From Modestobacter sp. VKM Ac-2984 (lineage in GTDB: Bacteria > Actinomycetota > Actinomycetes > Mycobacteriales > Geodermatophilaceae), in the NCBI RefSeq assembly GCF_026967985.1, contig NZ_JAPVBJ010000002.1, positions 62,001 to 126,000 of the forward strand: DNA of 64,000 bases. Reading direction: 5' to 3'. How positions within the stretch are numbered: position 1 is the first letter of the stretch; every line of letters begins with the position of its first letter. The notes below the pieces were generated by a model. It had not been told where the DNA came from. It searched no databases and worked only from the letters and a program-made list of their open reading frames with translations. This document shows, piece by piece, positions 1-64,000 of the stretch. The position numbers were made by a program, and so were the translations under genes.

Positions 1-723
1 GTCAGCTACCAGCGCGGCGCCTCGTTCGAGGGCCTGCCGCCGGAGGCGGTGCTGGCGAGCATGCTGCCGGACCAGCTGGTGCTGAACTCGCTGTCCGGGC
101 TGCCGCTGTTCGGCGGGGCGCTCCTGCTGACCCTCGGCGCCCTGCTGGCCGGCAGCGAGTACGGCTGGGGCACCCTGAAGACCCTGCTCGGCCAGGGCCC
201 CCGCCGGCTCCAGGTGCTGGCGGCCCAGCTCCTGGCGCTGCTCGTCGTGCTGGCCGCGACCGTGGTGGTGAGCTTCGCGCTGACCGCGCTGGCCAGCGGG
301 GCGATCGCCGCCGGCGAGTCCGCGGCCGCCGACTGGCCGACGGTCGGCCGGCTCCTCCGGGGGCTCGGCGGCGGACTGCTGATCGCGGCCACCTGGGGGG
401 CCCTGGGCCTGCTGCTCGGGCACGCCCTGCGCAGCACTGCCCTCCCGATCGCCCTCGGGCTGGTCTGGGTGCTGGCCGTGGAGAACCTGATCGTGAACGT
501 CGCCGCACCGCTGCTCGGGGCGTTCGACACCGCCCAGGCCGCGTTGCCCGGGGTCAACGCCGGTTCGCTGGTCGCTGCGCTCGCCGGACCCGGTGCGACC
601 CTCCGCACACCCGGGGTGGCGGCGATCGTCGACGGAGCCCAGGCCGCCGGGGTGCTGGCCGGGTTCCTCGTGCTCTTCACGGCACTCACCGCGCTGCTGC
701 TGACCCGACGCGACGTCGTCTGA
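1..723 (+). CDS. ABC-2 type transporter permease, 3' part only
   Basis: The frame is open from base 1, so the 5' end lies outside the window. About 240 codons are visible and end with TGA at 721-723. The protein is strongly hydrophobic, with Leu/Ala/Val-rich membrane stretches near residues 35-55, 75-100, 120-150 and 215-235. The phrase GSEYGWGTLKTLL after the second hydrophobic stretch is typical of ABC-2 permeases that partner a separate ATPase, which is presumably upstream. Substrate is unknown. The gene converges on the next gene across a strong hairpin. Confidence 0.75.
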   Translation, partial: VSYQRGASFEGLPPEAVLASMLPDQLVLNSLSGLPLFGGALLLTLGALLAGSEYGWGTLKTLLGQGPRRLQVLAAQLLALLVVLAATVVVSFALTALASGAIAAGESAAADWPTVGRLLRGLGGGLLIAATWGALGLLLGHALRSTALPIALGLVWVLAVENLIVNVAAPLLGAFDTAQAALPGVNAGSLVAALAGPGATLRTPGVAAIVDGAQAAGVLAGFLVLFTALTALLLTRRDVV

Positions 724-727
724 GCGC

Positions 728-776
728 GGACCGGCCCTCCGCACCCCGGGTGCGCGGAGGTGCGGAGGGCCGGTCC
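728..776. terminator. Bidirectional intrinsic-type terminator hairpin
   Basis: An 18-base perfect inverted repeat (728-745 with 759-776) encloses a 13-base loop. It sits between the stop of the plus-strand permease and the stop of the minus-strand regulator, so it can serve both converging transcripts. There is no U-tract, as is usual in high-GC actinobacteria. Confidence 0.8.
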
Positions 777-781
777 CGTGT

Positions 782-1597
782 TCAGGCGGCCGGGGCGTGG
801 TCCCGGTTGACCAGGATGGCCAGCTGCGTCCGGGTCCGGACGTCGAGCCGGCGCATCACCGCCGTCAGGTGGCTCTTCACCGTTGCCGAGCTGAGGAACA
901 ACCGCCCGGCGATCTCCTCGTTGCTCAGCCCCTGCGCGACGAGCTCGGCCACCTCACGCTGACGCTCGGTCAGCCGGTCGAGGGCCCGGGTCACCGCGGT
1001 GGGCCGCGGCACCTCCCCGGTCAGGTGGCGCACGAGCTGACTGGTCACGGCGGCGTCGAGGGCGGGCTCCTGGCGGGCGAGCGCGCGCACCGCCTCGACC
1101 AGCCGCTGCGCGGCTGCGCGGCGCGGCAGGAAGCCGCGGACCCCGCACTGCAGGACGTCCATCAGGCTGGTACGGCTGCCGCCGTTCGCCTCGGCGAGCA
1201 CGAGCACACCGATCCCGCGCTGGCACAGCTCGCGGAGCACCGGCAGCGCGGCGCTGCCGACCAGGCTCTGCCGGACGACGACGACCCGGCTCCCCGGGCC
1301 GTCGGCGGCAGCCAGCACCTCCGCCAGGTCAGCGGTCTCGGCGACGACCGCGATGTCGGGCTGCGCCTCGAAGACCGTGCGGAGCCCGAGGCGGAAGACC
1401 TCCTGGTCCTCGCAGAGCAGCACCCGCACCAGGGGCCGGGGCGGACGCTGCGCACACGGCCGGAGGTCGGACCGGGGCGGGGCAGGAGCCGGCCCGACCA
1501 CCACGTCGTGCAGCAGGTCCCGGGCACGCGGCGGATCGGCCGGAAGAAGGCGGGCGCCGGCGCGCCGCGGATCGATCACTGGGTCGGCAAGGCTCAT
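782..1597 (-). CDS. NarL/LuxR-type response regulator without phospho-acceptor Asp
   Basis: 271 aa. The ATG at 1597 is chosen because AGGGGGAG lies just upstream; an in-frame GTG at 1723 is possible but has no such site. After an N-terminal extension of about 55 residues comes a receiver-like domain with the acidic pair E63-D64. The position where NarL proteins have the phosphorylated Asp reads VVVVRQS, with Arg at about 109. The C-terminus is a LuxR helix-turn-helix (LTERQREVAELVAQGLSNEEIA). It is therefore probably an atypical, phosphorylation-independent regulator. It is the first of two such genes, both pointing away from the polyketide operon, so cluster control is the obvious hypothesis. 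No histidine kinase lies nearby. Confidence 0.8.
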   Translation of the reverse strand: MSLADPVIDPRRAGARLLPADPPRARDLLHDVVVGPAPAPPRSDLRPCAQRPPRPLVRVLLCEDQEVFRLGLRTVFEAQPDIAVVAETADLAEVLAAADGPGSRVVVVRQSLVGSAALPVLRELCQRGIGVLVLAEANGGSRTSLMDVLQCGVRGFLPRRAAAQRLVEAVRALARQEPALDAAVTSQLVRHLTGEVPRPTAVTRALDRLTERQREVAELVAQGLSNEEIAGRLFLSSATVKSHLTAVMRRLDVRTRTQLAILVNRDHAPAA

Positions 1598-1732
1598 GCG
1601 GACTCCCCCTGTTGCTGCCGCGACGAGCGCCCCTGACCTCCCCGACGGTTCGGCGGGAGCTGCGGTGACAGAACGGTAACGGACAATCGAGTGTGGGTGT
1701 CGGTTCTCGTCCACGGAACTCACAGCCTGCGC

Positions 1733-2443
1733 TCAGGCCTGCAGGTCGCCGGCGGTGCGGTGGAAGTGGATCGCCAGCTGGGTGCGGTCCCGCAGCCCCA
1801 GCCGGCGCAGCGCCACCGTGATGTGCCCCTTGACGGTCGCCCGGCTGACCTCGAGCCGCTCGGCGATCTCCGCGTTCGTCAGGCCCTCGGCGACCAGCCG
1901 GGACACGGCCAGCTGCCGGGCGGTCAGCGCCCCGGTGGACGACGCCCGCGAGCCGTCGGCGTGCCGCGGGGCGTCGTCGAGCCGGTGCAGCAGCTCACCG
2001 GTGGCGGCCGCGTCGAGCACCACCTCGCCCTGGGCCACCGCCCGCACCCCGTCGACCAGGCGCTGCGGGCTGACCGTGGTGTGCACGTAGCCGCACGCAC
2101 CGGCCTGGAGCGCGTCGACCAGCTCGCCGCCTGCCCCGGGCTCACCCAGCAGGATCACCCGCACCCCCAGCTCGCTCAACGAGCGCACGAGCTCCGCCAC
2201 GACCGGCCCCCAGGCGCCCAGGCCGAGCACGGTGACGTCGGGCCGGAGCCGGGCGGCGAGGAGGAGCGCCTCGGCCGCCGAACCCGCGTCGGCGACCACG
2301 CGCAGGTCCGTCGCCCGGAGCAGCACCGCGCGCAGCCCCTGCCGCAGCACCTCGTGGTCGTCGCAGATCAGCACCCGGAAGGGGACGCCGTCGCTCCCGG
2401 ACAGCACCTCCGGGGCCGTGCCTGCGTACGGGTCGCCGGTCAT
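1733..2443 (-). CDS. Second atypical NarL/LuxR-type regulator
   Basis: 236 aa from ATG at 2443, with GGAG nine bases upstream; a GTG at 2533 would add 30 residues. The receiver begins FRVLICDDH (D28-D29). The P-D-x4-D motif reads PDVTVLGLG, so Gly74 replaces the phospho-acceptor Asp. The LuxR helix-turn-helix is near the C-terminus (LTARQLAVSRLVAEGLTNAEIAERL). It resembles the preceding regulator throughout, suggesting an old tandem duplication in which both copies lost the phosphorylation site. Its start is 378 bases from the polyketide operon, on the opposite strand, so the shared intergenic region may hold its targets. Confidence 0.8.
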   Translation of the reverse strand: MTGDPYAGTAPEVLSGSDGVPFRVLICDDHEVLRQGLRAVLLRATDLRVVADAGSAAEALLLAARLRPDVTVLGLGAWGPVVAELVRSLSELGVRVILLGEPGAGGELVDALQAGACGYVHTTVSPQRLVDGVRAVAQGEVVLDAAATGELLHRLDDAPRHADGSRASSTGALTARQLAVSRLVAEGLTNAEIAERLEVSRATVKGHITVALRRLGLRDRTQLAIHFHRTAGDLQA

Positions 2444-2821
2444 CCCTGTCAACTCCGCTCGTGACGGGCGCGGGGCGATCGCCTGGACACCACCGGTCTC
2501 GGAAGTTAGGGGATGACGCACGGTGAACGCCACCGCGTTGGGCGCGTTCAGCCCGAATGCGGCGCCGGTTCATACCCGGGTCGTGGTCCCTGCGCTCCAA
2601 GGTGCGCTCCGTGACCACTCCGGGTGGTGGAGGTGACCGACGGCGGGCGGGCCACCCCGCGCGTCCGGCGGGCACCGCCGCCCCCCCCTCCGGAGGACGC
2701 GCCCACCCCTCCCCCGCCCCTGGGTGCGCCCCCGGAACCGCCCGTCCGGCCGATGCCCGAGCACCCCCCGCCGCCCTAGCGTTCGCCTCGTTCGTCCGGT
2801 CCCGACGCCGTAGGAGCAGCC
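2444..2821. promoter_or_regulatory. Divergent intergenic region upstream of the polyketide operon
   Basis: 378 bases with no convincing gene. They separate the minus-strand regulator from the plus-strand polyketide operon and must hold the promoters of both. The part nearest the operon is extremely C-rich (about 2680-2775). I see no confident -35/-10 pair and no obvious operator palindrome. AGGAG just before 2822 is the ribosome-binding site of the first operon gene. Confidence 0.45.
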
Positions 2822-3148
2822 GTGCACGAGACGATGATCATCGCGAAGATGGACCCGGCCGACGCCGACGACGTGGCCGCCGTCTTCGGGCGCTACGACG
2901 CGACGTCGATGCCGCACGAGATCGGGGTGCGACACCGGTCGCTCTTCCAGTTCCACGGGCTCTACGTGCACCTGATCGGCTTCGACCGCCCCCCGGCCGA
3001 GTCCATGCAGGTCGCCCAGTCGCTGCCGGCCTTCCGTGCCGTGAGCGAGGACCTCAAGCCCTACATCGAGGCCTACAGCCCCACTTGGCGCTCACCGCAG
3101 GACGCGATGGCCCGCCGCTTCTACCACTGGACGTCCTCGCCCGAGTGA
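2822..3148 (+). CDS. TcmI-family polyketide cyclase (WhiE ORFVII-like)
   Basis: 108 aa, GTG start with AGGAG upstream. The size and the phrases DADDVAAVF, PHEIGVRHRSLFQFHGLYVHLI and SEDLKPYIEAYSPTWRSPQDAMARRFYHW are those of the small ferredoxin-like TcmI/SchA-CurD cyclases of aromatic polyketide and spore-pigment clusters. The family closes later rings of a poly-beta-ketone intermediate. It is the first gene of the operon, with a 32-base gap before the next gene. The family is confident; the exact ring closed cannot be told from sequence. Confidence 0.88.
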   Translation: MHETMIIAKMDPADADDVAAVFGRYDATSMPHEIGVRHRSLFQFHGLYVHLIGFDRPPAESMQVAQSLPAFRAVSEDLKPYIEAYSPTWRSPQDAMARRFYHWTSSPE

Positions 3149-3180
3149 GGCGAGCGGCAGCACACGGTTGAGAGGCCGAC

Positions 3181-4911
3181 ATGACACGTTCCTCGATGAC
3201 CACGCCCGGGGTGCCCGCACCCCGGGTAGCGGCGGACTGGACCTCCTGCCCCGCCTGCGGGTGGCTGCTGTACCGGAAGCGACTCGAGCGCGATCTGCAC
3301 GTCTGCCCGGAGTGTGACGCGCACCTCCGGCTCGGCGCCCGGGCCCGCATCGACCAGCTCGTCGACCCCGGCAGCTTCACCGAGACGGTCTTCCCGCAGC
3401 GCGACGGGGACCCGCTCGCCTTCACCGACCTGCGCCCCTACCCCGACCGGCTGCGCGACGCCGCGCACCGCTCCGGGGAGTCCGAGGCGGTCGTGGTGGG
3501 GGTGGCCACGATCGGCGGCACCCCCGTGACCCTGGCCGTCATGGACTTCGGCTTCCTCGGCGGCAGCATGGGCGTGGAGGTCGGGCGCCGGGTGAGCGGC
3601 GCCGCCGCGCTGGCGCTCGAGCGCGGGCTGCCGCTGCTGGCCGTGTGCGCCAGCGGTGGGGCCCGGATGCAGGAGGGCGTCTTCTCCCTCTTCCAGATGG
3701 CCCGGGTCAGCGAGGCCTTCGGCCGGCTCCACGAGGCGGGGTCGTTCTCCGTCTGCGTGCTCACCGACCCCACCTACGGGGGCGTGTCCGCGTCGTTCGC
3801 CACCCTCGCCTCGGTCCTCGTCGGTGAGCGTGGTGCGCACGTGGGCTTCGCCGGCCCGCGGGTCGTGCAGGAGACGATCCGGGCCGAGCTCCCCGACGAC
3901 TTCCAGACCGCGGAGTTCCTGCTGGCCCACGGGCTGGTCGACCGGGTGGAGAGCCGGGCCGAGCTGCGCCCGCTGCTGGCCCGGCTGCTGGCCCTGCACG
4001 CGCCGGACAGGCCACGGGGAGCAGCCGAGGACGAGCCGGACGCCCCCTCCGCAGACGACACACCGCCGCTGGACAGCGACCCGTGGGAGGTCGTCCAGCG
4101 GGCCAGGGTCGTCGAGCGGCCGACCACCCTGGACTACCTGCACACCGCCTTCGACGACTTCGTCGAGCTGCACGGCGACCGCGCCTTCGGCGACGACCCG
4201 GCCCTGGTCGGCGGGGTGGCCTCGATCGGCGGACACTCCGTCGTCGTCCTCGGGCACGAGAAGGGGCACTCGGTCCGCGAACGGGTGGCCCACCAGTTCG
4301 GGATGCCCCACCCGGAGGGCTACCGCAAGGCGATGCGGCTGCTCGGGCACGCGGAGACGCACTCGATGCCGGTCGTCACGCTGGTCGACACCCCGGGCGC
4401 CCACCCGGGACCCGAGGCGGAGGAGCACGGCCAGTCCCACGCGATCGCCGAGATCATCATGCGCAGCAGCCGGCTGCGGGTGCCGGTGGTCTCGGTGGTG
4501 ACCGGGGAGGGCGGCAGCGGCGGCGCACTGGCGCTGTGCACCTCCGACCGGCTGCTGGTGCTGGAGAACGCCTACCTGTCGGTGATCAGCCCCGAGGGCT
4601 GCGCCGCCATCCTGTGGCGGACGGCCACCGCCGCACCGACCGCCGCCCGGGCCATGCGGCTGGGCGCGGCCCACCTGTACCGGTCCGGCATCGCCACCGC
4701 CGTGGTCCCCGAGCCCCCGGGCGGGGCCCACACCGACCCCGCCGCGGCGGCGCGGCTGCTCCGCGCCGCGATCCGCCGGGAGCTGGACGAGCTCGCCGGC
4801 CAGGACGTCGAGACCCTGCTCGCGGCCCGGTCGCGGCGGTTCTCCCAGATCGACGTCGACGACGGCCGGCCGGTGCGGGCCCTGCAGCCCGTCCTGCCGG
4901 TGGAGCAGTGA
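3181..4911 (+). CDS. accDA: Acetyl-CoA carboxylase carboxyltransferase, AccD-AccA fused in one chain
   Basis: 576 aa, ATG start. The N-terminal half is the beta subunit, with a four-Cys zinc ribbon (C23-C26 and C42-C45), CASGGARMQEGVFSL and GGVSASFA. After a linker at about 280-300, the alpha-subunit half starts with LDYLHTAFDDFVELHGDRAF and carries TLVDTPGAHPG and TGEGGSGGALAL. In E. coli these halves are separate proteins. The product transfers CO2 from carboxybiotin to acetyl-CoA, giving malonyl-CoA. The next two genes supply BCCP and biotin carboxylase, so the operon encodes a complete ACC, presumably to feed the polyketide synthase. It overlaps the BCCP gene by four bases. Confidence 0.92.
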   Translation: MTRSSMTTPGVPAPRVAADWTSCPACGWLLYRKRLERDLHVCPECDAHLRLGARARIDQLVDPGSFTETVFPQRDGDPLAFTDLRPYPDRLRDAAHRSGESEAVVVGVATIGGTPVTLAVMDFGFLGGSMGVEVGRRVSGAAALALERGLPLLAVCASGGARMQEGVFSLFQMARVSEAFGRLHEAGSFSVCVLTDPTYGGVSASFATLASVLVGERGAHVGFAGPRVVQETIRAELPDDFQTAEFLLAHGLVDRVESRAELRPLLARLLALHAPDRPRGAAEDEPDAPSADDTPPLDSDPWEVVQRARVVERPTTLDYLHTAFDDFVELHGDRAFGDDPALVGGVASIGGHSVVVLGHEKGHSVRERVAHQFGMPHPEGYRKAMRLLGHAETHSMPVVTLVDTPGAHPGPEAEEHGQSHAIAEIIMRSSRLRVPVVSVVTGEGGSGGALALCTSDRLLVLENAYLSVISPEGCAAILWRTATAAPTAARAMRLGAAHLYRSGIATAVVPEPPGGAHTDPAAAARLLRAAIRRELDELAGQDVETLLAARSRRFSQIDVDDGRPVRALQPVLPVEQ

Positions 4912-5438
4912 CCGTGCGCCCCGGGGAGCTCGCCCAGCGAGCCGAGGTGCCCGGCCCCCCGGCCGGGGAGGACGACGCGGTCCGCTCGCTGCGCGAGGAC
5001 GTGCTGCACCTGGCCCGGACCCTGCCCGCGGGGCTGCGCCGGCTCACCGTGCGCAGCGGGGACAGCTCGATCGAGGTCGAGTGGGCCGCCGAGGACCACG
5101 CGGCGGTCGACACGCCCGGCGTCCCCGGGCAGCGCAGTCTCATCCTCGCGACCGACCCCGCCGCCGAACCGGAGGTGCCGGCGGACCTCACCGCCGTCCA
5201 CGCGCCCCTGGTCGGCACGTTCTACGCGGCGCCCGCACCGGACGCCGGGCCGTTCGTGCAGGTCGGGGACGAGGTCGAGGCCGGTCAGACGCTCGGGATC
5301 GTCGAGGCGATGAAGCTGATGAACCCGATCGTGGCCGACGAACCGGGCGTGGTCGCCCAGGTCGTCGTCGGGGACGCCGAGTCGGTCGAGTACGGGCAGG
5401 TGCTGATGTACCTGCGCTGCGACGGGGCCCCCCGGTGA
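4908..5438 (+). CDS. accB: Biotin carboxyl carrier protein of acetyl-CoA carboxylase
   Basis: 176 aa. The GTG at 4908 overlaps the upstream stop as GTGA, with GGAG a few bases before it, indicating translational coupling. The C-terminal biotinyl domain (about residues 100-176) carries the biotin-Lys motif VEAMKLMNPI, and HAPLVGTFYAAPAPDAGPFV is the usual entry to that domain. The N-terminal half is a variable linker. It carries biotin between the carboxylase encoded downstream and the carboxyltransferase encoded upstream. Confidence 0.92.
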   Translation: MTVRPGELAQRAEVPGPPAGEDDAVRSLREDVLHLARTLPAGLRRLTVRSGDSSIEVEWAAEDHAAVDTPGVPGQRSLILATDPAAEPEVPADLTAVHAPLVGTFYAAPAPDAGPFVQVGDEVEAGQTLGIVEAMKLMNPIVADEPGVVAQVVVGDAESVEYGQVLMYLRCDGAPR

Positions 5439-6985
5439 TCAGCCGGCTGCTCATCGCCAACCGCGGTGAGATCGCCGTCCGGATCGCCCGCGCCTGCCGG
5501 GAGCTCGGCATCGAGGTGGTCGCCGCCTGCTCCACCCCCGACCGGGGTTCCGCGGTCGCGGAGATGGCCGACGAGTCCGTCCACATCGGTCCCGCCGCGC
5601 CACGGCACAGCTACCTGCACGTGCCCAACCTGATCGAGGCGGCGCTGCGCACCGGCGCGGACGCCGTGCACCCCGGGTACGGCTTCCTCTCCGAGGACCC
5701 CGACTTCGCCGAGATCTGCCAGAAGGAGGGGCTCACCTTCGTCGGCCCGCCGCCGGAGGTCATGCAGCAGATGGGCAACAAGGCCACGGCCCGGCGGCTG
5801 ATGACCGACGCCGGCCTGCCGCTGCTGCCCGGGGTCGTCGAGCCCGTCCGGACGGCGGACGAGGGCCGCGCCATCGCCGACGCGATCGGCTACCCGGTGA
5901 TCATCAAGGCCGTCGCCGGCGGAGGTGGCCGCGGGATGACCGTGGTGACCGACCCGGCGGACTTCGCCGAGGCCTTCGCCAGCACCCGGGCGATCGCCCG
6001 GGCGGTCTTCCGCGACGCCACCGTCTACGTGGAGCGCTACCTGACCCGCGCCCGGCACGTGGAGGTCCAGGTCCTCTGCGACGCGCACGGCTCGGGCGTC
6101 TCGCTCGGCGAGCGGGACTGCTCCCTCCAGCGGCGGCACCAGAAGCTGCTGGAGGAGGGCCCGGCCGGTCACCTCTCCCCCGAACAGCGGGAGGAGCTGG
6201 GGGCGCTGGCCGTGCAGGGCGCGCTCTCGGTCGGCTTCACCGGGGCCGGCACCGTCGAGTTCCTCGTCGACGCGGCGGGCGCGTACTTCATGGAGATGAA
6301 CGCGCGGATCCAGGTCGAGCACCCGGTCACCGAGATGCTCACCGGCGTCGACCTGGTCCGCGAGCAGCTGCTGGTCGCCGGCGGGCGGCGGCTCCAGCTG
6401 CGGCAGGAGGACGTCGTCCCGCGCGGGGCCGCGATCGAGTGCCGGATCAACGCCGAGGACCCCACCCGCGGCTTCGCCCCGGCACCCGGGCACCTGGACG
6501 TCCTGCGCCCGCCGGGCGGCCCGTGGACGCGGTTCGACACCGGCTACCGGCAGGGCGACGACGTCAGCCCGCACTACGACTCGCTGCTGGGCAAGCTCAT
6601 CGTCTGGGCACCCGACCGCGACCAGGCGATCCGGCGGATGGACCGCGCGCTGGCCGAGCTGCGGGTCGAGGGCCCCGGCCTGCGCACCACCGTCGACCTG
6701 CACCGGGCCCTGCTGCGCCATCCCGACGTGTGCGCCGACCGCCACGACATCGAGTTCCTCGACCGCGCGCTGCCCGACCTGCTCGTGCAGGCCGCGACCC
6801 TCGGCGAGCGCTCGATCACCGGGCTCCCGGTCCCGCACGGCCCCCTCCAACTCGTCCCGGCCCCCGAGCAGCACCGGCCGGAGGCTCCCGCCCCTGCCCC
6901 GTCCCAGGAAGGAACACCGCCATGTCCGCCGCACCCATGTCCGACGCACCCATGTCCCACGCCCCGTTCACCCTCGACGACCTGA
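5435..6985 (+). CDS. accC: Biotin carboxylase subunit of acetyl-CoA carboxylase
   Basis: 516 aa from a GTG that overlaps the BCCP stop as GTGA. The N-terminus LLIANRGEIAVRIARACRELG, the ATP-grasp glycine loop AVAGGGGRGM, MEMNARIQVEHPVTEM and the C-terminal lid are diagnostic. It carboxylates biotin on BCCP using ATP and bicarbonate. Family members usually run about 450 residues. Here a Pro-rich tail of roughly 60 residues follows, and its last 21 codons overlap the ACP gene in another frame. The tail is probably dispensable. Confidence 0.92.
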   Translation: MISRLLIANRGEIAVRIARACRELGIEVVAACSTPDRGSAVAEMADESVHIGPAAPRHSYLHVPNLIEAALRTGADAVHPGYGFLSEDPDFAEICQKEGLTFVGPPPEVMQQMGNKATARRLMTDAGLPLLPGVVEPVRTADEGRAIADAIGYPVIIKAVAGGGGRGMTVVTDPADFAEAFASTRAIARAVFRDATVYVERYLTRARHVEVQVLCDAHGSGVSLGERDCSLQRRHQKLLEEGPAGHLSPEQREELGALAVQGALSVGFTGAGTVEFLVDAAGAYFMEMNARIQVEHPVTEMLTGVDLVREQLLVAGGRRLQLRQEDVVPRGAAIECRINAEDPTRGFAPAPGHLDVLRPPGGPWTRFDTGYRQGDDVSPHYDSLLGKLIVWAPDRDQAIRRMDRALAELRVEGPGLRTTVDLHRALLRHPDVCADRHDIEFLDRALPDLLVQAATLGERSITGLPVPHGPLQLVPAPEQHRPEAPAPAPSQEGTPPCPPHPCPTHPCPTPRSPSTT

Positions 6986-7206
6986 TGGACCTGCTGTCGG
7001 AGAAGGCCGGTCTCCCGCCGGAGTCGCGCACCACCGACCCCGACGCGCACTTCTCCGACATCGGGCTGGACTCGCTGGCCTTCCTCTCCATGCAGACGGA
7101 GCTGCACGACCGCTTCGGCACCGAGATGCCCGACGACGACGCGGAGCGCTACACGCTCGGCGACATCGTCGAGAAGGTCTGCGCTGCCCAGTCCCAGCCG
7201 GCCTGA
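6922..7206 (+). CDS. Acyl carrier protein of the type II polyketide synthase
   Basis: 94 aa from the ATG at 6922, which has AGGAAGGAA eight bases upstream; ATGs at 6937 and 6952 are alternatives. The phosphopantetheine site is DIGLDSLAFL, with Ser in the usual DSL context. The first 15 residues are a Met-Ser-Ala-Pro repeat. The start lies 64 bases inside the accC reading frame. The protein carries the growing polyketide chain for the KS pair encoded downstream. A hairpin repeat begins at its stop codon. No phosphopantetheinyl transferase gene is present in the window. Confidence 0.92.
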   Translation: MSAAPMSDAPMSHAPFTLDDLMDLLSEKAGLPPESRTTDPDAHFSDIGLDSLAFLSMQTELHDRFGTEMPDDDAERYTLGDIVEKVCAAQSQPA

Positions 7207-7265
7207 AGAAGGACCCCGTCCTCCTCACGCCTCGCGAGCTCGGCGCGAGCCTCTGGACGGGGCCG
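7205..7265. repeat. 61-base dispersed imperfect palindrome, copy A
   Basis: It starts within the TGA stop of the ACP gene. Outer arms CCCCGTCC (7214-7221) and GGACGGGG (7255-7262) pair, as do inner arms CTCGCG (7231-7236) and CGCGAG (7244-7249). Copy B at 30541-30601 has the same length and matches at 53 of 61 positions by my count. Here it lies inside the polyketide operon, between ACP and aromatase, where the RNA hairpin could cause partial termination or set mRNA stability. Confidence 0.75.
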
Positions 7266-7305
7266 AACCACACCGTCACATCCCCTCGACCACCGGAGGA
7301 CCCAG

Positions 7306-7800
7306 ATGAGCGCTCCCGAGAACACCGGTCGGACCGTCGGCCACACCGACAACTCGATCTTCATCGACGCCGACATCGACCACGTGTGGCGGATGACCAA
7401 CGACCTGCCGTCCTGGCCGGACCTGTTCACCGAGTACGCCGAGGTCGAGGTGCTCGCGCACACCGGCTCGACCTTCCGGTTCCGGCTCAAGATGCACCCC
7501 GACGAGAGCGGCCGGGTCTGGAGCTGGGTCTCCGAGCGGACGCTCGACGAGGCCCGGCACGAGGTGGTGGCCCACCGCGTCGAGCCCGGCCCCTTCGAGT
7601 TCATGGACATCCGGTGGAGCTACGCCCCGGAGGGCACCGGCACCCGGATGCGGTGGGTGCAGGACTTCCGGATGCGCCCGGAGGCCCCCATCGACACCGC
7701 GGGCATGACCGAGCGGATCGACGCCAACAGCAAGGTCCAGATGGCTGTCATCCGGGACAAGGTGGAGGCGGCAGCCCGGCATCCGGAGCCTGCTCGGTGA
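7306..7800 (+). CDS. Aromatase/cyclase, SRPBCC (START-like) fold, WhiE ORFVI/TcmN-N type
   Basis: 164 aa, ATG with GGAGG upstream. The pattern NSIFIDADIDHVWRMTNDLPSWPDLFTEYAEVEVL, then the RFRLKMHP strand and WSYAPEGTGTRMRWVQDFRM, is that of single-domain aromatase/cyclases of pigment and tetracenomycin-type clusters. These fold the unreduced poly-beta-ketone and form the first aromatic ring or rings. A single-domain enzyme and the lack of a ketoreductase both suggest a non-reduced backbone. The stop overlaps the next gene as GTGA. Confidence 0.88.
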   Translation: MSAPENTGRTVGHTDNSIFIDADIDHVWRMTNDLPSWPDLFTEYAEVEVLAHTGSTFRFRLKMHPDESGRVWSWVSERTLDEARHEVVAHRVEPGPFEFMDIRWSYAPEGTGTRMRWVQDFRMRPEAPIDTAGMTERIDANSKVQMAVIRDKVEAAARHPEPAR

Positions 7801-8771
7801 CCGGCTCCCGCACCGGGGCGGCCGTCGTCCTCCCGGGCGAGTGGACCACCGCACCCGGTGCCCTGGAGCCGTGGCTGCCCGACCCGGTCGCCCGGGACGT
7901 CGTGGCCGAGGCCTCCGACGTCCTGGGCCGGGACGTCGTCGCGTGGTGGGGCGACCCGCTCAACCTGCACGACCCGGCGGTGGCCCACCTGGCCTCCCTC
8001 GTGGTCGGGGTGGCGGGCGCCCGCAGCCTGGCGCACGCCGGCCTGCAGCCGGTCGCCCTCGCCGGGCACGGCGTCGGCGAGTACGCAGCGCTGGTGGCCG
8101 CCGGCGCCCTGCGCCTGGACCAGGTGGTCGACCTCGTCGACTGCCGGGCCGAGATGCTGGCGCACTCACCGCGCCCGTCCTCCGCCGGGATGGCCGCCGT
8201 CGTGGGGCCGGGGGCCGGCGACGTCGCCCGCGCGGTGATCGCGGACCTGGGGGACACCTCGGGCCTGGCGATCGCCGCGTACGACGGCCCGGCCCAGGTG
8301 GTGCTCTCCGGCTGGTGCCCGGAACTGGCCCATGCCCGGGAGGCCGTCCTCGCCGCCGGCCTGGACCTGGTCCGGTTGCCGGGGCGGGCCGCCGGCCACG
8401 GCCCGCTGATGCAGTCGATCGCCGCCCGCCTGACCGACTCGTTCGACGAGCTGGACTGGTCCGTCCCGGACGTGCCCGTCCTGTCCAACGTCGACGCCCG
8501 GCCCTCCCGCGACCCGGAGCACCTGGCCGGCTGCCTGCACCGGCACCTGACGTCGCCGGTGCAGTGGGAGGCCACCGCGCACGCCCTGGTGGAGGAGGCG
8601 GGAGCGACCTGGGTCGTCGAGGTCGGCGCCGTCCCGACCCTGGGTCCGCTCATCCGCCAGGTCCACCCCGACCTCCCGGTCCGCCTGGCCCCCGGACCGG
8701 GGCTGCCCGACCCGCCCGCACGTCCAGCACACGCGCTCACCGGCGCTGCGCCCAGCAGAGGAGAGAGATGA
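7797..8771 (+). CDS. Malonyl-CoA:ACP transacylase-like protein lacking the catalytic Ser
   Basis: 324 aa from GTG at 7797, coupled to the upstream stop. It aligns in size and motifs with FabD-type acyltransferases, but the nucleophile motif GHSxGE reads GHGVGE, with Gly at residue 92. The oxyanion/Gln motif PGQGSQ reads PGEWTT. The Arg (R117) and the active-site His (GHGPLM, H201) remain, and these positions match E. coli FabD numbering closely. The codon is GGC, so one base change cannot restore Ser without also altering the motif context. It is probably inactive as a transacylase; a structural or chain-recognition role is inference. Confidence 0.8.
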   Translation: MTGSRTGAAVVLPGEWTTAPGALEPWLPDPVARDVVAEASDVLGRDVVAWWGDPLNLHDPAVAHLASLVVGVAGARSLAHAGLQPVALAGHGVGEYAALVAAGALRLDQVVDLVDCRAEMLAHSPRPSSAGMAAVVGPGAGDVARAVIADLGDTSGLAIAAYDGPAQVVLSGWCPELAHAREAVLAAGLDLVRLPGRAAGHGPLMQSIAARLTDSFDELDWSVPDVPVLSNVDARPSRDPEHLAGCLHRHLTSPVQWEATAHALVEEAGATWVVEVGAVPTLGPLIRQVHPDLPVRLAPGPGLPDPPARPAHALTGAAPSRGER

Positions 8772-9199
8772 CCACCATCCAGCACCCCACGACGAAGGTG
8801 CACTGCGGGCCCACCGTGTCCCGGTCCGACGCCGCCCCCAACCGCCGTCGCGGCGGTGACATCCGGGTGCTGCTCTCGCCGACCAGCGTGGGCGCCACCG
8901 CCGGGTTCATGGGCACGCTCACCCTGGAGCCGGGAGAGGTGGTGACCGAGCACTGGCACCCGTACTCCGAGGAGTTCCTCTACTGCGTCTCCGGCGACGT
9001 CCTGGTCACGCTGGACGGTGAGGAGCGCCGGCTGGGCGGCGAGTCGGCGCTGCACATCCCGATCGGGGTCCGGCACCGGATCGTCAACGACGGCGCCGAG
9101 CCGGCGTTCTTCGTCTTCCTGGCCGGCCCGCTGGCCCCCCGGCCGGAGCTCGGCCACGTCGACACCGAGCCCTCGCCGGGCTCCATGGGCGTCCGGTGA
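8768..9199 (+). CDS. Cupin-domain protein of polyketide clusters (WhiE ORFII-like)
   Basis: 143 aa, ATG at 8768 overlapping the previous stop (ATGA) with AGAGGAGAG upstream. The single cupin has the first motif [21 protein letters not shown], with metal-ligand His/His/Glu, and a second motif [14 protein letters not shown]. Small cupins next to KS genes are a regular part of whiE-type spore-pigment clusters, where they are thought to assist cyclisation or oxidation. The exact reaction is not known. The stop overlaps the KS-alpha start. Confidence 0.85.
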
Positions 9200-10500
9200 G
9201 CACCACCGGGCGCACCACCGGGCGCCGGGTCGTCATCACCGGGATCGGCGTCGTCGCACCCGGTTCGATGGGCCGCGAGGGCTTCTGGGAGATGATCACC
9301 GCCGGCCGGACGGCGACCCGGCGGATCACCTTCTTCGACCCCGGCCGGTTCCGGTCCCAGGTCGCCGCCGAGGTCGACTTCGACGGGCGCCGGCAGGGCC
9401 TGACGGCGCACGAGGTGTTCCGCAACGACCGCTTCGTGCAGATGGCCATGGTCGCCGCCGACGAGGCGGTCGCCGACAGCGGGCTGGCGTTGGGCAGCGG
9501 AGCCCTGGAGGGCCCCGATCCCGACCGGGTGGGCGTCGTCCTCGGCAGCGCCGTCGGGGCCACCATGCGGCTGGAGAACGAGTACGTGGCGGTCAGCGAC
9601 GCCGGCACGCACTGGCTGGTCGACCCGCAGTACGCCTCGCAGTTCCTGCACCACGCCCTGGTGCCCAGCTGCGGCGCCACCGAGCTCGCCGTGCGCTTCG
9701 GTGCCCACGGGCCGGCCACCGTGGTCTCCACCGGCTGCACCTCCGGCATCGACGCCGTGGGCTACGGCAGCCAGCTGATCGAGGACGGCGACGCCGACGT
9801 CGTCCTCGCCGGGGCCAGCGACGCCCCCATCTCCCCGATCTCCATGGCCTGCTTCGACACGATCCGGGCGACCACCGGCAACAACGACGACCCGGCGCAC
9901 GCCGCTCGGCCGTTCGACGCCCGCCGCGACGGTTTCGTGATGGGCGAGGGCTCCGCGGTGCTGGTGCTGGAGGAGCTCGAGCACGCCCGCCGGCGGGGCG
10001 CGGACGTCTACTGCGAGGTCAGCGGCTACGCCAACCGGTGCAACGCCCACCACATGACCGGGCTGCGCCCCGACGGGGTGGAGATGGCCGAGGCCATCCG
10101 GCTGGCGCTGGACCAGGGCCGGATCGACGCCGACGAGGTGGGCTACGTCAACGCGCACGGCTCGGGGACCAAGCAGAACGACCGGCACGAGACGGCCGCG
10201 GTGAAGTTGAGCCTCGGGCCGACCGCCCAGCGGGTCTCGATGAGCTCGATCAAGTCGATGATCGGCCACTCGCTGGGCGCGATCGGCTCGATCGAGATCG
10301 CCGCCACCGCGCTCGCGGTGCAGCGCGGGGTGGTGCCCCCGACGGCGAACTACGCGGTGCCCGACCCCGAGTGCGACCTGGACTACGTGCCCAACACCGC
10401 CCGGGAGCAGAAGGTCGACGTCGCGCTGTCGGTGGGCAGCGGGTTCGGCGGCTTCCAGTCCGCGATCGTGCTCGCCCACCCGACGAGGAGGACACCATGA
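9196..10500 (+). CDS. Type II polyketide synthase ketosynthase alpha (KS-alpha)
   Basis: 434 aa, GTG overlapping the cupin stop. It has the full catalytic set: active-site Cys181 in [15 protein letters not shown], then [11 protein letters not shown] and the His motif [14 protein letters not shown]. Length and motifs are standard for KS-alpha. Together with the KS-beta encoded next it condenses malonyl-ACP units into a poly-beta-ketone. The end overlaps the next gene as ATGA, the usual coupling of KS-alpha and KS-beta made in equal amounts. Confidence 0.96.
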
Positions 10501-11738
10501 CGGAACTGGTGGTGACCGGGATCGGCGTGGTCGCGCCGACCGGCGTGGGCGTGGAGGCGCACTGGTCCTCCCTGGTGCGGGGCGAGCCGGCCATCCGGCC
10601 GATCGTCGGCTTCGACCCGGCGCAGTACGGCGTCTCCCTCGCCGGGCAGGTGACCGGCTTCGTCCCCACCGACCACGTCGACCCACGGCTGATGGTGCAG
10701 ACCGACCGGTGGACCTGGATGTCGCTGGCGGCGGCCACGCTCGCCGCGCAGGACGCCGGGTACAGCGCACCGGAGGACGCCTACGCGACCTCGGTGTTCC
10801 TGGCCGCGGGCTCCGGCGGCAACGAGTTCAGCCAGCACGAGATCCAGGGGCTGTGGGCCAAGGGACCCAAGTCGGTCGGCGCGTACCAGTCGATCGCCTG
10901 GTTCTACGCGGCCAGCACCGGCCAGATCTCCATCCGGGACGGCTACAAGGGGCCCTCCGGGGTCGTGGTGAGCGAGGGGGCGGGCGGGCTGGACAGCATC
11001 GGCTGGGCCCGCCGGGTGGTGCGCCGGGGTACCCCGGCGGTGCTGGTCGGGGGCACCGAGGCCGGGGTGACCCCGTACGCCCTGCTCTGCCAGGCGACCA
11101 GCGGCCGGCTCTCCACGGCGACGGCCCCCGAGGACGCCTACAAGCCGTTCGACCGGCGCGCCTCGGGCCACGTCGTCGGCGAGGGCGGCGCGATCCTGCT
11201 GGTCGAGGAGCCCGGCGCCGCCCGGGCCCGCGGGGTGGAGCGGGTGTGGGGGGAGGTGGCCGGCCACGGCGCCACGCACGACGCCCACCACCACGCCGAT
11301 GCCGCTCCCGACGCCCGGCAGTACGCCCGGGCCATCCAGCTCTCCCTCGCCGACGCCGGGATCACCCCGGAGGAGGTCGACCTGGTCCTCGCCGACGGGG
11401 CCGGCGTGCCGGAGCTGGACGCCCTCGAGCTGGAGGCGCTGCAGCGGGTGTTCGGCGGGCGCGCCGACCCGGTCCCGGTGACCGCGCCGTCGTCCTGGAC
11501 CGGCCGGCTGATGGCCGGCGGCTCGGCGCTCAACGTGGCCACCGGACTGCTGGCCATGCGGGACGGGATCGTGCCCGGCACCGCGTACCTCGACGACCCC
11601 GTCGACGCCCCCGGCCTCGACCTCGTCCAGCACAGCCGCGCCCAGCAGGTCGAGACGGTCGTCGTCCTCGCCCGGGGGTTCGGCGGCTTCAACAGCAGCC
11701 TGGTGCTGCGCCGGCCCGCCGAGGAGAGGACGTCATGA
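10497..11738 (+). CDS. Type II polyketide synthase chain-length factor (KS-beta)
   Basis: 413 aa, ATG at 10497 within an ATGA overlap; GAGGAGGAC precedes it. It is homologous to the preceding protein but has no active-site Cys: the segment reads [13 protein letters not shown]. In most antibiotic-type chain-length factors this position is Gln (EQAGGLD); here it is Gly161. The His motif is also replaced ([10 protein letters not shown], then [11 protein letters not shown]). It forms a dimer with KS-alpha and sets chain length. Because of the Gln-to-Gly change, chain length cannot be guessed by motif. Confidence 0.93.
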
Positions 11739-14182
11739 CGACAGTGCAGGAGGCGACGGGGGAGGACGCCGCCACGGCCACCGCCGCCGAGCCGGGCGGC
11801 GCGGTCCGCACGCTGCTGCGGATGCGGGTGCGGGAGGGCTGCGAGGAGCGGTTCGAGGAGGCGTGGCGCACGGCGGCGGTCCAGATCGCCGGGGAGCCGG
11901 GCAACGTCAAGCAGGAGCTGATGCGGGACGCCGACGACGCCCGCACCTTCCTGATCGTCGGCGAGTGGGCCGACCGGGCTGCGGCGGACGCGTTCGGCCG
12001 GTCCGCCGCCCGGGAGGCGCTGACCGCCTCGCTCCGCGACCTGCGGGAGGACGCCGACCGCAGCACCTACGAGATCCGCTACGGCATCGCCGGGGGCGAG
12101 CAGGCCTCGCACGTCCGGGTGGACATCAGCACCCGGGTGGCCCCGGGCGAGGAGGAGGCGTTCGAGCGGGCGTACGCCATCGTCACCGACCGGCTGCGCG
12201 GGACGCCCGGCCTGATCCGGGAGGAGCTGCTCCGGGAACCGGGCTCGGACGTCTTCCACATCTTCGCCGAGTGGGAGTCCGACCAGGACTTCCGCAACTG
12301 GGTGGACGACCCCTCGCACGCCGACCAGAGCGGGCCGCTGATCCGCTGGCTGTCGGTCTTCTTCGAGCGCAAGCTCTACGAGATCCGCTTCCGCCCGCAG
12401 GAGGCCGGGGTCCGCGGGGTCCGGGCCACCCGCCCCGCGCCGGCTCCTGCGGCGCCGGAGACCACCAGCGTGCCGGCGCCCCGGACCGAACCGGCGGTCG
12501 CGGCCACCCCTCCGCCGGTGGAGGTCCCGACCCGGACCGCGTGCGAGGTGCTGGTGGTCGGCGCGGGCCCGACCGGGCTGACCGCGGCGATCGAGCTGGC
12601 CCGGCGGGGCATCGCCGTCCGGGTGGTGGACAAGCGCAGCGGGCCCGCCGCCCAGGCGGACAAGGCCATCGGCGTGCACTGCCGGACGATGGAGATCTGG
12701 GAGGACCAGGGCATCGTCACCGAGGCGATGGACGCCGGCAGCTGGCTGCACGGGCAGACCGTGTTCGTCAACGGCAAGCAGACCCACCAGGTCGACTGGT
12801 CCGGCCTGGAAGAGCTGCCCTACGCCCACCTGGGGCTGCCGCAGTACGAGACCGAGCGGATCCTCGGGGACCGGCTGACCTCCCTCGGCGTCCCGGTCGA
12901 CCGGGGGGTCGAGCTCGCCGGCTTCACCCAGGACGACGACGGCGTGACCGCCGAGCTCGTCGACGCGGCGGGCAACCGGTCGAGCACCCGCGCGCAGTAC
13001 CTGGTCGGCGCCGACGGGTCGGGGAGCGCGGTCCGGGAGCAGCTCGGCCTCACCTTCGACGGCGGCCTGTCGATGTTCCCGCAGCTGTTCATGCTCGGGG
13101 ACGTCGACGTCGACTGGGAGATGCCGCCGGGGCACCTGGTGCGCTGGGTGCGGATCGAGGAGGACGGCGACTTCACCGGGATGCTGGTGTGCGTGCCGCT
13201 CAAGGGCCACCACCGCTACCGGGTGGCGACGCTGGCACCGCAGCGGCTGCAGAAGACGATCGGCAGCGGCGTCGTGCCGCCCGGGTTCTGGAAGGAGTAC
13301 GACCCACCGGGGCTCGCCGACATCCAGGCCGCGATCGACGACCTCGGCCCGGCCGGGACGACGGCGAGCAACCTGCGCTGGTCGTCGATCTTCCGGGTCA
13401 AGCACGGCATCGTCGACCGGTACCGCACCGGCCGGGTCTTCGTCGCCGGGGACGCCGCCCACCTGCACCCGCCGGCCGGGGGCCAGGGCATGAACACCGG
13501 GATCCAGGACGCCTGGAACCTGGCCTGGAAGGTCGCCCTCGCCGTCCGCGGGCAGGCCGCACCCGGCCTGCTGGACAGCTACGAGGCCGAGCGGCGGCCC
13601 GCCGGCAAGGCGATCGTCGACCGCGCCGTGGCCGTCGCGTTCACCGACGAGATGGACATGGACGACGAGCGGGCGCAGTTCCTGCTCGAGATGCAGATGA
13701 CGATGAACTACGCCGGCAGCCCGCTGGTCGGGGAGGCCACCGGCCCGGCCGGGTTCACCGGCGGGCCGTTGCCCGGGCACCGGGCACCGGACGTGCTCGG
13801 GCTGCGCCGGTTCGGGGTCGCGCACGACCTGCGGCTGTTCGACCTCACCCGGGGCACGCACGCCACCCTGCTGCTGACCGCCGGGGACGGGACGAGCGCC
13901 GAGGAGCTGCAGGCCCTGGAGGAGCTGGCCGCGTCCGTCCGCCGGTCGACCGGGGGCCAGGTGCGCCCCTACCTGGTCGCCGGTCCGGACGTCGCCGTCC
14001 CGCCGTTGGTGGACCTGCCGGTCCTGCGGGACGCCCGGGGTGCGTTCGCCGCCGCCTACGGCACGGGCGGGGCGGGGGCGGCGGCCTACCTGGTGCGGCC
14101 CGACGGGCACGTCGGCTTCCGCACCCGACCGGTCAGCGAGCCGGCCCTGCGCGAGCACCTGGCGGGGGTGTTCACCGGCTGA
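11735..14182 (+). CDS. Fusion protein: two ABM monooxygenase domains plus FAD-dependent aromatic hydroxylase
   Basis: 815 aa, ATG overlapping the KS-beta stop. Residues about 25-110 and 120-225 are two antibiotic-biosynthesis-monooxygenase (dimeric alpha/beta barrel) domains; both contain the phrase YEIR near their ends. A Pro/Ala-rich linker (about 232-268) leads to a p-hydroxybenzoate-hydroxylase-type domain with GAGPTG after residue 275, an ADGSGSAVRE segment and GRVFVAGDAAHLHPPAGGQGMN near residue 567. WhiE-type clusters encode ABM-like and FAD hydroxylase functions; here they form one chain that probably oxidises or hydroxylates the aromatic product. It is the last gene of the operon and is followed by a terminator. 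Confidence 0.9.
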   Translation: MTTVQEATGEDAATATAAEPGGAVRTLLRMRVREGCEERFEEAWRTAAVQIAGEPGNVKQELMRDADDARTFLIVGEWADRAAADAFGRSAAREALTASLRDLREDADRSTYEIRYGIAGGEQASHVRVDISTRVAPGEEEAFERAYAIVTDRLRGTPGLIREELLREPGSDVFHIFAEWESDQDFRNWVDDPSHADQSGPLIRWLSVFFERKLYEIRFRPQEAGVRGVRATRPAPAPAAPETTSVPAPRTEPAVAATPPPVEVPTRTACEVLVVGAGPTGLTAAIELARRGIAVRVVDKRSGPAAQADKAIGVHCRTMEIWEDQGIVTEAMDAGSWLHGQTVFVNGKQTHQVDWSGLEELPYAHLGLPQYETERILGDRLTSLGVPVDRGVELAGFTQDDDGVTAELVDAAGNRSSTRAQYLVGADGSGSAVREQLGLTFDGGLSMFPQLFMLGDVDVDWEMPPGHLVRWVRIEEDGDFTGMLVCVPLKGHHRYRVATLAPQRLQKTIGSGVVPPGFWKEYDPPGLADIQAAIDDLGPAGTTASNLRWSSIFRVKHGIVDRYRTGRVFVAGDAAHLHPPAGGQGMNTGIQDAWNLAWKVALAVRGQAAPGLLDSYEAERRPAGKAIVDRAVAVAFTDEMDMDDERAQFLLEMQMTMNYAGSPLVGEATGPAGFTGGPLPGHRAPDVLGLRRFGVAHDLRLFDLTRGTHATLLLTAGDGTSAEELQALEELAASVRRSTGGQVRPYLVAGPDVAVPPLVDLPVLRDARGAFAAAYGTGGAGAAAYLVRPDGHVGFRTRPVSEPALREHLAGVFTG

Positions 14183-14187
14183 GGTCC

Positions 14188-14225
14188 GGCCCCGCGTGGC
14201 CGGCGCCGGCCGGCCACGCGGGGCC
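14188..14225. terminator. Terminator ending the polyketide operon
   Basis: A 16-base perfect inverted repeat (14188-14203 with 14210-14225) with a 6-base loop starts 5 bases after the hydroxylase stop. The minus-strand hemerythrin gene ends just beyond it, so it can terminate both directions. Confidence 0.85.
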
Positions 14226-14230
14226 CCCGG

Positions 14231-14740
14231 TCAGCTGTTCGCGGCGATGAACTCCTCCGGGTCCTTGTCCCGGATCGGGATGCCGGCGGCGTGCGTGGCC
14301 TCGTAGGTCAGGAACTGCACGGCGATGTCGTGCCGGACCTGCAGGTCGGCGTGGTGCCGGAAGTCGAGCAGGTCCTCCCGCTCCTCCTCGGCCATGTGGT
14401 CGTCGTTGGCCTTGCGCGCCTCCCACACCGCCGTCCACCACTCGTCGCTGCCGACCTGGTGGTCCTGGGTCTTCCGGACGGCGTCCCGGATCTCGTTGTG
14501 GTCGGAGACCGCGTCCTCGACCTCGTCGTGCACGCCGCCGTCCGGGTTGCCCTTCCCGAGCTTCAGGACCTGCGGGTAGAAGTACTTCTCCTCGCCCTCG
14601 GCGTGCACCTCGAGGAAGGCGGCCAGCCGGTCCCACATGGCGCCCAGCGCCTCGTTGTCGCCGCGGGGCATCTCGTCGAGCAGCGCGAACATGCGCCGCT
14701 GCTGGTGGTGCTGCTCCAGGATGATCTCGGTGATGTCCAT
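14231..14740 (-). CDS. Hemerythrin-like HHE-domain protein
   Basis: 169 aa, ATG start. The alpha-helical protein has His/Glu-rich signature segments: EQHHQQRRMF near the N-terminus, FLEVHAEGEEKYFYP, VSDHNEIRDAV and ANDDHMAEEEREDLL. These supply the ligands of a non-haem di-iron centre. Family members bind oxygen or act in redox or NO sensing; the actual role here is unknown. It is transcribed away from hyuA, with 102 bases between the two starts. Confidence 0.85.
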   Translation of the reverse strand: MDITEIILEQHHQQRRMFALLDEMPRGDNEALGAMWDRLAAFLEVHAEGEEKYFYPQVLKLGKGNPDGGVHDEVEDAVSDHNEIRDAVRKTQDHQVGSDEWWTAVWEARKANDDHMAEEEREDLLDFRHHADLQVRHDIAVQFLTYEATHAAGIPIRDKDPEEFIAANS

Positions 14741-14842
14741 GGTGGGTCGTTGCCCCGGGCGACGGGTCGGGATGCGCCGTCCGCCGATCGGACTCGGCGT
14801 GCACCTTCCGGTTGAGGTATCTCAGCACTAAGGTTTCTCGGC

Positions 14843-16906
14843 ATGAGCACTCGCCGGGTCCGCATCGGGATCGACACGGGCGGCACCTTCACCGACGTGG
14901 TCGCCGTCGACGAGGAGACCGGGGAGGTCTCCACCACCAAGACGCCGTCCACCCCGAGCGACCCGGCCGACGGCTTCCTCGCCGGTGTGCAGAAGGTGCT
15001 CGGCCAGCTGGGCCTGGACGGGTCGTCGGTGACCGCGGTCAGCCACGGGACGACGGTCGCCACCAACCAGCTGCTCGAGGGCAAGCTGGACCGGATCGGC
15101 TTCATCACCACCGAGGGCTACGGGTCGGTGCTGGAGATCGCCCGGCAGTCGGTGCCCGACGGCTACGGCAACAGCTACTTCTGGGTCAAGCCGCCGCGGA
15201 TCGTGCCGGCCGACCTGGTCCGCACCGTGCGCGGGCGGCTCGACGTCAGCGGCGCCGAGGTCCGGCCCTTCTCCGCCGAGGACGCCGTCGCGGCCGCCCG
15301 GTTCTTCCGGGACGCCGGGATCACCACGATCGGCGTCTGCTTCCTGCACTCCTACGCGAACGACGCCCACGAGCGGGCGATGCTCGACGTGATCCACGTG
15401 GAACATCCGGGCGCCGTGGTCTCGATCAGCTCCCAGGTGCTGCGCGAGTACCGCGAGTACGAGCGCTCGGTGACCACGCTCGTCGACGCCGCGGTGAAGC
15501 CGAAGGTCGGCGCCTACGTCACCAACATCCGCCGCCGCCTCGACGAGATCGCCCCCGCCGTCCCCTTCTACGTGATGAAGAGCAACGGCGGCGTGCTCAG
15601 CGCGGCGGAGGTGGTGCACCAGCCGATCACCACGATGCTCTCCGGCCCCGCTGCGGGCGCGCTGGGCGCCGCGTTGATCGCCGGCACCGCCGGGTTCGAC
15701 CGAGTGCTCACCTGCGACGGCGGCGGCACCTCCACCGACGTCACCGTGGTCATCGACGGCGAGCCGACGCTGACCACCGAGGGCTCGGTCGGCGACTACC
15801 CGTCCAAGATCCCGATGATCGACGTCGTCACCGTCGGCGCCGGCGGCGGCTCGATCGCCTGGCTGTCGCCGGAGGGCACGCTCAAGGTGGGGCCGAAGTC
15901 GGCCGGCGCCGACCCGGGCCCGATCTGCTACGACAACGGGGGCGAGCAGCCCACCGTCACCGATGCGCACGTCGTCCTCGGCCGGATCCCCCCGCACCTG
16001 CTGGGCGGGGAGATCCCGCTGTCGGTCGACGCGGCCCGGGCCGGGCTGGCGAAGCTGGCCGGCGAGCTGGGCCTGTCGGTGGAAGCGCTGGCCAGCGGGA
16101 TCCTGGAGATCTCGGCGTGGAACCAGGCCAACGCGCTGCGCCAGGTCACCGTCGCCCGTGGCCTCGACGTCCGCGACTTCACCCTCACCACCTTCGGCGG
16201 CTCCGGCTCGCTGCTGGCCTGCCGGCTGATGGACGTGCTGGGGCTGCCGCGCACGCTGGTGCCGCCGAACCCGGGCAACGTCAGCGCCTTCGGCCTGCTG
16301 ACCGTCGACGTCCGCAACGACTACGTGCAGACCATGGTCGCCCGGCACGCCGACGTCTCCCCCGCCACCCTGGCCACCGCCTTCGCCGACCTGGAGGGCC
16401 AGGCCGAGGTCGCCCTGGACGGCGAGGGGTTCCCGCGCGGCGAGCAGCGGATGCAGCGCACCGCCGACCTGCGCTACGTCGGCCAGGCGTTCGAGGTGCG
16501 GGTCCCGGTCGGTGCGGGCGACCTGGACCAGGCGGCGATCGACGCGGTGGCCACCGCCTTCCACGCGGCGCACCGCCAGCTCTACGGCTACGACTTCGCC
16601 ACCGATCCGCGCCAGGCGGTGGAGTGGGTGAACCTGCGGGTGAGCGGGATCGGCCCGATCCGCCGGCCCGAGATCGTCGAGCCGGCACCGTCCGACCGCG
16701 ACGCCCGCCGCGGCACCCGGCCGGTGTTCTTCGACGAGTGGGTCGAGGCGCCGCTGTTCTGGCGACCGGACCTCTCCCCCGGCGACGTCGTCGCCGGTCC
16801 GGCGATCGTCGAGGAGTTCGGCTCCACCGTCCCGGTGCACCCGGGCTTCTCCGCCACCGTCGACCGATTCGGCAACCTGCTGCTCACGAAGGAGACCGCC
16901 CGATGA
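14843..16906 (+). CDS. hyuA: Hydantoinase/oxoprolinase family subunit A (HyuA-like)
   Basis: 687 aa, ATG start. The N-terminus RIGIDTGGTFTDVVAVD is the ASKHA phosphate-binding signature of HyuA proteins; SHGTTVATNQLLEGK and the second ATP motif CDGGGTSTDVTVV follow. The family hydrolyses cyclic amides such as hydantoins or 5-oxoproline at the expense of ATP, and acetophenone carboxylases also belong to it, so the substrate stays open. It forms an operon with the B subunit through an ATGA overlap. Confidence 0.88.
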   Translation: MSTRRVRIGIDTGGTFTDVVAVDEETGEVSTTKTPSTPSDPADGFLAGVQKVLGQLGLDGSSVTAVSHGTTVATNQLLEGKLDRIGFITTEGYGSVLEIARQSVPDGYGNSYFWVKPPRIVPADLVRTVRGRLDVSGAEVRPFSAEDAVAAARFFRDAGITTIGVCFLHSYANDAHERAMLDVIHVEHPGAVVSISSQVLREYREYERSVTTLVDAAVKPKVGAYVTNIRRRLDEIAPAVPFYVMKSNGGVLSAAEVVHQPITTMLSGPAAGALGAALIAGTAGFDRVLTCDGGGTSTDVTVVIDGEPTLTTEGSVGDYPSKIPMIDVVTVGAGGGSIAWLSPEGTLKVGPKSAGADPGPICYDNGGEQPTVTDAHVVLGRIPPHLLGGEIPLSVDAARAGLAKLAGELGLSVEALASGILEISAWNQANALRQVTVARGLDVRDFTLTTFGGSGSLLACRLMDVLGLPRTLVPPNPGNVSAFGLLTVDVRNDYVQTMVARHADVSPATLATAFADLEGQAEVALDGEGFPRGEQRMQRTADLRYVGQAFEVRVPVGAGDLDQAAIDAVATAFHAAHRQLYGYDFATDPRQAVEWVNLRVSGIGPIRRPEIVEPAPSDRDARRGTRPVFFDEWVEAPLFWRPDLSPGDVVAGPAIVEEFGSTVPVHPGFSATVDRFGNLLLTKETAR

Positions 16907-18792
16907 GCACCGATCAGGGCCAAAGTCGCGACTTTGGCCCCTCCGCCGCCGACCCGGTGCTGGTCGAGATCGTCGCCGGCACGCTGGCCGCCATCGAGAA
17001 GGAGGTGGAGACGTCGATCGGGCGGACCTCCCGCTCGCCGATGATCCGCGACGCGCACGACTTCCGGGCCGGCATCCACGACCGGCAGCTGCGCAAGCTC
17101 ACCGGCCGGTCCTACTCCGCGCTGGTGCAGCCGGTGGTCCGCGACCACCCGATCGACACCATGAACCCCGGCGACGTCTACTTCCACAACGACGTCTACC
17201 TCTCCGAGGGCGGGATCGGCCACCTGCCCGACCTGTGCGTGACGGTCCCGGTCTTCGCCGACGTCGAGGGGGCCCCGACCGTGGTCGCCTTCATCCAGGC
17301 GTTCGGCCACCACGACGACATCGGCGGCGCGGTGCCGGGCTCCATGCCGTCCGCGGCGACCAGTGTGTTCGAGGAGGGCCTGATGGTCCCGCCGATCAAG
17401 CTGTGGGACCGCGGCGTCCGCAACGACGCCGCGCTGACGATCATGACCCGCAACTCGCGGATGCCCGACTCGCTCGCCGCCGACCTGGACGCCGAGTGCT
17501 CGGCCTGCCTGGCCGGGGCGCGCCGGCTGGGCGAGCTGTTCGACCGGTACGGCGTCGCTGCGGTGGAGGCCTGCTTCGAGTCGATCCTGAGCAGCTCGAC
17601 CGAGGTGTACCGGCGGGAGATCCTGTCCCAGATCCCCGACGGCTCCTACGTCTGGGAGGACTACGCCGAGCACGACGGCGTCGACGCCCCCCAGCTGCAC
17701 CGGCAGCGGATCACGCTGACCATGGACTCCACCAAGGACGTCCCACTGGTCATCGACTTCACCGGCACCGGCCCGCAGGCCAAGGGCCCGATCAACCACT
17801 GCGGCGACTACGCCGACGGCAACTTCCTGAAGAAGTGGCTGGCGCCGATCCTGCGCAACCTCGCTGAGTCGCCGGAGCGAATGGCACAGCTGGACGTCAA
17901 CGAGGGCGTCGTCCCGCTGATCGAGATGCGGTTCCCGGAGAAGGGCACCCTGCTCACCCCGATCTTCCCGGCGCCCACCAACGCCCGGACGTTCGTGATC
18001 CTGCGGCTGCTCGGCGTGCTGGCCGGGGTGCTGGCCAAGGCCACCGGCGGTCGGATGCCCGCCGACCAGGAGACGATCCGCTACACCGGCGTCTACGGCA
18101 CCGACGCGAACGGTGAGCCGTACCTGATGCGCGAGGTGCTCGGTGGCGGGTCCGGCGGGCGGTACTACGCCGACGGCGAGGACACCATCCACGTCGTGCC
18201 GGACTCCCGGAACCTGCCGACGGAGTTCACCGAGTCCCGGTTCCCGCTGCGGATCGAGCGGCTGGCGCTGGCGAAGGATTCCGGCGGGCCGGGCCGGTAC
18301 CGCGGCGGCTGCGGCTACGAGAAGGACATCCGGGTGCTCCGCGACGCACACTTCATGTCCATCGCCGACCGGTCGATCCTGTCCTGCTGGGGGGTCAAGG
18401 GCGGCAAGGCCGGGCGGCCGTTCTCGATCACCGTGGACCCGGGCGGGCCGGACGAGCACGAGGTCGACGCGCTGGCCGACGCCGAGCCGCTCACGGCCGG
18501 CACGGTGGTGCGGGTGCGGACGACGGGCGGCGGTGGCTGGGGCGACCCGCTGGACCGGCCGGTCGAGGAGGTGCTGCGGGACATCGCCTGGCACAAGGTC
18601 AGCGTCGCCGGTGCCCGGGACGACTACGGCGTCGTGGTCCGGGACGACGGCACGGCCGACGAGACGGCGACCGCCCAGCTGCGCGACGAGCTCCGGGCGG
18701 CCCGGCCGGAGGTGGAGCCGTTCTTCGACCGCGGCCCCGGCTACGCACTGCTGTCCGGCGGCGAGCCGTACAACGAGTTCGACCTCCTCTGA
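16903..18792 (+). CDS. hyuB: Hydantoinase/oxoprolinase family subunit B (HyuB-like)
   Basis: 629 aa, ATG at 16903 overlapping the hyuA stop. It has the HyuB segments FRAGIHDRQ, MNPGDVYFHNDVYLSEGGIGHLPD, FGHHDDIGGAVPGSMPS, DFTGTGPQAKGPIN and a C-terminal GGGGWGDPLDRP. It is the partner of HyuA in ATP-dependent ring opening or carboxylation. The first 14 codons are unusual: a 24-base perfect palindrome lies within them, coding for residues about 5-13. The conserved family region starts only afterwards (DPVLVEIVAGTLAAIEKE), so the palindrome seems to have been inserted into a tolerant N-terminus. Confidence 0.88.
   Translation: MSTDQGQSRDFGPSAADPVLVEIVAGTLAAIEKEVETSIGRTSRSPMIRDAHDFRAGIHDRQLRKLTGRSYSALVQPVVRDHPIDTMNPGDVYFHNDVYLSEGGIGHLPDLCVTVPVFADVEGAPTVVAFIQAFGHHDDIGGAVPGSMPSAATSVFEEGLMVPPIKLWDRGVRNDAALTIMTRNSRMPDSLAADLDAECSACLAGARRLGELFDRYGVAAVEACFESILSSSTEVYRREILSQIPDGSYVWEDYAEHDGVDAPQLHRQRITLTMDSTKDVPLVIDFTGTGPQAKGPINHCGDYADGNFLKKWLAPILRNLAESPERMAQLDVNEGVVPLIEMRFPEKGTLLTPIFPAPTNARTFVILRLLGVLAGVLAKATGGRMPADQETIRYTGVYGTDANGEPYLMREVLGGGSGGRYYADGEDTIHVVPDSRNLPTEFTESRFPLRIERLALAKDSGGPGRYRGGCGYEKDIRVLRDAHFMSIADRSILSCWGVKGGKAGRPFSITVDPGGPDEHEVDALADAEPLTAGTVVRVRTTGGGGWGDPLDRPVEEVLRDIAWHKVSVAGARDDYGVVVRDDGTADETATAQLRDELRAARPEVEPFFDRGPGYALLSGGEPYNEFDLL
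16917..16940. repeat. 24-base perfect palindrome inside the hyuB 5' coding region
   Basis: The sequence GGGCCAAAGTCGCGACTTTGGCCC has essentially no loop. The same element with one change recurs at 56941-56966 between converging genes. A shared sequence of this length in two unrelated places marks it as a dispersed element. Confidence 0.85.
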
Positions 18793-18981
18793 CCGAGCCC
18801 GTCACGATCGGGTCACGCCCACTCCGAGGGGGAACATCTCGGTTGCCCGATGCGTATCACTCCGTCACGGGTTCGCATCAGGTCCCCGCCGTCGAGCATG
18901 GCGCGGCCGGTTGAGGCAATGCATGTGGTGTCCGAACAGAGCGGCGGGCTGCACCGTGCCCGCCCGACGAGAGGAACCACC

Positions 18982-19533
18982 ATGCAGCACACCCGCCCCA
19001 TCACCAAGCTCTTCCTCGCCGGCAGCCTCGCCGTCGCCCCCTTCACCCTGGCCGCCTGCGGTGACGACACCGCCGGCCCCGAGGAGGGCGTGAGCGTCGG
19101 TGACATCCAGGAGGACGACGGCGTCGAGGAGGGCATGGAGGAGGACGGCATCGACGCCGGCGCGGAGGCCGGGCTCGGCTACGACGGCCTCTACGACTCC
19201 GCCTTCTACGAGGAGCGGACCGGGTACGTGGGCCAGGAGGTCACCGTGTCCGCGACCGTGAACGAGGTGTTCGGGCCGAACTCCTTCACCATCGCCGGCA
19301 CCGAGGAGACCTCCGTCGAGCCGCTGCTCATCGTCGGTGCGGAGATGGCCGGCGCCCTCGAGGAGGGTGAGGTCGTGCAGGTCACCGGCACCGTGCAGGA
19401 GGCCTTCGAGGAGGTCGCGGTCGAGGAGGAGCTGGGGCTCGACCTGACCGACGACGCCTACGGCGACTTCGAGAACGCGGAGTACATCGTCGCGGACAGC
19501 GTCGACACCACGGTGCCGACCGAGGACGAGTGA
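18982..19533 (+). CDS. Acidic secreted lipoprotein with an OB-like C-terminal domain
   Basis: 183 aa from ATG at 18982 with GAGGAACC upstream. It has a lipoprotein signal: basic start, hydrophobic LFLAGSLAVAPFTL, then the lipobox LAAC, giving lipid attachment at Cys27. The mature N-terminus is extremely acidic (GVEEGMEEDGID). Residues about 80-175 contain VGQEVTVSATVNEV and GEVVQVTGTVQEAF, a beta-rich pattern like small OB-fold exported proteins. Function is unknown. A strong terminator follows. The start of the mature protein resembles the lipoprotein encoded at 21393. Confidence 0.75.
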   Translation: MQHTRPITKLFLAGSLAVAPFTLAACGDDTAGPEEGVSVGDIQEDDGVEEGMEEDGIDAGAEAGLGYDGLYDSAFYEERTGYVGQEVTVSATVNEVFGPNSFTIAGTEETSVEPLLIVGAEMAGALEEGEVVQVTGTVQEAFEEVAVEEELGLDLTDDAYGDFENAEYIVADSVDTTVPTEDE

Positions 19534-19554
19534 CCCCTCCGTGACCCCCGCGCC

Positions 19555-19593
19555 GGCTCGTGCGATGCCCGCCCGGCGGGCACCGCACGAGCC
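19555..19593. terminator. Terminator hairpin after the lipoprotein gene
   Basis: A long inverted repeat pairs GGCTCGTGCG with CGCACGAGCC, and an inner TGCCCGCC with GGCGGGCA. One mismatch lies between the two stems and the loop is minimal. Confidence 0.8.
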
Positions 19594-19638
19594 GCGCCAG
19601 GTGGCCGACACCGGGCGGGCACCGCAGGCTCGACCGTG

Positions 19639-19818
19639 ATGAACGAGCCCGAGCCAGAGACCGACCAGCTCAACCTGCACCCCGGCCAGCACGACGAGGG
19701 CGGCACCGGCGGGATGGCCACCCGCGAGCTGCAGGCCCGCCACTCCGACGACGGCGGGACCGACGAGCCCGACCGGTCAGGCCGCCCGTCGCCGGAGCCA
19801 CCGCCGCCGGCGGGATGA
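19639..19818 (+). CDS. Possible small hydrophilic protein
   Basis: 59 aa from ATG at 19639 (a GTG at 19636 is adjacent). It is very acidic and polar with no hydrophobic segment (NEPEPETDQLNLHPGQHDEGG). The 3' end overlaps the converging DUF1992 gene by 42 bases, and there is only a weak upstream ribosome site. It could be a real small protein or a chance open frame; I do not recognise a family. Confidence 0.3.
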   Translation: MNEPEPETDQLNLHPGQHDEGGTGGMATRELQARHSDDGGTDEPDRSGRPSPEPPPPAG

Positions 19819-20262
19819 CACCACCGGCTCCGGCACCTCGGGCTCGGGGACGACGGGCGGGCGGCCCCGCCGCCACTCGGCGACCACCTCCTCGACGTCC
19901 GGCATCCCGACCGCGATCCACGGCCCGTCGACCGGCTGCCGGTAGTACCGGTCGACGCGGGCGACGTGCGCCTCGACCACCGCGCGGGCCAGCTCCTCGG
20001 TGGGCTGCCGGGCGACCCGGGCGGCCAGCTCCTCGCGTTCCTTCCGGAGCGCCAGCCCGGTGGGCATGATCGCGGCGACGTCGGCCTCCTCCCGCCGCGC
20101 CCACTCCAGCGCCCACTCGTAGGTGGTCTTCTCCCGGTCACGCCGAGGCAGCGGCTTGCCCGCGCCGGCCAGCCCCTCCAGGTCGCCCCGCTCGCGGGCC
20201 TGCGCGATCTGGTGCTCGACCCAGCTCTCGAACGACATGCCCTCCGGCTTGCGTTCCGTCAT
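19777..20262 (-). CDS. DUF1992 (DnaJ-homologue C28-type conserved domain) protein
   Basis: 161 aa from ATG at 20262 with GGAGGAC upstream. The conserved block near the N-terminus, FESWVEHQIAQARERGDLEGLAGAGKPLP, is diagnostic of DUF1992; NPxKPLP-type ends are usual and here read AGKPLPR. The C-terminus is basic (SRRRRWLRRRAA). The molecular function is not known. It is divergent from the NUDIX gene with only 39 bases between starts. Confidence 0.8.
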   Translation of the reverse strand: MTERKPEGMSFESWVEHQIAQARERGDLEGLAGAGKPLPRRDREKTTYEWALEWARREEADVAAIMPTGLALRKEREELAARVARQPTEELARAVVEAHVARVDRYYRQPVDGPWIAVGMPDVEEVVAEWRRGRPPVVPEPEVPEPVVSSRRRRWLRRRAA

Positions 20263-20301
20263 CGGCGTCCTCCTCCACGCTCCTCTGCCAGTGTGGGACG
20301 C

Positions 20302-20883
20302 ATGCGCACGACGAGCACCCGTGAGGTCTACCGGAACCCGTGGCTCCGGCTGCGCGAGGACGCCATCGAGCTGGACGACGGGTCGCCGAGCGTCTACTCC
20401 GTCATCGAGCGGCCCGACTTCGGCCTGGTGATCGCCGCCGAGCGGGACGGCTTCTGGCTGGTCGAGCAGTTCCGCCACCCACTGGGCCGGCGGACCTGGG
20501 AGTTCCCGCAGGGGACCTGGTCCGGGGGCGTCCAGCCCGACGGCGCCGACGGGTCGGCGGAGGCGCTGGCCCGCGCCGAACTGGCCGAGGAGACCGGTCT
20601 GCGCGCCGCCTCCCTCCGGCACCTCGGGCACCTGGACCTGGCGCCGGGGCTCACCACGCAGGAGTTCGACGTCTGGCTGGCCGAGGACCTGACGCCCGGC
20701 CCCACCGCCCGCGAGGCGACCGAGGTCGACATGCGCGCGGCGTTCGTCACCGAGGCCGAGTTCCGGGCGATGGTGCGCGACGGCCGGTTCTCCGACGGCC
20801 CCTCGCTGGCCGCCTACGGTCTGCTCCTGCTCGCCCGCGCCGCGGAGGCCGACACGACACAGGTGGCGGATCCCGAGGAGTGA
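20302..20883 (+). CDS. NUDIX hydrolase, ADP-ribose pyrophosphatase-like
   Basis: 193 aa. The NUDIX box lies around residues 68-105: an upstream EFPQGTW, then EALARAELAEETGLRA, the REUXEEXGU core with Ala in place of the first Arg. An insertion separates the box's Gly from the helix. FWLVEQFRHPLGRRTWEFPQG matches ADP-ribose/NDP-sugar pyrophosphatases, which remove reactive sugar nucleotides. The exact substrate is not inferable. Confidence 0.82.
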   Translation: MRTTSTREVYRNPWLRLREDAIELDDGSPSVYSVIERPDFGLVIAAERDGFWLVEQFRHPLGRRTWEFPQGTWSGGVQPDGADGSAEALARAELAEETGLRAASLRHLGHLDLAPGLTTQEFDVWLAEDLTPGPTAREATEVDMRAAFVTEAEFRAMVRDGRFSDGPSLAAYGLLLLARAAEADTTQVADPEE

Positions 20884-20912
20884 ACTCCAGCCCGGACGGG
20901 AACCGAGGAGCC

Positions 20913-21308
20913 ATGGACGAACCTGCCCCCAACGTCGAGGTCACGGTCACCACGCACGATGCGGAGTCCGCCGAGATCACGGTCGTCGGTGAGCTGACCG
21001 AGCATGCGCGCCGGCCGCTGGTGCGCGTGATGACCGACCTGATGCTGGCCGACGCGACGCTCAAGCAGGTCAGGGTCGACCTGTGCGAGGTCACCTTCAT
21101 GAACTCCGCCGGGATGGCGACGCTGGTGCAGCTGGAGCGGATGGCCCAGCCCCGGGGCATCGACACACCGCTGGTGGTGCACACCGCCGCCGTCGCCCGC
21201 CCGCTGCAGCTCAGCGGCCTGTGGCGGCGCTTCACCATCATCGACCGCCGTGAGGGCCACCCGGAGGACGTGCACGAGGCCACCCCGCGCAGCCCCGAGC
21301 ACAGCTAG
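20913..21308 (+). CDS. STAS-domain anti-sigma-factor antagonist
   Basis: 131 aa, ATG with GAGGAG upstream. The STAS fold is recognised by ITVVGELT, a short helix, VRVDLCEVTFMNSAGMATLVQLERMA and the C-terminal LQLSGLWRRFTI. The phospho-acceptor Ser of SpoIIAA-like proteins is present in MNSAGM. Such proteins free a sigma factor by binding an anti-sigma kinase when unphosphorylated. A kinase-like ATPase is encoded at 23174-24184, although partnership is only inferred from closeness. Confidence 0.85.
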   Translation: MDEPAPNVEVTVTTHDAESAEITVVGELTEHARRPLVRVMTDLMLADATLKQVRVDLCEVTFMNSAGMATLVQLERMAQPRGIDTPLVVHTAAVARPLQLSGLWRRFTIIDRREGHPEDVHEATPRSPEHS

Positions 21309-21331
21309 CGGCGCCGCCTCCGTCTCGGCGC

Positions 21332-21356
21332 GTTTTCAGCAGGCGGGACCGGGCAT
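21332..21356 (+). promoter_or_regulatory. Candidate stress-sigma (SigB-type) promoter
   Basis: GTTT (21332-21335), a 15-base spacer and GGGCAT (21351-21356) match the actinobacterial SigB-like consensus GTTT-N14-16-GGGTAT at all but one position. It lies 36 bases before the lipoprotein start and just after the STAS gene. No transcript evidence is available. Confidence 0.4.
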
Positions 21357-21392
21357 GGCCTCGTGGTCACCATCGTCGAACCAGGAGTTCCC

Positions 21393-21590
21393 ATGTCCCG
21401 CTCCACCCGTCCCCGTACCGTGCGCCGCACCTTCGCCGCATTCGCCATCGCCGCCTCGTCACTGACCACGGTGGCGTGCGGAGACGACGTCGTCGACGAC
21501 GGCGTCGAGCAGGAGGTCGAGGAGGGGGTCACCGACCTCGAGGACGGCGTCGGCGACCTCGAGGAGGAGATCGAGGACACCGAGGGCTGA
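21393..21590 (+). CDS. Very small acidic lipoprotein
   Basis: 65 aa, ATG at 21393 with AGGAG upstream. A basic start (SRSTRPRTVRRT), hydrophobic AFAIAASSL and lipobox TVAC give lipid attachment at Cys29. The mature part is a repetitive acidic helix built from EEGVTDLEDGVGDLEEEIEDT, with a clear heptad-like pattern. Function is unknown. The post-Cys GDD and the acidic DGVE runs are shared with the lipoprotein at 18982. Confidence 0.65.
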   Translation: MSRSTRPRTVRRTFAAFAIAASSLTTVACGDDVVDDGVEQEVEEGVTDLEDGVGDLEEEIEDTEG

Positions 21591-21617
21591 CCGACCAGCG
21601 AGAACATCTGCCGTACG

Positions 21618-21656
21618 GCCGGGGCCTGCTCGACGATCAGCTCGGCCGGCCCCGGC
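21618..21656. terminator. Convergent terminator hairpin
   Basis: GCCGGGGCC (21618-21626) pairs perfectly with GGCCCCGGC (21648-21656) across a 21-base loop, between the stops of the small lipoprotein and the MarR gene. Confidence 0.55.
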
Positions 21657-21671
21657 GGCGGCAGAGACGCC

Positions 21672-22238
21672 TCAGCTGGGGTCGGGCATCCCCCCGGGGA
21701 CGCGGCCGAGCGTGATGAGCCAGCGGCGGAGCAGCCCGGCCAGCTGGCTGCGCTCCTCGGGCGACAGGGCGGCCAGCATCCCGTGCTCGGTCTCCAGGTG
21801 GTCGGGCAGCGCCGCGTCGAGCGCCGTCCGCCCCGCGTCGGTCAGCGTGACCACGACGGCCCGCCCGTCGGCCTCGCTGCGCCCGCGGGTGATCAGGCCC
21901 TTCTCCTCGAGCCGGTCCAGCCGCTGGGTGATGGCCCCGGAGGTGACCAGCGCGGTGCGCATCAACGCGGTGGGGGTCAGCTGGTAGGGCTCCCCCGCCC
22001 GGCGCAGCGCCGCGAGGACGTCGAAGGACGGCGCATCGAGCCCGTGCCGCGCGAAGGTGGCCCGCTGGGCCAGGAAGACCTCCCGCTGCAGCTGGCTGAT
22101 CCGGCCGATGACGCCCATCGGCGAGCAGTCCAGGTCCGGCCGCTCCTCCGCCCACTGCGCGAGGATCACGTCCATCGCGTCCCCGGTGCCGGTCTCCCCG
22201 CCGCGCGTGGGCGTCGACCCGTCGAGCAGGTCGCTCAC
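21672..22238 (-). CDS. MarR-family transcriptional regulator
   Basis: 188 aa from a GTG at 22238 that overlaps the upstream gene's stop as GTGA. The winged helix is recognisable: FDVLAALRRAGEPYQLTPTALMRTALVTSGAITQRLDRLEEKGLITRGRSEADGRAVVVTLTDAG, the last part being the wing with its conserved Asp-Gly-Arg. It is the second gene of an operon with an NmrA-type oxidoreductase and probably represses that operon in response to a small ligand. The ligand is unknown. Confidence 0.85.
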   Translation of the reverse strand: MSDLLDGSTPTRGGETGTGDAMDVILAQWAEERPDLDCSPMGVIGRISQLQREVFLAQRATFARHGLDAPSFDVLAALRRAGEPYQLTPTALMRTALVTSGAITQRLDRLEEKGLITRGRSEADGRAVVVTLTDAGRTALDAALPDHLETEHGMLAALSPEERSQLAGLLRRWLITLGRVPGGMPDPS

Positions 22239-23092
22239 GAGGTCGGCTCCTCGGGCCGCGGCAGGTCGGCGAGGTGCTCGGCGAACGTGCGCGGCGGGCG
22301 GCCCAGCAGGTCGGTGAGCACCCGCGGGCTGCCGACGAAGCCGTGCGCCCGGTAGTGGTCGAACATGGTGCGCCGGCAACGGGCGGCGTAGCCCGTGGGC
22401 ACCTCGCCCCCGGGGATCACGTCGTCGGCGACGACCTCGTCACCGAGCCATTCGCCGATCAGCTCGGCGAGCCGCGGTGCGGTGAGCGCCTCCGGGCCGG
22501 CCGCCTCGAAGGTGCCGCCGTCCAGGCCGTCCTCGGTGAGCAGCACGGCGGCGGCCTCGGCCACGTCCCGCACGTCCACGAGGGACTGCGCCGCCCGCAG
22601 GCCCCACATGCTGCGGAGCACGCCGCTGGTGCGCGCCGCCTCCAGCTCCGGGTGCAGGTTCTCGGCGTAGGAGGAGGGCTGCAGCACCCGCCACGAGGAC
22701 AACCCGCTGGAGTCCAGTGCCTCCTCGGCCAGGTCCTTGCCGGCGTGGTGGGGCATCACCCGCAGCTGCGGGCGCATCACCGAGTGGTAGACCATCCGCG
22801 GCAGCCCCGCCCGGCGGGCCTCGGCGAACAGGGCCGCCGCGCCCTCGGCCTCGTCCGGGTCGAAGTTCGGCCAGATCAGGTATGCGGCATCCGCGCCTCC
22901 GAACACCGAGGACCAGGCCATCGGTGAGGTCAGCTCGGCGACGACGACCTCGGCGCCGAGGTCGGCCAGTTCGGGCCGCGGGCCGCGGCGGGAGACCACG
23001 GCGCGCACGGACTCCCCCCGGGCGCGCAGGGCACGCACGACCGCCGTCCCCGTGAGGCCGCCGGCCGCAGTCACCACGATCACACCGGACAC
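22235..23092 (-). CDS. NmrA-like NAD(P)-binding protein
   Basis: 285 aa, GTG start. The N-terminal Rossmann motif is VVTAAGGLTGTAVVRAL (GxxGxxG type). The middle reads YLIWPNFDPDEAEGAAALFAEARRAGLPRMVYHSVMRP, typical of NmrA/HSCARG-like atypical short-chain dehydrogenases that lack the YxxxK pair. Members act as redox sensors or NAD(P)H-quinone-type reductases. It is co-transcribed with the MarR regulator. CTTAGTTCTGAAC lies over the start, a possible operator or -10 region, with low certainty. Confidence 0.8.
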   Translation of the reverse strand: MSGVIVVTAAGGLTGTAVVRALRARGESVRAVVSRRGPRPELADLGAEVVVAELTSPMAWSSVFGGADAAYLIWPNFDPDEAEGAAALFAEARRAGLPRMVYHSVMRPQLRVMPHHAGKDLAEEALDSSGLSSWRVLQPSSYAENLHPELEAARTSGVLRSMWGLRAAQSLVDVRDVAEAAAVLLTEDGLDGGTFEAAGPEALTAPRLAELIGEWLGDEVVADDVIPGGEVPTGYAARCRRTMFDHYRAHGFVGSPRVLTDLLGRPPRTFAEHLADLPRPEEPTS

Positions 23093-23148
23093 CTTAGTTC
23101 TGAACGACCTCCGCGGCAGGTCTCGTGCCCGGATGGAGGGAGATCGCG

Positions 23149-23170
23149 GGCCCCGTCCGTCACCGGGGCC
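23149..23170 (-). terminator. Short terminator hairpin after the MEDS-ATPase gene
   Basis: GGCCCCG (23149-23155) pairs with CGGGGCC (23164-23170) over an 8-base loop, just past the minus-strand stop at 23174. Confidence 0.5.
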
Positions 23171-23173
23171 GGC

Positions 23174-24184
23174 TCAGCGCAGCGGTGAGCTCAGCCGGAC
23201 CGTCAGGCCGTCCGGCCCGTTGACCAGGTCGACGTGGTCCCAGAGCTTGCGGGCCAGCCACAGGCCCATCCCGCCCTGGGAGAGGTCGTCGCCGTGCGCC
23301 GGCTGGAAACCGGCCAGCGGGTCGGCGAACCCGGTGCCGCAGTCGCTGATGGTGCAGACCACCCGGTCGGTCGAGGCCCACACCCGGGCCGCCACCGGCG
23401 GGGTGCCGTGCCGGAACGCGTTGGCCGCGATCTCGCTGACCGCCAGGTGCAGGTCGGTGCCCTGGTCCCGGTCGGGCACGCAGGTGGCGAGCACCGCGGC
23501 CAGCTGGTGCCGCAGGGGCGCCAGCGCCCGGGCGCCGTCGACGGCGAACAGCGGCGGACCGTCCTCCATCGGCTCGCGCAGCAACGGCAGCGTGGCCAGG
23601 TACTGCGCCGGCGGCAGGTAGTCCTCGCTCGCCACCCGGACGCCGTCGACGAGCAGGTGCGGATGCGTCTGCCCGGCGCTCGCCACGACGTCGGTGGACA
23701 GCTGCCGCTGGTCGTAGACGCACAGCGCGTCCAACGGGGACCGGGCGAGCAGGTCGTTGACCACCGACTCGTACCGCTGCCCCTCCCGCCAGGTGCGGGG
23801 CATCGGACCGAAGTCCGGTGTGCCCAGGATCCGGAGCGCCCCCGACGGCGACGCGGCGGCCTGGTCCAGCAGCCGACGGGTGGCGATGACGGCGTCCGGC
23901 GCACGGGCGCCGCGCATCGCGACGCGGGGGTCGCTGAGCAGCCGGGTGTCGGGGGCCCCCACGGCCCCGCGCAGCAGCTCGGCCGTCTCCTCCGCACAGG
24001 ACAGCACCGTCACGTCCCCGGCGGCGAGGCCGGCCTCCAGCCACGGGACGGCCCCGGCGAGCAGCGCGTCGTCGGAGCCGATCACGAGTGCGGTGTGGCC
24101 GCGCGTCGGCGCGGGCGGGGAGCTTGGCGCCTCGTCCAGGGCGTGCTGCACCGACGGCGCAGGACGAGCTCCGAGAACGGACAC
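23174..24184 (-). CDS. MEDS-domain sensor with anti-sigma-type HATPase domain
   Basis: 336 aa from GTG at 24184 (AGAGG seven bases upstream). Residues about 30-185 match MEDS/DcmR-type sensory domains (HTALVIGSDDALLAGAVPWLEAGLAAGDVTVLSC; RYESVVNDLLARSPLDALCVYD). Residues about 225-336 are a GHKL ATPase of the SpoIIAB/RsbW kind, with N box AVSEIAANAFRHG, G1 ISDCGTGFADP and G2 GGMGLWLARKL. Such MEDS-HATPase proteins are common in actinobacteria and presumably control an anti-sigma antagonist such as the nearby STAS protein. The signal is unknown. Confidence 0.82.
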   Translation of the reverse strand: MSVLGARPAPSVQHALDEAPSSPPAPTRGHTALVIGSDDALLAGAVPWLEAGLAAGDVTVLSCAEETAELLRGAVGAPDTRLLSDPRVAMRGARAPDAVIATRRLLDQAAASPSGALRILGTPDFGPMPRTWREGQRYESVVNDLLARSPLDALCVYDQRQLSTDVVASAGQTHPHLLVDGVRVASEDYLPPAQYLATLPLLREPMEDGPPLFAVDGARALAPLRHQLAAVLATCVPDRDQGTDLHLAVSEIAANAFRHGTPPVAARVWASTDRVVCTISDCGTGFADPLAGFQPAHGDDLSQGGMGLWLARKLWDHVDLVNGPDGLTVRLSSPLR

Positions 24185-24357
24185 GACACCTCTCGACCGA
24201 CGGTGGACCCTGGGAACTGCTGGCATTCTCAATCACCCACCCCTGGTCTCGGCAACCGCCCCCCGGAACAGCACTCACCCGACCGGGTGAACCGCCGCAC
24301 AGTGGCACGACCGGCGACCGGCCGCAGGCGCTGCGTGAGGGCGGCACGCGTGTCGGC

Positions 24358-25560
24358 TCAGCGGCGGCGACCGGCCAGGGCGTCCAGCGCCGCGCGGTCC
24401 AGCCCGGTGGCCGACTCGACCTCGGCGACGTCCAGCGCACCGCAGTCCAGGCCACGGAGCACCACGGTGGCCAGCGCCCGGGCCGTGGCCGGCTCGTCGA
24501 GCACCCCGCCCTCCACCCGGCTGACGTAGCCGGCCAGCCGTGCCGCGGCAGCCGGCAGGGCTGCCCGGAAGAACGCGTAGGTGGCGAGGTAGCGGGTGAC
24601 CAGCTGCGCCGGGTGCAGGTCCCAGCCCTGGTAGAAGCCGCGCTCCAGTGCCCGGCGGACCAGCCCCGCGTGCAGCTGCCAGGCCTCGTGCACCTGGGTG
24701 GTCGTGCCGACGGGCAGCACGTTGGTCGAGCCGTCGACCGCGCGGGCCCCGGTGCCGGCCACCGCCACCTGCATGGCCTGCTTGGCGGCGTCGGCCGCGG
24801 GGTGGTCGGAGGACTGGTGGGCCGCGGCGATGCCCAGGGCGGCGCTGTAGTCGTAGGTGCCGTAGTGCAGGCCGACCACCCGGCCGGCGCCGGCGTGCAG
24901 CATCCGGGCCAGCGTCGTCGTCCCGTCGGCACCCAGCACCGCCTGCGGTGTCTCCACCTGCAGCTCCAGGTCCAGCGTCAGCCCGCTGGCCTGCTCCAGG
25001 GCGTCCAGCACCGGCAGGAACGCGGCGACCTGCTCGACCGCGGTCACCTTGGGCAGCGTGACGACGGCCCGCTCCCGACCGGCCCCGGCCAGGCCGGTGA
25101 GGAACAGGTCCAGGGAGCGCACCCCGCGGCGCCGGGTCGGCTCCTCCAACGACTTGGCCCGCACCCCGAGGAAGGGCGGCAGGACGGTCTCGGCGGCGAG
25201 CACCGCGGCGGCCGCGGTGACGTCGCCGTCCTCGGCGTCCGGGGGGCCGCGGTAGCCGTCCTCGGCGTCGACCCGCAGGTCCTCGACCGGTTCGGTGGCC
25301 AGCTTGGCCCGCACCCGGGGCAGCACCTGCTCGACCAGGCCGGCGTCCAGGCCGAGGTCGGGGAGGCCGTGCTCGTCCAGCGCAGCCAGCGCCGCGGCAC
25401 CCCAGGAGGAGACCAACCCGGGGACGACGGCGTCGGCGGGCACGTAGCAGGTGTGCACCGGCTGCCGGGCCGACGACTCCCCCGGGTAGGCGGCCAGCCG
25501 GGCGGCGTCCACGGGCGCCAGCCGCCGATCGAGCTCGTCGTACAGCTCTGCGGGGATCAT
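24358..25560 (-). CDS. DUF6986 family, citrate-lyase/HpcH-like TIM barrel, linked to urate catabolism
   Basis: 400 aa, ATG start. It is related to HpcH/HpaI aldolase and malate/citryl-CoA lyases: LRVDAEDGYRG, a central VTLPKVTAVEQV, LELQVETPQAVL and GLHYGTYDYSAALGIA are the acidic and metal-binding barrel segments. I recognise it as DUF6986, which often neighbours ureide genes in actinobacteria. Its start is only 20 bases from that of uraD on the other strand, so both promoters overlap. A reaction on a ureide-derived two- to four-carbon acid is inference. Confidence 0.75.
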   Translation of the reverse strand: MIPAELYDELDRRLAPVDAARLAAYPGESSARQPVHTCYVPADAVVPGLVSSWGAAALAALDEHGLPDLGLDAGLVEQVLPRVRAKLATEPVEDLRVDAEDGYRGPPDAEDGDVTAAAAVLAAETVLPPFLGVRAKSLEEPTRRRGVRSLDLFLTGLAGAGRERAVVTLPKVTAVEQVAAFLPVLDALEQASGLTLDLELQVETPQAVLGADGTTTLARMLHAGAGRVVGLHYGTYDYSAALGIAAAHQSSDHPAADAAKQAMQVAVAGTGARAVDGSTNVLPVGTTTQVHEAWQLHAGLVRRALERGFYQGWDLHPAQLVTRYLATYAFFRAALPAAAARLAGYVSRVEGGVLDEPATARALATVVLRGLDCGALDVAEVESATGLDRAALDALAGRRR

Positions 25561-25580
25561 GGACTGGCATCCTGTCAGCC

Positions 25581-26084
25581 GTGCCCGACTCCCCGCTGGA
25601 CAGATTCAACGCCGAACCGGCAGCGCGGGCCGAGGAGCTGCTGCGGTCCTGCAACGCAGCGCCGTCCTTCGCCCCGACCGTCACCGCCGGCCGCCCCTAC
25701 GACTCCACCGATGCACTGGTCGCCCGCGCCGAGGAGGTCAGCCGCGCCCTGCCCTGGACCGAGGTGAGCACCGCGCTGGCGGCCCACGCCCGGATCGGCG
25801 ACCGGATGCAGGGCGCCTCGGCGGAGGCGCGCACGTCGCGGGAGGAGCAGAGCGGGATGACCACCGCCGCGGACTCGGTCCGGACCGCGATGGTCGACGG
25901 CAACCACGACTACGAGGAACGGTTCGGCCACGTCTTCCTGATCCGCGCGTCCGGCCGGTCGGCCGAGGAGATGCTCGCCGAGCTGCACCGCCGGCTCGGC
26001 AACGACCCGGAGACCGAGCGCGCCGAGGCCACCGAGCAGCTGGCCCAGATCACCGGCCTGCGGGTCGCGGGGCTGCTCGCATGA
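25581..26084 (+). CDS. uraD: OHCU decarboxylase (2-oxo-4-hydroxy-4-carboxy-5-ureidoimidazoline decarboxylase)
   Basis: 167 aa, GTG start. Diagnostic segments are LDRFNAEPAARAEELLRSCNAA, LAAHARIGDR with the catalytic His of the HPRIG-type motif (here HARIG), EEQSGM and YEERFGHVFLIRASGRSAEEML. It catalyses the last step of urate oxidation to S-allantoin. It is the first gene of the operon uraD-uraH-urate oxidase; its stop overlaps uraH as ATGA. Confidence 0.92.
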   Translation: MPDSPLDRFNAEPAARAEELLRSCNAAPSFAPTVTAGRPYDSTDALVARAEEVSRALPWTEVSTALAAHARIGDRMQGASAEARTSREEQSGMTTAADSVRTAMVDGNHDYEERFGHVFLIRASGRSAEEMLAELHRRLGNDPETERAEATEQLAQITGLRVAGLLA

Positions 26085-26398
26085 GCGTCTCCACGCACGT
26101 GCTGGACGCCGTCGCCGGTCGCCCGGCGGCGGGGATGACGGTGCAGCTGCTGGACGACGCCGGACAGGTCGCCGCCGGGGTCACCGACGCCGACGGCCGC
26201 TGCCGGCTCACCGAGGAGCCCACCGCCGCCGGCCCGCACCGGATCGTCTTCGGCACCGGCGAGTGGGCCGCCGGGCTGGGCCGGGAGACGTTCTGGCCCG
26301 AGGTGGTGCTGACCTTCACGGTCGCCGAGCCGGCCGAGCACCACCACGTGCCGCTGCTGCTCTCCCCGTTCGCCTACTCGACCTACCGGGGCTCCTGA
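26081..26398 (+). CDS. uraH: 5-hydroxyisourate hydrolase (transthyretin-like)
   Basis: 105 aa, ATG at 26081 coupled to uraD. It begins MSVSTHVLDAVAGRPAAGM, with the catalytic His of the transthyretin-like family, and ends with the signature SPFAYSTYRGS. It hydrolyses 5-hydroxyisourate made by urate oxidase to OHCU, the substrate of UraD. Confidence 0.95.
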   Translation: MSVSTHVLDAVAGRPAAGMTVQLLDDAGQVAAGVTDADGRCRLTEEPTAAGPHRIVFGTGEWAAGLGRETFWPEVVLTFTVAEPAEHHHVPLLLSPFAYSTYRGS

Positions 26399-26460
26399 CG
26401 ACCCTCCCGGGACGTTCCACGGGAAACACCACCGCAACGCTGATGAGTGAAGGTGCGCGC

Positions 26461-27366
26461 ATGGCGATCGTCCTCGGGCCCAACCAGTACGGGAAGGCGG
26501 AGGTGCGGGTCGTCGCGGTCGACCGCTCCACCGCCCGGCACTCCCTCGTCGACCTCAACGTCAGCTCTGCGCTGCGCGGTGACTTCGCGGCCGCGCACAC
26601 CGCCGGCGACAACGCGCACGTGCTGACCACCGACGCGCAGAAGAACACCGTCTTCGCCTTCGCCCGCGACGGCATCGGCTCGCCGGAGGAGTTCGGCCTC
26701 CGGCTGGCCCGGCACCTCGCCGGCAGCTACGCGTGGGTCACCGGCGCCCGGGTGGCGATCGAGTCCTACGGCTGGGACCGGATCGCGGTGGGCGGGGCGC
26801 CGCACGACCACGCCTTCTCCCGCACGGGCGGCGACGTCCGGACGGCGGTGGTCACCGCCGACGGCGGGGACCTGCACGTGCTCGCCGGGCTCAGCGACCT
26901 CGTCGTCCTCAAGACCACCGGCTCGGAGTTCTGGGGCTTCCCCCGCGACCGGTACACCACGTTGCCGGAGACCACCGACCGGATCCTGGCCACCGCGGTG
27001 ACCGCTCGGTGGCGGTACACCGGCCTCGACGTCGACTGGAACGCCACCCACGCCGCCGTCCGGACGACGCTGCTGGAGACGTTCGCCGCCACCCACTCCC
27101 TCGCGCTGCAGCAGTCGCTCTACGCGATGGGCGAGGCGGTGCTCGAGCAGCACCGGGACGTGGCCGAGGTGCGGATGTCGATGCCGAACAAGCACCACTT
27201 CCTGCAGGACCTCTCCGCGTTCGGGCTGGACAACGACCTGGACGGCCCGGGTGCGGTGGTCTACCACGCCGACGACCGGCCCTACGGGCTGATCGAGGGG
27301 ACCGTGCTGCGGGACGACGTCCCGGCTGCGCCGGCCGCCTGGGTGGGCACCCCCGGCTTCTGCTGA
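26461..27366 (+). CDS. pucL: Urate oxidase (factor-independent urate hydroxylase)
   Basis: 301 aa from ATG at 26461, which has GAAGG upstream; ATG at 26443 lacks a ribosome site. Uricase motifs are clear: LGPNQYGKAEVRVV (catalytic Lys), VLTTDAQKNTVFAFA (catalytic Thr), LKTTGSEFWGFPRDRYTTL (substrate-binding Phe/Arg region) and MPNKHHFLQDLSAFG. It oxidises urate to 5-hydroxyisourate, which UraH and UraD process further. Allantoinase and uptake genes are not in the window. Confidence 0.95.
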   Translation: MAIVLGPNQYGKAEVRVVAVDRSTARHSLVDLNVSSALRGDFAAAHTAGDNAHVLTTDAQKNTVFAFARDGIGSPEEFGLRLARHLAGSYAWVTGARVAIESYGWDRIAVGGAPHDHAFSRTGGDVRTAVVTADGGDLHVLAGLSDLVVLKTTGSEFWGFPRDRYTTLPETTDRILATAVTARWRYTGLDVDWNATHAAVRTTLLETFAATHSLALQQSLYAMGEAVLEQHRDVAEVRMSMPNKHHFLQDLSAFGLDNDLDGPGAVVYHADDRPYGLIEGTVLRDDVPAAPAAWVGTPGFC

Positions 27367-27481
27367 GCTGCACCGGAGGTGTGCCGGGCCCGCTGGTGGG
27401 GGTACCCGGACGCGGCGAGACCGCGGACCCACGGCCCAGCCCCGGCCCCCTCCCCCGCGGTCCGCTCCCGGAGAGGGAGGC

Positions 27482-28216
27482 ATGGACCTCACGCAGGATT
27501 TCACCGCGCACGTCACCGCGTCGGAGGCCGACCTGCCCGGCCCCGAGCTGCTGCCGGTGCGGCTGGCCCTGGCCTGCGCGCAGGTGCTGCCCGTCGCCGC
27601 TGCCGGGATCAGCGTCTACTTCTCCGCCGACCGGCGGCTGCCGCTCGGCGGCAGTGAGCCGGTCGCCGCAGTCGCGGAGCGCCTGCAGTTCACCGTCGGG
27701 GAGGGGCCGTGCCTGACCGCGCACAGTCTCGGCCGCCCGGTGTTCGCCGACGAGGACGAGCTGCGCACCCGATGGCCGGTCTTCTACGACGCACTGGCCA
27801 CGCACACGCCCTTCCGCGGCATCGTCTCCCTGCCGTTGCACGGCGGACTGGAGGGGATCGGCGCCCTGGACCTGTACGTCACGCCCCCCGGCTCCGTCCG
27901 GGACCTGAGCCTGGCCGACACCCTCACGGTCGGCACGGCGCTGAGCACGATCTTCGCCATCGCGATGGACGAGGAGCCGCGCAGCGAGTCCGGCCCGTCC
28001 TGGCTGGACGCCCCGGCCGCGGGCCGCCGCTCGCTCGTCTGGCAGGCCATCGGCTTCGTGGGCATCGGGCTGGAGCTGCACAACACGGATGCGCTGAGCC
28101 TGCTGCGCGCCCACGCCTACGGCTCCGACCAGGACCTGGACGCGGTGGCCGAGGCGGTGCTGGAGGAGCGGTTGAGCATGGCCGACCTGTCGGAGCAGGC
28201 CGAGACCGGTCCCTGA
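27482..28216 (+). CDS. GAF-ANTAR regulator
   Basis: 244 aa, ATG with GAGGGAGG upstream. Residues about 20-160 form a GAF-like sensory domain (QFTVGEGPCLTAHSLGRPVFADE; GIVSLPLHGGLEGIGALDLY). The last 60 residues look like an ANTAR RNA-binding helix bundle (VWQAIGFVGIGLELHNTDALSLLRAHAYGSDQDLDAVAEAVL). Such proteins bind nascent RNA hairpins and prevent termination. The target RNA is unknown; no ANTAR hairpin pair is obvious next door. Confidence 0.8.
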   Translation: MDLTQDFTAHVTASEADLPGPELLPVRLALACAQVLPVAAAGISVYFSADRRLPLGGSEPVAAVAERLQFTVGEGPCLTAHSLGRPVFADEDELRTRWPVFYDALATHTPFRGIVSLPLHGGLEGIGALDLYVTPPGSVRDLSLADTLTVGTALSTIFAIAMDEEPRSESGPSWLDAPAAGRRSLVWQAIGFVGIGLELHNTDALSLLRAHAYGSDQDLDAVAEAVLEERLSMADLSEQAETGP

Positions 28217-28217
28217 G

Positions 28218-28247
28218 CCGGGGTGGCCGGCGCACCGGCCACCCCGG
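28218..28247. terminator. Convergent terminator hairpin
   Basis: A 13-base perfect stem (28218-28230 with 28235-28247) and a CGCA tetraloop lie between the GAF-ANTAR stop and the chemoreceptor stop. Confidence 0.85.
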
Positions 28248-28250
28248 GGG

Positions 28251-29861
28251 TCACCGCTGGAAGGTGTCCACCGACTGCTGCAGGCCCTCCGACATCCGGA
28301 CCAGGTCGGAGGTGGCCGACTGCATCTCGGCGACGCCGGCGTGGGTCTCCTGGGCTGCCCGGGCGACCTCGGCGACCGTCTCGGCGATCGACCGCCCGCT
28401 CTGTGCGGCCTCAGCGATGGCGCGGCTCATCTCGTTCGTCGTGGCGGTCTGCTCCTCCACCGCCGAGGCGATCGTCGTCTGGTAGTCGTTGATCTGGGCG
28501 ATGACCGAGGTGACCCCGCCGATGGCGCCGACGGCACTGTCGGTGTCGGCCTGGATCGCCTCCACCCGGCGGGCGATGTCCTCGGTCGCCTTCGCCGTCT
28601 CCTGTGCGAGCTCCTTGACCTCGTTGGCCACCACCGCGAAGCCCTTGCCGGCCTCGCCGGCCCGTGCGGCCTCGATCGTGGCGTTCAGCGCCAGCAGGTT
28701 CGTCTGCTCCGCGATCGAGGTGATCACCTTGACCACGTTGCCGATCTCGACCGAGGACTCACCCAGCCGGGCCACTGTCTGGTTCGCGCTCTCGGCCGCG
28801 GTCACCGCGCTCCCGGCCACCCGCGCGGCCTCGGCGGCGTTGTGCGCGATCTCCCGGATGGAGGCGCCCATCTCCTCCGCCCCCGTGGCGACGGCGTCGA
28901 TCGAGCAGCTGACGTCCTTCGCCGCCGTCGTCACGGCGTCGGCCTGCCCGGTGGACCGCCCGGCCGCGCCGGCGATCGTCGCCCCCGTGGCCGACAGGGA
29001 CTTGGCGGCCCCGTCCAGCAGCCGGGAGGCCTCAGCCACCTCGTCGACCACGTCGGACACCCGGTCGAGGGTGTTGTTCAGCGCACCGGCGAGCTGGTCC
29101 AGCTCGTTGCGCCCGGCACCGACGTCCAGCCGCTCCTGCAGCTCCCCGGCCGCGAGGACGTCGGTCATCCGGCGCAGCGGCCGGGTGACGCTGCGCGACA
29201 CCAGCAGGGAGATCAGGGCGATGACCAGCACCACCGGGGCGGCCCACAGGGCCATGGAGAGCAGGTGGTCGAGGAAGGCGCCGTTCAGGTCGGTGACGTA
29301 GAGGCCCGAACCGACGACCCAGCCCCAGGGCTCGTAGCCCGCGACGAAGGAGATCTTCGCCTGCGGCTCCTCCTCACCGGGCTTGGGCCACATGTACTCG
29401 ACGAAGCCGCTGCCGTCGCGCTCGACGACCTGCACCATCTCCACGAACAGGGCCTTGCCGGTCGGGTCGGTGTTGGCGCTGAGGTCGGTGCCGTCCATCT
29501 CCGGCTTGATCGGGTGCATGACCATCGTCGGGTTCATGTCGTTGATCCAGAAGTACTCCTGCCCCGAGTACCGCAGCCCGCTGAGCGCGCTCCTGGCCTG
29601 GGCCTGGGCCTGGTCCCGGGTCAGCGCACCGCTCTGCTCCTGCGCGCCGTAGAAGGCCACGACGCCGAGCACCGCCTCGACCGCGGACTGGGCCTTGTTC
29701 CGCTGCTCGGCCTCGATCGTCTGGCGCACCTGGAGGGCCCCGATCACGGCGATCGTGCCCATGCCGACCACGGCCACCAGCACCAACGCCAGGAGCCGGG
29801 TGCTGATCCGGATCCGGCTCAAGCCTCCGCTGGTGAGGACGTCCCGCAGTCGTGTGGCCAT
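28251..29861 (-). CDS. Methyl-accepting chemotaxis protein with a Cache domain
   Basis: 536 aa. A first membrane helix (about 22-45) is followed by an extracellular single-Cache domain (about 50-190; [42 protein letters not shown]), a second membrane helix (about 205-225), HAMP, and the cytoplasmic signalling rod. The kinase-contact tip [34 protein letters not shown] is intact. The receptor relays a small-molecule signal, likely a carboxylate or similar, to CheA. No che or flagellar genes are in the window. Confidence 0.93.
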
Positions 29862-30050
29862 GCCGTGCTCCCGTCGTCGACGGCGCAGTTGCCGTACCTG
29901 CGTTGTCGACCGAGGCGCGGCGGACTGCAGTCGAGACGGCTATCACAACGGAACCGCAACACATCGAAGGCGAGCCGCGCACCTCCGTCTTGTGCATCAC
30001 ACGTTCGTTGCCTCGCCGGCCGGCCCGCCCGGACCTGCCAGTATCCGTGC

Positions 30051-30542
30051 GTGAGCGACGAGCGGGAGACCCTGACCTACGAGGACTTCGGCCGGGCGGC
30101 ACGGGAGCTGGCCCAGCAGGTCGCCGACAGCGGGTTCGAACCGGACCTGATCCTGTCCATCGCCCGCGGCGGGCTCTTCCTCGGCGGCGCACTCGGCTAC
30201 GCGCTGGACGTGAAGAACCTCTTCGTGATGAACGTCGAGTTCTACACCGGCGTCGACGAGCGGCTGGAGCTGCCGGTCGTGCTGCCGCCGACGCTCGACG
30301 TCGTCGACCTGACCGGCACGAAGGTGCTGATCGCCGACGACGTCGCCGACACCGGCAAGACGCTGGAACTGGTCAAGGAGTTCTGCGCGGGCCACGTCAC
30401 CGAGGTGCGCACCGCCGTGGTCTACGAGAAGCCGCGGTCGCTGGTGCGGTGCGACTACACCTGGAAGCACACCGACGCCTGGATCGACTTCCCGTGGTCG
30501 ACCCTCCCGCCGGTCGTCTCCCGCGGCGGCACCGGCCACTGA
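30051..30542 (+). CDS. Phosphoribosyltransferase-fold protein
   Basis: 163 aa, GTG start. The PRPP-binding motif VLIADDVADTGKTLEL and the earlier DLILSIARGGLFLG loop are characteristic of xanthine/hypoxanthine-type type I phosphoribosyltransferases (Gpt-like). The C-terminal KHTDAWIDFPW is shared with the actinobacterial and archaeal members. The base is probably a purine, fitting the nearby purine-degradation genes, but this is inference. A dispersed hairpin element begins at the stop codon. Confidence 0.82.
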   Translation: MSDERETLTYEDFGRAARELAQQVADSGFEPDLILSIARGGLFLGGALGYALDVKNLFVMNVEFYTGVDERLELPVVLPPTLDVVDLTGTKVLIADDVADTGKTLELVKEFCAGHVTEVRTAVVYEKPRSLVRCDYTWKHTDAWIDFPWSTLPPVVSRGGTGH

Positions 30543-30601
30543 GGAAGGACCCCGTCCTCCTCATCCCTCGCAGGCTCGGGACGAGCCTCGGGACGGGGCC
30601 G
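30541..30601. repeat. 61-base dispersed imperfect palindrome, copy B
   Basis: It starts within the TGA stop of the phosphoribosyltransferase gene. Outer arms CCCCGTCC (30550-30557) and GGACGGGG (30591-30598), inner CTCG/CGAG. It differs from copy A at 7205-7265 at about 8 of 61 positions, several of them in the loop. Between two converging genes it can act as a terminator. Confidence 0.75.
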
Positions 30602-31735
30602 TCAGCGGCGGGTCGAGGCCGTGACGGTGAACGTGGGGTCGCGGGTCACCTGACGGGTGGGGCCGACGACCCGGCGGAGCGCGTCGCGGTGCGGCAGGTG
30701 GCTGTTGTAGACGCACCACAGCTCGCCGCCCGGCCGCAGCACCCGGGCCGCGGCGTCGAACAGCCGTTCTGCGGCGGCGGCGTGCACGGCGACACCCAGG
30801 TGGAACGGCGGGTTGCAGACCACGAGGTCGACGCTCCCGTCCGGGACGCTGCCGGCGGCGTCGTCCCGGGTCACGGTGACCCGGCCGGTCAGCCCGTTGG
30901 CGGCCACCGTCGCCTCCGCCGAGGCGCAGGCCGCCGCCGACTGGTCCGAGGCGACGACCGACAGCTCGGGCCGGGCCATGGCCAGCCCGACGGCCAGCAC
31001 CCCGGTGCCGCAGCCCAGGTCCAGCGCCGTCGCGGCGTCCGGCACGGCGCCGGGGAGCGACCGGAGCAGCGCCCGGGTGCCGCGGTCGACCTTGGCGCCG
31101 GCGAAGGCCGCGCCGTGGGCGCACACGGTGAGCCCGAGGTCGGGGTGCTCCCGGCAGACCGGGAAGGACGACGTCCCCGGCTTCGGGCCGCGGGCGACCA
31201 GCAGCCGGGACTTCTGTCGGCCCCGGGTCGCGTGCACGTCGCTGAAGCGCTCGCCCAGGACGTCGTTCATCGCGTGGGTCATGTGCTTGACCCGCCCGCC
31301 GACCAGGAGGGTGACGTCGGGGTCGGCGTCGGCGGCGACCACCTCGGCGAGCTCGCGCAGTGCGTCCAGCCCCTTGGGCGCCTGCGCCAGCACCACCCGG
31401 GCGCCGCGCACCAGCTCGGCGCCCAGTGGCAACGACCGGTAGGTGCCGGCGTGTCCGGTGCGCTCGGCGTTGCCGGCCAGGGCCAGCTCACCGACCAGCA
31501 GGTCCTGGTGCACCCGGACGCCGGTCGCCCCGTGCAGCGCCACCGCGCCCAGGGTGAGCGCGCCGTGGGAGTCGTCGATCACGACCACGCCGTCCGGGTG
31601 CTGCCGGATCAGCTCGGCCGCCTCGTCGAGCAGCAGGCGGTCGGTCGCGTCGACGGCGACCAGTTCGGGCGCATCGACGTCGGGCTCGCGGCGGAGCTGG
31701 GCGAACAGGTCTGTCGCGGGGTCGGAGGGGGACAC
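30602..31735 (-). CDS. RsmC/RlmG-like rRNA guanine-N2 methyltransferase
   Basis: 377 aa from GTG at 31735. The N-terminal half is a degenerate methyltransferase-like domain. The C-terminal half carries the SAM motif ALDLGCGTGVLAVGLA and the catalytic NPPFH of N-methyltransferases that act on guanine. The two-domain build and length match RsmC and RlmG, which methylate 16S G1207 and 23S G1835 in E. coli; which one this is cannot be told from motifs. Confidence 0.82.
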   Translation of the reverse strand: MSPSDPATDLFAQLRREPDVDAPELVAVDATDRLLLDEAAELIRQHPDGVVVIDDSHGALTLGAVALHGATGVRVHQDLLVGELALAGNAERTGHAGTYRSLPLGAELVRGARVVLAQAPKGLDALRELAEVVAADADPDVTLLVGGRVKHMTHAMNDVLGERFSDVHATRGRQKSRLLVARGPKPGTSSFPVCREHPDLGLTVCAHGAAFAGAKVDRGTRALLRSLPGAVPDAATALDLGCGTGVLAVGLAMARPELSVVASDQSAAACASAEATVAANGLTGRVTVTRDDAAGSVPDGSVDLVVCNPPFHLGVAVHAAAAERLFDAAARVLRPGGELWCVYNSHLPHRDALRRVVGPTRQVTRDPTFTVTASTRR

Positions 31736-31749
31736 GCCCCCACCATGCC

Positions 31750-32673
31750 CTACGTGCCGGAGCGCGGGGTCGCCGCGACCAGGTCGACGACCACCTGGGC
31801 CAGCTGCGGGCCGACGTCCTCCTGGAGGAAGTGCCCGCCGCCGGCCAGCGTGGTGTGCGGCATCCCCTGGGCGCCGGGCACCAGCTTCTGGAAGACCGCG
31901 TCGCCGCCGCCGGTGATCGGGTCGCTGTCGGAGAAGGCGGTCAGGAACGGCTTCTCCCAGGTGCGCAGCACACCCCACGCGGCCCGGTTGGCCGCGGCCG
32001 CCGGGTCGTCGGGGCTGGTGGGCACCAGCGACGGGAACACCCGGGCGCCGGCCTTGTAGCGGGCGTCGGGGAACGGGGCGTCGTAGGCCGCCACCACCTC
32101 GGGCGCCATGTCCGTCGCCGTGCCGTTGGAGATGATCCGGCCGACCTGCATGTCCGTCATGCCGGCCGCCGCCCGCTGCCAGGCCAGGAACGCCTCGCTC
32201 ATCGGGTGGTCACCGGTCGGCAGGCCGGTGTTGGCGACGACGACCCGGGCGAACCGGTCGGGGTGCTCGGCCACCAGGCGCAGGCCGAGCAGCCCGCCCC
32301 AGTCCTGGCAGACCAGGGTGAGGTCGGTGAGCTGCAGCTCGTCCAGCAGCGCCTGCCGCAGCCAGCCGACGTGCCGGGCGTACGTGTAGTCGGTCAGCTC
32401 GGTGGGCTTGTCGGAGCGGCCGAAGCCGACCAGGTCGGGGACGACGACGCGCAGCCCGGCCGCCGTCAGCACCGGGATCATCCGGCGGTAGAGGAAGGAC
32501 CAGGACGGCTCGCCGTGCATCAGCAGCACCGTCTCGCCGTCGTCCGGGCCCTCGACCAGGACGGCGACCCGCAGCCGGCCGCCGTCCCCGTCGTCGACCT
32601 CGACGTACCGGGGCTCGTAGGGGAACTCCGGCAGGTCGGTGAACCGGTCCTCGGGTGTGCGCAGCGCGTCCAT
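31750..32673 (-). CDS. Haloalkane dehalogenase, subfamily I-like
   Basis: 307 aa, ATG with GAGGAGG upstream. Alpha/beta hydrolase with the HLD-I hallmarks: oxyanion strand LLMHGEPSWSFLYRRMIP, Asp nucleophile with adjacent halide-binding Trp in VCQDWGGLLGLRL, and a C-terminal GGGHFLQED His. It hydrolyses carbon-halogen bonds to alcohols. Epoxide hydrolases share the fold, but the HGEPSWSFLY phrase and the D-W pair favour a dehalogenase. Substrate range is unknown. Confidence 0.85.
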   Translation of the reverse strand: MDALRTPEDRFTDLPEFPYEPRYVEVDDGDGGRLRVAVLVEGPDDGETVLLMHGEPSWSFLYRRMIPVLTAAGLRVVVPDLVGFGRSDKPTELTDYTYARHVGWLRQALLDELQLTDLTLVCQDWGGLLGLRLVAEHPDRFARVVVANTGLPTGDHPMSEAFLAWQRAAAGMTDMQVGRIISNGTATDMAPEVVAAYDAPFPDARYKAGARVFPSLVPTSPDDPAAAANRAAWGVLRTWEKPFLTAFSDSDPITGGGDAVFQKLVPGAQGMPHTTLAGGGHFLQEDVGPQLAQVVVDLVAATPRSGT

Positions 32674-32675
32674 CT

Positions 32676-32725
32676 CAGGCCTCCTCGACTGGTGGGACTC
32701 CGCCCGACGCTATCGAGGAGGCCTG
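32676..32725 (-). promoter_or_regulatory. Hairpin that can bury the dehalogenase ribosome-binding site
   Basis: A 13-base perfect inverted repeat (32676-32688 with 32713-32725, 24-base loop) fills the gap between msrA and the dehalogenase gene. One arm is the complement of the GAGGAGG ribosome site just before the dehalogenase ATG. On the minus-strand transcript it could terminate msrA mRNA or hide that site. Confidence 0.55.
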
Positions 32726-32729
32726 GCGG

Positions 32730-33383
32730 CTACACGCCGGGGAGGCCGACCGGGCAGCTGACGCCGGTGGAGTTCACCGGGCAGTAGCCGCCCGGCACCT
32801 TGTAGAGGTACTGCTGGTGGTGGCCCTCGGCGTGGAAGAAGTCGCCGAGCGGGGCGATCTCGGTGGTGATCTCGCCGTAGCCGGCCGCCGTCAGCCGCTC
32901 CTGGAACACGTCGCGGCTGACCTTGGCGGCCGCCTCCTGCTCCGGGCCCTGCGTGTAGACGGCCGAGCGGTACTGGGTGCCGATGTCGTTGCCCTGGCGC
33001 ATGCCCTGGGTCGGGTCGTGCTCCTCCCAGAACTCCTTCAGCAGGCGATCGTAGGAGGTGACCGCCGGGTCGAAGACGACCAGCACGGCCTCGGTGTGCC
33101 CGGTGCGCGCCGAGCACACCTCCTCGTACGTGGGGTTCGGGGTGTACCCGCCGGCGTAGCCCGCGGCGGTCGAGTAGACGCCCGGGGTCTCCCAGAAGAC
33201 CTTCTCGACCCCCCAGAAGCAGCCGGCGCCGAAGACGGCGGTCTCCAGGCCCGCGGGGAAGGGCGGCTGGATGCGGTTGCCGTTGACCGCGTGCACCTCG
33301 GGGACGCCGGGCAGCGACTCGGAACGGCCGGTCAGGGCGTCCGCTGCGGTGACCGGCTGGGTCTTGGCGCGGGAGAAGAACAT
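32730..33383 (-). CDS. msrA: Peptide-methionine (S)-S-oxide reductase MsrA
   Basis: 217 aa. The catalytic motif is [15 protein letters not shown], with Cys in GCFWG, followed by [24 protein letters not shown]. The C-terminal Cys residues in [13 protein letters not shown] are resolving Cys candidates. It repairs oxidised methionine. The long N-terminus (about 45 residues before the catalytic domain) is usual for actinobacterial members. Confidence 0.95.
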
Positions 33384-33438
33384 GCGCCGACTGTAGGTCC
33401 GGCCTGCGAGCTCGGGCCGGGTCGGCGAAGGTGGCCGG

Positions 33439-34221
33439 GTGCAGACGACACAGCAGACCGAAGATCAGTTGACGGGGCGGGTGGCCCTGGTGACCGGCGC
33501 GGCCAGTGGCCTGGGCCGCGCGGTCGCGGTCGCCCTGGCCGAGGCGGGGGCCACGGTGGCGCTGGGCGACGTCGACACCGAGGGCGCGGAGAAGACCCGC
33601 GCCCGGATCGGCCGGGACGCCGAGGTGGTGGCGCTCGACGTCACCGACGACGACGCCCGCCGCCGGGTGGTCGCCGACCTGTTCGCCCGGCACGGTGACG
33701 CCTTCGACCTGCTGGTCAACGTCGCGGGCATCGACCGCCCCGGCTACATCACCGACATCGACCTGGCCGACTACCGGATGGTGCAGGCGGTGAACTGCGA
33801 GGGCCCGGTCTTCCTGACCAGCGAGTTCCTCAAGACCGTCCAGCACCGCCCGGCCGACACCGTCGCCGACGTGGTGCACGTGACGTCCCTGTCGGCGGTC
33901 ACCTCCGGCAGCGGCGCGATCGCCTACAACAGCTCCAAGGCCGCCTTCCGCAGCGCGACCCGGTGCATCCAGCGGGAGCTGCGGGAGAAGGGGACGGTCC
34001 TCCCCGACGGCACCGAGGTCCCCTTCCCGGCGCGGGTGCACAGCATCGTGCCGGCCGCGATGGACACCCCGATGATGGAGCGCTGGGGCATCCCGGCGCA
34101 CCGGATGATGCCGCCGTCCGACGTGGCCCGCATGGTGCTCACCATGGTCACCATGCCCGACACCAGCTTCGTCCCCGAGGCCTTCGTCATCCCCCGCAAC
34201 GAGCCGGACTTCCCGCGATGA
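33439..34221 (+). CDS. Short-chain dehydrogenase/reductase
   Basis: 260 aa, GTG with GAAGG upstream. Rossmann motif [21 protein letters not shown] in place of NNAG, catalytic Ser in [21 protein letters not shown] and the Y-x3-K pair are present. The C-terminal part is longer than average, with [12 protein letters not shown]. It oxidises or reduces an unknown alcohol/ketone. It forms an operon with the quinone-reductase-like gene by an ATGA overlap. Confidence 0.85.
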
Positions 34222-35240
34222 GCATCTCCGCCCGCGAGTGGCAGCTGGTCCGGCGTCCGCACGGCGAGCCGGTGGACGAGGACTTCCGCCTGGCGACCGT
34301 CGACCGGCCCGACCCCGCGCCCGGTGAGGTCGTGGTGCAGACCATCGCCATGTCGGTCGACCCGTACATGCGCGGCCGGATGAGCGCCGCGAAGTCCTAC
34401 GCCGCCAGCTGGGAGCTGGGCGAGACGATGCAGGGCGGGGCGGTCGGGCAGGTGGTCGCCTCCCGGTCCGGCGCCGTCCCCGAGGGCGCGTTCGTGCTGC
34501 ACGGCCAGGGCTGGCGGGACGTCGCCGTCCTCCCGGCCACGCACGTCTCCGTCGTCGAGCCGCTCCCCGGCCTGCCGCTCTCGCTGTACCTCGGCGTGCT
34601 CGGCATGCCCGGCCTCACCGCCTGGGCGGGCCTGTTCCGGCTGGCCGACTTCCGCGAGGGGGACGCCGTCTTCGTCTCCGGCGCCGCCGGGGCGGTCGGC
34701 AGCCTGGTCGGCCAGTTCGCCCGGCTGCGCGGCGCCTCGCAGGTGGTGGGCAGCGCCGGGACGCCGGAGAAGGTGCGCTGGCTGCGCGAGGAGCTGGGCT
34801 TCTCCGCGGCGTTCGACTACCACGACGGCGCCGTCGCCGACCTGCTCGGCGCCGCGGCGCCCGACGGGATCGACGTCTTCTTCGACAACGTGGGCGGGGA
34901 GCACCTGGAGGCGGCGATCGGTGCCTTCAACACCTACGGGCGGGCCGCGCTGTGCGGGGCGATCTCCGGCTACAACGCGACCACGGCGCCCCCTGGGCCG
35001 CGGAACCTGGGGCTCATCGTCGGCAAGCGGCTGTCACTGCGCGGGTTCATCGTCGGCGACCACGCCGACCTGCGGCCCGACTTCGTCGGTGCGGTGTCCG
35101 GGTGGCTGCGGGACGGCTCGGTCGTCGCCCGGGAGACGGTGGTCGACGGGCTGGACTCCGCCGTCGACGCGTTCCAGGCGCTGCTCAGCGGCGGCAACAC
35201 CGGGAAGATGGTCGTCCGGCTGGCTCCCGACCCGTCCTGA
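34218..35240 (+). CDS. NADPH-dependent medium-chain reductase, leukotriene/curcumin-reductase type
   Basis: 340 aa, ATG overlapping the SDR stop. SVDPYMRGRMS near the N-terminus, LGMPGLTAWAGLF, the nucleotide loop SGAAGAVGSLVGQFARLRG and FDNVGGEHLEAAI identify the zinc-free PTGR/CurA-type reductases that saturate alpha,beta-unsaturated ketones. Coupling with an SDR suggests sequential steps on one substrate. A long inverted repeat follows. Confidence 0.88.
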   Translation: MSISAREWQLVRRPHGEPVDEDFRLATVDRPDPAPGEVVVQTIAMSVDPYMRGRMSAAKSYAASWELGETMQGGAVGQVVASRSGAVPEGAFVLHGQGWRDVAVLPATHVSVVEPLPGLPLSLYLGVLGMPGLTAWAGLFRLADFREGDAVFVSGAAGAVGSLVGQFARLRGASQVVGSAGTPEKVRWLREELGFSAAFDYHDGAVADLLGAAAPDGIDVFFDNVGGEHLEAAIGAFNTYGRAALCGAISGYNATTAPPGPRNLGLIVGKRLSLRGFIVGDHADLRPDFVGAVSGWLRDGSVVARETVVDGLDSAVDAFQALLSGGNTGKMVVRLAPDPS

Positions 35241-35247
35241 TCCCCAT

Positions 35248-35308
35248 GATCACCACGGGCTGAGGGTTGTCTCCGCGCCAACGAGACCACCCTCAGCCCG
35301 TGGTGATC
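35248..35308. terminator. Long inverted repeat, probable terminator
   Basis: Two 26-base arms (35248-35273 and 35283-35308) pair with one mismatch over a 9-base loop. It starts 7 bases after the reductase stop. It is unusually long for a terminator and may be a dispersed repeat element. Confidence 0.7.
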
Positions 35309-35366
35309 GTGTCGACGCCCCTGGCTGCCAGGTTGGCGACCGCAGGATCAGGGCAGAGAGCTGATC

Positions 35367-35567
35367 ATGTGGCTCTTCCTCACCCGCCGTCTCCGCATGT
35401 GGGTCATCCTCACCGTCGTCGCTCCGCTGGCCACGAAGGTGCTGCGCGCCCTCGGCCAGACCCTGGAGAAGCGCACTGGCCCCTCGGCGATCAGCAAGGG
35501 CCTGCTCAAGGCCGGCGACCTCGGCGAGCGGGCGCGTGTGAAGCTGGGCGGCAAGCGCCGCCGCTGA
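35367..35567 (+). CDS. Small basic membrane protein
   Basis: 66 aa, ATG start. An N-terminal hydrophobic helix (LFLTRRLRMWVILTVVAPLATKVL) is followed by an amphipathic, strongly basic tail ending KLGGKRRR. It probably inserts once in the membrane with the tail inside. I do not recognise a named family. It precedes a hydrolase gene by 25 bases. Confidence 0.6.
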   Translation: MWLFLTRRLRMWVILTVVAPLATKVLRALGQTLEKRTGPSAISKGLLKAGDLGERARVKLGGKRRR

Positions 35568-35592
35568 CCGCAGCCCCCACCCCGAGGACGAC

Positions 35593-36321
35593 GTGACCGA
35601 GTTCCCCAGCCCCGACGCCGACCGCCCCGACCCCCGCTCCCCCGAGCTGGAACAGCGGCCCGCGATCGGGGAGACGCGGGGCATCGCCCTGTTCTGTCAC
35701 GGCGGAACCCCCGCCAGCATCGAGCCGCCGAAGACCCGGGCGCTCTCGCTGGTGCGGATGCGGGCCTTCGAGCAGTTCGTGCACGCCAGCACCGCCGATC
35801 AGGGCATCGCCACCGCGATGCTGCGTTACCGGGTGGCCGGCTGGAACGGCGAGGCCGCCGACGCCTACCAGGACGTCCGCTGGGCGATCGCGCAGCTGCG
35901 CGAGGAGCACGGCACCGACGTCCCGATCGTGCTGGTCGGGCACTCGATGGGCGGCCGGGCCGCGCTCCGGGCGGGCGGGGAGCCCTCGGTGACCGCGGTC
36001 TGCGCCCTGGCGCCGTGGACCCCGCCCGGCGAGCCGGTCATGCACCTGGGTGGTCAGACGGTGGTGATCCTGCACGGCCGCGGCGACCGCTGGGTGCCCC
36101 CGCGACTGTCCGCGGAGTTCGCTGTCCGGGCCCGCCGGGCGAAGGCGCGGGTCGCCCGGTTCACCATCGTCGGCGGGCACGGCATGGTCCGGCGGTCCCA
36201 GCGCTGGCACCGCTTCGCCCGGGACGTCGTCCTGGCCGGGACCGGCCTGGCGCCGATGCCCGAGGCGATCGCGGAGGCGCTGGCCCAGCCCAGCCCCGAG
36301 GGCCTCGCCGTCCCGCTCTGA
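35593..36321 (+). CDS. Alpha/beta hydrolase
   Basis: 242 aa, GTG with GAGGACG upstream. Nucleophile elbow GHSMGG (VLVGHSMGGRAALR), Asp in LHGRGDRWVPP and catalytic His in VGGHGMVRR give a full triad. ALFCHGGTPASIEPPKTRALSLVRM is the first strand and oxyanion loop. It looks like a serine esterase/dienelactone-hydrolase-like protein; the substrate cannot be predicted. Confidence 0.82.
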   Translation: MTEFPSPDADRPDPRSPELEQRPAIGETRGIALFCHGGTPASIEPPKTRALSLVRMRAFEQFVHASTADQGIATAMLRYRVAGWNGEAADAYQDVRWAIAQLREEHGTDVPIVLVGHSMGGRAALRAGGEPSVTAVCALAPWTPPGEPVMHLGGQTVVILHGRGDRWVPPRLSAEFAVRARRAKARVARFTIVGGHGMVRRSQRWHRFARDVVLAGTGLAPMPEAIAEALAQPSPEGLAVPL

Positions 36322-36349
36322 CCCCTCACGGGCGAGGGCCGATTGAGCT

Positions 36350-37018
36350 CTAGAACCCCTCGATCAGGCCTTGCTCGATGAAGTCCGGGGCGGAGACAGC
36401 CACCAGTCCGAGGGCGGCCGTCGCGAACGTCAGACCCAGCGTCAGGAGTGGTCGCTTGTTGTCCCTGGTCGCGATGACGAACACGGCCAGGGCTGCGAGC
36501 ACGTCCACGGCGACCGCCACGTCGATCCCTCCCCAGGTCGAGTACCGCCGGTAGGCATCTGCCATGAGCAGCCCCACCAGCGCGGCGGTCGCCGCCGCTC
36601 CCTTCCAGTCTCTGTGGGGAGCGAAGGACCCGAGCAGCCCGAAGGCGACGCCGGCCAGGACGGCCAGGACCAGCCACAGCCCGATCCGGTCCCAGTTGAC
36701 GGACATGACGCTGCCCGAGCCGGCCCAGCGGATGTCGTGGCCGACCTTGAGTCCGACGTAGAAGGTGACGACCGCCGTCGCGAGCGAAGCGATGGAGGCG
36801 CCGACGGCAAGCGGCAGACGTCGACGGAAGCCGACCGCGCTGGCCATCACCGCCCACAGGCCCAGTGAGTGCGCCAGCGGACGCCATGGGTCGTTGTAGT
36901 AGGCGTAGACGACCGCGATGGCCACGGCCACCCCCACCGTTCCCGCCACGAGGAGGGTCAGTGCCCACGCTCGGGCACGTGGCGTCTGCGGTTGCGCGGA
37001 ACGGGACGTGAGCGTCAT
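36350..37018 (-). CDS. Multi-pass membrane protein of unknown function
   Basis: 222 aa from ATG at 37018; a start at 37105 would add 29 mostly polar residues. Six or so hydrophobic helices (about 18-40, 52-66, 70-92, 115-135, 145-160, 168-182, 190-210). No active-site motif is visible. It resembles small integral membrane proteins widespread in actinobacteria, but I cannot name the family with confidence. Confidence 0.65.
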   Translation of the reverse strand: MTLTSRSAQPQTPRARAWALTLLVAGTVGVAVAIAVVYAYYNDPWRPLAHSLGLWAVMASAVGFRRRLPLAVGASIASLATAVVTFYVGLKVGHDIRWAGSGSVMSVNWDRIGLWLVLAVLAGVAFGLLGSFAPHRDWKGAAATAALVGLLMADAYRRYSTWGGIDVAVAVDVLAALAVFVIATRDNKRPLLTLGLTFATAALGLVAVSAPDFIEQGLIEGF

Positions 37019-37161
37019 CGACGTCCGATCAGTCCGGCGACACGTCAGGACGACGCGGTGGGCCTCGATCGTGGAACAGAGGTGATGGCCTGGCAAACAC
37101 GGCATGGCGCCTTCGCCTCGTGCAACGAGACGACGCCCTGGCGTTCTGACCCGGCGGCGCC

Positions 37162-37547
<386 letters not shown>

Positions 37548-37551
<4 letters not shown>

Positions 37552-37844
37552 GGCTCGGGGTCCTCTCGGTGGATGGGCCACCGCTCGACGATCGAGCGCA
37601 GCGGGCTCGTGTCGATGTGGTGGAACTTGTATCGGCCCTGCCGCCGGGTGTGCACCAGCCCGGCCTGTTCGAGTACCGCAAGGTGCTGGGAGATGGCCTG
37701 GCGCGACGAGGTCAGGCCGTGCTTCATGGTCAATCGGCCGCAGATCTCGAACAGCGTCTGGCCGTCCCGGTCGATCAGCTCGTCCAAGATCGTGCGTCGT
37801 GTGGCGTCACCCATGGCCTTGAAGAGGTCAGAGTCGGCGTCCAC
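37548..37844 (-). CDS. ArsR-family repressor
   Basis: 98 aa from GTG at 37844. The HTH is ATRRTILDELIDRDGQTLFEICGRLTMKHGLTSSRQAISQHLAVLEQAGLVHTRRQGRYKFHHID. No metal-binding Cys motif is present, so the ligand is probably not arsenite. The start is set by the promoter: a TATACC -10 box ends 7 bases before this GTG, which predicts a leaderless mRNA; a GTG at 37868 would lie upstream of transcription start. Confidence 0.85.
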
Positions 37845-37851
37845 AGACACA

Positions 37852-37881
37852 GGTATAGGTAAGTGCACACTTGCCTGTCAA
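37852..37881 (-). promoter_or_regulatory. Strong promoter with operator filling the spacer, ArsR-VOC operon
   Basis: On the minus strand TTGACA (37876-37881) and TATACC (37852-37857) are separated by exactly 18 bases. These 18 bases are an inverted repeat, GGTAAGTG-CA-CACTTGCC, with one mismatch. A repressor bound there would block RNA polymerase directly. Confidence 0.75.
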
Positions 37882-37994
37882 GGGATGGCCGCACGGGCCA
37901 TCGCCCGTCGTCTCACGATCGAGTGCTGGAACCAGGACGCGACCCGGCCGGACCATCACCCCGTTCACCCCATCCAGGGAAGCCGAGGAGTCAC

Positions 37995-38378
37995 ATGACC
38001 AGCAACACGCCCCCGACGTTCACCGGCGGCCGGAACATCGCCATGAAGGTGCCCCCCCACCAGTGGGAGGAGACGGTTCGCTTCTACCGCGACACCCTGG
38101 CATTGCGAGAGCTGGACAACCCTTACGACACCGGCCCGCAGTCGGTGGGCTTCGAGTTCGGGGCGAACAGGCTGTGGATCGACCGCGTCCCGACGATCAG
38201 CCAGGCTGAGATGTGGCTGCAGGTCACCACCGACGACACCGCCGCGGCGGCCGAGCTCCTGGCCGCCCACGGAGTGGCTCGCTGTGACGACATCGAGCCC
38301 CTCGGGACGACGTCGGCCTACTGGATCAGCAGTCCGGCCAGCATCGTCCACCTGATCTCCGAGCCGGACACCGACTGA
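37995..38378 (+). CDS. VOC-family protein
   Basis: 127 aa, ATG with GAGGAG upstream. MKVPPHQWEETVRFYRDTLALRELDN and LQVTTDDTAAAAELLAAHGVARCDDI are the two VOC modules, ending SSPASIVHLISEPD. It is divergent from the ArsR-VOC operon, with the ArsR promoter in the shared upstream region. Glyoxalase, dioxygenase or binding role cannot be resolved. Confidence 0.8.
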   Translation: MTSNTPPTFTGGRNIAMKVPPHQWEETVRFYRDTLALRELDNPYDTGPQSVGFEFGANRLWIDRVPTISQAEMWLQVTTDDTAAAAELLAAHGVARCDDIEPLGTTSAYWISSPASIVHLISEPDTD

Positions 38379-38458
38379 CGGCCGCGAAATCCTGGGCGGA
38401 AGCGTCTGCCGCTGGAACACATCTGTCCTGCCGACACACTGCTGGGTCAGTGGCGCGG

Positions 38459-39031
38459 TCAGGTGGTCCGGGCGTAGGTGGTGACCCGGATGTCGCCGCT
38501 GACCACATGCTCGTCGATGATGGCGAAAGGCCGAGCCTCGAACGTTGCCGAGCTGAACAGCGGGATGCCGGCGCCCAAGACGATCGGGTAGCGCTTGAGG
38601 ACCAGGACGTCGATCTCCGCCAGGAGCGCACCGGCCAGGCATCCCCCGCCGGCCAACCAGATCCCAGCGCCGGATTCGGCCTTGAGTCGCTGCACGAGCT
38701 GGACCGGGTCCCGACCGACCTGCACCCCCGGGTCGATGTCGGCGGGCAGGGTGGTCGAGACGACGTGCTGGTCCAGGTGGCCGTAGGGGCTGGTGATCTG
38801 GGCCTGGAGGGCCGGCTCGTAGGTGGCCCGCCCCATCACCACGGCATCGAAGCGCGTGCCAGGGCCGGTGACGTGCAGCTGACTGCGGACGTGCGTGGGC
38901 AGGGTCTCGGGGAACTCCCGGGTGATGAACTCCAGCAACGGTTTCGTGACCGGGAAGAAGTCGTAGGAACCATCCGGGGCGGCGATGAACCCGTCCAGGG
39001 TCACCCCCACGTAGTAGGTCAGCGCGCGCAT
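38459..39031 (-). CDS. Dihydrofolate-reductase-fold (RibD C-terminal type) protein
   Basis: 190 aa from ATG at 39031 with AGGA upstream. LTYYVGVTLDGFIAAPDG at the start, DAVVMGRATYEPAL, then GIWLAGGGCLAGALL and IVLGAGIPLFS are typical of the YwjB/RibD-like reductases. It probably uses NADPH; the substrate is unknown. It is divergent from the TetR gene that follows on the other strand, which may regulate it. Confidence 0.85.
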   Translation of the reverse strand: MRALTYYVGVTLDGFIAAPDGSYDFFPVTKPLLEFITREFPETLPTHVRSQLHVTGPGTRFDAVVMGRATYEPALQAQITSPYGHLDQHVVSTTLPADIDPGVQVGRDPVQLVQRLKAESGAGIWLAGGGCLAGALLAEIDVLVLKRYPIVLGAGIPLFSSATFEARPFAIIDEHVVSGDIRVTTYARTT

Positions 39032-39141
39032 GTCCTGTCTCCTCACCAGCGGCGCCCGGGGCGGGACCACTACAGGCACAGTAGTTGTCCAGGCGTCTGA
39101 TGCACTACGGCTGACGTGGTCAGGTCGAGAGAGGGGGATGC

Positions 39142-39732
39142 GTGCTCAACGCGCAGCGGCGCCAGGCGCTCATCGACGCAGCGATCGAGGTGCTGGCCGA
39201 TCAGGGTGCTCGCGGGCTCACCTTCCGGGCTGTCGACGCCCAGGCCGGGGTACCGGCGGGCACGGCGTCGAACTACTTCACCAGCCGGGACGACCTGCTC
39301 ACCCAGGCCGGCGGGCGCATCTACCAGCGGCTGGCACCGGACCCGGCCACGCTGGCCGTCAGCCGCAGCGGCCCCCGCGACCGGCAGCGCGTCGCGGAGC
39401 TGGTGACCGCGGTGACCGGACGCATCCAGGGCTACCGCACCGGCTGGCTGGCACTGCTGGAGCTGCGACTGGAGGCCACCCGCCGCCCCGCGCTGCGTGA
39501 GGTCCTCACCGCCACTGTGCGCGCGGACCTCGAGGCGACCATCGCCTACCACCTGGACACCGACCTGCCAGGGGACACGACGACAGCGGTCCTGCTCTAC
39601 CTGGCCGTCAACTGGCTCGTCGTCGAGTCCCTGACCCTGCCCGAGGTCCTCGACGGCGTCGGTGGACTGTCCACGGAGGCCATCACCACCGCGGTCGTCC
39701 ACCGGATCCTGGAGGCCACCGCGGAGCCGTGA
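39142..39732 (+). CDS. TetR-family regulator
   Basis: 196 aa, GTG with GAGGGGG upstream. N-terminal HTH: RRQALIDAAIEVLADQGARGLTFRAVDAQAGVPAGTASNYFTSRDDLL. The ligand domain is Leu/Ala rich. The 110-base divergent region with the DHFR-like gene contains ACTAC-N7-GTAGT (39069-39085), a candidate operator, so the neighbour is the likely target. Confidence 0.87.
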   Translation: MLNAQRRQALIDAAIEVLADQGARGLTFRAVDAQAGVPAGTASNYFTSRDDLLTQAGGRIYQRLAPDPATLAVSRSGPRDRQRVAELVTAVTGRIQGYRTGWLALLELRLEATRRPALREVLTATVRADLEATIAYHLDTDLPGDTTTAVLLYLAVNWLVVESLTLPEVLDGVGGLSTEAITTAVVHRILEATAEP

Positions 39733-39799
39733 TCCGGGCCGACGTTCAGGCGGCCGTGTGCATCGCGATGGGGACGCCCTCGGCCGTCCACATGCATCA

Positions 39800-40444
39800 T
39801 CAGGCCACAGCTGCCCGCGATCTGTCGGTGGCGAGTTTGACCGCGAGGCCGCCGAGCACCCCGCCCATCAGGTAGCGCTGGAACCGCATCCAGGTCGGCC
39901 GGGCCGACAGGAACCCGGCGAGGCCACCGGCGAAGACGACGATCAGGCCGTTCACGGTGAGCGCGATGGCGATCTGCACGAGCCCGAGCACGAGGCTCTG
40001 CAGCGCCACCGGCGCACCGGCCGGGTCGATGAACTGCGGCAGCAACGACACATAGAGGACGGCGACCTTGGGGTTGAGCAGGTTCGTGAACAACCCCATG
40101 GCGAACAATCGGCGCGGCCGCTCCACGAGGAGCTCACGAGGTGCGAACACGTTCGTGCCGCCAGGCCGGACAGCCTGCCAGGCCAGGTACAGCAGGTAGG
40201 CCGCTCCAGCCAGCTTCAACGCGGTGTAGGCAGCGGGGACGACGACGAAGAACGCGGCCAGGCCGGCTGCGGCCGCCGCGAGGTAGACGAAGAAGCCAGC
40301 AGCCACCCCCAGCAGGGAGATGAGGCCGGCGCGCCGACCTTGGGTGATCGACCGCGACACCAGGTAGACCATGTTCGGCCCCGGGGTGAAGACCAGGGCC
40401 AGCTCCACCAGGGCGACCCCGAGCAGTGCCGAAGTCGAGACCAC
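39800..40444 (-). CDS. LysE/RhtB-family exporter
   Basis: 214 aa from GTG at 40444 with AAGGAG upstream. Six membrane helices; the family signature is FTPGPNMVYLVSRSITQGRRAGLISLLGVAAGFFVY, followed by MGLFTNLLNPKVAVLYVSLLPQFI. It exports an amino acid or related small solute. Just upstream are frameshifted remnants. Confidence 0.88.
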   Translation of the reverse strand: MVSTSALLGVALVELALVFTPGPNMVYLVSRSITQGRRAGLISLLGVAAGFFVYLAAAAAGLAAFFVVVPAAYTALKLAGAAYLLYLAWQAVRPGGTNVFAPRELLVERPRRLFAMGLFTNLLNPKVAVLYVSLLPQFIDPAGAPVALQSLVLGLVQIAIALTVNGLIVVFAGGLAGFLSARPTWMRFQRYLMGGVLGGLAVKLATDRSRAAVA

Positions 40445-40457
40445 GGGGCTGTTCTCC

Positions 40458-40830
40458 TTACGCCGATGAGTCCGCCCATCGGACATCGTCATGCGTGTAC
40501 AGCCCGGCCATGGCGCTGACCACGACGCCCTCTTCGGGCGGCCCGGAACTGGTCCATGGCGGGTCGCCCGCGTAGGTCAGTAGGTCATCAGCATGGCATC
40601 TCGAACGTCGCTGAGAGTGCGGTCGGCCCGCTGGTCGGCGAGGTCGTGCGGGGGTCTGCCGGTGCACAGCGATGCGATGTCGAGGAGGTCCCACGGGCAC
40701 CAAGCTGGCCCGGCAGAAGAGGATGTCGGTGGCCTGGTGCACCGGGTAGGTGATCCGCAGTCCGGACACGGTGCACGCCGGGCGGTGGCCAGGCGACCTT
40801 CGACAGGCATGCTGCGCCATTCAGCAGCGC
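40458..40830 (-). pseudogene. Frameshifted coding remnant of unknown family
   Basis: Stretches with normal high-GC3 codon use appear in turn in different frames. One frame reads SGLRITYPVHQATDILFC and then RASLVPVG (about 40695-40765). Another reads LLDIASLCTGRPPHDLADQ and RADRTLSDVRDAMLM (40577-40690). The first frame resumes with PEEGVVVSAMAGLYTHDDV down to the stop at 40458. No single frame is coherent. It lies at the 3' end of the MerR gene. I cannot name the original family. Confidence 0.4.
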
Positions 40831-41508
40831 CGTGGACCTGTTCGTCAGCGTGGACTCCCGGTCGCCCAGGGCTGCGGTGACGCGCGCAGACCGACCAGCG
40901 CGCCGGAGTTCGGGCAGCAGGCGGCGGATCGTGGGGACGCGGTACCCCGCTGCCCGCAACTGGTGGACCACGCGGGCGTCGCGCACGTGTTCGGGCGAGT
41001 ACCGCCTCGCCGCACGTGCCCCTTGGCGGTCGGCGGTGAGCAGGCCTTCCACCTCCCAGTGCCGCAGCGCCGAGGGGCGCATCCCCAGCGCGTCGGCCAG
41101 CTCGGTGATCCCCATCGCGTCGGACGGCCGCATCGGCAGGATCGGTTCCGCGGCGAGGTGGTCGAGCGCGCGCCGGGTCTGCTCGAGCAGCGAGCGCTCG
41201 TGGTGCAACCGCGCGTGGGCGGCGTCCAGCAGCGCCAGCGCCGTCGCCACCTCTCCCCGGTGGAAGGCCCGCAGGACGGCCTTGGCGGCCACCGGTCCCA
41301 TCCCCGCAGCGAACGCGCGGTAGGCGCGGCCGGCGTCCAGGTGCTGCTCCGTGTAGCGCCGGTAGCCGCTGTCGGTGCGGTCGGCGGCCGGGAGCACGCC
41401 CTGGGCCTCCAGGTCACGTACCAGTTGCACCGAGCAGCCCAGAGCGCGCGCGACGTCCACCGGCCGCAGGACGTCCCGTTGGAGGGTTCTGCCCGAGAGC
41501 TGGGCCAT
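40588..41508 (-). CDS. MerR-family regulator with two tandem HTH domains, 3' end replaced
   Basis: 306 aa, ATG at 41508. The first MerR HTH (about 14-60: LRPVDVARALGCSVQLVRDLEAQGVLPAADRTDSGYRRYT) and a second (about 132-190: MGITELADALGMRPSALRHWEVEGLLTADR) are intact. A natural end would be near LTNRSTALLNGAA (residue about 228). After that the frame runs on for about 75 residues of low-quality sequence, over the remnant described separately. The DNA-binding part may still work; the C-terminus looks like a junction. Confidence 0.7.
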   Translation of the reverse strand: MAQLSGRTLQRDVLRPVDVARALGCSVQLVRDLEAQGVLPAADRTDSGYRRYTEQHLDAGRAYRAFAAGMGPVAAKAVLRAFHRGEVATALALLDAAHARLHHERSLLEQTRRALDHLAAEPILPMRPSDAMGITELADALGMRPSALRHWEVEGLLTADRQGARAARRYSPEHVRDARVVHQLRAAGYRVPTIRRLLPELRRAGRSARVTAALGDRESTLTNRSTALLNGAACLSKVAWPPPGVHRVRTADHLPGAPGHRHPLLPGQLGARGTSSTSHRCAPADPRTTSPTSGPTALSATFEMPC

Positions 41509-41554
41509 TCGTGCAGCAAAGCCTCCAGAAGGACTTCACTGCAACCCTGGAGCA

Positions 41555-42028
41555 ATGACCGAAGACGACGTCATCGCCCACCTCGCCGCGCTCGAGGGGG
41601 TGGTGGTCTGGACGGCGTCCCCGGGCGACGGATCCCCCGAGATCGCCTGGGGAGACTCCTTCGCCTACTACTCCCCCGACGGGACGGTCCCCACGGCCAC
41701 CCAGCCCTTCGCCACCATCGTGACCAAGGACTACCCCGACGACGTCAGCAGTCAGCTGCACCGCCCCGGGACCTTCCGCGTCAACATCCACGCCGGCACG
41801 GACGCCGCCGCCCGGGCCCTCGCCCAGCAGCAGGACACCGACCGCACCGGTGCGCAGCCGGGCGCGAGCGATCTGGCCGCTGCCGACGTGCTGCGTCCCC
41901 ACCCGACCTACGGCCGCGCGGGGTGGCTGGCCGTCATCAACCCCGGCGAGTGCACCGAGGCCATCACACGCGCACTGCTGACGGCCGTGTGGGACAGCGC
42001 ACGGGCCCGGCACCAACGGTCGAACTGA
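41555..42028 (+). CDS. DUF6194 family protein
   Basis: 157 aa from ATG at 41555, close upstream GGAG. Conserved phrases are PEIAWGDSFAYYSPDG, QPFATIVTKDYPDD, FRVNIHAG and LRPHPTYGRAGWLAVINP, which I recognise as DUF6194, a small actinobacterial family of unknown function. It is divergent from the MerR gene, with 46 bases between starts, so it may be the MerR target. Confidence 0.75.
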   Translation: MTEDDVIAHLAALEGVVVWTASPGDGSPEIAWGDSFAYYSPDGTVPTATQPFATIVTKDYPDDVSSQLHRPGTFRVNIHAGTDAAARALAQQQDTDRTGAQPGASDLAAADVLRPHPTYGRAGWLAVINPGECTEAITRALLTAVWDSARARHQRSN

Positions 42029-42039
42029 GCGAGGACCAC

Positions 42040-42573
42040 GTGCCCAGCCCCCAGACGCTCAGCGAAGCCGACCGGCGGCTCCTCGCCGGGTGGGCCGCCG
42101 ACTGCGCCGAACACGTCCTACCGCTGTTCGAAGCCGAGGCGCCCGACGACGAACGCATGCGAGACGCCATCGCCCGCACCCGGGCGTTCGGCCGTGGCGA
42201 GCTCGACACCGCAGGAGAGATCCGCCGGCGCTTCCTGGCCGGTCGAGCAGCCGGCGCGGTCACCTCACCCGCTGCCGCGGCCGCGGCCCGGGCTGGGACG
42301 CAGGCGGCCGCCGTCGCCCACATGGGCGCGCACGCCCTGGGAGCAGCCGCGTACGCCGCCAAGGCCGTCGGGCTCGCGACACCCGAGCCCGATGCGGCGT
42401 TCCACGAAGTGCGCTGGCAGCTCGACCGCCTGACGACGCCGACCCGAGCGGCGCTGCGGCAGCTGCCGCCGCTGGGTGAGGACTCGGCCGGCCCTCTGGG
42501 CCCGGGGCTCCTGGCCACCGGCGTCCTGGCGGACGTCATCCGGCACATCCAGGCCGACATCACCGCGGGATGA
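42040..42573 (+). CDS. Imm-5-like putative immunity protein
   Basis: 177 aa from GTG at 42040 with GAGCGAGGAC upstream, 11 bases after the DUF6194 stop. An all-helical, Ala-rich protein. The N-terminal AGWAADCAEHVLPLFEAEAPDDERMRDAIARTRAFGRGEL and the mid AHMGAHALGAAAYAAKAV match the Imm-5-like family named from polymorphic-toxin loci. No toxin gene is adjacent, so the immunity role is unproven here. Confidence 0.65.
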   Translation: MPSPQTLSEADRRLLAGWAADCAEHVLPLFEAEAPDDERMRDAIARTRAFGRGELDTAGEIRRRFLAGRAAGAVTSPAAAAAARAGTQAAAVAHMGAHALGAAAYAAKAVGLATPEPDAAFHEVRWQLDRLTTPTRAALRQLPPLGEDSAGPLGPGLLATGVLADVIRHIQADITAG

Positions 42574-42576
42574 ACG

Positions 42577-42957
42577 TCAGACCGTGATGACCTCGACGAG
42601 TTCGTCCGCTCCCTGCAGGTCGGCCGCGTTGCGGGTGTAGAGCCGCGCCCCATGGGCGTGTGCGGTCGCTGCGATCAGCAGGTCCATCGCCCGCGCACGA
42701 GGACGCCGACCAGCGGCGACCACCGCGGCGGCCAGCTGCCCGTAGCTGGCCGCGACGGCCGCGTCGACCGGCAGGGGATCGAACCTCCCCTGCAGGACGG
42801 ACAGGCGACGCAGCCGCTCGGCCCGCACCGCTGGGTCGGCGGTGACGAGCACACCGAAGTGCAGCTCGGCCAGCGTCACGGAACTGACCGCCAGCTCGCC
42901 GGACAGTGGGCCGATGTCCCGGGCGATGACGACGCTGGTGTCCAGGACGGCCCTCAC
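42577..42957 (-). CDS. vapC: PIN-domain toxin VapC
   Basis: 126 aa from GTG at 42957, overlapping the antitoxin stop as GTGA. PIN-domain acidic residues are present: LDTSVVI (Asp5), LAELHFGVL (Glu), RAMDLLIAATA (Asp) and a final RNAADLQG. It is a predicted Mg-dependent RNase inhibited by the partner. The toxin converges on the Imm-5-like gene, with 3 bases between the ends. Confidence 0.88.
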   Translation of the reverse strand: MRAVLDTSVVIARDIGPLSGELAVSSVTLAELHFGVLVTADPAVRAERLRRLSVLQGRFDPLPVDAAVAASYGQLAAAVVAAGRRPRARAMDLLIAATAHAHGARLYTRNAADLQGADELVEVITV

Positions 42958-43202
42958 TGCGGCACCCACGGGTCGGTGACCTCCCCGTCGACGAGCCCAC
43001 GGTCCTGCTCCCACGTCGGGTCGGCGGGTCCGGAGAACAGCTCCTCGACGTCGGCCCACAAACGCCAGGTGCGTGCGTTGGCGGGGATGAGACGAACACT
43101 GGGACGGCCGGCCACAGTGACGGTGACCTCTTCCCCAGCCTCGACGCGTCGAATGAGGTCGGAGGCCTGCTGGCGGAGCTCGCGAATCCCGACCGTAGCC
43201 AT
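42954..43202 (-). CDS. vapB: Phd/VapB-type antitoxin
   Basis: 82 aa from ATG at 43202; TTG at 43211 is possible. MATVGIRELRQQASDLIRRVEAGEEVTVTVAGRPSVRLIP is the Phd/YefM DNA-binding fold. The acidic, Trp-containing C-terminus (WADVEELFSGPADPTWEQDRGLVD) should wrap the toxin. An inverted repeat lies just before the start, consistent with autorepression. Confidence 0.87.
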   Translation of the reverse strand: MATVGIRELRQQASDLIRRVEAGEEVTVTVAGRPSVRLIPANARTWRLWADVEELFSGPADPTWEQDRGLVDGEVTDPWVPQ

Positions 43203-43212
43203 GCCCGGCAAG

Positions 43213-43228
43213 GTAGCACTTGTGCTAC
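43213..43228. promoter_or_regulatory. Operator palindrome of the vapBC operon
   Basis: A perfect 7-base inverted repeat with a 2-base centre (GTAGCAC-TT-GTGCTAC) ends 11 bases before the antitoxin ATG. This is the usual place for TA autorepression. Confidence 0.65.
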
Positions 43229-43298
43229 TCGGTTGCCGAGGTGTGGGAAGGCTCCGGGCAGAGCCTCGGCGTCCTCTCGGGACTCACGGCTGCGACCG

Positions 43299-44420
43299 TC
43301 ACGGCGTGTAGGTCACCTGGTCGGCGATCTGCACCACTTGCTCGGAGGTGAGGCCTCCCGGCGCCTCCACCACGAAGGTCCTTCCCCCGGGCAGCAGCGC
43401 CTGGAGCACCCAGCCGTGCTCGCCGCCGTCCCCGTGGTCGGTGCGGGCCAGCTGAGCAGGCTGCCCCTGAACGGTGACGTCTTCGACCGTCCCGTCCTGC
43501 CTGCTGCCCACGCTCGGCAGTTGCTCCTCGATGGAGGTCACCTCGTCGGCGGACAGCAGTTGGACGGTCAGACCCAGGGACGGGTCGGTGTCATCGGCCA
43601 GGCGCACGATCCGACCGTCGTCCTTGAAGAAGTCGAGGCTGTACCCGGCCGGAGCCAGGTGCAGCTGCACCGGAATGCCCTGGGGGTCGTCGACCAGGTC
43701 TGCGGCGATCCCCGTCAGCAGGTCTCGCTGGGCGTACCGGCCCTGCGCGAAGATCGTCACCCACTGTCCCGACCGGCGCTCCCAGTTCAGACCGGCGATC
43801 GCTTCGTCCTGGGTGGGAGCGACGATCACCGCGGGAGAGCCGTTGACGGTGATGTCCTCGGGCACCGACCCTGGGAAGCTGACCGGGCCGTCGGGGGACC
43901 CGGGCTCGGTCCCCACGGTGATGCTCAGGAAGTCGAAGGGGCTCTCGGTGCTCGTGTAGGTCATCGATGTTCCCCCGGCGGAGTCGGCACCCAAGGTGGG
44001 AGCTGCGGTCCCCGGCGGCGGCGTGGGCAGGGTCAGCGACTGGGTCGGCAGGTCGAAGTCGACCAGCCTGATGCGGTCTGCCTGCGCGACCTGGTCCGAC
44101 GGTGGAGCGGCCGCTTCGGGTTCGGCGACCAGCACTGCCGCTGTCACGGCAGCCGCGGCCACCAACACCGCCCCGCCGGCGCGCAGGGCACCTCGGCGGG
44201 TCGGACGCCGGCGTCCGACCACGGTGGCGCCTTGGCGTCCGCGGGCGTCGTCGACGAGCTGCCGGGCCGCGAGCACCGATGCCGGCTCCGGCTGGGCCGT
44301 CCGGGCGGGGGCGGCGGCCTCGATCTCCTGGAGCAAGGCGGCTCGGGCGGTGCGCAGCGCGGTGGCCGTGAGCGGGGTGGCCGCGGGGCCGACGTCGCGG
44401 AGCAGGGTGATCTCGTTCAT
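43299..44420 (-). CDS. Membrane-anchored partner of an ECF sigma factor
   Basis: 373 aa, ATG overlapping the sigma-factor stop as ATGA. An N-terminal cytoplasmic region of about 78 residues is followed by one membrane helix (AGGAVLVAAAAVTAAVLVA) and a large external domain. It resembles CU044_5270-type proteins found after sigma genes. An anti-sigma role is inferred from position; a zinc-binding HxxxCxxC motif is not present, so it is not a ZAS-type anti-sigma factor. Confidence 0.7.
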   Translation of the reverse strand: MNEITLLRDVGPAATPLTATALRTARAALLQEIEAAAPARTAQPEPASVLAARQLVDDARGRQGATVVGRRRPTRRGALRAGGAVLVAAAAVTAAVLVAEPEAAAPPSDQVAQADRIRLVDFDLPTQSLTLPTPPPGTAAPTLGADSAGGTSMTYTSTESPFDFLSITVGTEPGSPDGPVSFPGSVPEDITVNGSPAVIVAPTQDEAIAGLNWERRSGQWVTIFAQGRYAQRDLLTGIAADLVDDPQGIPVQLHLAPAGYSLDFFKDDGRIVRLADDTDPSLGLTVQLLSADEVTSIEEQLPSVGSRQDGTVEDVTVQGQPAQLARTDHGDGGEHGWVLQALLPGGRTFVVEAPGGLTSEQVVQIADQVTYTP

Positions 44421-45031
44421 CGGGTCTCCTCAGCGGGAAGGGCGTCGGCCAGGGCCGTGCGGGTCTGACGGCGGGCGCGGTGCAGGCGGGAGCGGACGGT
44501 GCCGATCGGCACGTCCAGGACCGCGGCGATCTCCTCGTACGTCAGCTGCTCCCAGGCGAACAGCAGCAGGACGTCGCGGTCCGCGGCCTTGAGACCGGCC
44601 AGCGCGGCTGCGATCGGGCCGCGCAGGGCCCGGGCGGTCAGTCGGTCGGAGAGGTCGTCGTCGTCGGCCGGCAGTGCAGGCGCGAGCGGAGCGGTGCGGC
44701 TCAGCGCCCGCAACCGACGTTGTTCGGTGCGCTGCTGGCCGTGGACCAGGTGGGTGGCGATGCCCAGCAGCCAGGGGCGGACCTCGACGTGCACGGCACG
44801 GTAGGCAGAGCGGCGGCGGAACGCGATGAGGAAGGTCTCGCTCAGCAGGTCGTCGGCCAGGTCGCCCACCCGTCGGCTGAGGTAGCGGTGCACCGCCGGG
44901 GCGTGGCGGTCGAAGAGCATCGCGAACTGCCCCGGGTCGGTGACCGACCCCACGATCACGTCCTCGTCACTGAGCGGCTGCCCGGGCGCCCGGGCGATGG
45001 ACGACGTTCCTCCCGGCGGATGGTCACTCAT
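44417..45031 (-). CDS. ECF-type RNA polymerase sigma factor
   Basis: 204 aa, ATG start. Region 2: FAMLFDRHAPAVHRYLSRRVGDLADDLLSETFLIAFRRRSAYR, with VRPWLLGIATHLVHGQQRT. Region 4: LKAADRDVLLLFAWEQLTYEEIAAVLDVPIGTVRSRLHRARRQ. The absence of a sigma-1 region and the short length are standard. It is co-transcribed with its membrane partner. Target promoters are unknown. Confidence 0.9.
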   Translation of the reverse strand: MSDHPPGGTSSIARAPGQPLSDEDVIVGSVTDPGQFAMLFDRHAPAVHRYLSRRVGDLADDLLSETFLIAFRRRSAYRAVHVEVRPWLLGIATHLVHGQQRTEQRRLRALSRTAPLAPALPADDDDLSDRLTARALRGPIAAALAGLKAADRDVLLLFAWEQLTYEEIAAVLDVPIGTVRSRLHRARRQTRTALADALPAEETR

Positions 45032-45287
45032 GAGTGACGCCTCGTGAGCACATTCCGGAAGGCACCTTGCGTCCGATGGGATGTGTGGTGATCACACCCG
45101 TACATGTCCGCAGAACCGAATCGGGTTCGCGGCGGGACTGGACGCGCTCAGCAGTGGTCACTCCACTGCTGACGCGCCACACGCCCGACGCCGGCTCAGT
45201 CGGAGACCGGGACGGGTGCGTACGGTCTGGCCCGATCAGGCCGTCGACGGGACGGGCGGAGGGGCTGTCCTGTTGTCATCCAGCGCG

Positions 45288-45694
45288 ATGTCCCGGTACC
45301 GGCTGATCGGCGCGCCCATGGTCGAGTCCACCTTGTTGGGCACGCTTGCCGGAGCGACGGCCCAGCTCCTCCTGCCCGGCGCGTCCGCCGGGAGTCTGGG
45401 GAACGGCGTCGTGCCCGGCTTCGTGCTGGGGCTCGTGGGGGGTGTGTTGCTCGCTGGAGTGACCCATCACGTCGACGGCCAGCGCTCGGATCTCATCGGG
45501 CACGCTCCGCCGGTGTCCCCCTGGTGGCCGGTGCGTGCGTGCTCTCCTTCTTCGCCATGGCGGCGGCGACCTCGAACCCACAGATCCCGTGGCTGGGGCG
45601 CATCGTCTTCCGCGCTGGAGTGGCCACAGCTTCTGGCTGCGTCACGTACCGAGCTCTGCGGTCTCAGCGGCGTCAGGAGAAGAGGGCGCTGTAG
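45288..45694 (+). pseudogene. Membrane-protein gene with a frameshift
   Basis: From ATG at 45288 the frame gives two hydrophobic segments (MVESTLLGTLAGATAQLLLP, then VVPGFVLGLVGGVLLAGVTHHVD) up to about 45510. Coherent coding then continues in another frame, from about 45512: VPLVAGACVLSFFAMAAATS and IVFRAGVATASGCVTYRALR, ending at TAG 45692-45694. The switch lies about 45470-45515. It may be a real frameshift, a sequencing error or programmed slippage. The 3' end overlaps the ACC deaminase gene by 22 bases. Confidence 0.6.
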
Positions 45695-46731
45695 CCGTTC
45701 AGCGCGGGCTGGCCGCCGAGGTGGGCGTAGAGGACGGTGGACGACCGGTCGATCTCGCCCCGGCCCACCAGGTCGATGGTCGCGGCCATCGACTTCCCCT
45801 CGTACACCGGGTCGGTGACCATGCCCTCGGTGCGGGCAGCCAGCTCCATCGCGGCGATCGTCGTCGCGTCCGGGATGCCGTAGATGCCGGCGTGGAACCG
45901 CTCGTCGAGCTCCACGTCGTCGAGGGTCAGCTCGCGCTGCAGCCCGATCGCCGACGCCGTCCGCTGCGCGATCCGCAGCACCTGGTCCCGGGTCTCCGCG
46001 GGCTTCGCCGAGGCGTCCACCCCGAGCACCCGGCGCGGCCGGGCGCCCTGCTCCTCCAGCCGCGCGAAGCCGGCGACCATGCCGGCCTGCGTCGAGCCGG
46101 TCACCGAGCAGACGACGACGGTGTCGAAGAAGACCCCGAGCTCGGCCTCCTGCTGCGCCACCTCGTGCGCCCAGTTGGCGAACCCGAGGCCGCCCAGCGG
46201 GTGGTCCGAGGCCCCGGCCGGGATCGGGTACGGCTTGCCGCCGCGCGCCTCGATCTCCCGGAGCGCCGACTCCCAGCTCTCCTTGAAGCCGATGCCGAAC
46301 CCGGCCTTGACCAGCCGCACGTCGGCCCCGGCCAGCCGCGAGATGAGGATGTTGCCGACCTTGTCGTACACGGCGTCCGGCCAGTCGACCCAGCTCTCCT
46401 GCACGAGCACACACTTCAACCCCAGGTGGGCGGCGACCGCGGCGACCTGCCGGGTGTGGTTGCTCTGCACGCCCCCGATCGACACCAGCGTGTCGCAGCC
46501 CTGGGCCAGCGCGTCGGCGACCAGGTACTCCAACTTGCGGGTCTTGTTGCCACCGAAGGCGATGCCGGAGTTCACGTCCTCCCGCTTCGCCCACACCGCC
46601 GCGCCGCCCAGGTGCGCAGTCAGCCGGTCGAGCCGGTGCACCGGCGAGGGGCCGAACAGCAGGGAGTGGCGGGGGAAGTCAGCAAGGGTCGTCGCCTTCG
46701 GGGCGGCGGGCGGGGCGATGTCAGTGGCCAT
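45673..46731 (-). CDS. acdS: 1-aminocyclopropane-1-carboxylate deaminase
   Basis: 352 aa. The PLP Lys is in [12 protein letters not shown], with [21 protein letters not shown], the [10 protein letters not shown] phosphate loop, [15 protein letters not shown] (Tyr/Glu pair typical of ACC deaminase) and [16 protein letters not shown]. It cleaves the ethylene precursor ACC to 2-oxobutyrate and ammonia. D-cysteine desulfhydrase is the close alternative; the Y-E-G-K and LGGQPALN segments favour ACC deaminase. It overlaps the GntR gene by 11 bases. Confidence 0.9.
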
Positions 46732-47383
46732 CGGGGGTCTCCTCCAGTTGGGACAGCAGCGCCGTCCAGATCTCGGTGGTGGTCGCGACGGCGGTGTCGG
46801 CGTCGGCTGCCGCGCAGGCGGCGATCAGGCGGTCGTGCAGGGCGACCGAACCCTCGCCGTGGGCGGCGAACCGCTGCCGCTCCAGCCGGCGGATGGCCGG
46901 GGTGAAGCGGTCGACGGTGGCGGTGAGCGCAGCGTTCCCGCAGCGGGCCAGCAGGACGTCGTGCAGCTCGTCGTCGGCGTCCATCGCGGCGTCGACGTCC
47001 GCGGCCCGCAGCGCGGCGGCGAACCGCTCGTTGGCCGCGCGCATCGCGGCGACGTCCTCGGCGGTGACCCGGCCGATGGCCTCGCGCACCGCCAGCTCGT
47101 GCATCGCCCGGACGACGACGGCGGCGTCCCGCACCTGCTCGAGCACCAGCGGCGTCACGCGCGTGTGGCTCTGCGGTTTCGCCTCCACCAGCCCTTCGTC
47201 GGTCAGCCGGGCCAGGGCGGCGCGCACCGGGGCCACCGAGAGACCGAGCCGGCTGGCGAGCGCGGCGTCCTTCACCACCGTCCCGGGTGGGAGGTCACCG
47301 GCCACGATCGCGTCGCGGATCCGGGTCAGCGCCTCATCGCGCAGCAGCACGCGCGGCACGGGGTCGAGGGACACGACTGACAT
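46721..47383 (-). CDS. GntR-family regulator, FCD (FadR) subfamily
   Basis: 220 aa. N-terminal winged helix: [48 protein letters not shown]; the FCD ligand domain has metal-type His/Asp residues ([27 protein letters not shown]). The ATG at 47383 directly abuts a 12-base palindrome. It overlaps the ACC deaminase gene and probably controls it. Confidence 0.87.
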
Positions 47384-47395
47384 CTGACATGTCAG
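47384..47395. promoter_or_regulatory. Palindromic operator abutting the GntR start codon
   Basis: CTGACATGTCAG is a perfect palindrome ending one base before the GntR ATG; part of it (CTGACAT) repeats at 47377-47383. It is probably the autoregulatory site of the GntR-acdS operon. Confidence 0.55.
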
Positions 47396-47483
47396 TTGGC
47401 GGCGGCGTCAAGGGCCGGATCCCTGCGGTCGTCGGCAGGGCGGGCGCTGTCCGGGCCGGCGCGCCGCCGCCAGCATCGACGGC

Positions 47484-47924
47484 ATGGACTGGACCACCAC
47501 CCCCGCCGATGCCGCCGCCCACTTCGCTCGGCGGCTGGCCGTGGAGACCGACGTATCCGACGTCCACGCCGCCCTGGAGTCCGGCCGGCCCGGCTTCGTG
47601 CTGGTCGACACCCGCAGCGCGGAGTCCTGGGCGCAGGGGCACGTGCCCGGCGCCGTCCACCTGCCCGGAGGGGAGATCGCCGGGCGCGCGGCGGCCGAGC
47701 TCGACCCCGCCGTCCCGGTGGTGACCTGCTGCTGGGGGCCCGGCTGCAACGGGGCGACCCGCGCGGCGCTGACGCTGGCCCGGCTGGGCTACCGCGTGCG
47801 GGAGATGATCGGCGGGTTCGAGTACTGGGCCCGGGAGGGCCTGCCGGTCGAGACGGCCGAAGGCATCGCGCGGCCGGACGTCGACCCGCTGACCGCACCG
47901 GCGGGCCTCAGCTGCGGCTGTTGA
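47484..47924 (+). CDS. Rhodanese-domain protein
   Basis: 146 aa, ATG start. Rhodanese motifs are FVLVDTRSAESWAQGHVPGAVHLPGGEIAGR and the active-site loop VVTCCWGPGCNGATRAALTLARLGYRVREMIGGFEYW. Several Cys lie in and around the loop, and the protein ends with the Cys pair SCGC, which could bind sulfur or a metal. It is a predicted sulfurtransferase; the acceptor is unknown. Confidence 0.85.
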   Translation: MDWTTTPADAAAHFARRLAVETDVSDVHAALESGRPGFVLVDTRSAESWAQGHVPGAVHLPGGEIAGRAAAELDPAVPVVTCCWGPGCNGATRAALTLARLGYRVREMIGGFEYWAREGLPVETAEGIARPDVDPLTAPAGLSCGC

Positions 47925-47937
47925 CGGGGGCTCAGCC

Positions 47938-48660
47938 CTACCCCGGCTCCACGGTCATCGCCACCTCGTACCGGTCACCGCGGTAGGTCGACAGCGCGTG
48001 CTCGACCGGCCGGCCGGCGCTGTAGGAGACCCGGTCGAACACCAGCACCGGGCGGGACGGCGACACCCCCAGCAGGACGGCGCAGTCCCGGTCGGCCTCC
48101 GCCGCCCGCACCGTCTGCTCGGCCCGCTCGATCGTGCAGCCGTACCGCTCGGCGAGCAGCGTGTAGAGCGAGCCGGTCAGGTCGGCCTCGTCCAGGTCGG
48201 GCGCCACCGCGACCGGGTACCAGCCGTCGTCGACCGACATGGGCTGGTCGTCGGCCAGCCGCAGCCGGCGCACGTGCCAGGCCCGCTCCCCCGCGGCCAG
48301 CTCCAGCGCGGCCCGGGTCGCCGGCGGCGGCACGGCGCGGTCGACCGCCAGGACGACGGTGCTCGGCCGCAGCCCGAGCCGGCGCATGTCGGAGTGGAAG
48401 GAGGCCAGGTGCAGCCGGGACCGCGCGGGCCGTTCGGCCACGAAGGTGCCCTTGCCGCGCACCCGCACGAGCACGCCCTCGCTGACCAGTTGGCCGATCG
48501 CCTCGCGCACGGTGATCCGGCTGACCCCGTGCTCGACGCACAGCTGGCGCTCCCCGGGCAACGGGGCGCCCGCCGGGAGCCGGGTGGCCAGCTCGGTCAG
48601 CCGGCCGCGCAGCTGCTCGTGCTTGGGCACCACCCCGTCGACGATCAGCGCCGTCACCAC
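47938..48660 (-). CDS. GntR-family regulator, HutC/UTRA type (NagR/DasR-like)
   Basis: 240 aa. Start GTG at 48660, with GTG at 48657 equally possible; both overlap the nagB stop. The winged helix PLPGERQLCVEHGVSRITVREAIGQLVSEGVLVRVRGKGTFVAE is standard, and the UTRA domain (AWHVRRLRLADDQPMSVDDGWYP) binds sugar phosphates. It is the last gene of nagA-nagB-GntR. A DasR-type palindrome upstream of nagA supports autoregulation by glucosamine phosphates. Confidence 0.88.
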   Translation of the reverse strand: MVTALIVDGVVPKHEQLRGRLTELATRLPAGAPLPGERQLCVEHGVSRITVREAIGQLVSEGVLVRVRGKGTFVAERPARSRLHLASFHSDMRRLGLRPSTVVLAVDRAVPPPATRAALELAAGERAWHVRRLRLADDQPMSVDDGWYPVAVAPDLDEADLTGSLYTLLAERYGCTIERAEQTVRAAEADRDCAVLLGVSPSRPVLVFDRVSYSAGRPVEHALSTYRGDRYEVAMTVEPG

Positions 48661-49451
48661 CTCTGCTCGGTCAGCTTGTGGCTGAGCACGTACCGGTAGT
48701 AGTCGGCCCGGGCCAGCTGGGCGCCGGCCGCCTCGTCGACGACGAGGGTGACGTGCCGGTGCAGCTGGAGCACCGACGCCGGGCAGGACGCCGTCAGCGG
48801 CCCCTCCACCGCGGCGGCGATCGCGGCTGCCTTCGCCTCCCCGGTCGCCACCAGCACCAGGTGCTCGGCGCCCAGGATCGTGCCCAGCCCCTGGGTGATC
48901 ACGTGCCGGGGCACCGCGGCGACGTCGTCGCCGAAGAACCGCGCGTTGTCGACCCGGGTCTGCTCGGTGAGCGTCTTGACGCGGGTGCGGCTGGCCAGCG
49001 ACGAGCCGGGCTCGTTGAACCCCAGGTGCCCGTTGGCGCCGATCCCCAGCACCTGCACCGCCACCGGCCCGGCGGCGAGCAGTTGCGCCTCGTAGTCCAG
49101 GGCGGCCTGCAGCGGGTCGGCGGCCGCGCCGTCCGGGCCGTGCACCACCGCCGGGTCCAGCCCGAGCGCGTCGGTCAGCTCCCGGCGGATCACCGCGCGG
49201 TAGCTCTCCCGGTGGCCGGCGGGCAGGCCCACGTACTCGTCGAGCAGGAACGCCTGCACGCCGTCGAAGGACAGCCCCTCCTCCCGGTGCCGGCGCAGCA
49301 GCTCCCGGTAGGCCAGCAACGGCGAGGACCCGGTGGCCAGGCCCAGCACCACCGGCCCACCGCGACCCAGCGCGGCCAGCACCGACCCGGCGACGGCGTC
49401 GGCGACGACCCGCCCGCAGTCCTCGGGCGTGGGCAGCAGGACGACCTCCAC
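48654..49451 (-). CDS. nagB: Glucosamine-6-phosphate deaminase
   Basis: 265 aa from GTG at 49451, two bases after the nagA stop. GLATGSSPLLAYREL is the phosphate loop, FLLDEYVGL contains the catalytic Asp and GIGANGHLGFNEPGSSL the His/Glu relay. It turns glucosamine-6-phosphate into fructose-6-phosphate and ammonia, completing amino-sugar use after NagA. Confidence 0.93.
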   Translation of the reverse strand: MEVVLLPTPEDCGRVVADAVAGSVLAALGRGGPVVLGLATGSSPLLAYRELLRRHREEGLSFDGVQAFLLDEYVGLPAGHRESYRAVIRRELTDALGLDPAVVHGPDGAAADPLQAALDYEAQLLAAGPVAVQVLGIGANGHLGFNEPGSSLASRTRVKTLTEQTRVDNARFFGDDVAAVPRHVITQGLGTILGAEHLVLVATGEAKAAAIAAAVEGPLTASCPASVLQLHRHVTLVVDEAAGAQLARADYYRYVLSHKLTEQRW

Positions 49452-49453
49452 GG

Positions 49454-50638
49454 TCAGCTCTCCTCTCGGTGCACCCACACGCCGGCCCGCAGGACGGCGG
49501 TGGGGTTCAGGTCCAGGTCGGTGACGAGCACGTCAGCGCGGGCCCCGCGGGTCAGGTGCCCGACCTCGATGGCGCCCAGCAGCCGGGCCGGGGTGCCGCT
49601 CGCGGCCAGGACGGCGTCGGCCAGCGGGACGCCGGCCGCCACGGTCGCCCGGACGACGTCCACCAGCCGCGCCGTCCCCCCGGCGATGGCGGCCGACTCC
49701 CCGGCGAGCCGGGCGACGCCGCCGCGCACCTCGACCGGCAGCGCGCCGAGGTGGTAGTTGCCGTCGGCCATCCCGGCGGCGGCCATCGCGTCGGTGACCA
49801 GCGCGATCGCGCCCGGGCCGACCAGGTCGAAGACGGTCGCCACCGTCTCCGGCGCCAGGTGCACGCCGTCCCCGATCAGCTCGACCACCAGTTCGCCGCG
49901 CGCCGCGGCGGCCAGGCAGGCGGCGACCGGACCGGGCGCCCGGGACAGCAGCGGCGGCATCCCGTTGAACAGGTGGGTGGCCGACAGTGGACCGCCCGGA
50001 GCCGCCGACCGGATCGCGGCGGCGACCTCGGCGGCGGCGGCGTCGGTGTGCCCGAAGCTGGGCATCGCCCCGTGTGCGCGCAGCAGGTCGACCAGTTCGG
50101 CCCGGTGCGCGGTCTCCGGCGCAAGCGTCATCGAGACGACCGTCCCCCGCCCGAGGGTCAGCAGCTCGGTCAGCAGCGCCGGGTCCCCCGGGACGAGTGC
50201 AGCCGGGTCCTGGGCACCGCAGCGGGCGGCGGAGAGGAACGGTCCCTCCAGGTGCACCCCGGCCAGCTCGCCGGCCTCGACCAGCGGGGCCAGCACGGTC
50301 AGCCGCTCGCGCAGCACCGCCGCCGGGGCGGAGACCAGACTGGCCACCAGCGTCGTCGTCCCGTGGGCCCGGTGGTGGGCGGCCGCGGCGCGCACCCCGG
50401 CGACGTCCGCGTCGGGGAAGCCGTGCCCGGCGGCGCCGTGGCAGTGCAGGTCGACCAGCCCGGGCAGCAGCAGCGTCCTCGGCGCAGGGGCCGGCAGCGC
50501 ACCGGCCCAGTCCCCCGCCGGGCCGGCGAACGCGACCCGGTCGCCGGCGACGGCGAGCACCCCGTCGTCGACGACCGAGCCGCCGGTGACCAGCCGGCCC
50601 CGCAGGACGGGACCGGGCTCGGTGTCGCTCAGGATCAC
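49454..50638 (-). CDS. nagA: N-acetylglucosamine-6-phosphate deacetylase
   Basis: 394 aa from GTG at 50638 with GAGGGG close upstream. An ATG at 50686 is in frame but lies in the centre of the DasR-type palindrome and has no ribosome site. Amidohydrolase metal motifs: LVDLHCHGAAGHGF, GVHLEGPFLS, SFGHTDAA, SATHLFNGMPPL and catalytic Asp in LVTDAMAAAG. It deacetylates GlcNAc-6-phosphate. It is the first gene of the operon. Confidence 0.92.
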   Translation of the reverse strand: MILSDTEPGPVLRGRLVTGGSVVDDGVLAVAGDRVAFAGPAGDWAGALPAPAPRTLLLPGLVDLHCHGAAGHGFPDADVAGVRAAAAHHRAHGTTTLVASLVSAPAAVLRERLTVLAPLVEAGELAGVHLEGPFLSAARCGAQDPAALVPGDPALLTELLTLGRGTVVSMTLAPETAHRAELVDLLRAHGAMPSFGHTDAAAAEVAAAIRSAAPGGPLSATHLFNGMPPLLSRAPGPVAACLAAAARGELVVELIGDGVHLAPETVATVFDLVGPGAIALVTDAMAAAGMADGNYHLGALPVEVRGGVARLAGESAAIAGGTARLVDVVRATVAAGVPLADAVLAASGTPARLLGAIEVGHLTRGARADVLVTDLDLNPTAVLRAGVWVHREES

Positions 50639-50678
50639 GGCCCCCTCGGGTGCTCGGGCGCGACGGGGCGCCGGTGGT

Positions 50679-50692
50679 CTGGTCATGACCAG
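50679..50692. promoter_or_regulatory. DasR-type (dre-like) palindrome upstream of nagA
   Basis: CTGGTCATGACCAG is a perfect 14-base palindrome; extended, ACTGGTCATGACCAG matches the Streptomyces dre consensus ACTGGTCTAGACCAGT except at the central bases and one end. It lies about 40 bases before the chosen nagA start, as expected for a site bound by the GntR protein of this operon. Confidence 0.75.
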
Positions 50693-50775
50693 TTGACCGG
50701 AGGATCGTCGGCCGATTCGGGCGATGTCAAGCTGCGGTGAACGGGGGCTCGACACCGGCGCGCTAGCGTCCGGCC

Positions 50776-51285
50776 GTGACCGATCGGATGAGGACCTTCG
50801 CCTGGGGCGACCCGATGGAGACCGCGACGGCCGCCCGCACCGCCGCCGGGCTGGACGTGCTGCGCGCCGTGGCAGCCGGGGAGCTCCCCGGGCCGCCGAT
50901 CGCCGACACCCTCGGGTTCGACCTGATCGAGGTGGAGCCGGGCCGCGTCGTCTTCGCGTTCGATCCGGCCGAGTACCACTACAACCCGATCGGCTCGGTG
51001 CACGGCGGCGTCTACGCGACGCTGCTCGACTCGGCCACCGGCTGCGCCGTCCACTCGATGCTGCCGGCCGGCGTCGGCTACACCAGCCTGGACCTGACGG
51101 TGAAGTTCCTCCGCGCGATCACCCTGGACACCGGCCGGGTGACCTGCGTCGGCACGGTGACCCACCTGGGTGGCCGGACGGCGCTGGCCGAGGCGCGTCT
51201 GCTCGACGCGGACGAGCGCCTGCTCGGCACCGCGAGCAGCAGCATCCTGGTGATCCGCCCACAGCCCGGCACCCAGGTCGGCTGA
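50776..51285 (+). CDS. PaaI-type acyl-CoA thioesterase (hotdog fold)
   Basis: 169 aa, GTG start. The signature is YNPIGSVHGGVYATLLDSATGCAVHSM, with the HGG motif, followed by YTSLDLTVKFLRAI and GRTALAEARLLDADERLLGTASSSILV. It hydrolyses small or aromatic acyl-CoA esters. An N-terminal extension of about 40 residues precedes the fold. It is divergent from the nag operon; no clear link to it. Confidence 0.87.
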   Translation: MTDRMRTFAWGDPMETATAARTAAGLDVLRAVAAGELPGPPIADTLGFDLIEVEPGRVVFAFDPAEYHYNPIGSVHGGVYATLLDSATGCAVHSMLPAGVGYTSLDLTVKFLRAITLDTGRVTCVGTVTHLGGRTALAEARLLDADERLLGTASSSILVIRPQPGTQVG

Positions 51286-51300
51286 GGCCCGCGCCGTCCT

Positions 51301-51368
51301 CGAGTGCGCAGTTCGCGTCGCCCCCCGCGGCGTGTCGCGCCGTGTCGGCGACCAGAACTGCGCACTCG
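51301..51368. terminator. Convergent inverted repeat / terminator
   Basis: Outer arms CGAGTGCGCAGTT (51301-51313) and AACTGCGCACTCG (51356-51368) are perfect complements; inner GTCGCC/GGCGAC also pair. It sits between the thioesterase and VOC gene ends. The long outer arms make a dispersed element possible. Confidence 0.65.
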
Positions 51369-51386
51369 CCGCGCGCCCGGGCGGAG

Positions 51387-51899
51387 TCAGACCGGGACGC
51401 TGACCCCGATGCCGCCCTTCGTCTCGGCGCCGTAGCGGGCGATCTCGGCGTCCAGGTCCAGCGGTCGGGTGATCGCGCCCAGCGCCTGGACATCCGGGGT
51501 GATCAGGTCGGCCGGCAGCAGCCAGGAGACTTCGAACTCGATGCCGTCGGGGTCGCGGGCGTACAGCGCCTTGGTCGTGGCGTGGTCAGAGGCCCCGGCC
51601 AGCGCCCCGGCGTCGGCCAGCGCGCCGCGGATCCGGGCCAGCTCGGCGAGGGTGTCGACCTCCCAGGCCAGGTGGTAGAGCCCCACCGTGCTGCGCCCGG
51701 CACCGGAGGGGCCGGCCTGCGCACCGACCGCGAACAGGCCCAGGTCGTGGTCGTTGGTCGACCCCTCGGCCTGCAGGAACACCGCCCGGCCGGGCATCTC
51801 CGTCCGCACCCGGAAGCCCAGGACGTCGCGGTAGAAGGCGGTGCTGCGGTCGACGTCCCGGACGAAGAGGACGGCGTGGTTGAGGCGCTGGACGGGCAC
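51387..51899 (-). CDS. VOC-family protein, extradiol-dioxygenase-like
   Basis: 170 aa from GTG at 51899 with CAGGAG upstream. LNHAVLFVRDVDRSTAFYRDVLGFRVRTE, then LYHLAWEVDTLAELARIRGALADAG and ALYARDPDGIEFEVSWLLP are typical of catechol-2,3-dioxygenase-like VOC proteins. The His (NHAV), His (YHLAW) and Glu (FEVSW) positions for Fe(II) are all kept, so a metal-dependent enzyme is likely. Confidence 0.83.
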   Translation of the reverse strand: MPVQRLNHAVLFVRDVDRSTAFYRDVLGFRVRTEMPGRAVFLQAEGSTNDHDLGLFAVGAQAGPSGAGRSTVGLYHLAWEVDTLAELARIRGALADAGALAGASDHATTKALYARDPDGIEFEVSWLLPADLITPDVQALGAITRPLDLDAEIARYGAETKGGIGVSVPV

Positions 51900-52008
51900 G
51901 GTGCACTCCTGAGGTGGTCGAGACACCCAGTCTGCTCCGGATTATTTGACAGTTCAAGCAACACCCCGGCGGTGTGACCCGTCCGGACCCAGCGGGTAGT
52001 GCCCGGAC

Positions 52009-52779
52009 GTGACCGGGCCAACGATGCCGCAGGACGTCGCCGTCCGGCTGGACCCGGAGCTGCGATGGCTGCTCGCGCCGCGGTTCCGGTCCGCCGGCGA
52101 GCGCCGGCTGCCCTTCGACCCCGATGCGACCGTCGGCCACCTGGTGCAGGCGGCCGGCGTCCCGCTGACCGAGGTGGGCCGGGTGCTGGTCGACGGGGCC
52201 GACGCGGCGCTCGCCGTCCGGCCTGCGCCCGGCGCCGTCCTGGGGGTGCGGCCGGTCGACCGACCTCAGCCGGTGCCCGCCGGCGGGTTCCTGCTGGACG
52301 TCGGGCTCGGCGGGCTGGCCCGGCGGCTCCGGTTGCTCGGCCTGGACGCCGCCTGGCGCAACGACGCCGACGACCCCGAGCTCGTGGCGCAGGCGGCGGC
52401 CGAGGACCGGGTGCTGCTGACCCAGGACCGCGGGCTGCTCATGCGCCGGGCACTGCCGGCCGGAGCCCTGGTGCGCGGCAGCGGCACCGACGACCAGCTC
52501 GCCGACGTCTTGGACCGGTTCACCGTCGTCCCGGCACCGCTGACCCGGTGCACCACGTGCAACGGCGAGCTGCGGCCGGCGCCCAAGGCGGAGGTGGCCG
52601 ACCTGCTGGAGCCGGGCACCCGCCGCACCGTCGAGGAGTTCTCCCGGTGCACCCGGTGCGGGCAGGTCTACTGGCGTGGCGCGCACGCGGCCCGGATCGA
52701 CGAGCTCGTCGCCGGGGTCGTGCCCACAGCCCCGGTCACCCCGGCAGGGCCGACGCGTCCCGGAGCACGTGGTCGATGA
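52009..52779 (+). CDS. Ubiquitin-like plus Mut7-C RNase domain protein
   Basis: 256 aa, GTG start. Residues about 10-85 look like the MoaD/ubiquitin-like N-domain. Residues about 92-240 are Mut7-[34 protein letters not shown], then a zinc ribbon with CTTC and CTRC pairs ([21 protein letters not shown]). It is a PIN-like predicted RNase. The 3' end overlaps the converging ClpP gene by 44 bases. Confidence 0.85.
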
Positions 52780-53335
52780 GGCCATAGTCCTGGGCCTCGG
52801 TCGCGGTGAACCAGCGGTCCCGGTCGGAGTCCCGCTCGACCTGGTCGACGGCCTGACCGGTGTGGTGCGCCTGCAGTTCGTTCAGCTGCCGCTTGAGCCG
52901 CCCGAGCATCTCTGCCTGGATCCCGATGTCGGCCGCGGTGCCACCGAGACCGGCCGAGGGCTGGTGCATCATCACCCGCGCGTGCGGCAGGGCGTACCGC
53001 TTGCCTGCGGCCCCGGCGGTGAGCAGGAACTGCCCCATCGAGGCGACCATGCCCATCCCATAGGTGGCCACGTCGCAGTCGACGAACTGCATGGTGTCGT
53101 AGACCGCCATTCCGCCGGACACCGAACCGCCCGGGGAGTTGATGTAGAGGTGGATGTCCCGGTGCGGGTCCTCGGCGGACAACAACAGCATCTGCGCGGC
53201 GATCTGATTGGCGATCACGTCGTCGACCTCCTGGCCGAGGAACACGATCCGCTCCCTCAGCAGCCGGTCGTAGACGGCGTCTCCCAGGCTGGACGCGCTG
53301 GTGGCTGGCGCTGCGCGGAGCTGTTCGGTGGTCAT
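52736..53335 (-). CDS. clpP: ATP-dependent Clp protease proteolytic subunit paralogue
   Basis: 199 aa from ATG at 53335. The serine-protease triad is complete: [11 protein letters not shown] (Ser), VMMHQPSAG (His) and [13 protein letters not shown] (Asp region). [19 protein letters not shown] is the substrate-groove strand. It lies alone, without clpX or a second clpP gene beside it, so it is probably an accessory paralogue as in streptomycetes with several clpP genes. Confidence 0.92.
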
Positions 53336-53417
53336 CGGTGGTTCTCCTGTCGGCCGTCGGAATGGACGGGGCCCACTCAAGTGCCCGGAAGTCGGAGAAG
53401 TCGACACAGAATGTCCC

Positions 53418-53462
53418 ATTGCGCAGTCAGCGCAATTGTTGTGCTGTCCGCGAATGGCGGTT
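53418..53462. promoter_or_regulatory. Two candidate operators upstream of clpP
   Basis: ATTGCGC-N5-GCGCAAT (53418-53436) is a perfect inverted repeat. GTCCGC-GAATG-GCGGTT (53446-53462) has the CGC-N5-GCG core of ClgR boxes, which control clp genes in actinobacteria. Both fall 80-130 bases before the clpP start. The assignment is by pattern only. Confidence 0.4.
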
Positions 53463-53509
53463 GACAGCTCGCCCGGCGACAGCCGGCCCGGCCGTGGTCT
53501 GATCCTCGG

Positions 53510-54118
53510 GTGACCGAGTCCCCCGTCGTGCGCAAGGCCACCCGCGCCGACGTCCCCCGGCTGGCCGCCACGCTGGCCGTCGCCTACCCCGACTACCGCT
53601 GGACCTCCTGGGCGCTGCCCGAGGACGGCCGCACCCAGCGGCTGTCCCGCTGGGCGGAGCTGTGGGGCGCGCTGGTGCCGGTGCTCGCCGGGACGGCGTG
53701 GGTCACCGACGACGTCGACGCGGCCGCCGCCTGGGTGGCGCCGGACGCCCCGCCGCACGCCGCGGACCTGCAGGCGGTCATCGACCGGGACCTGCCGCGG
53801 GTGTTCGGGGCCCGCCAGCCGGTGGTGCTGGCCAGCGAGCGGCTCGGCGCGCTGGGCCGACCGGACGAGCCGCACTGGTGGCTGCACGCCGTCGGCACCC
53901 GGCCCGCCGCCCGGCACCAGGGGCTCGGCGCCGCGGTGCTGCAGCCGGTGCTCGACCGCTGCGACGTCGACCGGGTCCCGGCTGCGGTGACGGTCTACAC
54001 CTCCACCGTCGTCCGGTGGCTGCAGCGGTCGGGCTTCGCCGTCACCCACTCGACCCGGACCGCCGTGGACCACGAGCTGCCGATCTGGACCATGGTCCGC
54101 CAGCCGAAGCGCACCTGA
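53510..54118 (+). CDS. GNAT-family N-acetyltransferase
   Basis: 202 aa, GTG start. The acetyl-CoA loop reads [24 protein letters not shown] (Q/RxxGxG/A type), with a preceding beta strand HWWLHAV and a C-terminal [16 protein letters not shown]. It belongs to the group often found for small-molecule or antibiotic acetylation; the substrate is unknown. Confidence 0.85.
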
Positions 54119-54242
54119 CCCCTCGGGGACGACGCAGGTGAGCCTGACCTGACCCCTGGGGGCCACAGGTCGGCCCCGGTGGCCCGCGCGGGTCGGGCAG
54201 GACAGGGACGACCGTTCCTGCCGCCGCCCCCGCGAGGTCACC

Positions 54243-55541
54243 GTGTACCTGTCGAAGACCGAGGCCGCCGTCCTCACCAGCACGCTGCCGCGCACCCTGC
54301 CGCGGCCCACCCCACCGGCGCCGAAGGCGAAGCGGCGGCTGTGGCCGATGCTCGGGCCGGCGTTCGTCGCGGCCGTCGCCTACGTCGACCCCGGGAACTT
54401 CGCGACCAACTTCTCCGGCGGCGCCTCGTTCGGCTACACCCTGCTGTGGGTGATCGTCGCGGCGAACCTGATGGCGATGCTCATCCAGACCCTCACCGCC
54501 AAGCTGGGGCTGGCGACCGGTCGGGACCTGGCCACCTGCTGCCGCGAGCGGTTCCCCCGGCCGGTCACCTGGGGGCTGTGGGCGCAGGCCGAGGCGGTCG
54601 CGATCGCCACCGACCTGGCCGAGATCGTCGGCGGGGCGGTCGCGCTGAACCTGCTGTTCGGGGTGCCGCTGTGGATCGGCGGGATCATCACCGCGATCGT
54701 CGCGTTCGTCCTGCTGGCCGCCCAGTCGCGGGGGTTCCGGCCGTTCGAGCGGGTGATCACCGGGCTGCTGCTGGTGATCGGCGGCGGCTTCGTCTACACG
54801 CTGATCGGCGCCGGGGTCGACCCGGGCGGCGTCGCCTCGGGCATGGTGCCCAGCTTCGCCGGCACCGACAGCCTGCTGCTGGCCACCGGCATCCTGGGCG
54901 CGACGGTCATGCCGCACGTCATCTACGTGCACTCCGCGCTCACCCCGGGCCGCTACGGCGACACCGTCACCGCCGGGAAGTCGCACACCGGACGGCGCGG
55001 GCTGCTGCGTGCCCAGCGGATCGACGTCTTCATCGCCATGGGCCTGGCCGGGCTGGTCAACGCCGCGATGCTGGTGATCGCCGCGCAGCTCTTCACCGCC
55101 GGCGACGGCATCGAGTCGCTGGAGAGCGTGCACGCCGGCCTCGGCGACCAGCTCGGCAGCGGCGCGGCGCTGGCCTTCGCCATCGCCCTGCTCGCCGCCG
55201 GGTTCGCCAGCTCCTCGGTCGGCACCCACGCCGGCCAGGTCGTGATGGCCGGGTTCCTGCGCAAGCACATCCCGGTGCTGACCCGCCGGCTGATCACCCT
55301 CGCCCCGGCGCTGCTGGTGCTCGGCCTGGGCGGTGACCCGACGACGGCGCTGGTCTGGTCCCAGGTGGTGCTGTGCTTCGGCATCCCGTTCGCCCTGGTG
55401 CCGCTGCTGTGGCTGACCTCCCGCAAGGACCTGATGGGCGGCTGGGTCAACCGGCGGGTCACCACGCTGACCGGTTCGGTCGTCGCCGCGCTGATCATCG
55501 CGCTGAACGGCTACCTGCTGGTGAGCACCTTCCTCGGCTGA
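54243..55541 (+). CDS. mntH: NRAMP-family divalent metal transporter (MntH-like)
   Basis: 432 aa, GTG start. Eleven or so membrane helices. The metal site is conserved: [21 protein letters not shown] (DPGN in helix 1) and [18 protein letters not shown] (MPH in helix 6). It probably takes up Mn(II) or Fe(II) with protons. The 124 bases before it contain GC-rich inverted repeats (for example GACCTG/CAGGTC near 54146-54173), but I cannot identify a known manganese riboswitch. Confidence 0.92.
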
Positions 55542-55580
55542 GCGGGCTTCCTGAGCTGAGCGGGCTTCCTGAGCTGAGCG
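55537..55580. repeat. 18-base tandem repeat at the mntH stop
   Basis: The unit GCTGAGCGGGCTTCCTGA occurs at 55537-55554 and 55555-55572, with a partial third copy. The first unit contains the mntH stop codon, so frameless readthrough is blocked in each copy. Confidence 0.75.
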
Positions 55581-55600
55581 AGGCCCGCCAGGATGGCGGG

Positions 55601-56299
55601 ATGGACGCGCGGGAGCCGGTCGACTGGGCGCCGGGGATGTGGGTGCTGGCCGACACCAGCCCGGCGGCGTGGGTTGAGGCGGCCCTGACGCCGGAGCTCA
55701 CCTCCTGGACGGTCGCCGGGCTCGTCCCGCCGGTCTTCGAGGCCTACGCCCGGGTGCTGCCGCCCACCTACCCCCGGCATGAGCCGGTTCCACGGCACCG
55801 GTGGTCGGAGATCGCCGCCGCCACCGGGGTGCCGCTGACCGCCGAGATCCGGTTCGACGACCTGGTGGCCGGCTCCGACCGCTGGGGCCGACCCTCCGAC
55901 GGCGGGCTGGACGCCCGGGAGACTGCGGCCCTCGCCCGGGTGCTGGGTGAGTTCACCGGGACCCCGACGGAGGCGTACTTCTGCCTCTGGGAGGGCTTCG
56001 GCCTGGAGGAGACCGAGGCCTGGACCGACCGGCCGATGCGCGTGGAGACCCCGGGCCGGGCGTACCACCTGCTCACCGGCCCGGTCGCCGCTGCGCCGGT
56101 GCTGCCGACGCCCGTGGAGTGGCGGTGCGCGAGCCTCTGGTGGCCGGCGGACCGGACCTGGCTGGTCGCCACCGAGATCGACGGCTACCTCACCTACGTC
56201 GGCGGCAGCCGCGCGGCGATCGACGCCGTCCTCACCGCGCCGGACCTCGACGCTGTCGCCGTGCAGCCCTCCACCCCGGTGGACCCCAGCTACGGCTGA
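55601..56299 (+). CDS. Conserved hypothetical protein
   Basis: 232 aa, ATG start, AGGA upstream. Soluble, Trp-rich and acidic. Phrases include RHRWSEIAAATG, FCLWEGFGLEETEAW, RAYHLLTGP, and CASLWWPADRTWLVATEIDGYLTYVGGSRAAIDAVL. I recognise no catalytic motif. The CLWEGFG and DGYLTYVGG elements suggest a conserved actinobacterial family of unknown role. Confidence 0.7.
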   Translation: MDAREPVDWAPGMWVLADTSPAAWVEAALTPELTSWTVAGLVPPVFEAYARVLPPTYPRHEPVPRHRWSEIAAATGVPLTAEIRFDDLVAGSDRWGRPSDGGLDARETAALARVLGEFTGTPTEAYFCLWEGFGLEETEAWTDRPMRVETPGRAYHLLTGPVAAAPVLPTPVEWRCASLWWPADRTWLVATEIDGYLTYVGGSRAAIDAVLTAPDLDAVAVQPSTPVDPSYG

Positions 56300-56380
56300 G
56301 CGCCGCATCGCCGATGAGGAACGGCGCCGGGCGCCGTCTCAGCTACGACACCACCAGCCCCCGCCAGAGGAGCACCGCAC

Positions 56381-56935
56381 ATGGGCGCGATCAAGGTCCA
56401 CGAGTTCACCACCGTCGACGGGGTGGCCGACACCCCCGTGTGGACGATGGAGTACGGCTTCCCCGACGACCTGGCCGCGTCCATCGGCACGCTGACCGGC
56501 TCCTCGACCGGGATCCTGCTCGGCCGGAAGACCTTCGAGATGTTCGCCCCGGCCTGGTCGACCCGGACCGTGGAGGACGACGAGGGCGCCCCGTTCTTCA
56601 ACGACACCCGCAAGCACGTGGTCAGCTCGACGCTGACCGACGCGGAGTCGGTCTGGCGGAACTCGACCGTGGTCGGCGGCTACTCGGCCGACCGGATCCG
56701 GGCGCTCAAGGACGAGGCGGACGGCGACCTGTACGTCAGCGGCAGCGCCACGCTGGTCCGGGCGCTGCTCGCCGACGGGCTGGTCGACGAGCTGCACCTC
56801 TACGTCTACCCGCTGGCCGTCGGCACCGGGATCCGGTTGTTCCCGCAGGGGACGTCCCAGCCACTGACCCTGCTCGGCGCCGAGACCCTGTCGAATGGCG
56901 TCGCCCACCTCACCTACGGCCCAGCCACCCACTGA
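56381..56935 (+). CDS. Dihydrofolate-reductase-fold (RibD C-terminal type) protein
   Basis: 184 aa, ATG with GAGGAG upstream. VHEFTTVDGVAD, GILLGRKTFEMFAPAW, DLYVSGSATLVRALLADGLVDELHLYVYPLAVGTGIRLFP are diagnostic. It has the same fold as the protein at 38459-39031 but is only distantly similar. A dispersed palindrome follows the stop. Confidence 0.87.
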   Translation: MGAIKVHEFTTVDGVADTPVWTMEYGFPDDLAASIGTLTGSSTGILLGRKTFEMFAPAWSTRTVEDDEGAPFFNDTRKHVVSSTLTDAESVWRNSTVVGGYSADRIRALKDEADGDLYVSGSATLVRALLADGLVDELHLYVYPLAVGTGIRLFPQGTSQPLTLLGAETLSNGVAHLTYGPATH

Positions 56936-56940
56936 CCCGA

Positions 56941-56966
56941 GGGGCCAAAATCGCGACTTTGGCCCC
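56941..56966. repeat. 26-base dispersed palindrome, second copy
   Basis: GGGGCCAAAATCGCGACTTTGGCCCC differs from the element inside hyuB (16917-16940) by one base in the left half. It lies between two converging genes and could also terminate them. Confidence 0.85.
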
Positions 56967-56978
56967 TCCAGGGGCGGG

Positions 56979-57455
56979 TCAGGCCGGTGGGGTCTCGCCG
57001 ACCTCGGCGAACAGCGGGACGTCACTGAGCCCGGCCACCGCCTGCTCGGCACCACCGGCGGGGTCGGCGACCGCGGGCGGCACGAGCACCTCTACCCCGT
57101 CTCCCTCGGGCCGGGCCGTGGCGGAGGCGAGGACACCCGGGTGGCCCCGGAGCAGCCGCTCCGCCTCCGCCCGCAGGTCACCGGGGCGGAACTCGGTCTG
57201 CTGCACCGTGACCTCACAGCCGGGGTCGGCCAGCACGGCCTGGACCGGCGTGGGCAGCTCGCCGTGCCAGCGCACGGTCAGCCGCTTGCGGTCGAGGCTG
57301 ATGCCGGGGGTGCCGAAGTCCGGCGAGTCCCCGGCCGCTGCGCTCAGCCGCTCCAGCAGGTCGTAGATCGCGGTGGGTCCGCCCGGGTAGGCGACGAACT
57401 CGCCGTGCCCCAGCCGCGGTGCCGGCCCGGCGGACGACTTCTTGCGTGCTGCCAT
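56979..57455 (-). CDS. Hypothetical protein
   Basis: 158 aa from ATG at 57455. A basic start (MAARKKSSAGPAPRLG), then FVAYPGGPTAIYDLLERLSAAAG and DRKRLTVRWHGELPTPVQAVLADPGCEVTVQQTEFRPGDL. Soluble, mixed alpha/beta. I do not recognise a family. It is divergent from an SDR gene with 26 bases between starts. Confidence 0.6.
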   Translation of the reverse strand: MAARKKSSAGPAPRLGHGEFVAYPGGPTAIYDLLERLSAAAGDSPDFGTPGISLDRKRLTVRWHGELPTPVQAVLADPGCEVTVQQTEFRPGDLRAEAERLLRGHPGVLASATARPEGDGVEVLVPPAVADPAGGAEQAVAGLSDVPLFAEVGETPPA

Positions 57456-57481
57456 GTCCGCCATCATCCAGGCTGGCGGGC

Positions 57482-58261
57482 ATGGAGATCTCCGGTGCAC
57501 GCATCTGGGTCACCGGTGCCTCGACCGGCATCGGTGCGGCGCTGGCGAGGGAGCTGGCCGACCGAGGGGCCCGGGTGGCGATCAGCGCCCGCAACGCCGA
57601 GCAGCTCGCGGAGGTGGCCGGGAGCCGGATGGTCGTCGTCCCGGTGGACGTCACCGACAGAGCGGCCACCGTGGCGGCGGGCGAGCGGGTGCGGGAGGCC
57701 CTGGGCGGGCTGGACGTCGCCGTCCTCAACGCCGGCACGTGGTCGTCGTTCCACGTGGAACCGTGGGACTCGCAGCTGTTCGCCGACCACCTGCAGGTCA
57801 ACGTGATGGGCGCGGTGCACACCATGGAGGCCGTCGTCCCGCAGATGCTGGCCGCCGGGCGGGGCCGGGTCGTCGGGGTCGCCTCGGTCGCCGGCTACCG
57901 CGGCCTGCCGGGCTCGGAGGCCTACAACGCGGGCAAGGCGGCGCTGATCAACCTGCTGGAGGGCCTGCGCGGCTCGCTGGCCCCGCGCGGCGTCGTCGTC
58001 CAGATCGTCAACCCGGGGTTCGTGACCACCCGACTGACCGACCGCAACCTCTTCCCGATGCCGTTCAAGGTCGAGGCCGACGTGGCAGCCCGCGCCATCG
58101 CCGACGGCATCGCCCGGGACAAGGCCGAGGTCGTCTTCCCGGTGCCGATGATGGTCGCGATGAAGCTGGCCCGGCTGCTGCCGGTGCGGGTGTGGACCCG
58201 GCTCACCGCCGAGCTCGCCCGCCGCGGCGTGCACGGCGGCCCGAGCTGCCGCGCGGGTTGA
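57482..58261 (+). CDS. Short-chain dehydrogenase/reductase
   Basis: 259 aa, ATG start. Rossmann motif VTGASTGIGAALAREL, VLNAGTWSS, catalytic Ser in VGVASVAGYRGLPGSEAYNAGKAAL and Y-x3-K pair. The C-terminus (PMPFKVEADVAARAIADGIARDKAEVVFPVPM) is that of classical SDRs with a longer tail. Substrate unknown. The stop codon lies in the first of four GGGTTGA motifs. Confidence 0.86.
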   Translation: MEISGARIWVTGASTGIGAALARELADRGARVAISARNAEQLAEVAGSRMVVVPVDVTDRAATVAAGERVREALGGLDVAVLNAGTWSSFHVEPWDSQLFADHLQVNVMGAVHTMEAVVPQMLAAGRGRVVGVASVAGYRGLPGSEAYNAGKAALINLLEGLRGSLAPRGVVVQIVNPGFVTTRLTDRNLFPMPFKVEADVAARAIADGIARDKAEVVFPVPMMVAMKLARLLPVRVWTRLTAELARRGVHGGPSCRAG

Positions 58262-58343
58262 ACCGCCGCGCGGGTTGAGCCGCCCCGGGCAGGGTCGGGC
58301 CGCGCGGTCACGCGGCTCAACCCTGAGCGGAGCGGCTCAACCC
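58255..58343. repeat. Cluster of four GGGTTGA(A/G)CCGC motifs forming hairpins
   Basis: Two direct copies (58255-58266 and 58272-58283) and two inverted copies (58312-58323 and 58332-58343) lie between converging SDR genes. Perfect 12-base arms can pair in two alternative ways; a termination role is likely. Confidence 0.6.
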
Positions 58344-58363
58344 GGGGCAGCGGGGTCCTCCAC

Positions 58364-59119
58364 TCAGTCGCGGGGGCCGCCGGCGACGTAGATGACCTGA
58401 CCGGAGACGAAGCCCGCGCCCTCGCTGCACAGGAACGAGGCGGTGTGCGCGATGTCCTCGGGCTGGCCGACCCGGGCGACCGGGATCTGCTTGGCGGCCA
58501 TCTCCTTGAACTGCTCGAACGGCACGCCCACCCGCTCGGCGGTCTGCGCGGTCATCTCGGTCTCGATGAAGCCGGGGGCGATCGCGTTGGCGGTCACGTT
58601 GTACCGGCCGAGCTCGATGGCGAGGGTCTTGGTGAAGCCCTGCATGCCCGCCTTGGCCGCGGAGTAGTTGACCTGGCCGCGGTTGCCCAGCGCCGAGACG
58701 CTGGAGAGGTTCACGATCCGGCCGAACTCGGCTTCGACCATGTGCTTCTGCGCTGCCTTGCTCATCAGGAAGGCACCCCGCAGGTGCACGCCCATGACGG
58801 CGTCCCAGTCGGCGACGCTCATCTTGAACAGCAGGTTGTCCCGGGTGATGCCGGCGTTGTTCACCAGCACCGTCGGGGCACCGAGCTCGGCGGCGATCCG
58901 CTCGACCGCGGCGTTGACCGACTCCTCCTCGGCGACGTTCGCACCGACCGCGAGCGCCTCGCCCCCGGCCTTCTGGATCTCCTCGACCGTGCCCGCGCAG
59001 GCCGCCTCGTCCAGGTCCAGGACGGCGACGGCCATCCCGTCCTGGGCGAACCGCCGTGCGATGGCCGCGCCGATCCCGCGCGCCGCTCCTGTGATGATCG
59101 CCGTCCGCTGCTCTGCCAC
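58364..59119 (-). CDS. FabG-like 3-oxoacyl reductase (SDR)
   Basis: 251 aa from GTG at 59119 with GAGGAG upstream. ITGAARGIGAAIARRFA, LVNNAGITRDNLLFKM, NLSSVSALGNRGQVNYSAAKAGM and IAPGFIETEMTAQT are FabG/PhaB-type signatures. It probably reduces 3-oxoacyl thioesters with NADPH. It is not beside the polyketide operon, so a role there is not suggested. It is divergent from the thiamine block. Confidence 0.88.
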   Translation of the reverse strand: MAEQRTAIITGAARGIGAAIARRFAQDGMAVAVLDLDEAACAGTVEEIQKAGGEALAVGANVAEEESVNAAVERIAAELGAPTVLVNNAGITRDNLLFKMSVADWDAVMGVHLRGAFLMSKAAQKHMVEAEFGRIVNLSSVSALGNRGQVNYSAAKAGMQGFTKTLAIELGRYNVTANAIAPGFIETEMTAQTAERVGVPFEQFKEMAAKQIPVARVGQPEDIAHTASFLCSEGAGFVSGQVIYVAGGPRD

Positions 59120-59227
59120 TGCGTCTCCTCGTCGAGTCCGTCGGCGGGCCACCGGCCCGCCGTGCTGCCGTCCTGCCTATCACCAGCCCACCCCGGCCGC
59201 GCACCCGACCGGGTTACGCTCACCGCT

Positions 59228-59318
59228 CACACACGACAGGGGAGCGCCTCGGCGCTGAGAGTGCGGGCAACCGCAGACCCTCGAACCTGATCCGGGTCAT
59301 GCCGGCGCAGGGAGTCTG
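59228..59318 (+). ncRNA. TPP riboswitch (THI element) before the YkoE transporter genes
   Basis: The conserved core is present in order: GGGGAGC, GCGCTGAGAGTG, ACCCTCGAACCTGATCCGGGTCATGCCGGCGCAGGGAG. The CTGAGAG and ACCTGATCCGGGT-AT-CCGG-GCAGGGA segments match the THI consensus. The ribosome site GGAGGAG and ATG follow within 11 bases, so control at translation is likely. Confidence 0.95.
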
Positions 59319-59328
59319 GAGGAGCACC

Positions 59329-59943
59329 ATGGCCGAACAGGCCGTCCGTCCGTCCGACGCTGCCCAGGGCGCGCCGCGCCGCAGCTGGCGCACCGTCGAC
59401 ATCGTCGTCACCGCCGTGCTGGGCGTCGCCTTCGGCGTCGTCTTCTGGGCCTGGGGGCTGCTCTGGGCCGCCACCGGCCCGGCCTTCGGCGCCTTCCCGC
59501 CCGGTCAGGCCGTCATGTACGGGGTGTGGCTGCTGCCTGCCGTCCTCGCCCCGCTGATCATCCGCAAGCCCGGCGCCGCCCTGTTCGCCGAGCTGATCGC
59601 CGGGATCGTCTCCGCGCTGCTGGGCTCGGCCTGGGGCTCGCTGGTGATCGTCTACGGCCTGCTGCAGGGGCTGGCCGGGGAGCTGGGCTTCGCCGCCTTC
59701 GGCTGGCGCCGCTACAGCTGGCCGCAGGCGTTGCTGGCCGCCGCGCTCGCCGGGGGCACGGCGGCCGGGCTGGACCTCGTCAACTACTACCCGGACTGGA
59801 CCGCCGGCTGGATGACGACGTACACGGCGCTCATCGTGGTCAGCACCGTGGTGATCGCCGGGGTCGGCGGCATCGCGCTGACCCGGGCGCTGGCCGCCAG
59901 CGGGGTGCTGTCGTCCTTCGCCTCCGGCCGGTCGCGGGTCTGA
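59329..59943 (+). CDS. ykoE: ECF transporter S component for a thiamine precursor (YkoE)
   Basis: 204 aa, ATG with GGAGGAG upstream. Five to six membrane helices (VDIVVTAVLGVAFGVVFWAWGLLW; GVWLLPAVLAPLIIRKPGAALFAELIAGIVSALLG; QALLAAALAGGTAAGLDLVNYYP). The YkoE family binds hydroxymethylpyrimidine or a thiamine-related ligand in YkoEDC systems. The riboswitch directly upstream supports that assignment. The stop overlaps the ATPase gene (TGATG). Confidence 0.92.
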   Translation: MAEQAVRPSDAAQGAPRRSWRTVDIVVTAVLGVAFGVVFWAWGLLWAATGPAFGAFPPGQAVMYGVWLLPAVLAPLIIRKPGAALFAELIAGIVSALLGSAWGSLVIVYGLLQGLAGELGFAAFGWRRYSWPQALLAAALAGGTAAGLDLVNYYPDWTAGWMTTYTALIVVSTVVIAGVGGIALTRALAASGVLSSFASGRSRV

Positions 59944-61430
59944 TGGAGGGCCCCGTCCCACCCCGCGACACGCTCGGCGCGCCGCGGGTACCGGGGACGG
60001 GGCCGTTCGAGCACGAGGAGGTCGGTCCGGCCACCGTCCGGCTCGCCGGGTTCGGGTTCCGGCACGCCAGCCGGCGGGCCTGGGCGGTGCAGGACGTCGA
60101 CCTGCGGATCGAGCCCGGTGAGCGGGTGCTGCTCACCGGCGCGTCCGGATCGGGCAAGTCGACGCTGCTGCGGGCACTGGGCGGCCTGCTCGAGCCGGAG
60201 TCCGGCGACGCCACCGGCGAGCTGAGCGTGGACGGTGCGGCGCCCGACCGGCGGCGCCAGCGGGTCGGGGTGGTGTTCCAGGACCCGGACGCACAGCTGG
60301 TGATGACCCGGGCCGGGGACGACGTCGCCTTCGGCCTGGAGAACACCGGGACGCCGCCGGAGCTGATCTGGCCCGCCGTCGACACCGCCCTGGACGCCGT
60401 CGGGTTCGGCCTCGGCCGGGACCACGCCACCGCGGCGCTGTCCGGTGGGCAGAAGCAGCGGCTGGTGCTGGCCGGTGCCCTGGCGCCGCGTCCGGGCCTG
60501 CTGCTGCTCGACGAGCCGACCGCCCAGCTCGACCCGGACGGCGCGGCGCTGGTGCGGGCCGCCGTCGCCCGCGCGGTGGCCGACCGCTCGGCGACGCTGG
60601 TCGTCGTCGACCACGACGTCGAGTCCTGGCTGCCGCTGGTCGACCGGGTGGTGGAGCTGCTGCCCCACGGCGGCACGGTGGAGCACCCGCCCGGCTGGCG
60701 GCCGGCGCCGCTGCGCGTGCCCGTGCGGTGGGTGCACCCGCCCGGGGAGGTGCTGCTGGCCGGCGAGGCGGCCGGCTTCACCCACCGTGGCGGCGCCCGG
60801 CCCGCGCTGGCGCCCACCGACGTCGCCCTGCGGGCCGGCCGAACGCTGGCCGTCACCGGACCGAACGGCACGGGCAAGTCCACCCTGGCGCTGCTGCTGG
60901 CCGGGCTGCGGGCGCCGACCACCGGCCGGGTCGTCGCCGCCGCCACGGTGACCGCCGGGCTGCGCCGTCCGGAGAGGCCACCGCACCGCTGGCCGGCCGC
61001 GGAGCTGGCGACCCGGATCGGCACCGTCTTCCAGCAGCCCGAGCACCAGTTCCTCACCGGCCGGGTGCGCGACGAGCTGGCGCTGGGGCCACTGCGGTCG
61101 GGGGCGGGCGCCGCGCAGGCCCGTGCCACGGCCGAGGAGCTGCTCGAGCGGCTCGGGCTGGCCGCCCTCGCCGACGCCAACCCGTTCACCCTCTCCGGCG
61201 GCCAGCAGCGGCGGCTGTCGGTGGCCACCGCGCTGGCCACCTCCCCGCGGGTGCTGGTCCTCGACGAGCCGACCTTCGGGCAGGACCGGGAGACCTGGGC
61301 CGAGCTGGTGGCGCTGCTGGCCGAGCAGCAGGACGGCGACCGGGCGCTGTGCCTGGTCACCCACGACGCCGCCGTGGTCACCGCGCTCGCCGACGACGTG
61401 TGCACCCTCGGCGCCCCGGTGCCGGGGTGA
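59943..61430 (+). CDS. ykoD: ECF transporter double ATPase (YkoD)
   Basis: 495 aa, ATG overlapping the ykoE stop; a later start within the first 35 residues is possible, because conserved sequence begins only at VRLAGFGFRH. Two ABC cassettes: Walker A GASGSGKST with signature LSGGQKQR and Walker B LLLLDEPTAQ; second Walker A GPNGTGKST with LSGGQQRR and VLVLDEPTFGQ. It energises the S component. A palindrome covers the first 20 codons. Confidence 0.92.
   Translation: MEGPVPPRDTLGAPRVPGTGPFEHEEVGPATVRLAGFGFRHASRRAWAVQDVDLRIEPGERVLLTGASGSGKSTLLRALGGLLEPESGDATGELSVDGAAPDRRRQRVGVVFQDPDAQLVMTRAGDDVAFGLENTGTPPELIWPAVDTALDAVGFGLGRDHATAALSGGQKQRLVLAGALAPRPGLLLLDEPTAQLDPDGAALVRAAVARAVADRSATLVVVDHDVESWLPLVDRVVELLPHGGTVEHPPGWRPAPLRVPVRWVHPPGEVLLAGEAAGFTHRGGARPALAPTDVALRAGRTLAVTGPNGTGKSTLALLLAGLRAPTTGRVVAAATVTAGLRRPERPPHRWPAAELATRIGTVFQQPEHQFLTGRVRDELALGPLRSGAGAAQARATAEELLERLGLAALADANPFTLSGGQQRRLSVATALATSPRVLVLDEPTFGQDRETWAELVALLAEQQDGDRALCLVTHDAAVVTALADDVCTLGAPVPG
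59949..60004. repeat. Inverted repeat over the ykoD N-terminal codons
   Basis: GGCCCCGTCCC (59949-59959) and GGGACGGGGCC (59994-60004) are perfect complements. The arm resembles those of the 61-base elements (CCCCGTCC/GGACGGGG), but the interior does not. It lies inside coding sequence. Confidence 0.6.
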
Positions 61431-62194
61431 GCGCCCCGCTCTCCCTGGGCCCGGCCCGGCCGGTGCCGCTGTCCGCGGTCAACCCGGTGGCCCAGCTGTC
61501 GGCCGTCCTCGTCGTCACCTGCGTGCTGCTGATCAGCGGCGACCTGGTGACACCGGGCGTGCTGCTCGCCGCCGAGCTCGCACTGCTGCCGGCTGCGGGG
61601 CTGAGCCGGCCCGGGGACGTGCTGCGCCGCACCTGGCCGCTGTTGCTCAGCGCCCTCGGGGTGGCCTGGGTGAACGTCGCGTTCGGCTCGCTGGACGGCG
61701 CCGAGGCCTGGGTCAGCGGGGCCACCTGGGCGCTGCGGGTGGTGGCCCTGGCGCTGCCCGGCATCCTGCTGGTCGCCTCCACCGACCCGGTGCGGCTGGC
61801 CGACGCGCTGACCCTGCACTGGCGGGTCTCCACCCGGTTCGCCTACGGCTCGCTCGCCGCACTGCGGCTGGTACCGCTACTGGCCGCGGAGTGGGAGACG
61901 ATCCGGCTGGCCCGCCGCGCCCGCGGGGTGGACGGCGGCCGGAACCCGGTGGCGCACGTGCGGCTGCTGGCGAGCACCGCCTTCGCCCTGCTGGTGGGGG
62001 CGATCCGGCGGGGCAGCCGGCTGGCCACCGCCATGGACGCGCGGGGCTTCGACTCGGGCGTGACCCGGACGAACGCCCGCGGGTCCCGGCTGCAGCCGCT
62101 GGACCGGTGCTTCGTCGTCGGGGCGGTGGTCCTCTGCGCGGCGGCGGTCACCGCCAGCGTGCTCAGCGGGGCCTGGTCGCCGGTCTTCTCCTGA
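61427..62194 (+). CDS. ykoC: ECF transporter transmembrane (T) component (YkoC)
   Basis: 255 aa, GTG overlapping the ykoD stop. Hydrophobic helices and the two coupling motifs with Ala-Arg-Gly pattern: IRLARRARGVDGG and ATAMDARGFDSG. It completes the ECF complex with YkoE and YkoD. It is the last gene of the riboswitch-controlled transcript and is convergent with the tenA genes. Confidence 0.9.
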   Translation: MSAPLSLGPARPVPLSAVNPVAQLSAVLVVTCVLLISGDLVTPGVLLAAELALLPAAGLSRPGDVLRRTWPLLLSALGVAWVNVAFGSLDGAEAWVSGATWALRVVALALPGILLVASTDPVRLADALTLHWRVSTRFAYGSLAALRLVPLLAAEWETIRLARRARGVDGGRNPVAHVRLLASTAFALLVGAIRRGSRLATAMDARGFDSGVTRTNARGSRLQPLDRCFVVGAVVLCAAAVTASVLSGAWSPVFS

Positions 62195-62197
62195 GCA

Positions 62198-62827
62198 TCA
62201 GCCGGGCACCACACCATCGCGCCAGGCGGCGTCGAAGAAGCCGACCTCCAGCTCCATGGCCCGGCGGTAGGCGCGGCGCACCGCAGGGGTGTCGGCAGCC
62301 GTCCCGTCCAGCAGCCGTTCCAGCGTGCCGGTCAGCTCCTCCAGGCCGGGGTCGGCGTAGGTGGTGACCCACTCGCCGTAGGTGCTCGCCGAGCGGCCGG
62401 CCAGCGACTGCCCGAGGTGGGCGTACAGCCGCATGCACGGCGTCATCGCCGCGCAGGTCAGCCCGGCCCCGCCCAGGGACGCCGTGGCGAGCAGGAACTC
62501 GGTGTAGGCGAGCGTGGCCGGCAGCGGCTCCACCGCGGCCAGGTCGATGCCCCAGCGGGCCGCGTAGCCCTCGTGCAGCCGCAGCTCCTCGCGGACCCCG
62601 GCGAGCAGGTCGGCGAAGACGTCGAGCCCGGCCCGGTCGGGGCTGTGCGCAGCGCCGAGGGCGTAGGCGCGGGCGAAGGACTCCAGGAAGAACGCGTCCT
62701 GCGCCACGTAGCCGGCGAACAGCTCCCGCGGCAGGCTGCCGTCGGCGATGCCCTGCACGAACGGGTGCGCCAGCGCGACGGCGGCGAGGTCGGCGTTCTC
62801 CGCCCAGAGATCGGCGGCCAGGCTCAT
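62198..62827 (-). CDS. tenA: TenA-family thiamine-salvage enzyme, Cys type
   Basis: 209 aa, ATG at 62827. ADGSLPRELFAGYVAQDAFFLESFARAYALG, TCAAMTPCMRLYAHLG (active-site Cys in TPCM) and the C-terminal ELEVGFFDAAW (conserved Glu) are TenA marks. It resembles TenA_C enzymes, which hydrolyse aminomethyl-HMP or thiamine to HMP. It overlaps the next tenA-like gene by 4 bases. Confidence 0.9.
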   Translation of the reverse strand: MSLAADLWAENADLAAVALAHPFVQGIADGSLPRELFAGYVAQDAFFLESFARAYALGAAHSPDRAGLDVFADLLAGVREELRLHEGYAARWGIDLAAVEPLPATLAYTEFLLATASLGGAGLTCAAMTPCMRLYAHLGQSLAGRSASTYGEWVTTYADPGLEELTGTLERLLDGTAADTPAVRRAYRRAMELEVGFFDAAWRDGVVPG

Positions 62828-63420
62828 GCCGTCCGCCCCAGGGCCATGTCCCAGAAGGCCACCTCGGCGGCGACGACCTCGGCGAAGACGCCGTCCTGAC
62901 CACCGCCCACCGCATCGGCCGCCGTCTCCAGGCCGGCGACGTAGCCGGCAAAGCCCGGCACGGTCCAGTGCTCGACGAACTCCCGGTAGGCCGGTGCGCC
63001 GGGCAGCGCGCTGGTCCAGGCGTCGAGGTACGTGCGCTCGATGGTCCACAGCGCGGTCAGCGCCACCGGCACCTCGGCGGCGTCCAGCCGCTCCAGCAGC
63101 TCGGCGTAGGCCACGGTGGCCGGCAGCGCGGGTGCGGTGAGGTCCAGGCCGCGGGCAGCCGCCTGCTCCTCGAACCAGGCCAGCTCCTCGACCAGCGCGA
63201 CCAGGCCGCCGGCCAGCACCGCCTGGGCGGGGCGCGGCGCGCGGGCCAGCAGCCGGGCCTGGAACCCCAGCAGGTCGGCGACGAAGCGCGCATCCTGGAC
63301 CAGCCAGGTGTCGAAGGCGCCGGCGGGCAGGGACCCGTCGCGCACGGCGGTCAGGAACGGGTGCGCGGTGGCCGCGCTCCAGCTCTCGGGATGACGTCGA
63401 AGCAGCTCGGCGACCGGCAC
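62824..63420 (-). CDS. TenA-family protein, Glu type
   Basis: 198 aa, GTG start. PFLTAVRDGSLPAGAFDTWLVQDARFVADLLGFQ is the TenA N-part, but where the Cys is expected the segment reads VALTALWTIERTYLDAW, as in TenA_E members that use Glu instead. EVVAAEVAFWDMAL is the C-terminal Glu helix. It probably acts with the preceding TenA in thiamine-precursor salvage. It is divergent from the second riboswitch. Confidence 0.85.
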   Translation of the reverse strand: MPVAELLRRHPESWSAATAHPFLTAVRDGSLPAGAFDTWLVQDARFVADLLGFQARLLARAPRPAQAVLAGGLVALVEELAWFEEQAAARGLDLTAPALPATVAYAELLERLDAAEVPVALTALWTIERTYLDAWTSALPGAPAYREFVEHWTVPGFAGYVAGLETAADAVGGGQDGVFAEVVAAEVAFWDMALGRTA

Positions 63421-63473
63421 GGCGCGGACTCTACGAGAGTGGTTAGGGTGGCCACGTCATGGCGTCGAGCCAT

Positions 63474-63564
63474 GTGCGGGAGCTCGGAGGACCGGGCTGA
63501 GAGGGCGGCTGACACGCCGCCGACCGCTGGAACCTGACCGGGTAATGCCGGCGTAGGGAGCCCG
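63474..63564 (+). ncRNA. TPP riboswitch (THI element) before the CytX-like gene
   Basis: The core reads GGGAGCTCGGAGGACCGGGCTGAGAGG, a GGCGGC/GCCGCC stem, then GACCGCTGGAACCTGACCGGGTAATGCCGGCGTAGGGAG. The CTGAGAG and ACCTGA-CCGGGTAATGCCGGCGTAGGGA segments match the THI consensus well. The start codon follows after 2-5 bases, so it can hide the ribosome site directly. Confidence 0.95.
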
Positions 63565-63566
63565 TG

Positions 63567-64000
63567 ATGAGCACATCTGGAACCGTCGGCACGACCACGT
63601 CCGGTGCGGACGCACCGCTCACCCTCACCGAACCGGCGGCCCGCACGCTGGGCTTCCGGGAGTCCGCCGGACTGTGGGGCAACCTCGGCATCAGCCTGCT
63701 GCTGCCGGTCGCCGCCGTCTACGTCGTCCTGCCCGGGCGGCCGCTGTCGGTCACGCTCGGCGCGATCGTCGTCGGCGCCCTGATCGGTGCCTCGCTGCTG
63801 GGGCTGGCCGCCGCGGCGGGCGCCCGCGAGGGCGTGCCGGGGATGGTGCTGCTGCGCGGCCTGCTCGGCCGGCGGGCCTCGTACCTGCCCACCGCGCTGA
63901 ACCTGGTGCAGTGCATCGGCTGGGCCACCTTCGAGATCGTGATCATCGCCGAGGCGGCGTCCCGGGTGCTGGACGCGCCGCGCTGGCCGTTCGTGCTGCT
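63567..64000 (+). CDS. NCS1-type permease, CytX-like, 5' part only
   Basis: About 145 residues visible; the frame is open to the window end. ATG at 63567 follows the riboswitch; GTG at 63564 is an alternative. N-terminus MSTSGTVGTTTSGAD, then helices FRESAGLWGNLGISLLLPVAAVYVVLPG, LGAIVVGALIGASLLGLAAAAGAREGVPGM and LNLVQCIGWATFEIVIIAEAAS. The LGFRESAGLWGNLGISLLLPVA region is that of NCS1 permeases. With a TPP riboswitch it is probably CytX, importing hydroxymethylpyrimidine. Confidence 0.87.
   Translation, partial: MSTSGTVGTTTSGADAPLTLTEPAARTLGFRESAGLWGNLGISLLLPVAAVYVVLPGRPLSVTLGAIVVGALIGASLLGLAAAAGAREGVPGMVLLRGLLGRRASYLPTALNLVQCIGWATFEIVIIAEAASRVLDAPRWPFVL

Follow-up and report, generated by a model that had tools for sequence, protein, structure and literature searches.

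A tandem pair of Asp-less NarL-type regulators linked to a type II polyketide synthase operon in Geodermatophilaceae

INTRODUCTION

How can a response regulator be switched when the aspartate on which it would be phosphorylated is missing from its receiver domain? This question is raised by two adjacent genes of Modestobacter sp. VKM Ac-2984 (genome size 4.56 Mb), here called gene1 and gene2, which lie divergently to a type II polyketide synthase (PKS) operon. The way in which regulators with dead receivers are switched is termed a mystery in the available part of a 2025 review (PMC12632262), and in a partial literature collection no paper was found on gene1, gene2 or the regulation of this cluster. 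The genes are located in a stretch of 64,000 nucleotides, in the following called the window, which corresponds to positions 62001-126000 of its contig. For the analysis of such a switch the locus represents a naturally replicated set, as the sister pair and its neighbouring operon recur in 34 genomes, together with a single candidate operator that is strongly conserved. The small size of the proteins and the 378-bp fragment between gene2 and the operon make the question directly testable, and the answer could reveal how pigmented soil and rock bacteria switch on a conserved aromatic polyketide.

RESULTS

Domains and active-site residues of the two regulators

The coordinates of all features are compiled in Table 1. 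The ATG codons at 1597 and 2443 were chosen as the starts of gene1 and gene2, though the open frames extend to 1723 and 2533, respectively; the chosen ATGs are preceded by AGGGGGAG- and GGAG-type ribosome sites. Gene2 is 94-95% identical to its closest relatives in Modestobacter (Geodermatophilaceae). According to Pfam and AF2 both proteins comprise a receiver fold and a LuxR-type HTH, for which the GerE matches are clear (2.7e-18 for gene1, 2.8e-14 for gene2). The Response_reg score of gene2 (36.3 bits) is above the cut-off of 30.2 bits and that of gene1 (28.7 bits) below it, i.e. the gene1 receiver is sub-threshold in Pfam. The AF2 monomer models predict intact receivers for gene1 and gene2 (block-mean pLDDT 76-98) and place Arg109 of gene1 and Gly74 of gene2 where strand 3 ends, which is the usual location of the phospho-Asp. 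LiaR, VraR, ChrA and NarL are the top fold matches of the models.

Table 1. Features of the regulator locus and the divergent PKS operon (window coordinates)
Feature	Coordinates	Strand	Basis
gene1, NarL-type regulator, Asp-less receiver, 271 aa	782..1597	minus	Pfam, NarL alignment, AF2
Arg109 codon of gene1 (NarL Asp59 place)	1271..1273	minus	NarL alignment
gene2, NarL-type regulator, Asp-less receiver, 236 aa	1733..2443	minus	Pfam, NarL alignment, AF2
Gly74 codon of gene2 (NarL Asp59 place)	2222..2224	minus	NarL alignment
Ribosome site of gene2, conserved	2453..2460	minus	aligned promoter regions
GAAG (2502-2505) and CGCCAC (2528-2533) blocks, possible gene2 promoter	2502..2533	minus	conservation
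TTCATACCC, candidate operator	2569..2577		longest conserved run of the divergent region
GGCCG (2748-2752) and CCTAGCGT (2775-2782) blocks, possible PKS operon promoter	2748..2782	plus	conservation
Polyketide cyclase (PF04673), first operon gene	2822..3148	plus	domain search
Acetyl-CoA carboxylase subunits	3181..6985	plus	carboxyltransferase 3181-4911, biotin carrier 4908-5438, biotin carboxylase 5435-6985
ACP, aromatase/cyclase-type polyketide cyclase, acyltransferase and cupin genes (putative starts)	6439..9199	plus	domain search
Ketosynthase alpha, cluster marker	9196..10500	plus	homology
Second ketosynthase (chain length factor type) and monooxygenase frame	10497..14182	plus	domain search

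In an alignment with NarL, Arg109 and Gly74 take the place of Asp59. The place of Ser87 is occupied by Ala in gene1 and Gly in gene2, and that of Lys109 by Arg and Thr, respectively, so that three of the five active-site residues are gone in both proteins. The acidic pair is retained as ED in gene1 and DD in gene2. Thus, the first-pass annotation of the window was accurate in reporting the loss of the phospho-acceptor Asp, as its numbering of R109 and G74 is exact with the ATG starts at 1597 and 2443 and both residues align to NarL Asp59; the acidic pairs and the LuxR-type HTH, described there as intact, are likewise seen in the NarL alignment and the GerE matches. Neither protein possesses the Asp, Ser/Thr and Lys that define a two-component receiver in the strict sense, and the missing residues rule out control through phosphorylation of the Asp.

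The conservation of these positions was assessed in 30 of the 34 pairs described below, namely those with stored loci. At the Asp59 place gene1 has Arg in 29 sequences and Gly in one, and gene2 has Gly in all 30, which assigns all 30 pairs to the class of NarL-type regulators with Asp-less receivers. At the Lys place Arg is found in 30/30 gene1 sequences, and Thr (25), Ala (3), Ser (1) or Val (1) in gene2. In addition, an acidic residue is located one past the Ser/Thr place, in gene1 Glu (29) or Asp (1) and in gene2 Glu in all 30 (29 by script; L075, with LMGE, by eye). At this position Glu or Asp is present in none of 91 Asp-bearing homologs, and in true receivers the residue past the Ser/Thr is usually small, which leaves the phosphorylation site open (PMC12632262, available part). 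As the added acid is common to gene1 and gene2, the sequences suggest that remodelling of the pocket preceded the divergence of the pair. Arg at the Asp place is by itself not novel, since it is noted for 63 Asp-less receivers in the part of PMC4395418 available to us.

Over 30 rows each, 82 residues of gene1 and 77 of gene2 are invariant. Among 11 genomes of the genus the median dN/dS was 0.31 for the receiver and 0.12 for the HTH of gene1, and 0.28 and 0.22, respectively, for gene2. Sequencing error or chance as the origin of the unusual residues is ruled out by the loss of the Asp in 30/30 pairs, its presence in 91 of 99 homologs and the purifying selection.

Within the own genome, 16 of the 20 NarL-type matches with a locus retain the Asp, a count that leaves aside two of 22 matches with partial query coverage (184-304 and 204-304) and no locus. 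The other four are the pair and two near-identical NarL-type genes on different contigs (L015, L017), which have Glu at the phospho-Asp and Ala/Met at the switch places and represent a second kind of Asp-less regulator in this genome.

Linkage to the PKS genes and origin of the pair

Orthologs of gene2 (at least 54% identity) are present in 34 of 112 family genomes from five genera, and gene1 adjoins in all 34; of the 112, 96 reach a completeness of at least 90%. The ketosynthase (at least 85% identity) was found in 35 of the 112. All 34 genomes with gene2 carry it on the same contig at a distance of 5.7-7.1 kb, and none of the 77 genomes without a ketosynthase at this threshold has a gene2 ortholog. 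In the 35th ketosynthase genome (G001) the contig stops inside the cyclase gene, and no gene2 ortholog was found elsewhere in it. The order gene1-gene2-cyclase-carboxylase-ketosynthase is identical in 15/15 named loci. One of these 77 genomes, G088, has another cluster with its own pair of type II ketosynthases (63% identity; L152:6778-10590), beside which a gene that looks SARP-like by eye stands in place of the Asp-less pair.

Gene1 also occurs alone, in five copies distributed over four genomes, all of which contain the pair as well. No PKS query genes were found in the 12-16 kb surrounding these solo copies. One of them (L153:6551-9610) adjoins genes for a PAS-GGDEF and a MEDS/HATPase protein, and another (L154:7700-10469) is located near an EAL gene.

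In a tree of 132 rows, calculated by a quick method with midpoint rooting and including 16 of the 30 aligned pairs, gene1 (solo copies included) and gene2 form sister clades (SH-aLRT 98), which are together nested among Asp-bearing NarL-type regulators (support 97). The Asp is present in 91 of the 99 other homologs, and five of the eight exceptions are the solo gene1 copies. The simplest reading of sister clades nested among Asp-bearing regulators would thus be that one gene was duplicated in tandem a single time in the lineage leading to these genera.

Absence of a neighbouring HATPase_c domain

A profile search of the whole genome for PF02518 (HATPase_c) gave no match on the contig to the left of the pair. 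The nearest domain lies 20.8 kb from gene2 at window position 23183 (contig 85183) in a MEDS/HATPase protein, which also dismisses a kinase of the PF02518 type concealed to the left of the window, as there is no such domain on the contig before 85183. With PF02518 as the kinase marker, no kinase gene thus lies alongside the pair. Among the Asp-bearing NarL-type paralogs, 14 of 16 have a HATPase_c domain within 500 bp; the four Asp-less genes and the other two Asp-bearing paralogs have none within 20 kb. The earlier statements that the pair lies beside the PKS operon and has no kinase gene nearby therefore stand, the former now for 34 genomes.

The divergent region and the PKS operon

In the region between gene2 and the operon (2444-2821), TTCATACCC is the longest run of columns with at least 90% conservation among 30 aligned regions. 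A run of nine was reached in 0 of 10000 column shuffles, a procedure which ignores relatedness. Both TTCATACCC and CCTAGCGT are exact in 28 of the 30 regions; two genomes lack the exact 9-mer TTCATACCC. In nine of the 30, TTCATACCC extends into the perfect inverted repeat TACCCGGGTA, which could be bound by a dimeric LuxR-type HTH. Alternatively, the conserved block could serve as a promoter element or be recognized by a different protein. In the own genome the extended 14-mer GTTCATACCCNNGT is matched exactly at a single site and, with one mismatch, at two sites as compared to two for the reversed control; on this basis a wider regulon in the own genome was rejected.

Considering the 15 named loci, the 9-mer is present in the divergent region of 14 and missing in L082. 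Three loci have a second site: in L083 and L088 it precedes the gene of a neighbouring ABC transporter ATPase, and in L085 it follows gene1. The 10-mer GTTCATACCC is found 180-195 bp before the ABC transporter ATPase gene at L083:13928 and L088:13837, both from Geodermatophilus genomes. Ten loci have this gene, and the eight in which the 10-mer is absent before it belong to Modestobacter or relatives and include the own genome. The link of the conserved block to the ABC transporter ATPase is suggestive only.

The monooxygenase frame at the end of the operon (10709-14182) encodes two ABM domains followed by one FAD_binding_3 domain and, by this domain order, has the look of a fused oxygenase for polyketide tailoring. 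In the part of PMC3462128 available, PKMiner assigns one type II cluster to Geodermatophilus obscurus with a predicted pentangular polyphenol as product, the class also assigned to one of two Streptomyces coelicolor clusters. The cluster may therefore be of the whiE-like chemical kind, and a pigment-type polyketide is as likely a product as an antibiotic. Against this, in a comparison of 100 genomes including G. obscurus, Geodermatophilus is absent from the genera with a whiE-like pathway that are named in the available part of PMC4255298.

DISCUSSION

The pair has been retained side by side, next to the same PKS genes, by soil and rock bacteria of five genera and is probably a working phosphate-free switch. 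Our preferred reading, to which we give nearly an even chance of being correct, is that gene1 and gene2 are co-inherited, phosphorylation-independent, cluster-situated regulators which would act at 2444-2821 in both homodimeric and heterodimeric (gene1-gene2) form. The receivers are predicted to fold still, yet phosphorylation of the Asp would be impossible. The rebuilt active site, with Arg or Gly for Asp, the added acid and Arg or Thr for Lys, most likely fixes one dimer-forming state. In this form the proteins would bind within the divergent region, probably at the candidate operator TTCATACCC, and the presumed targets would be the PKS operon as well as gene1 and gene2 themselves. Activity would then be set by the amounts of gene1 and gene2 made. 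As the sister genes are always kept together at this locus, a heterodimer in addition to homodimers is most likely, in the manner of BldM and WhiI at whiE. These orphan, atypical NarL/FixJ regulators form a heterodimer by which the type II PKS pigment genes of the divergent whiE locus are controlled (PMC4125116, available part). The first-pass annotation does not name this precedent, which by anatomy is the best one and fits gene1 and gene2 at least as well as the ligand idea. The lack of a BldM-type site and the two of 16 Asp-bearing paralogs without a nearby kinase speak against the dimer reading. Against it also count the solo copies of gene1, which indicate that gene1 is at least usable apart from gene2.

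The alternative, which takes up the ligand idea of the first-pass annotation, is that one or both pseudo-receivers bind an end product or intermediate of the PKS pathway, which would alter DNA binding in a feedback as for JadR1 and RedZ. That the regulators are Asp-less, free of a kinase, located beside a biosynthetic operon and strictly linked to one pathway is consistent with this analogy, and the DNA binding of JadR1 and RedZ is indeed inhibited by pathway end products (PMC12632262, available part). A small-molecule test gave, however, no support for such control of PapR6 (same source), and the solo copies of gene1 have no PKS query gene nearby. We consider ligand control possible and rather doubtful, and rank it behind the dimer reading because the partner pair never varies; both can be true. 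An unlikely, more elaborate scenario would combine them. A phosphate-blind ancestor, in which the acid gained at the mouth of the dead active site served as phosphate stand-in, would have been duplicated in tandem into the halves of a dedicated heterodimeric switch, and with the split into Arg and Gly one partner would be locked and the other would read the polyketide or a precursor. If true, a conserved aromatic polyketide would be sensed as the pathway product in five genera by a pair that works without phosphate.

Some other chemistry in the receiver appears improbable to us, be it oxidation of the Cys that precedes the acidic pair, phosphorylation at Arg109 or at a Ser/Thr, or binding of c-di-GMP. 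The Cys is indeed found in 30/30 sequences of gene1 and of gene2, and a second one in 29/30 of gene1, but the same Cys occurs in 13 of 91 Asp-bearing homologs and is hence not special. Arg at the Asp place has been flagged in the 63 Asp-less receivers mentioned above as a possible site of arginine phosphorylation (PMC4395418, available part). For c-di-GMP, the position of two solo gene1 copies beside or near GGDEF or EAL genes is set against the fate of the VpsT-type motif, which is found in 0/30 gene2 and in only 1/30 gene1 sequences, there near the row start and outside the receiver; VpsT-like binding was rejected for this reason. Finally, decay of both genes into relics with drifting receivers, as the weak Pfam score of the gene1 receiver might indicate, is hardly credible in view of the invariant residues, the purifying selection and the fixed gene order in all 15 named loci.

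RedZ has a LuxR-type output, and JadR1 and RedZ are each encoded by single genes. Gene1 and gene2 resemble both in being atypical, cluster-situated and adjacent to biosynthetic genes, as they lie inside the pathway cluster in all 34 genomes. Ligand binding has been demonstrated for JadR1 and RedZ, whereas gene1 and gene2 are known here from sequence alone. The c-di-GMP motif of the VpsT type is W[FLM][TS]R. VpsT of Vibrio cholerae, which is among the fold matches of gene1, likewise combines a LuxR-type output with an atypical receiver, but the motif is absent from gene2 and from gene1 of the window. NarL, LiaR and VraR, the best matches in sequence and fold, have the same domain order as gene1 and gene2; their phosphorylation site is the very Asp that the pair has lost. 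JadR1 is of the OmpR type according to the available part of PMC6627628, whereas gene1 and gene2 are of the NarL type. The atypical regulators PapR6 and VmsT similarly control secondary metabolite pathways by a receiver mechanism that is unexplained; compared by description only, they are not presented as a tandem sister pair in the part of PMC12632262 available.

An ortholog of a known degenerate regulator was also considered for the pair and rejected: in a comparison with 394 class genomes, two of them from the own family and one of these the own genome, the five candidates scored per genome included no match comparable to those within the family (about 40% identity at best), and the class-wide matches, none of them a named regulator, retain all five active-site residues. 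With BldM and WhiI the pair shares the composition of two NarL/FixJ-type regulators at a divergent type II PKS locus and independence from phosphate control, the latter here deduced from the residues (PMC4125116). Gene1 and gene2 are in tandem, whereas bldM and whiI are not described as such in the available part of that paper. The pockets differ as well: that of BldM is retained and that of WhiI is short of the Lys and one acidic residue, whereas gene1 and gene2 have lost Asp, Ser/Thr and Lys and keep the acidic pair. When up to three mismatches were allowed, a search for the Group I consensus of BldM revealed no site in 2444-2821 and no excess in the whole window (11 sites, 11.9 expected). 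As the pair is not specially close to known degenerate regulators and a BldM site is lacking, BldM-WhiI serves as an analogy only. Elsewhere in the window, at 24275-24290 between the MEDS/HATPase gene (23174-24232) and the gene at 24358-25560, the sequence TCACCCGACCGGGTGA agrees with the Group I consensus of BldM (PMC4125116) at every position.
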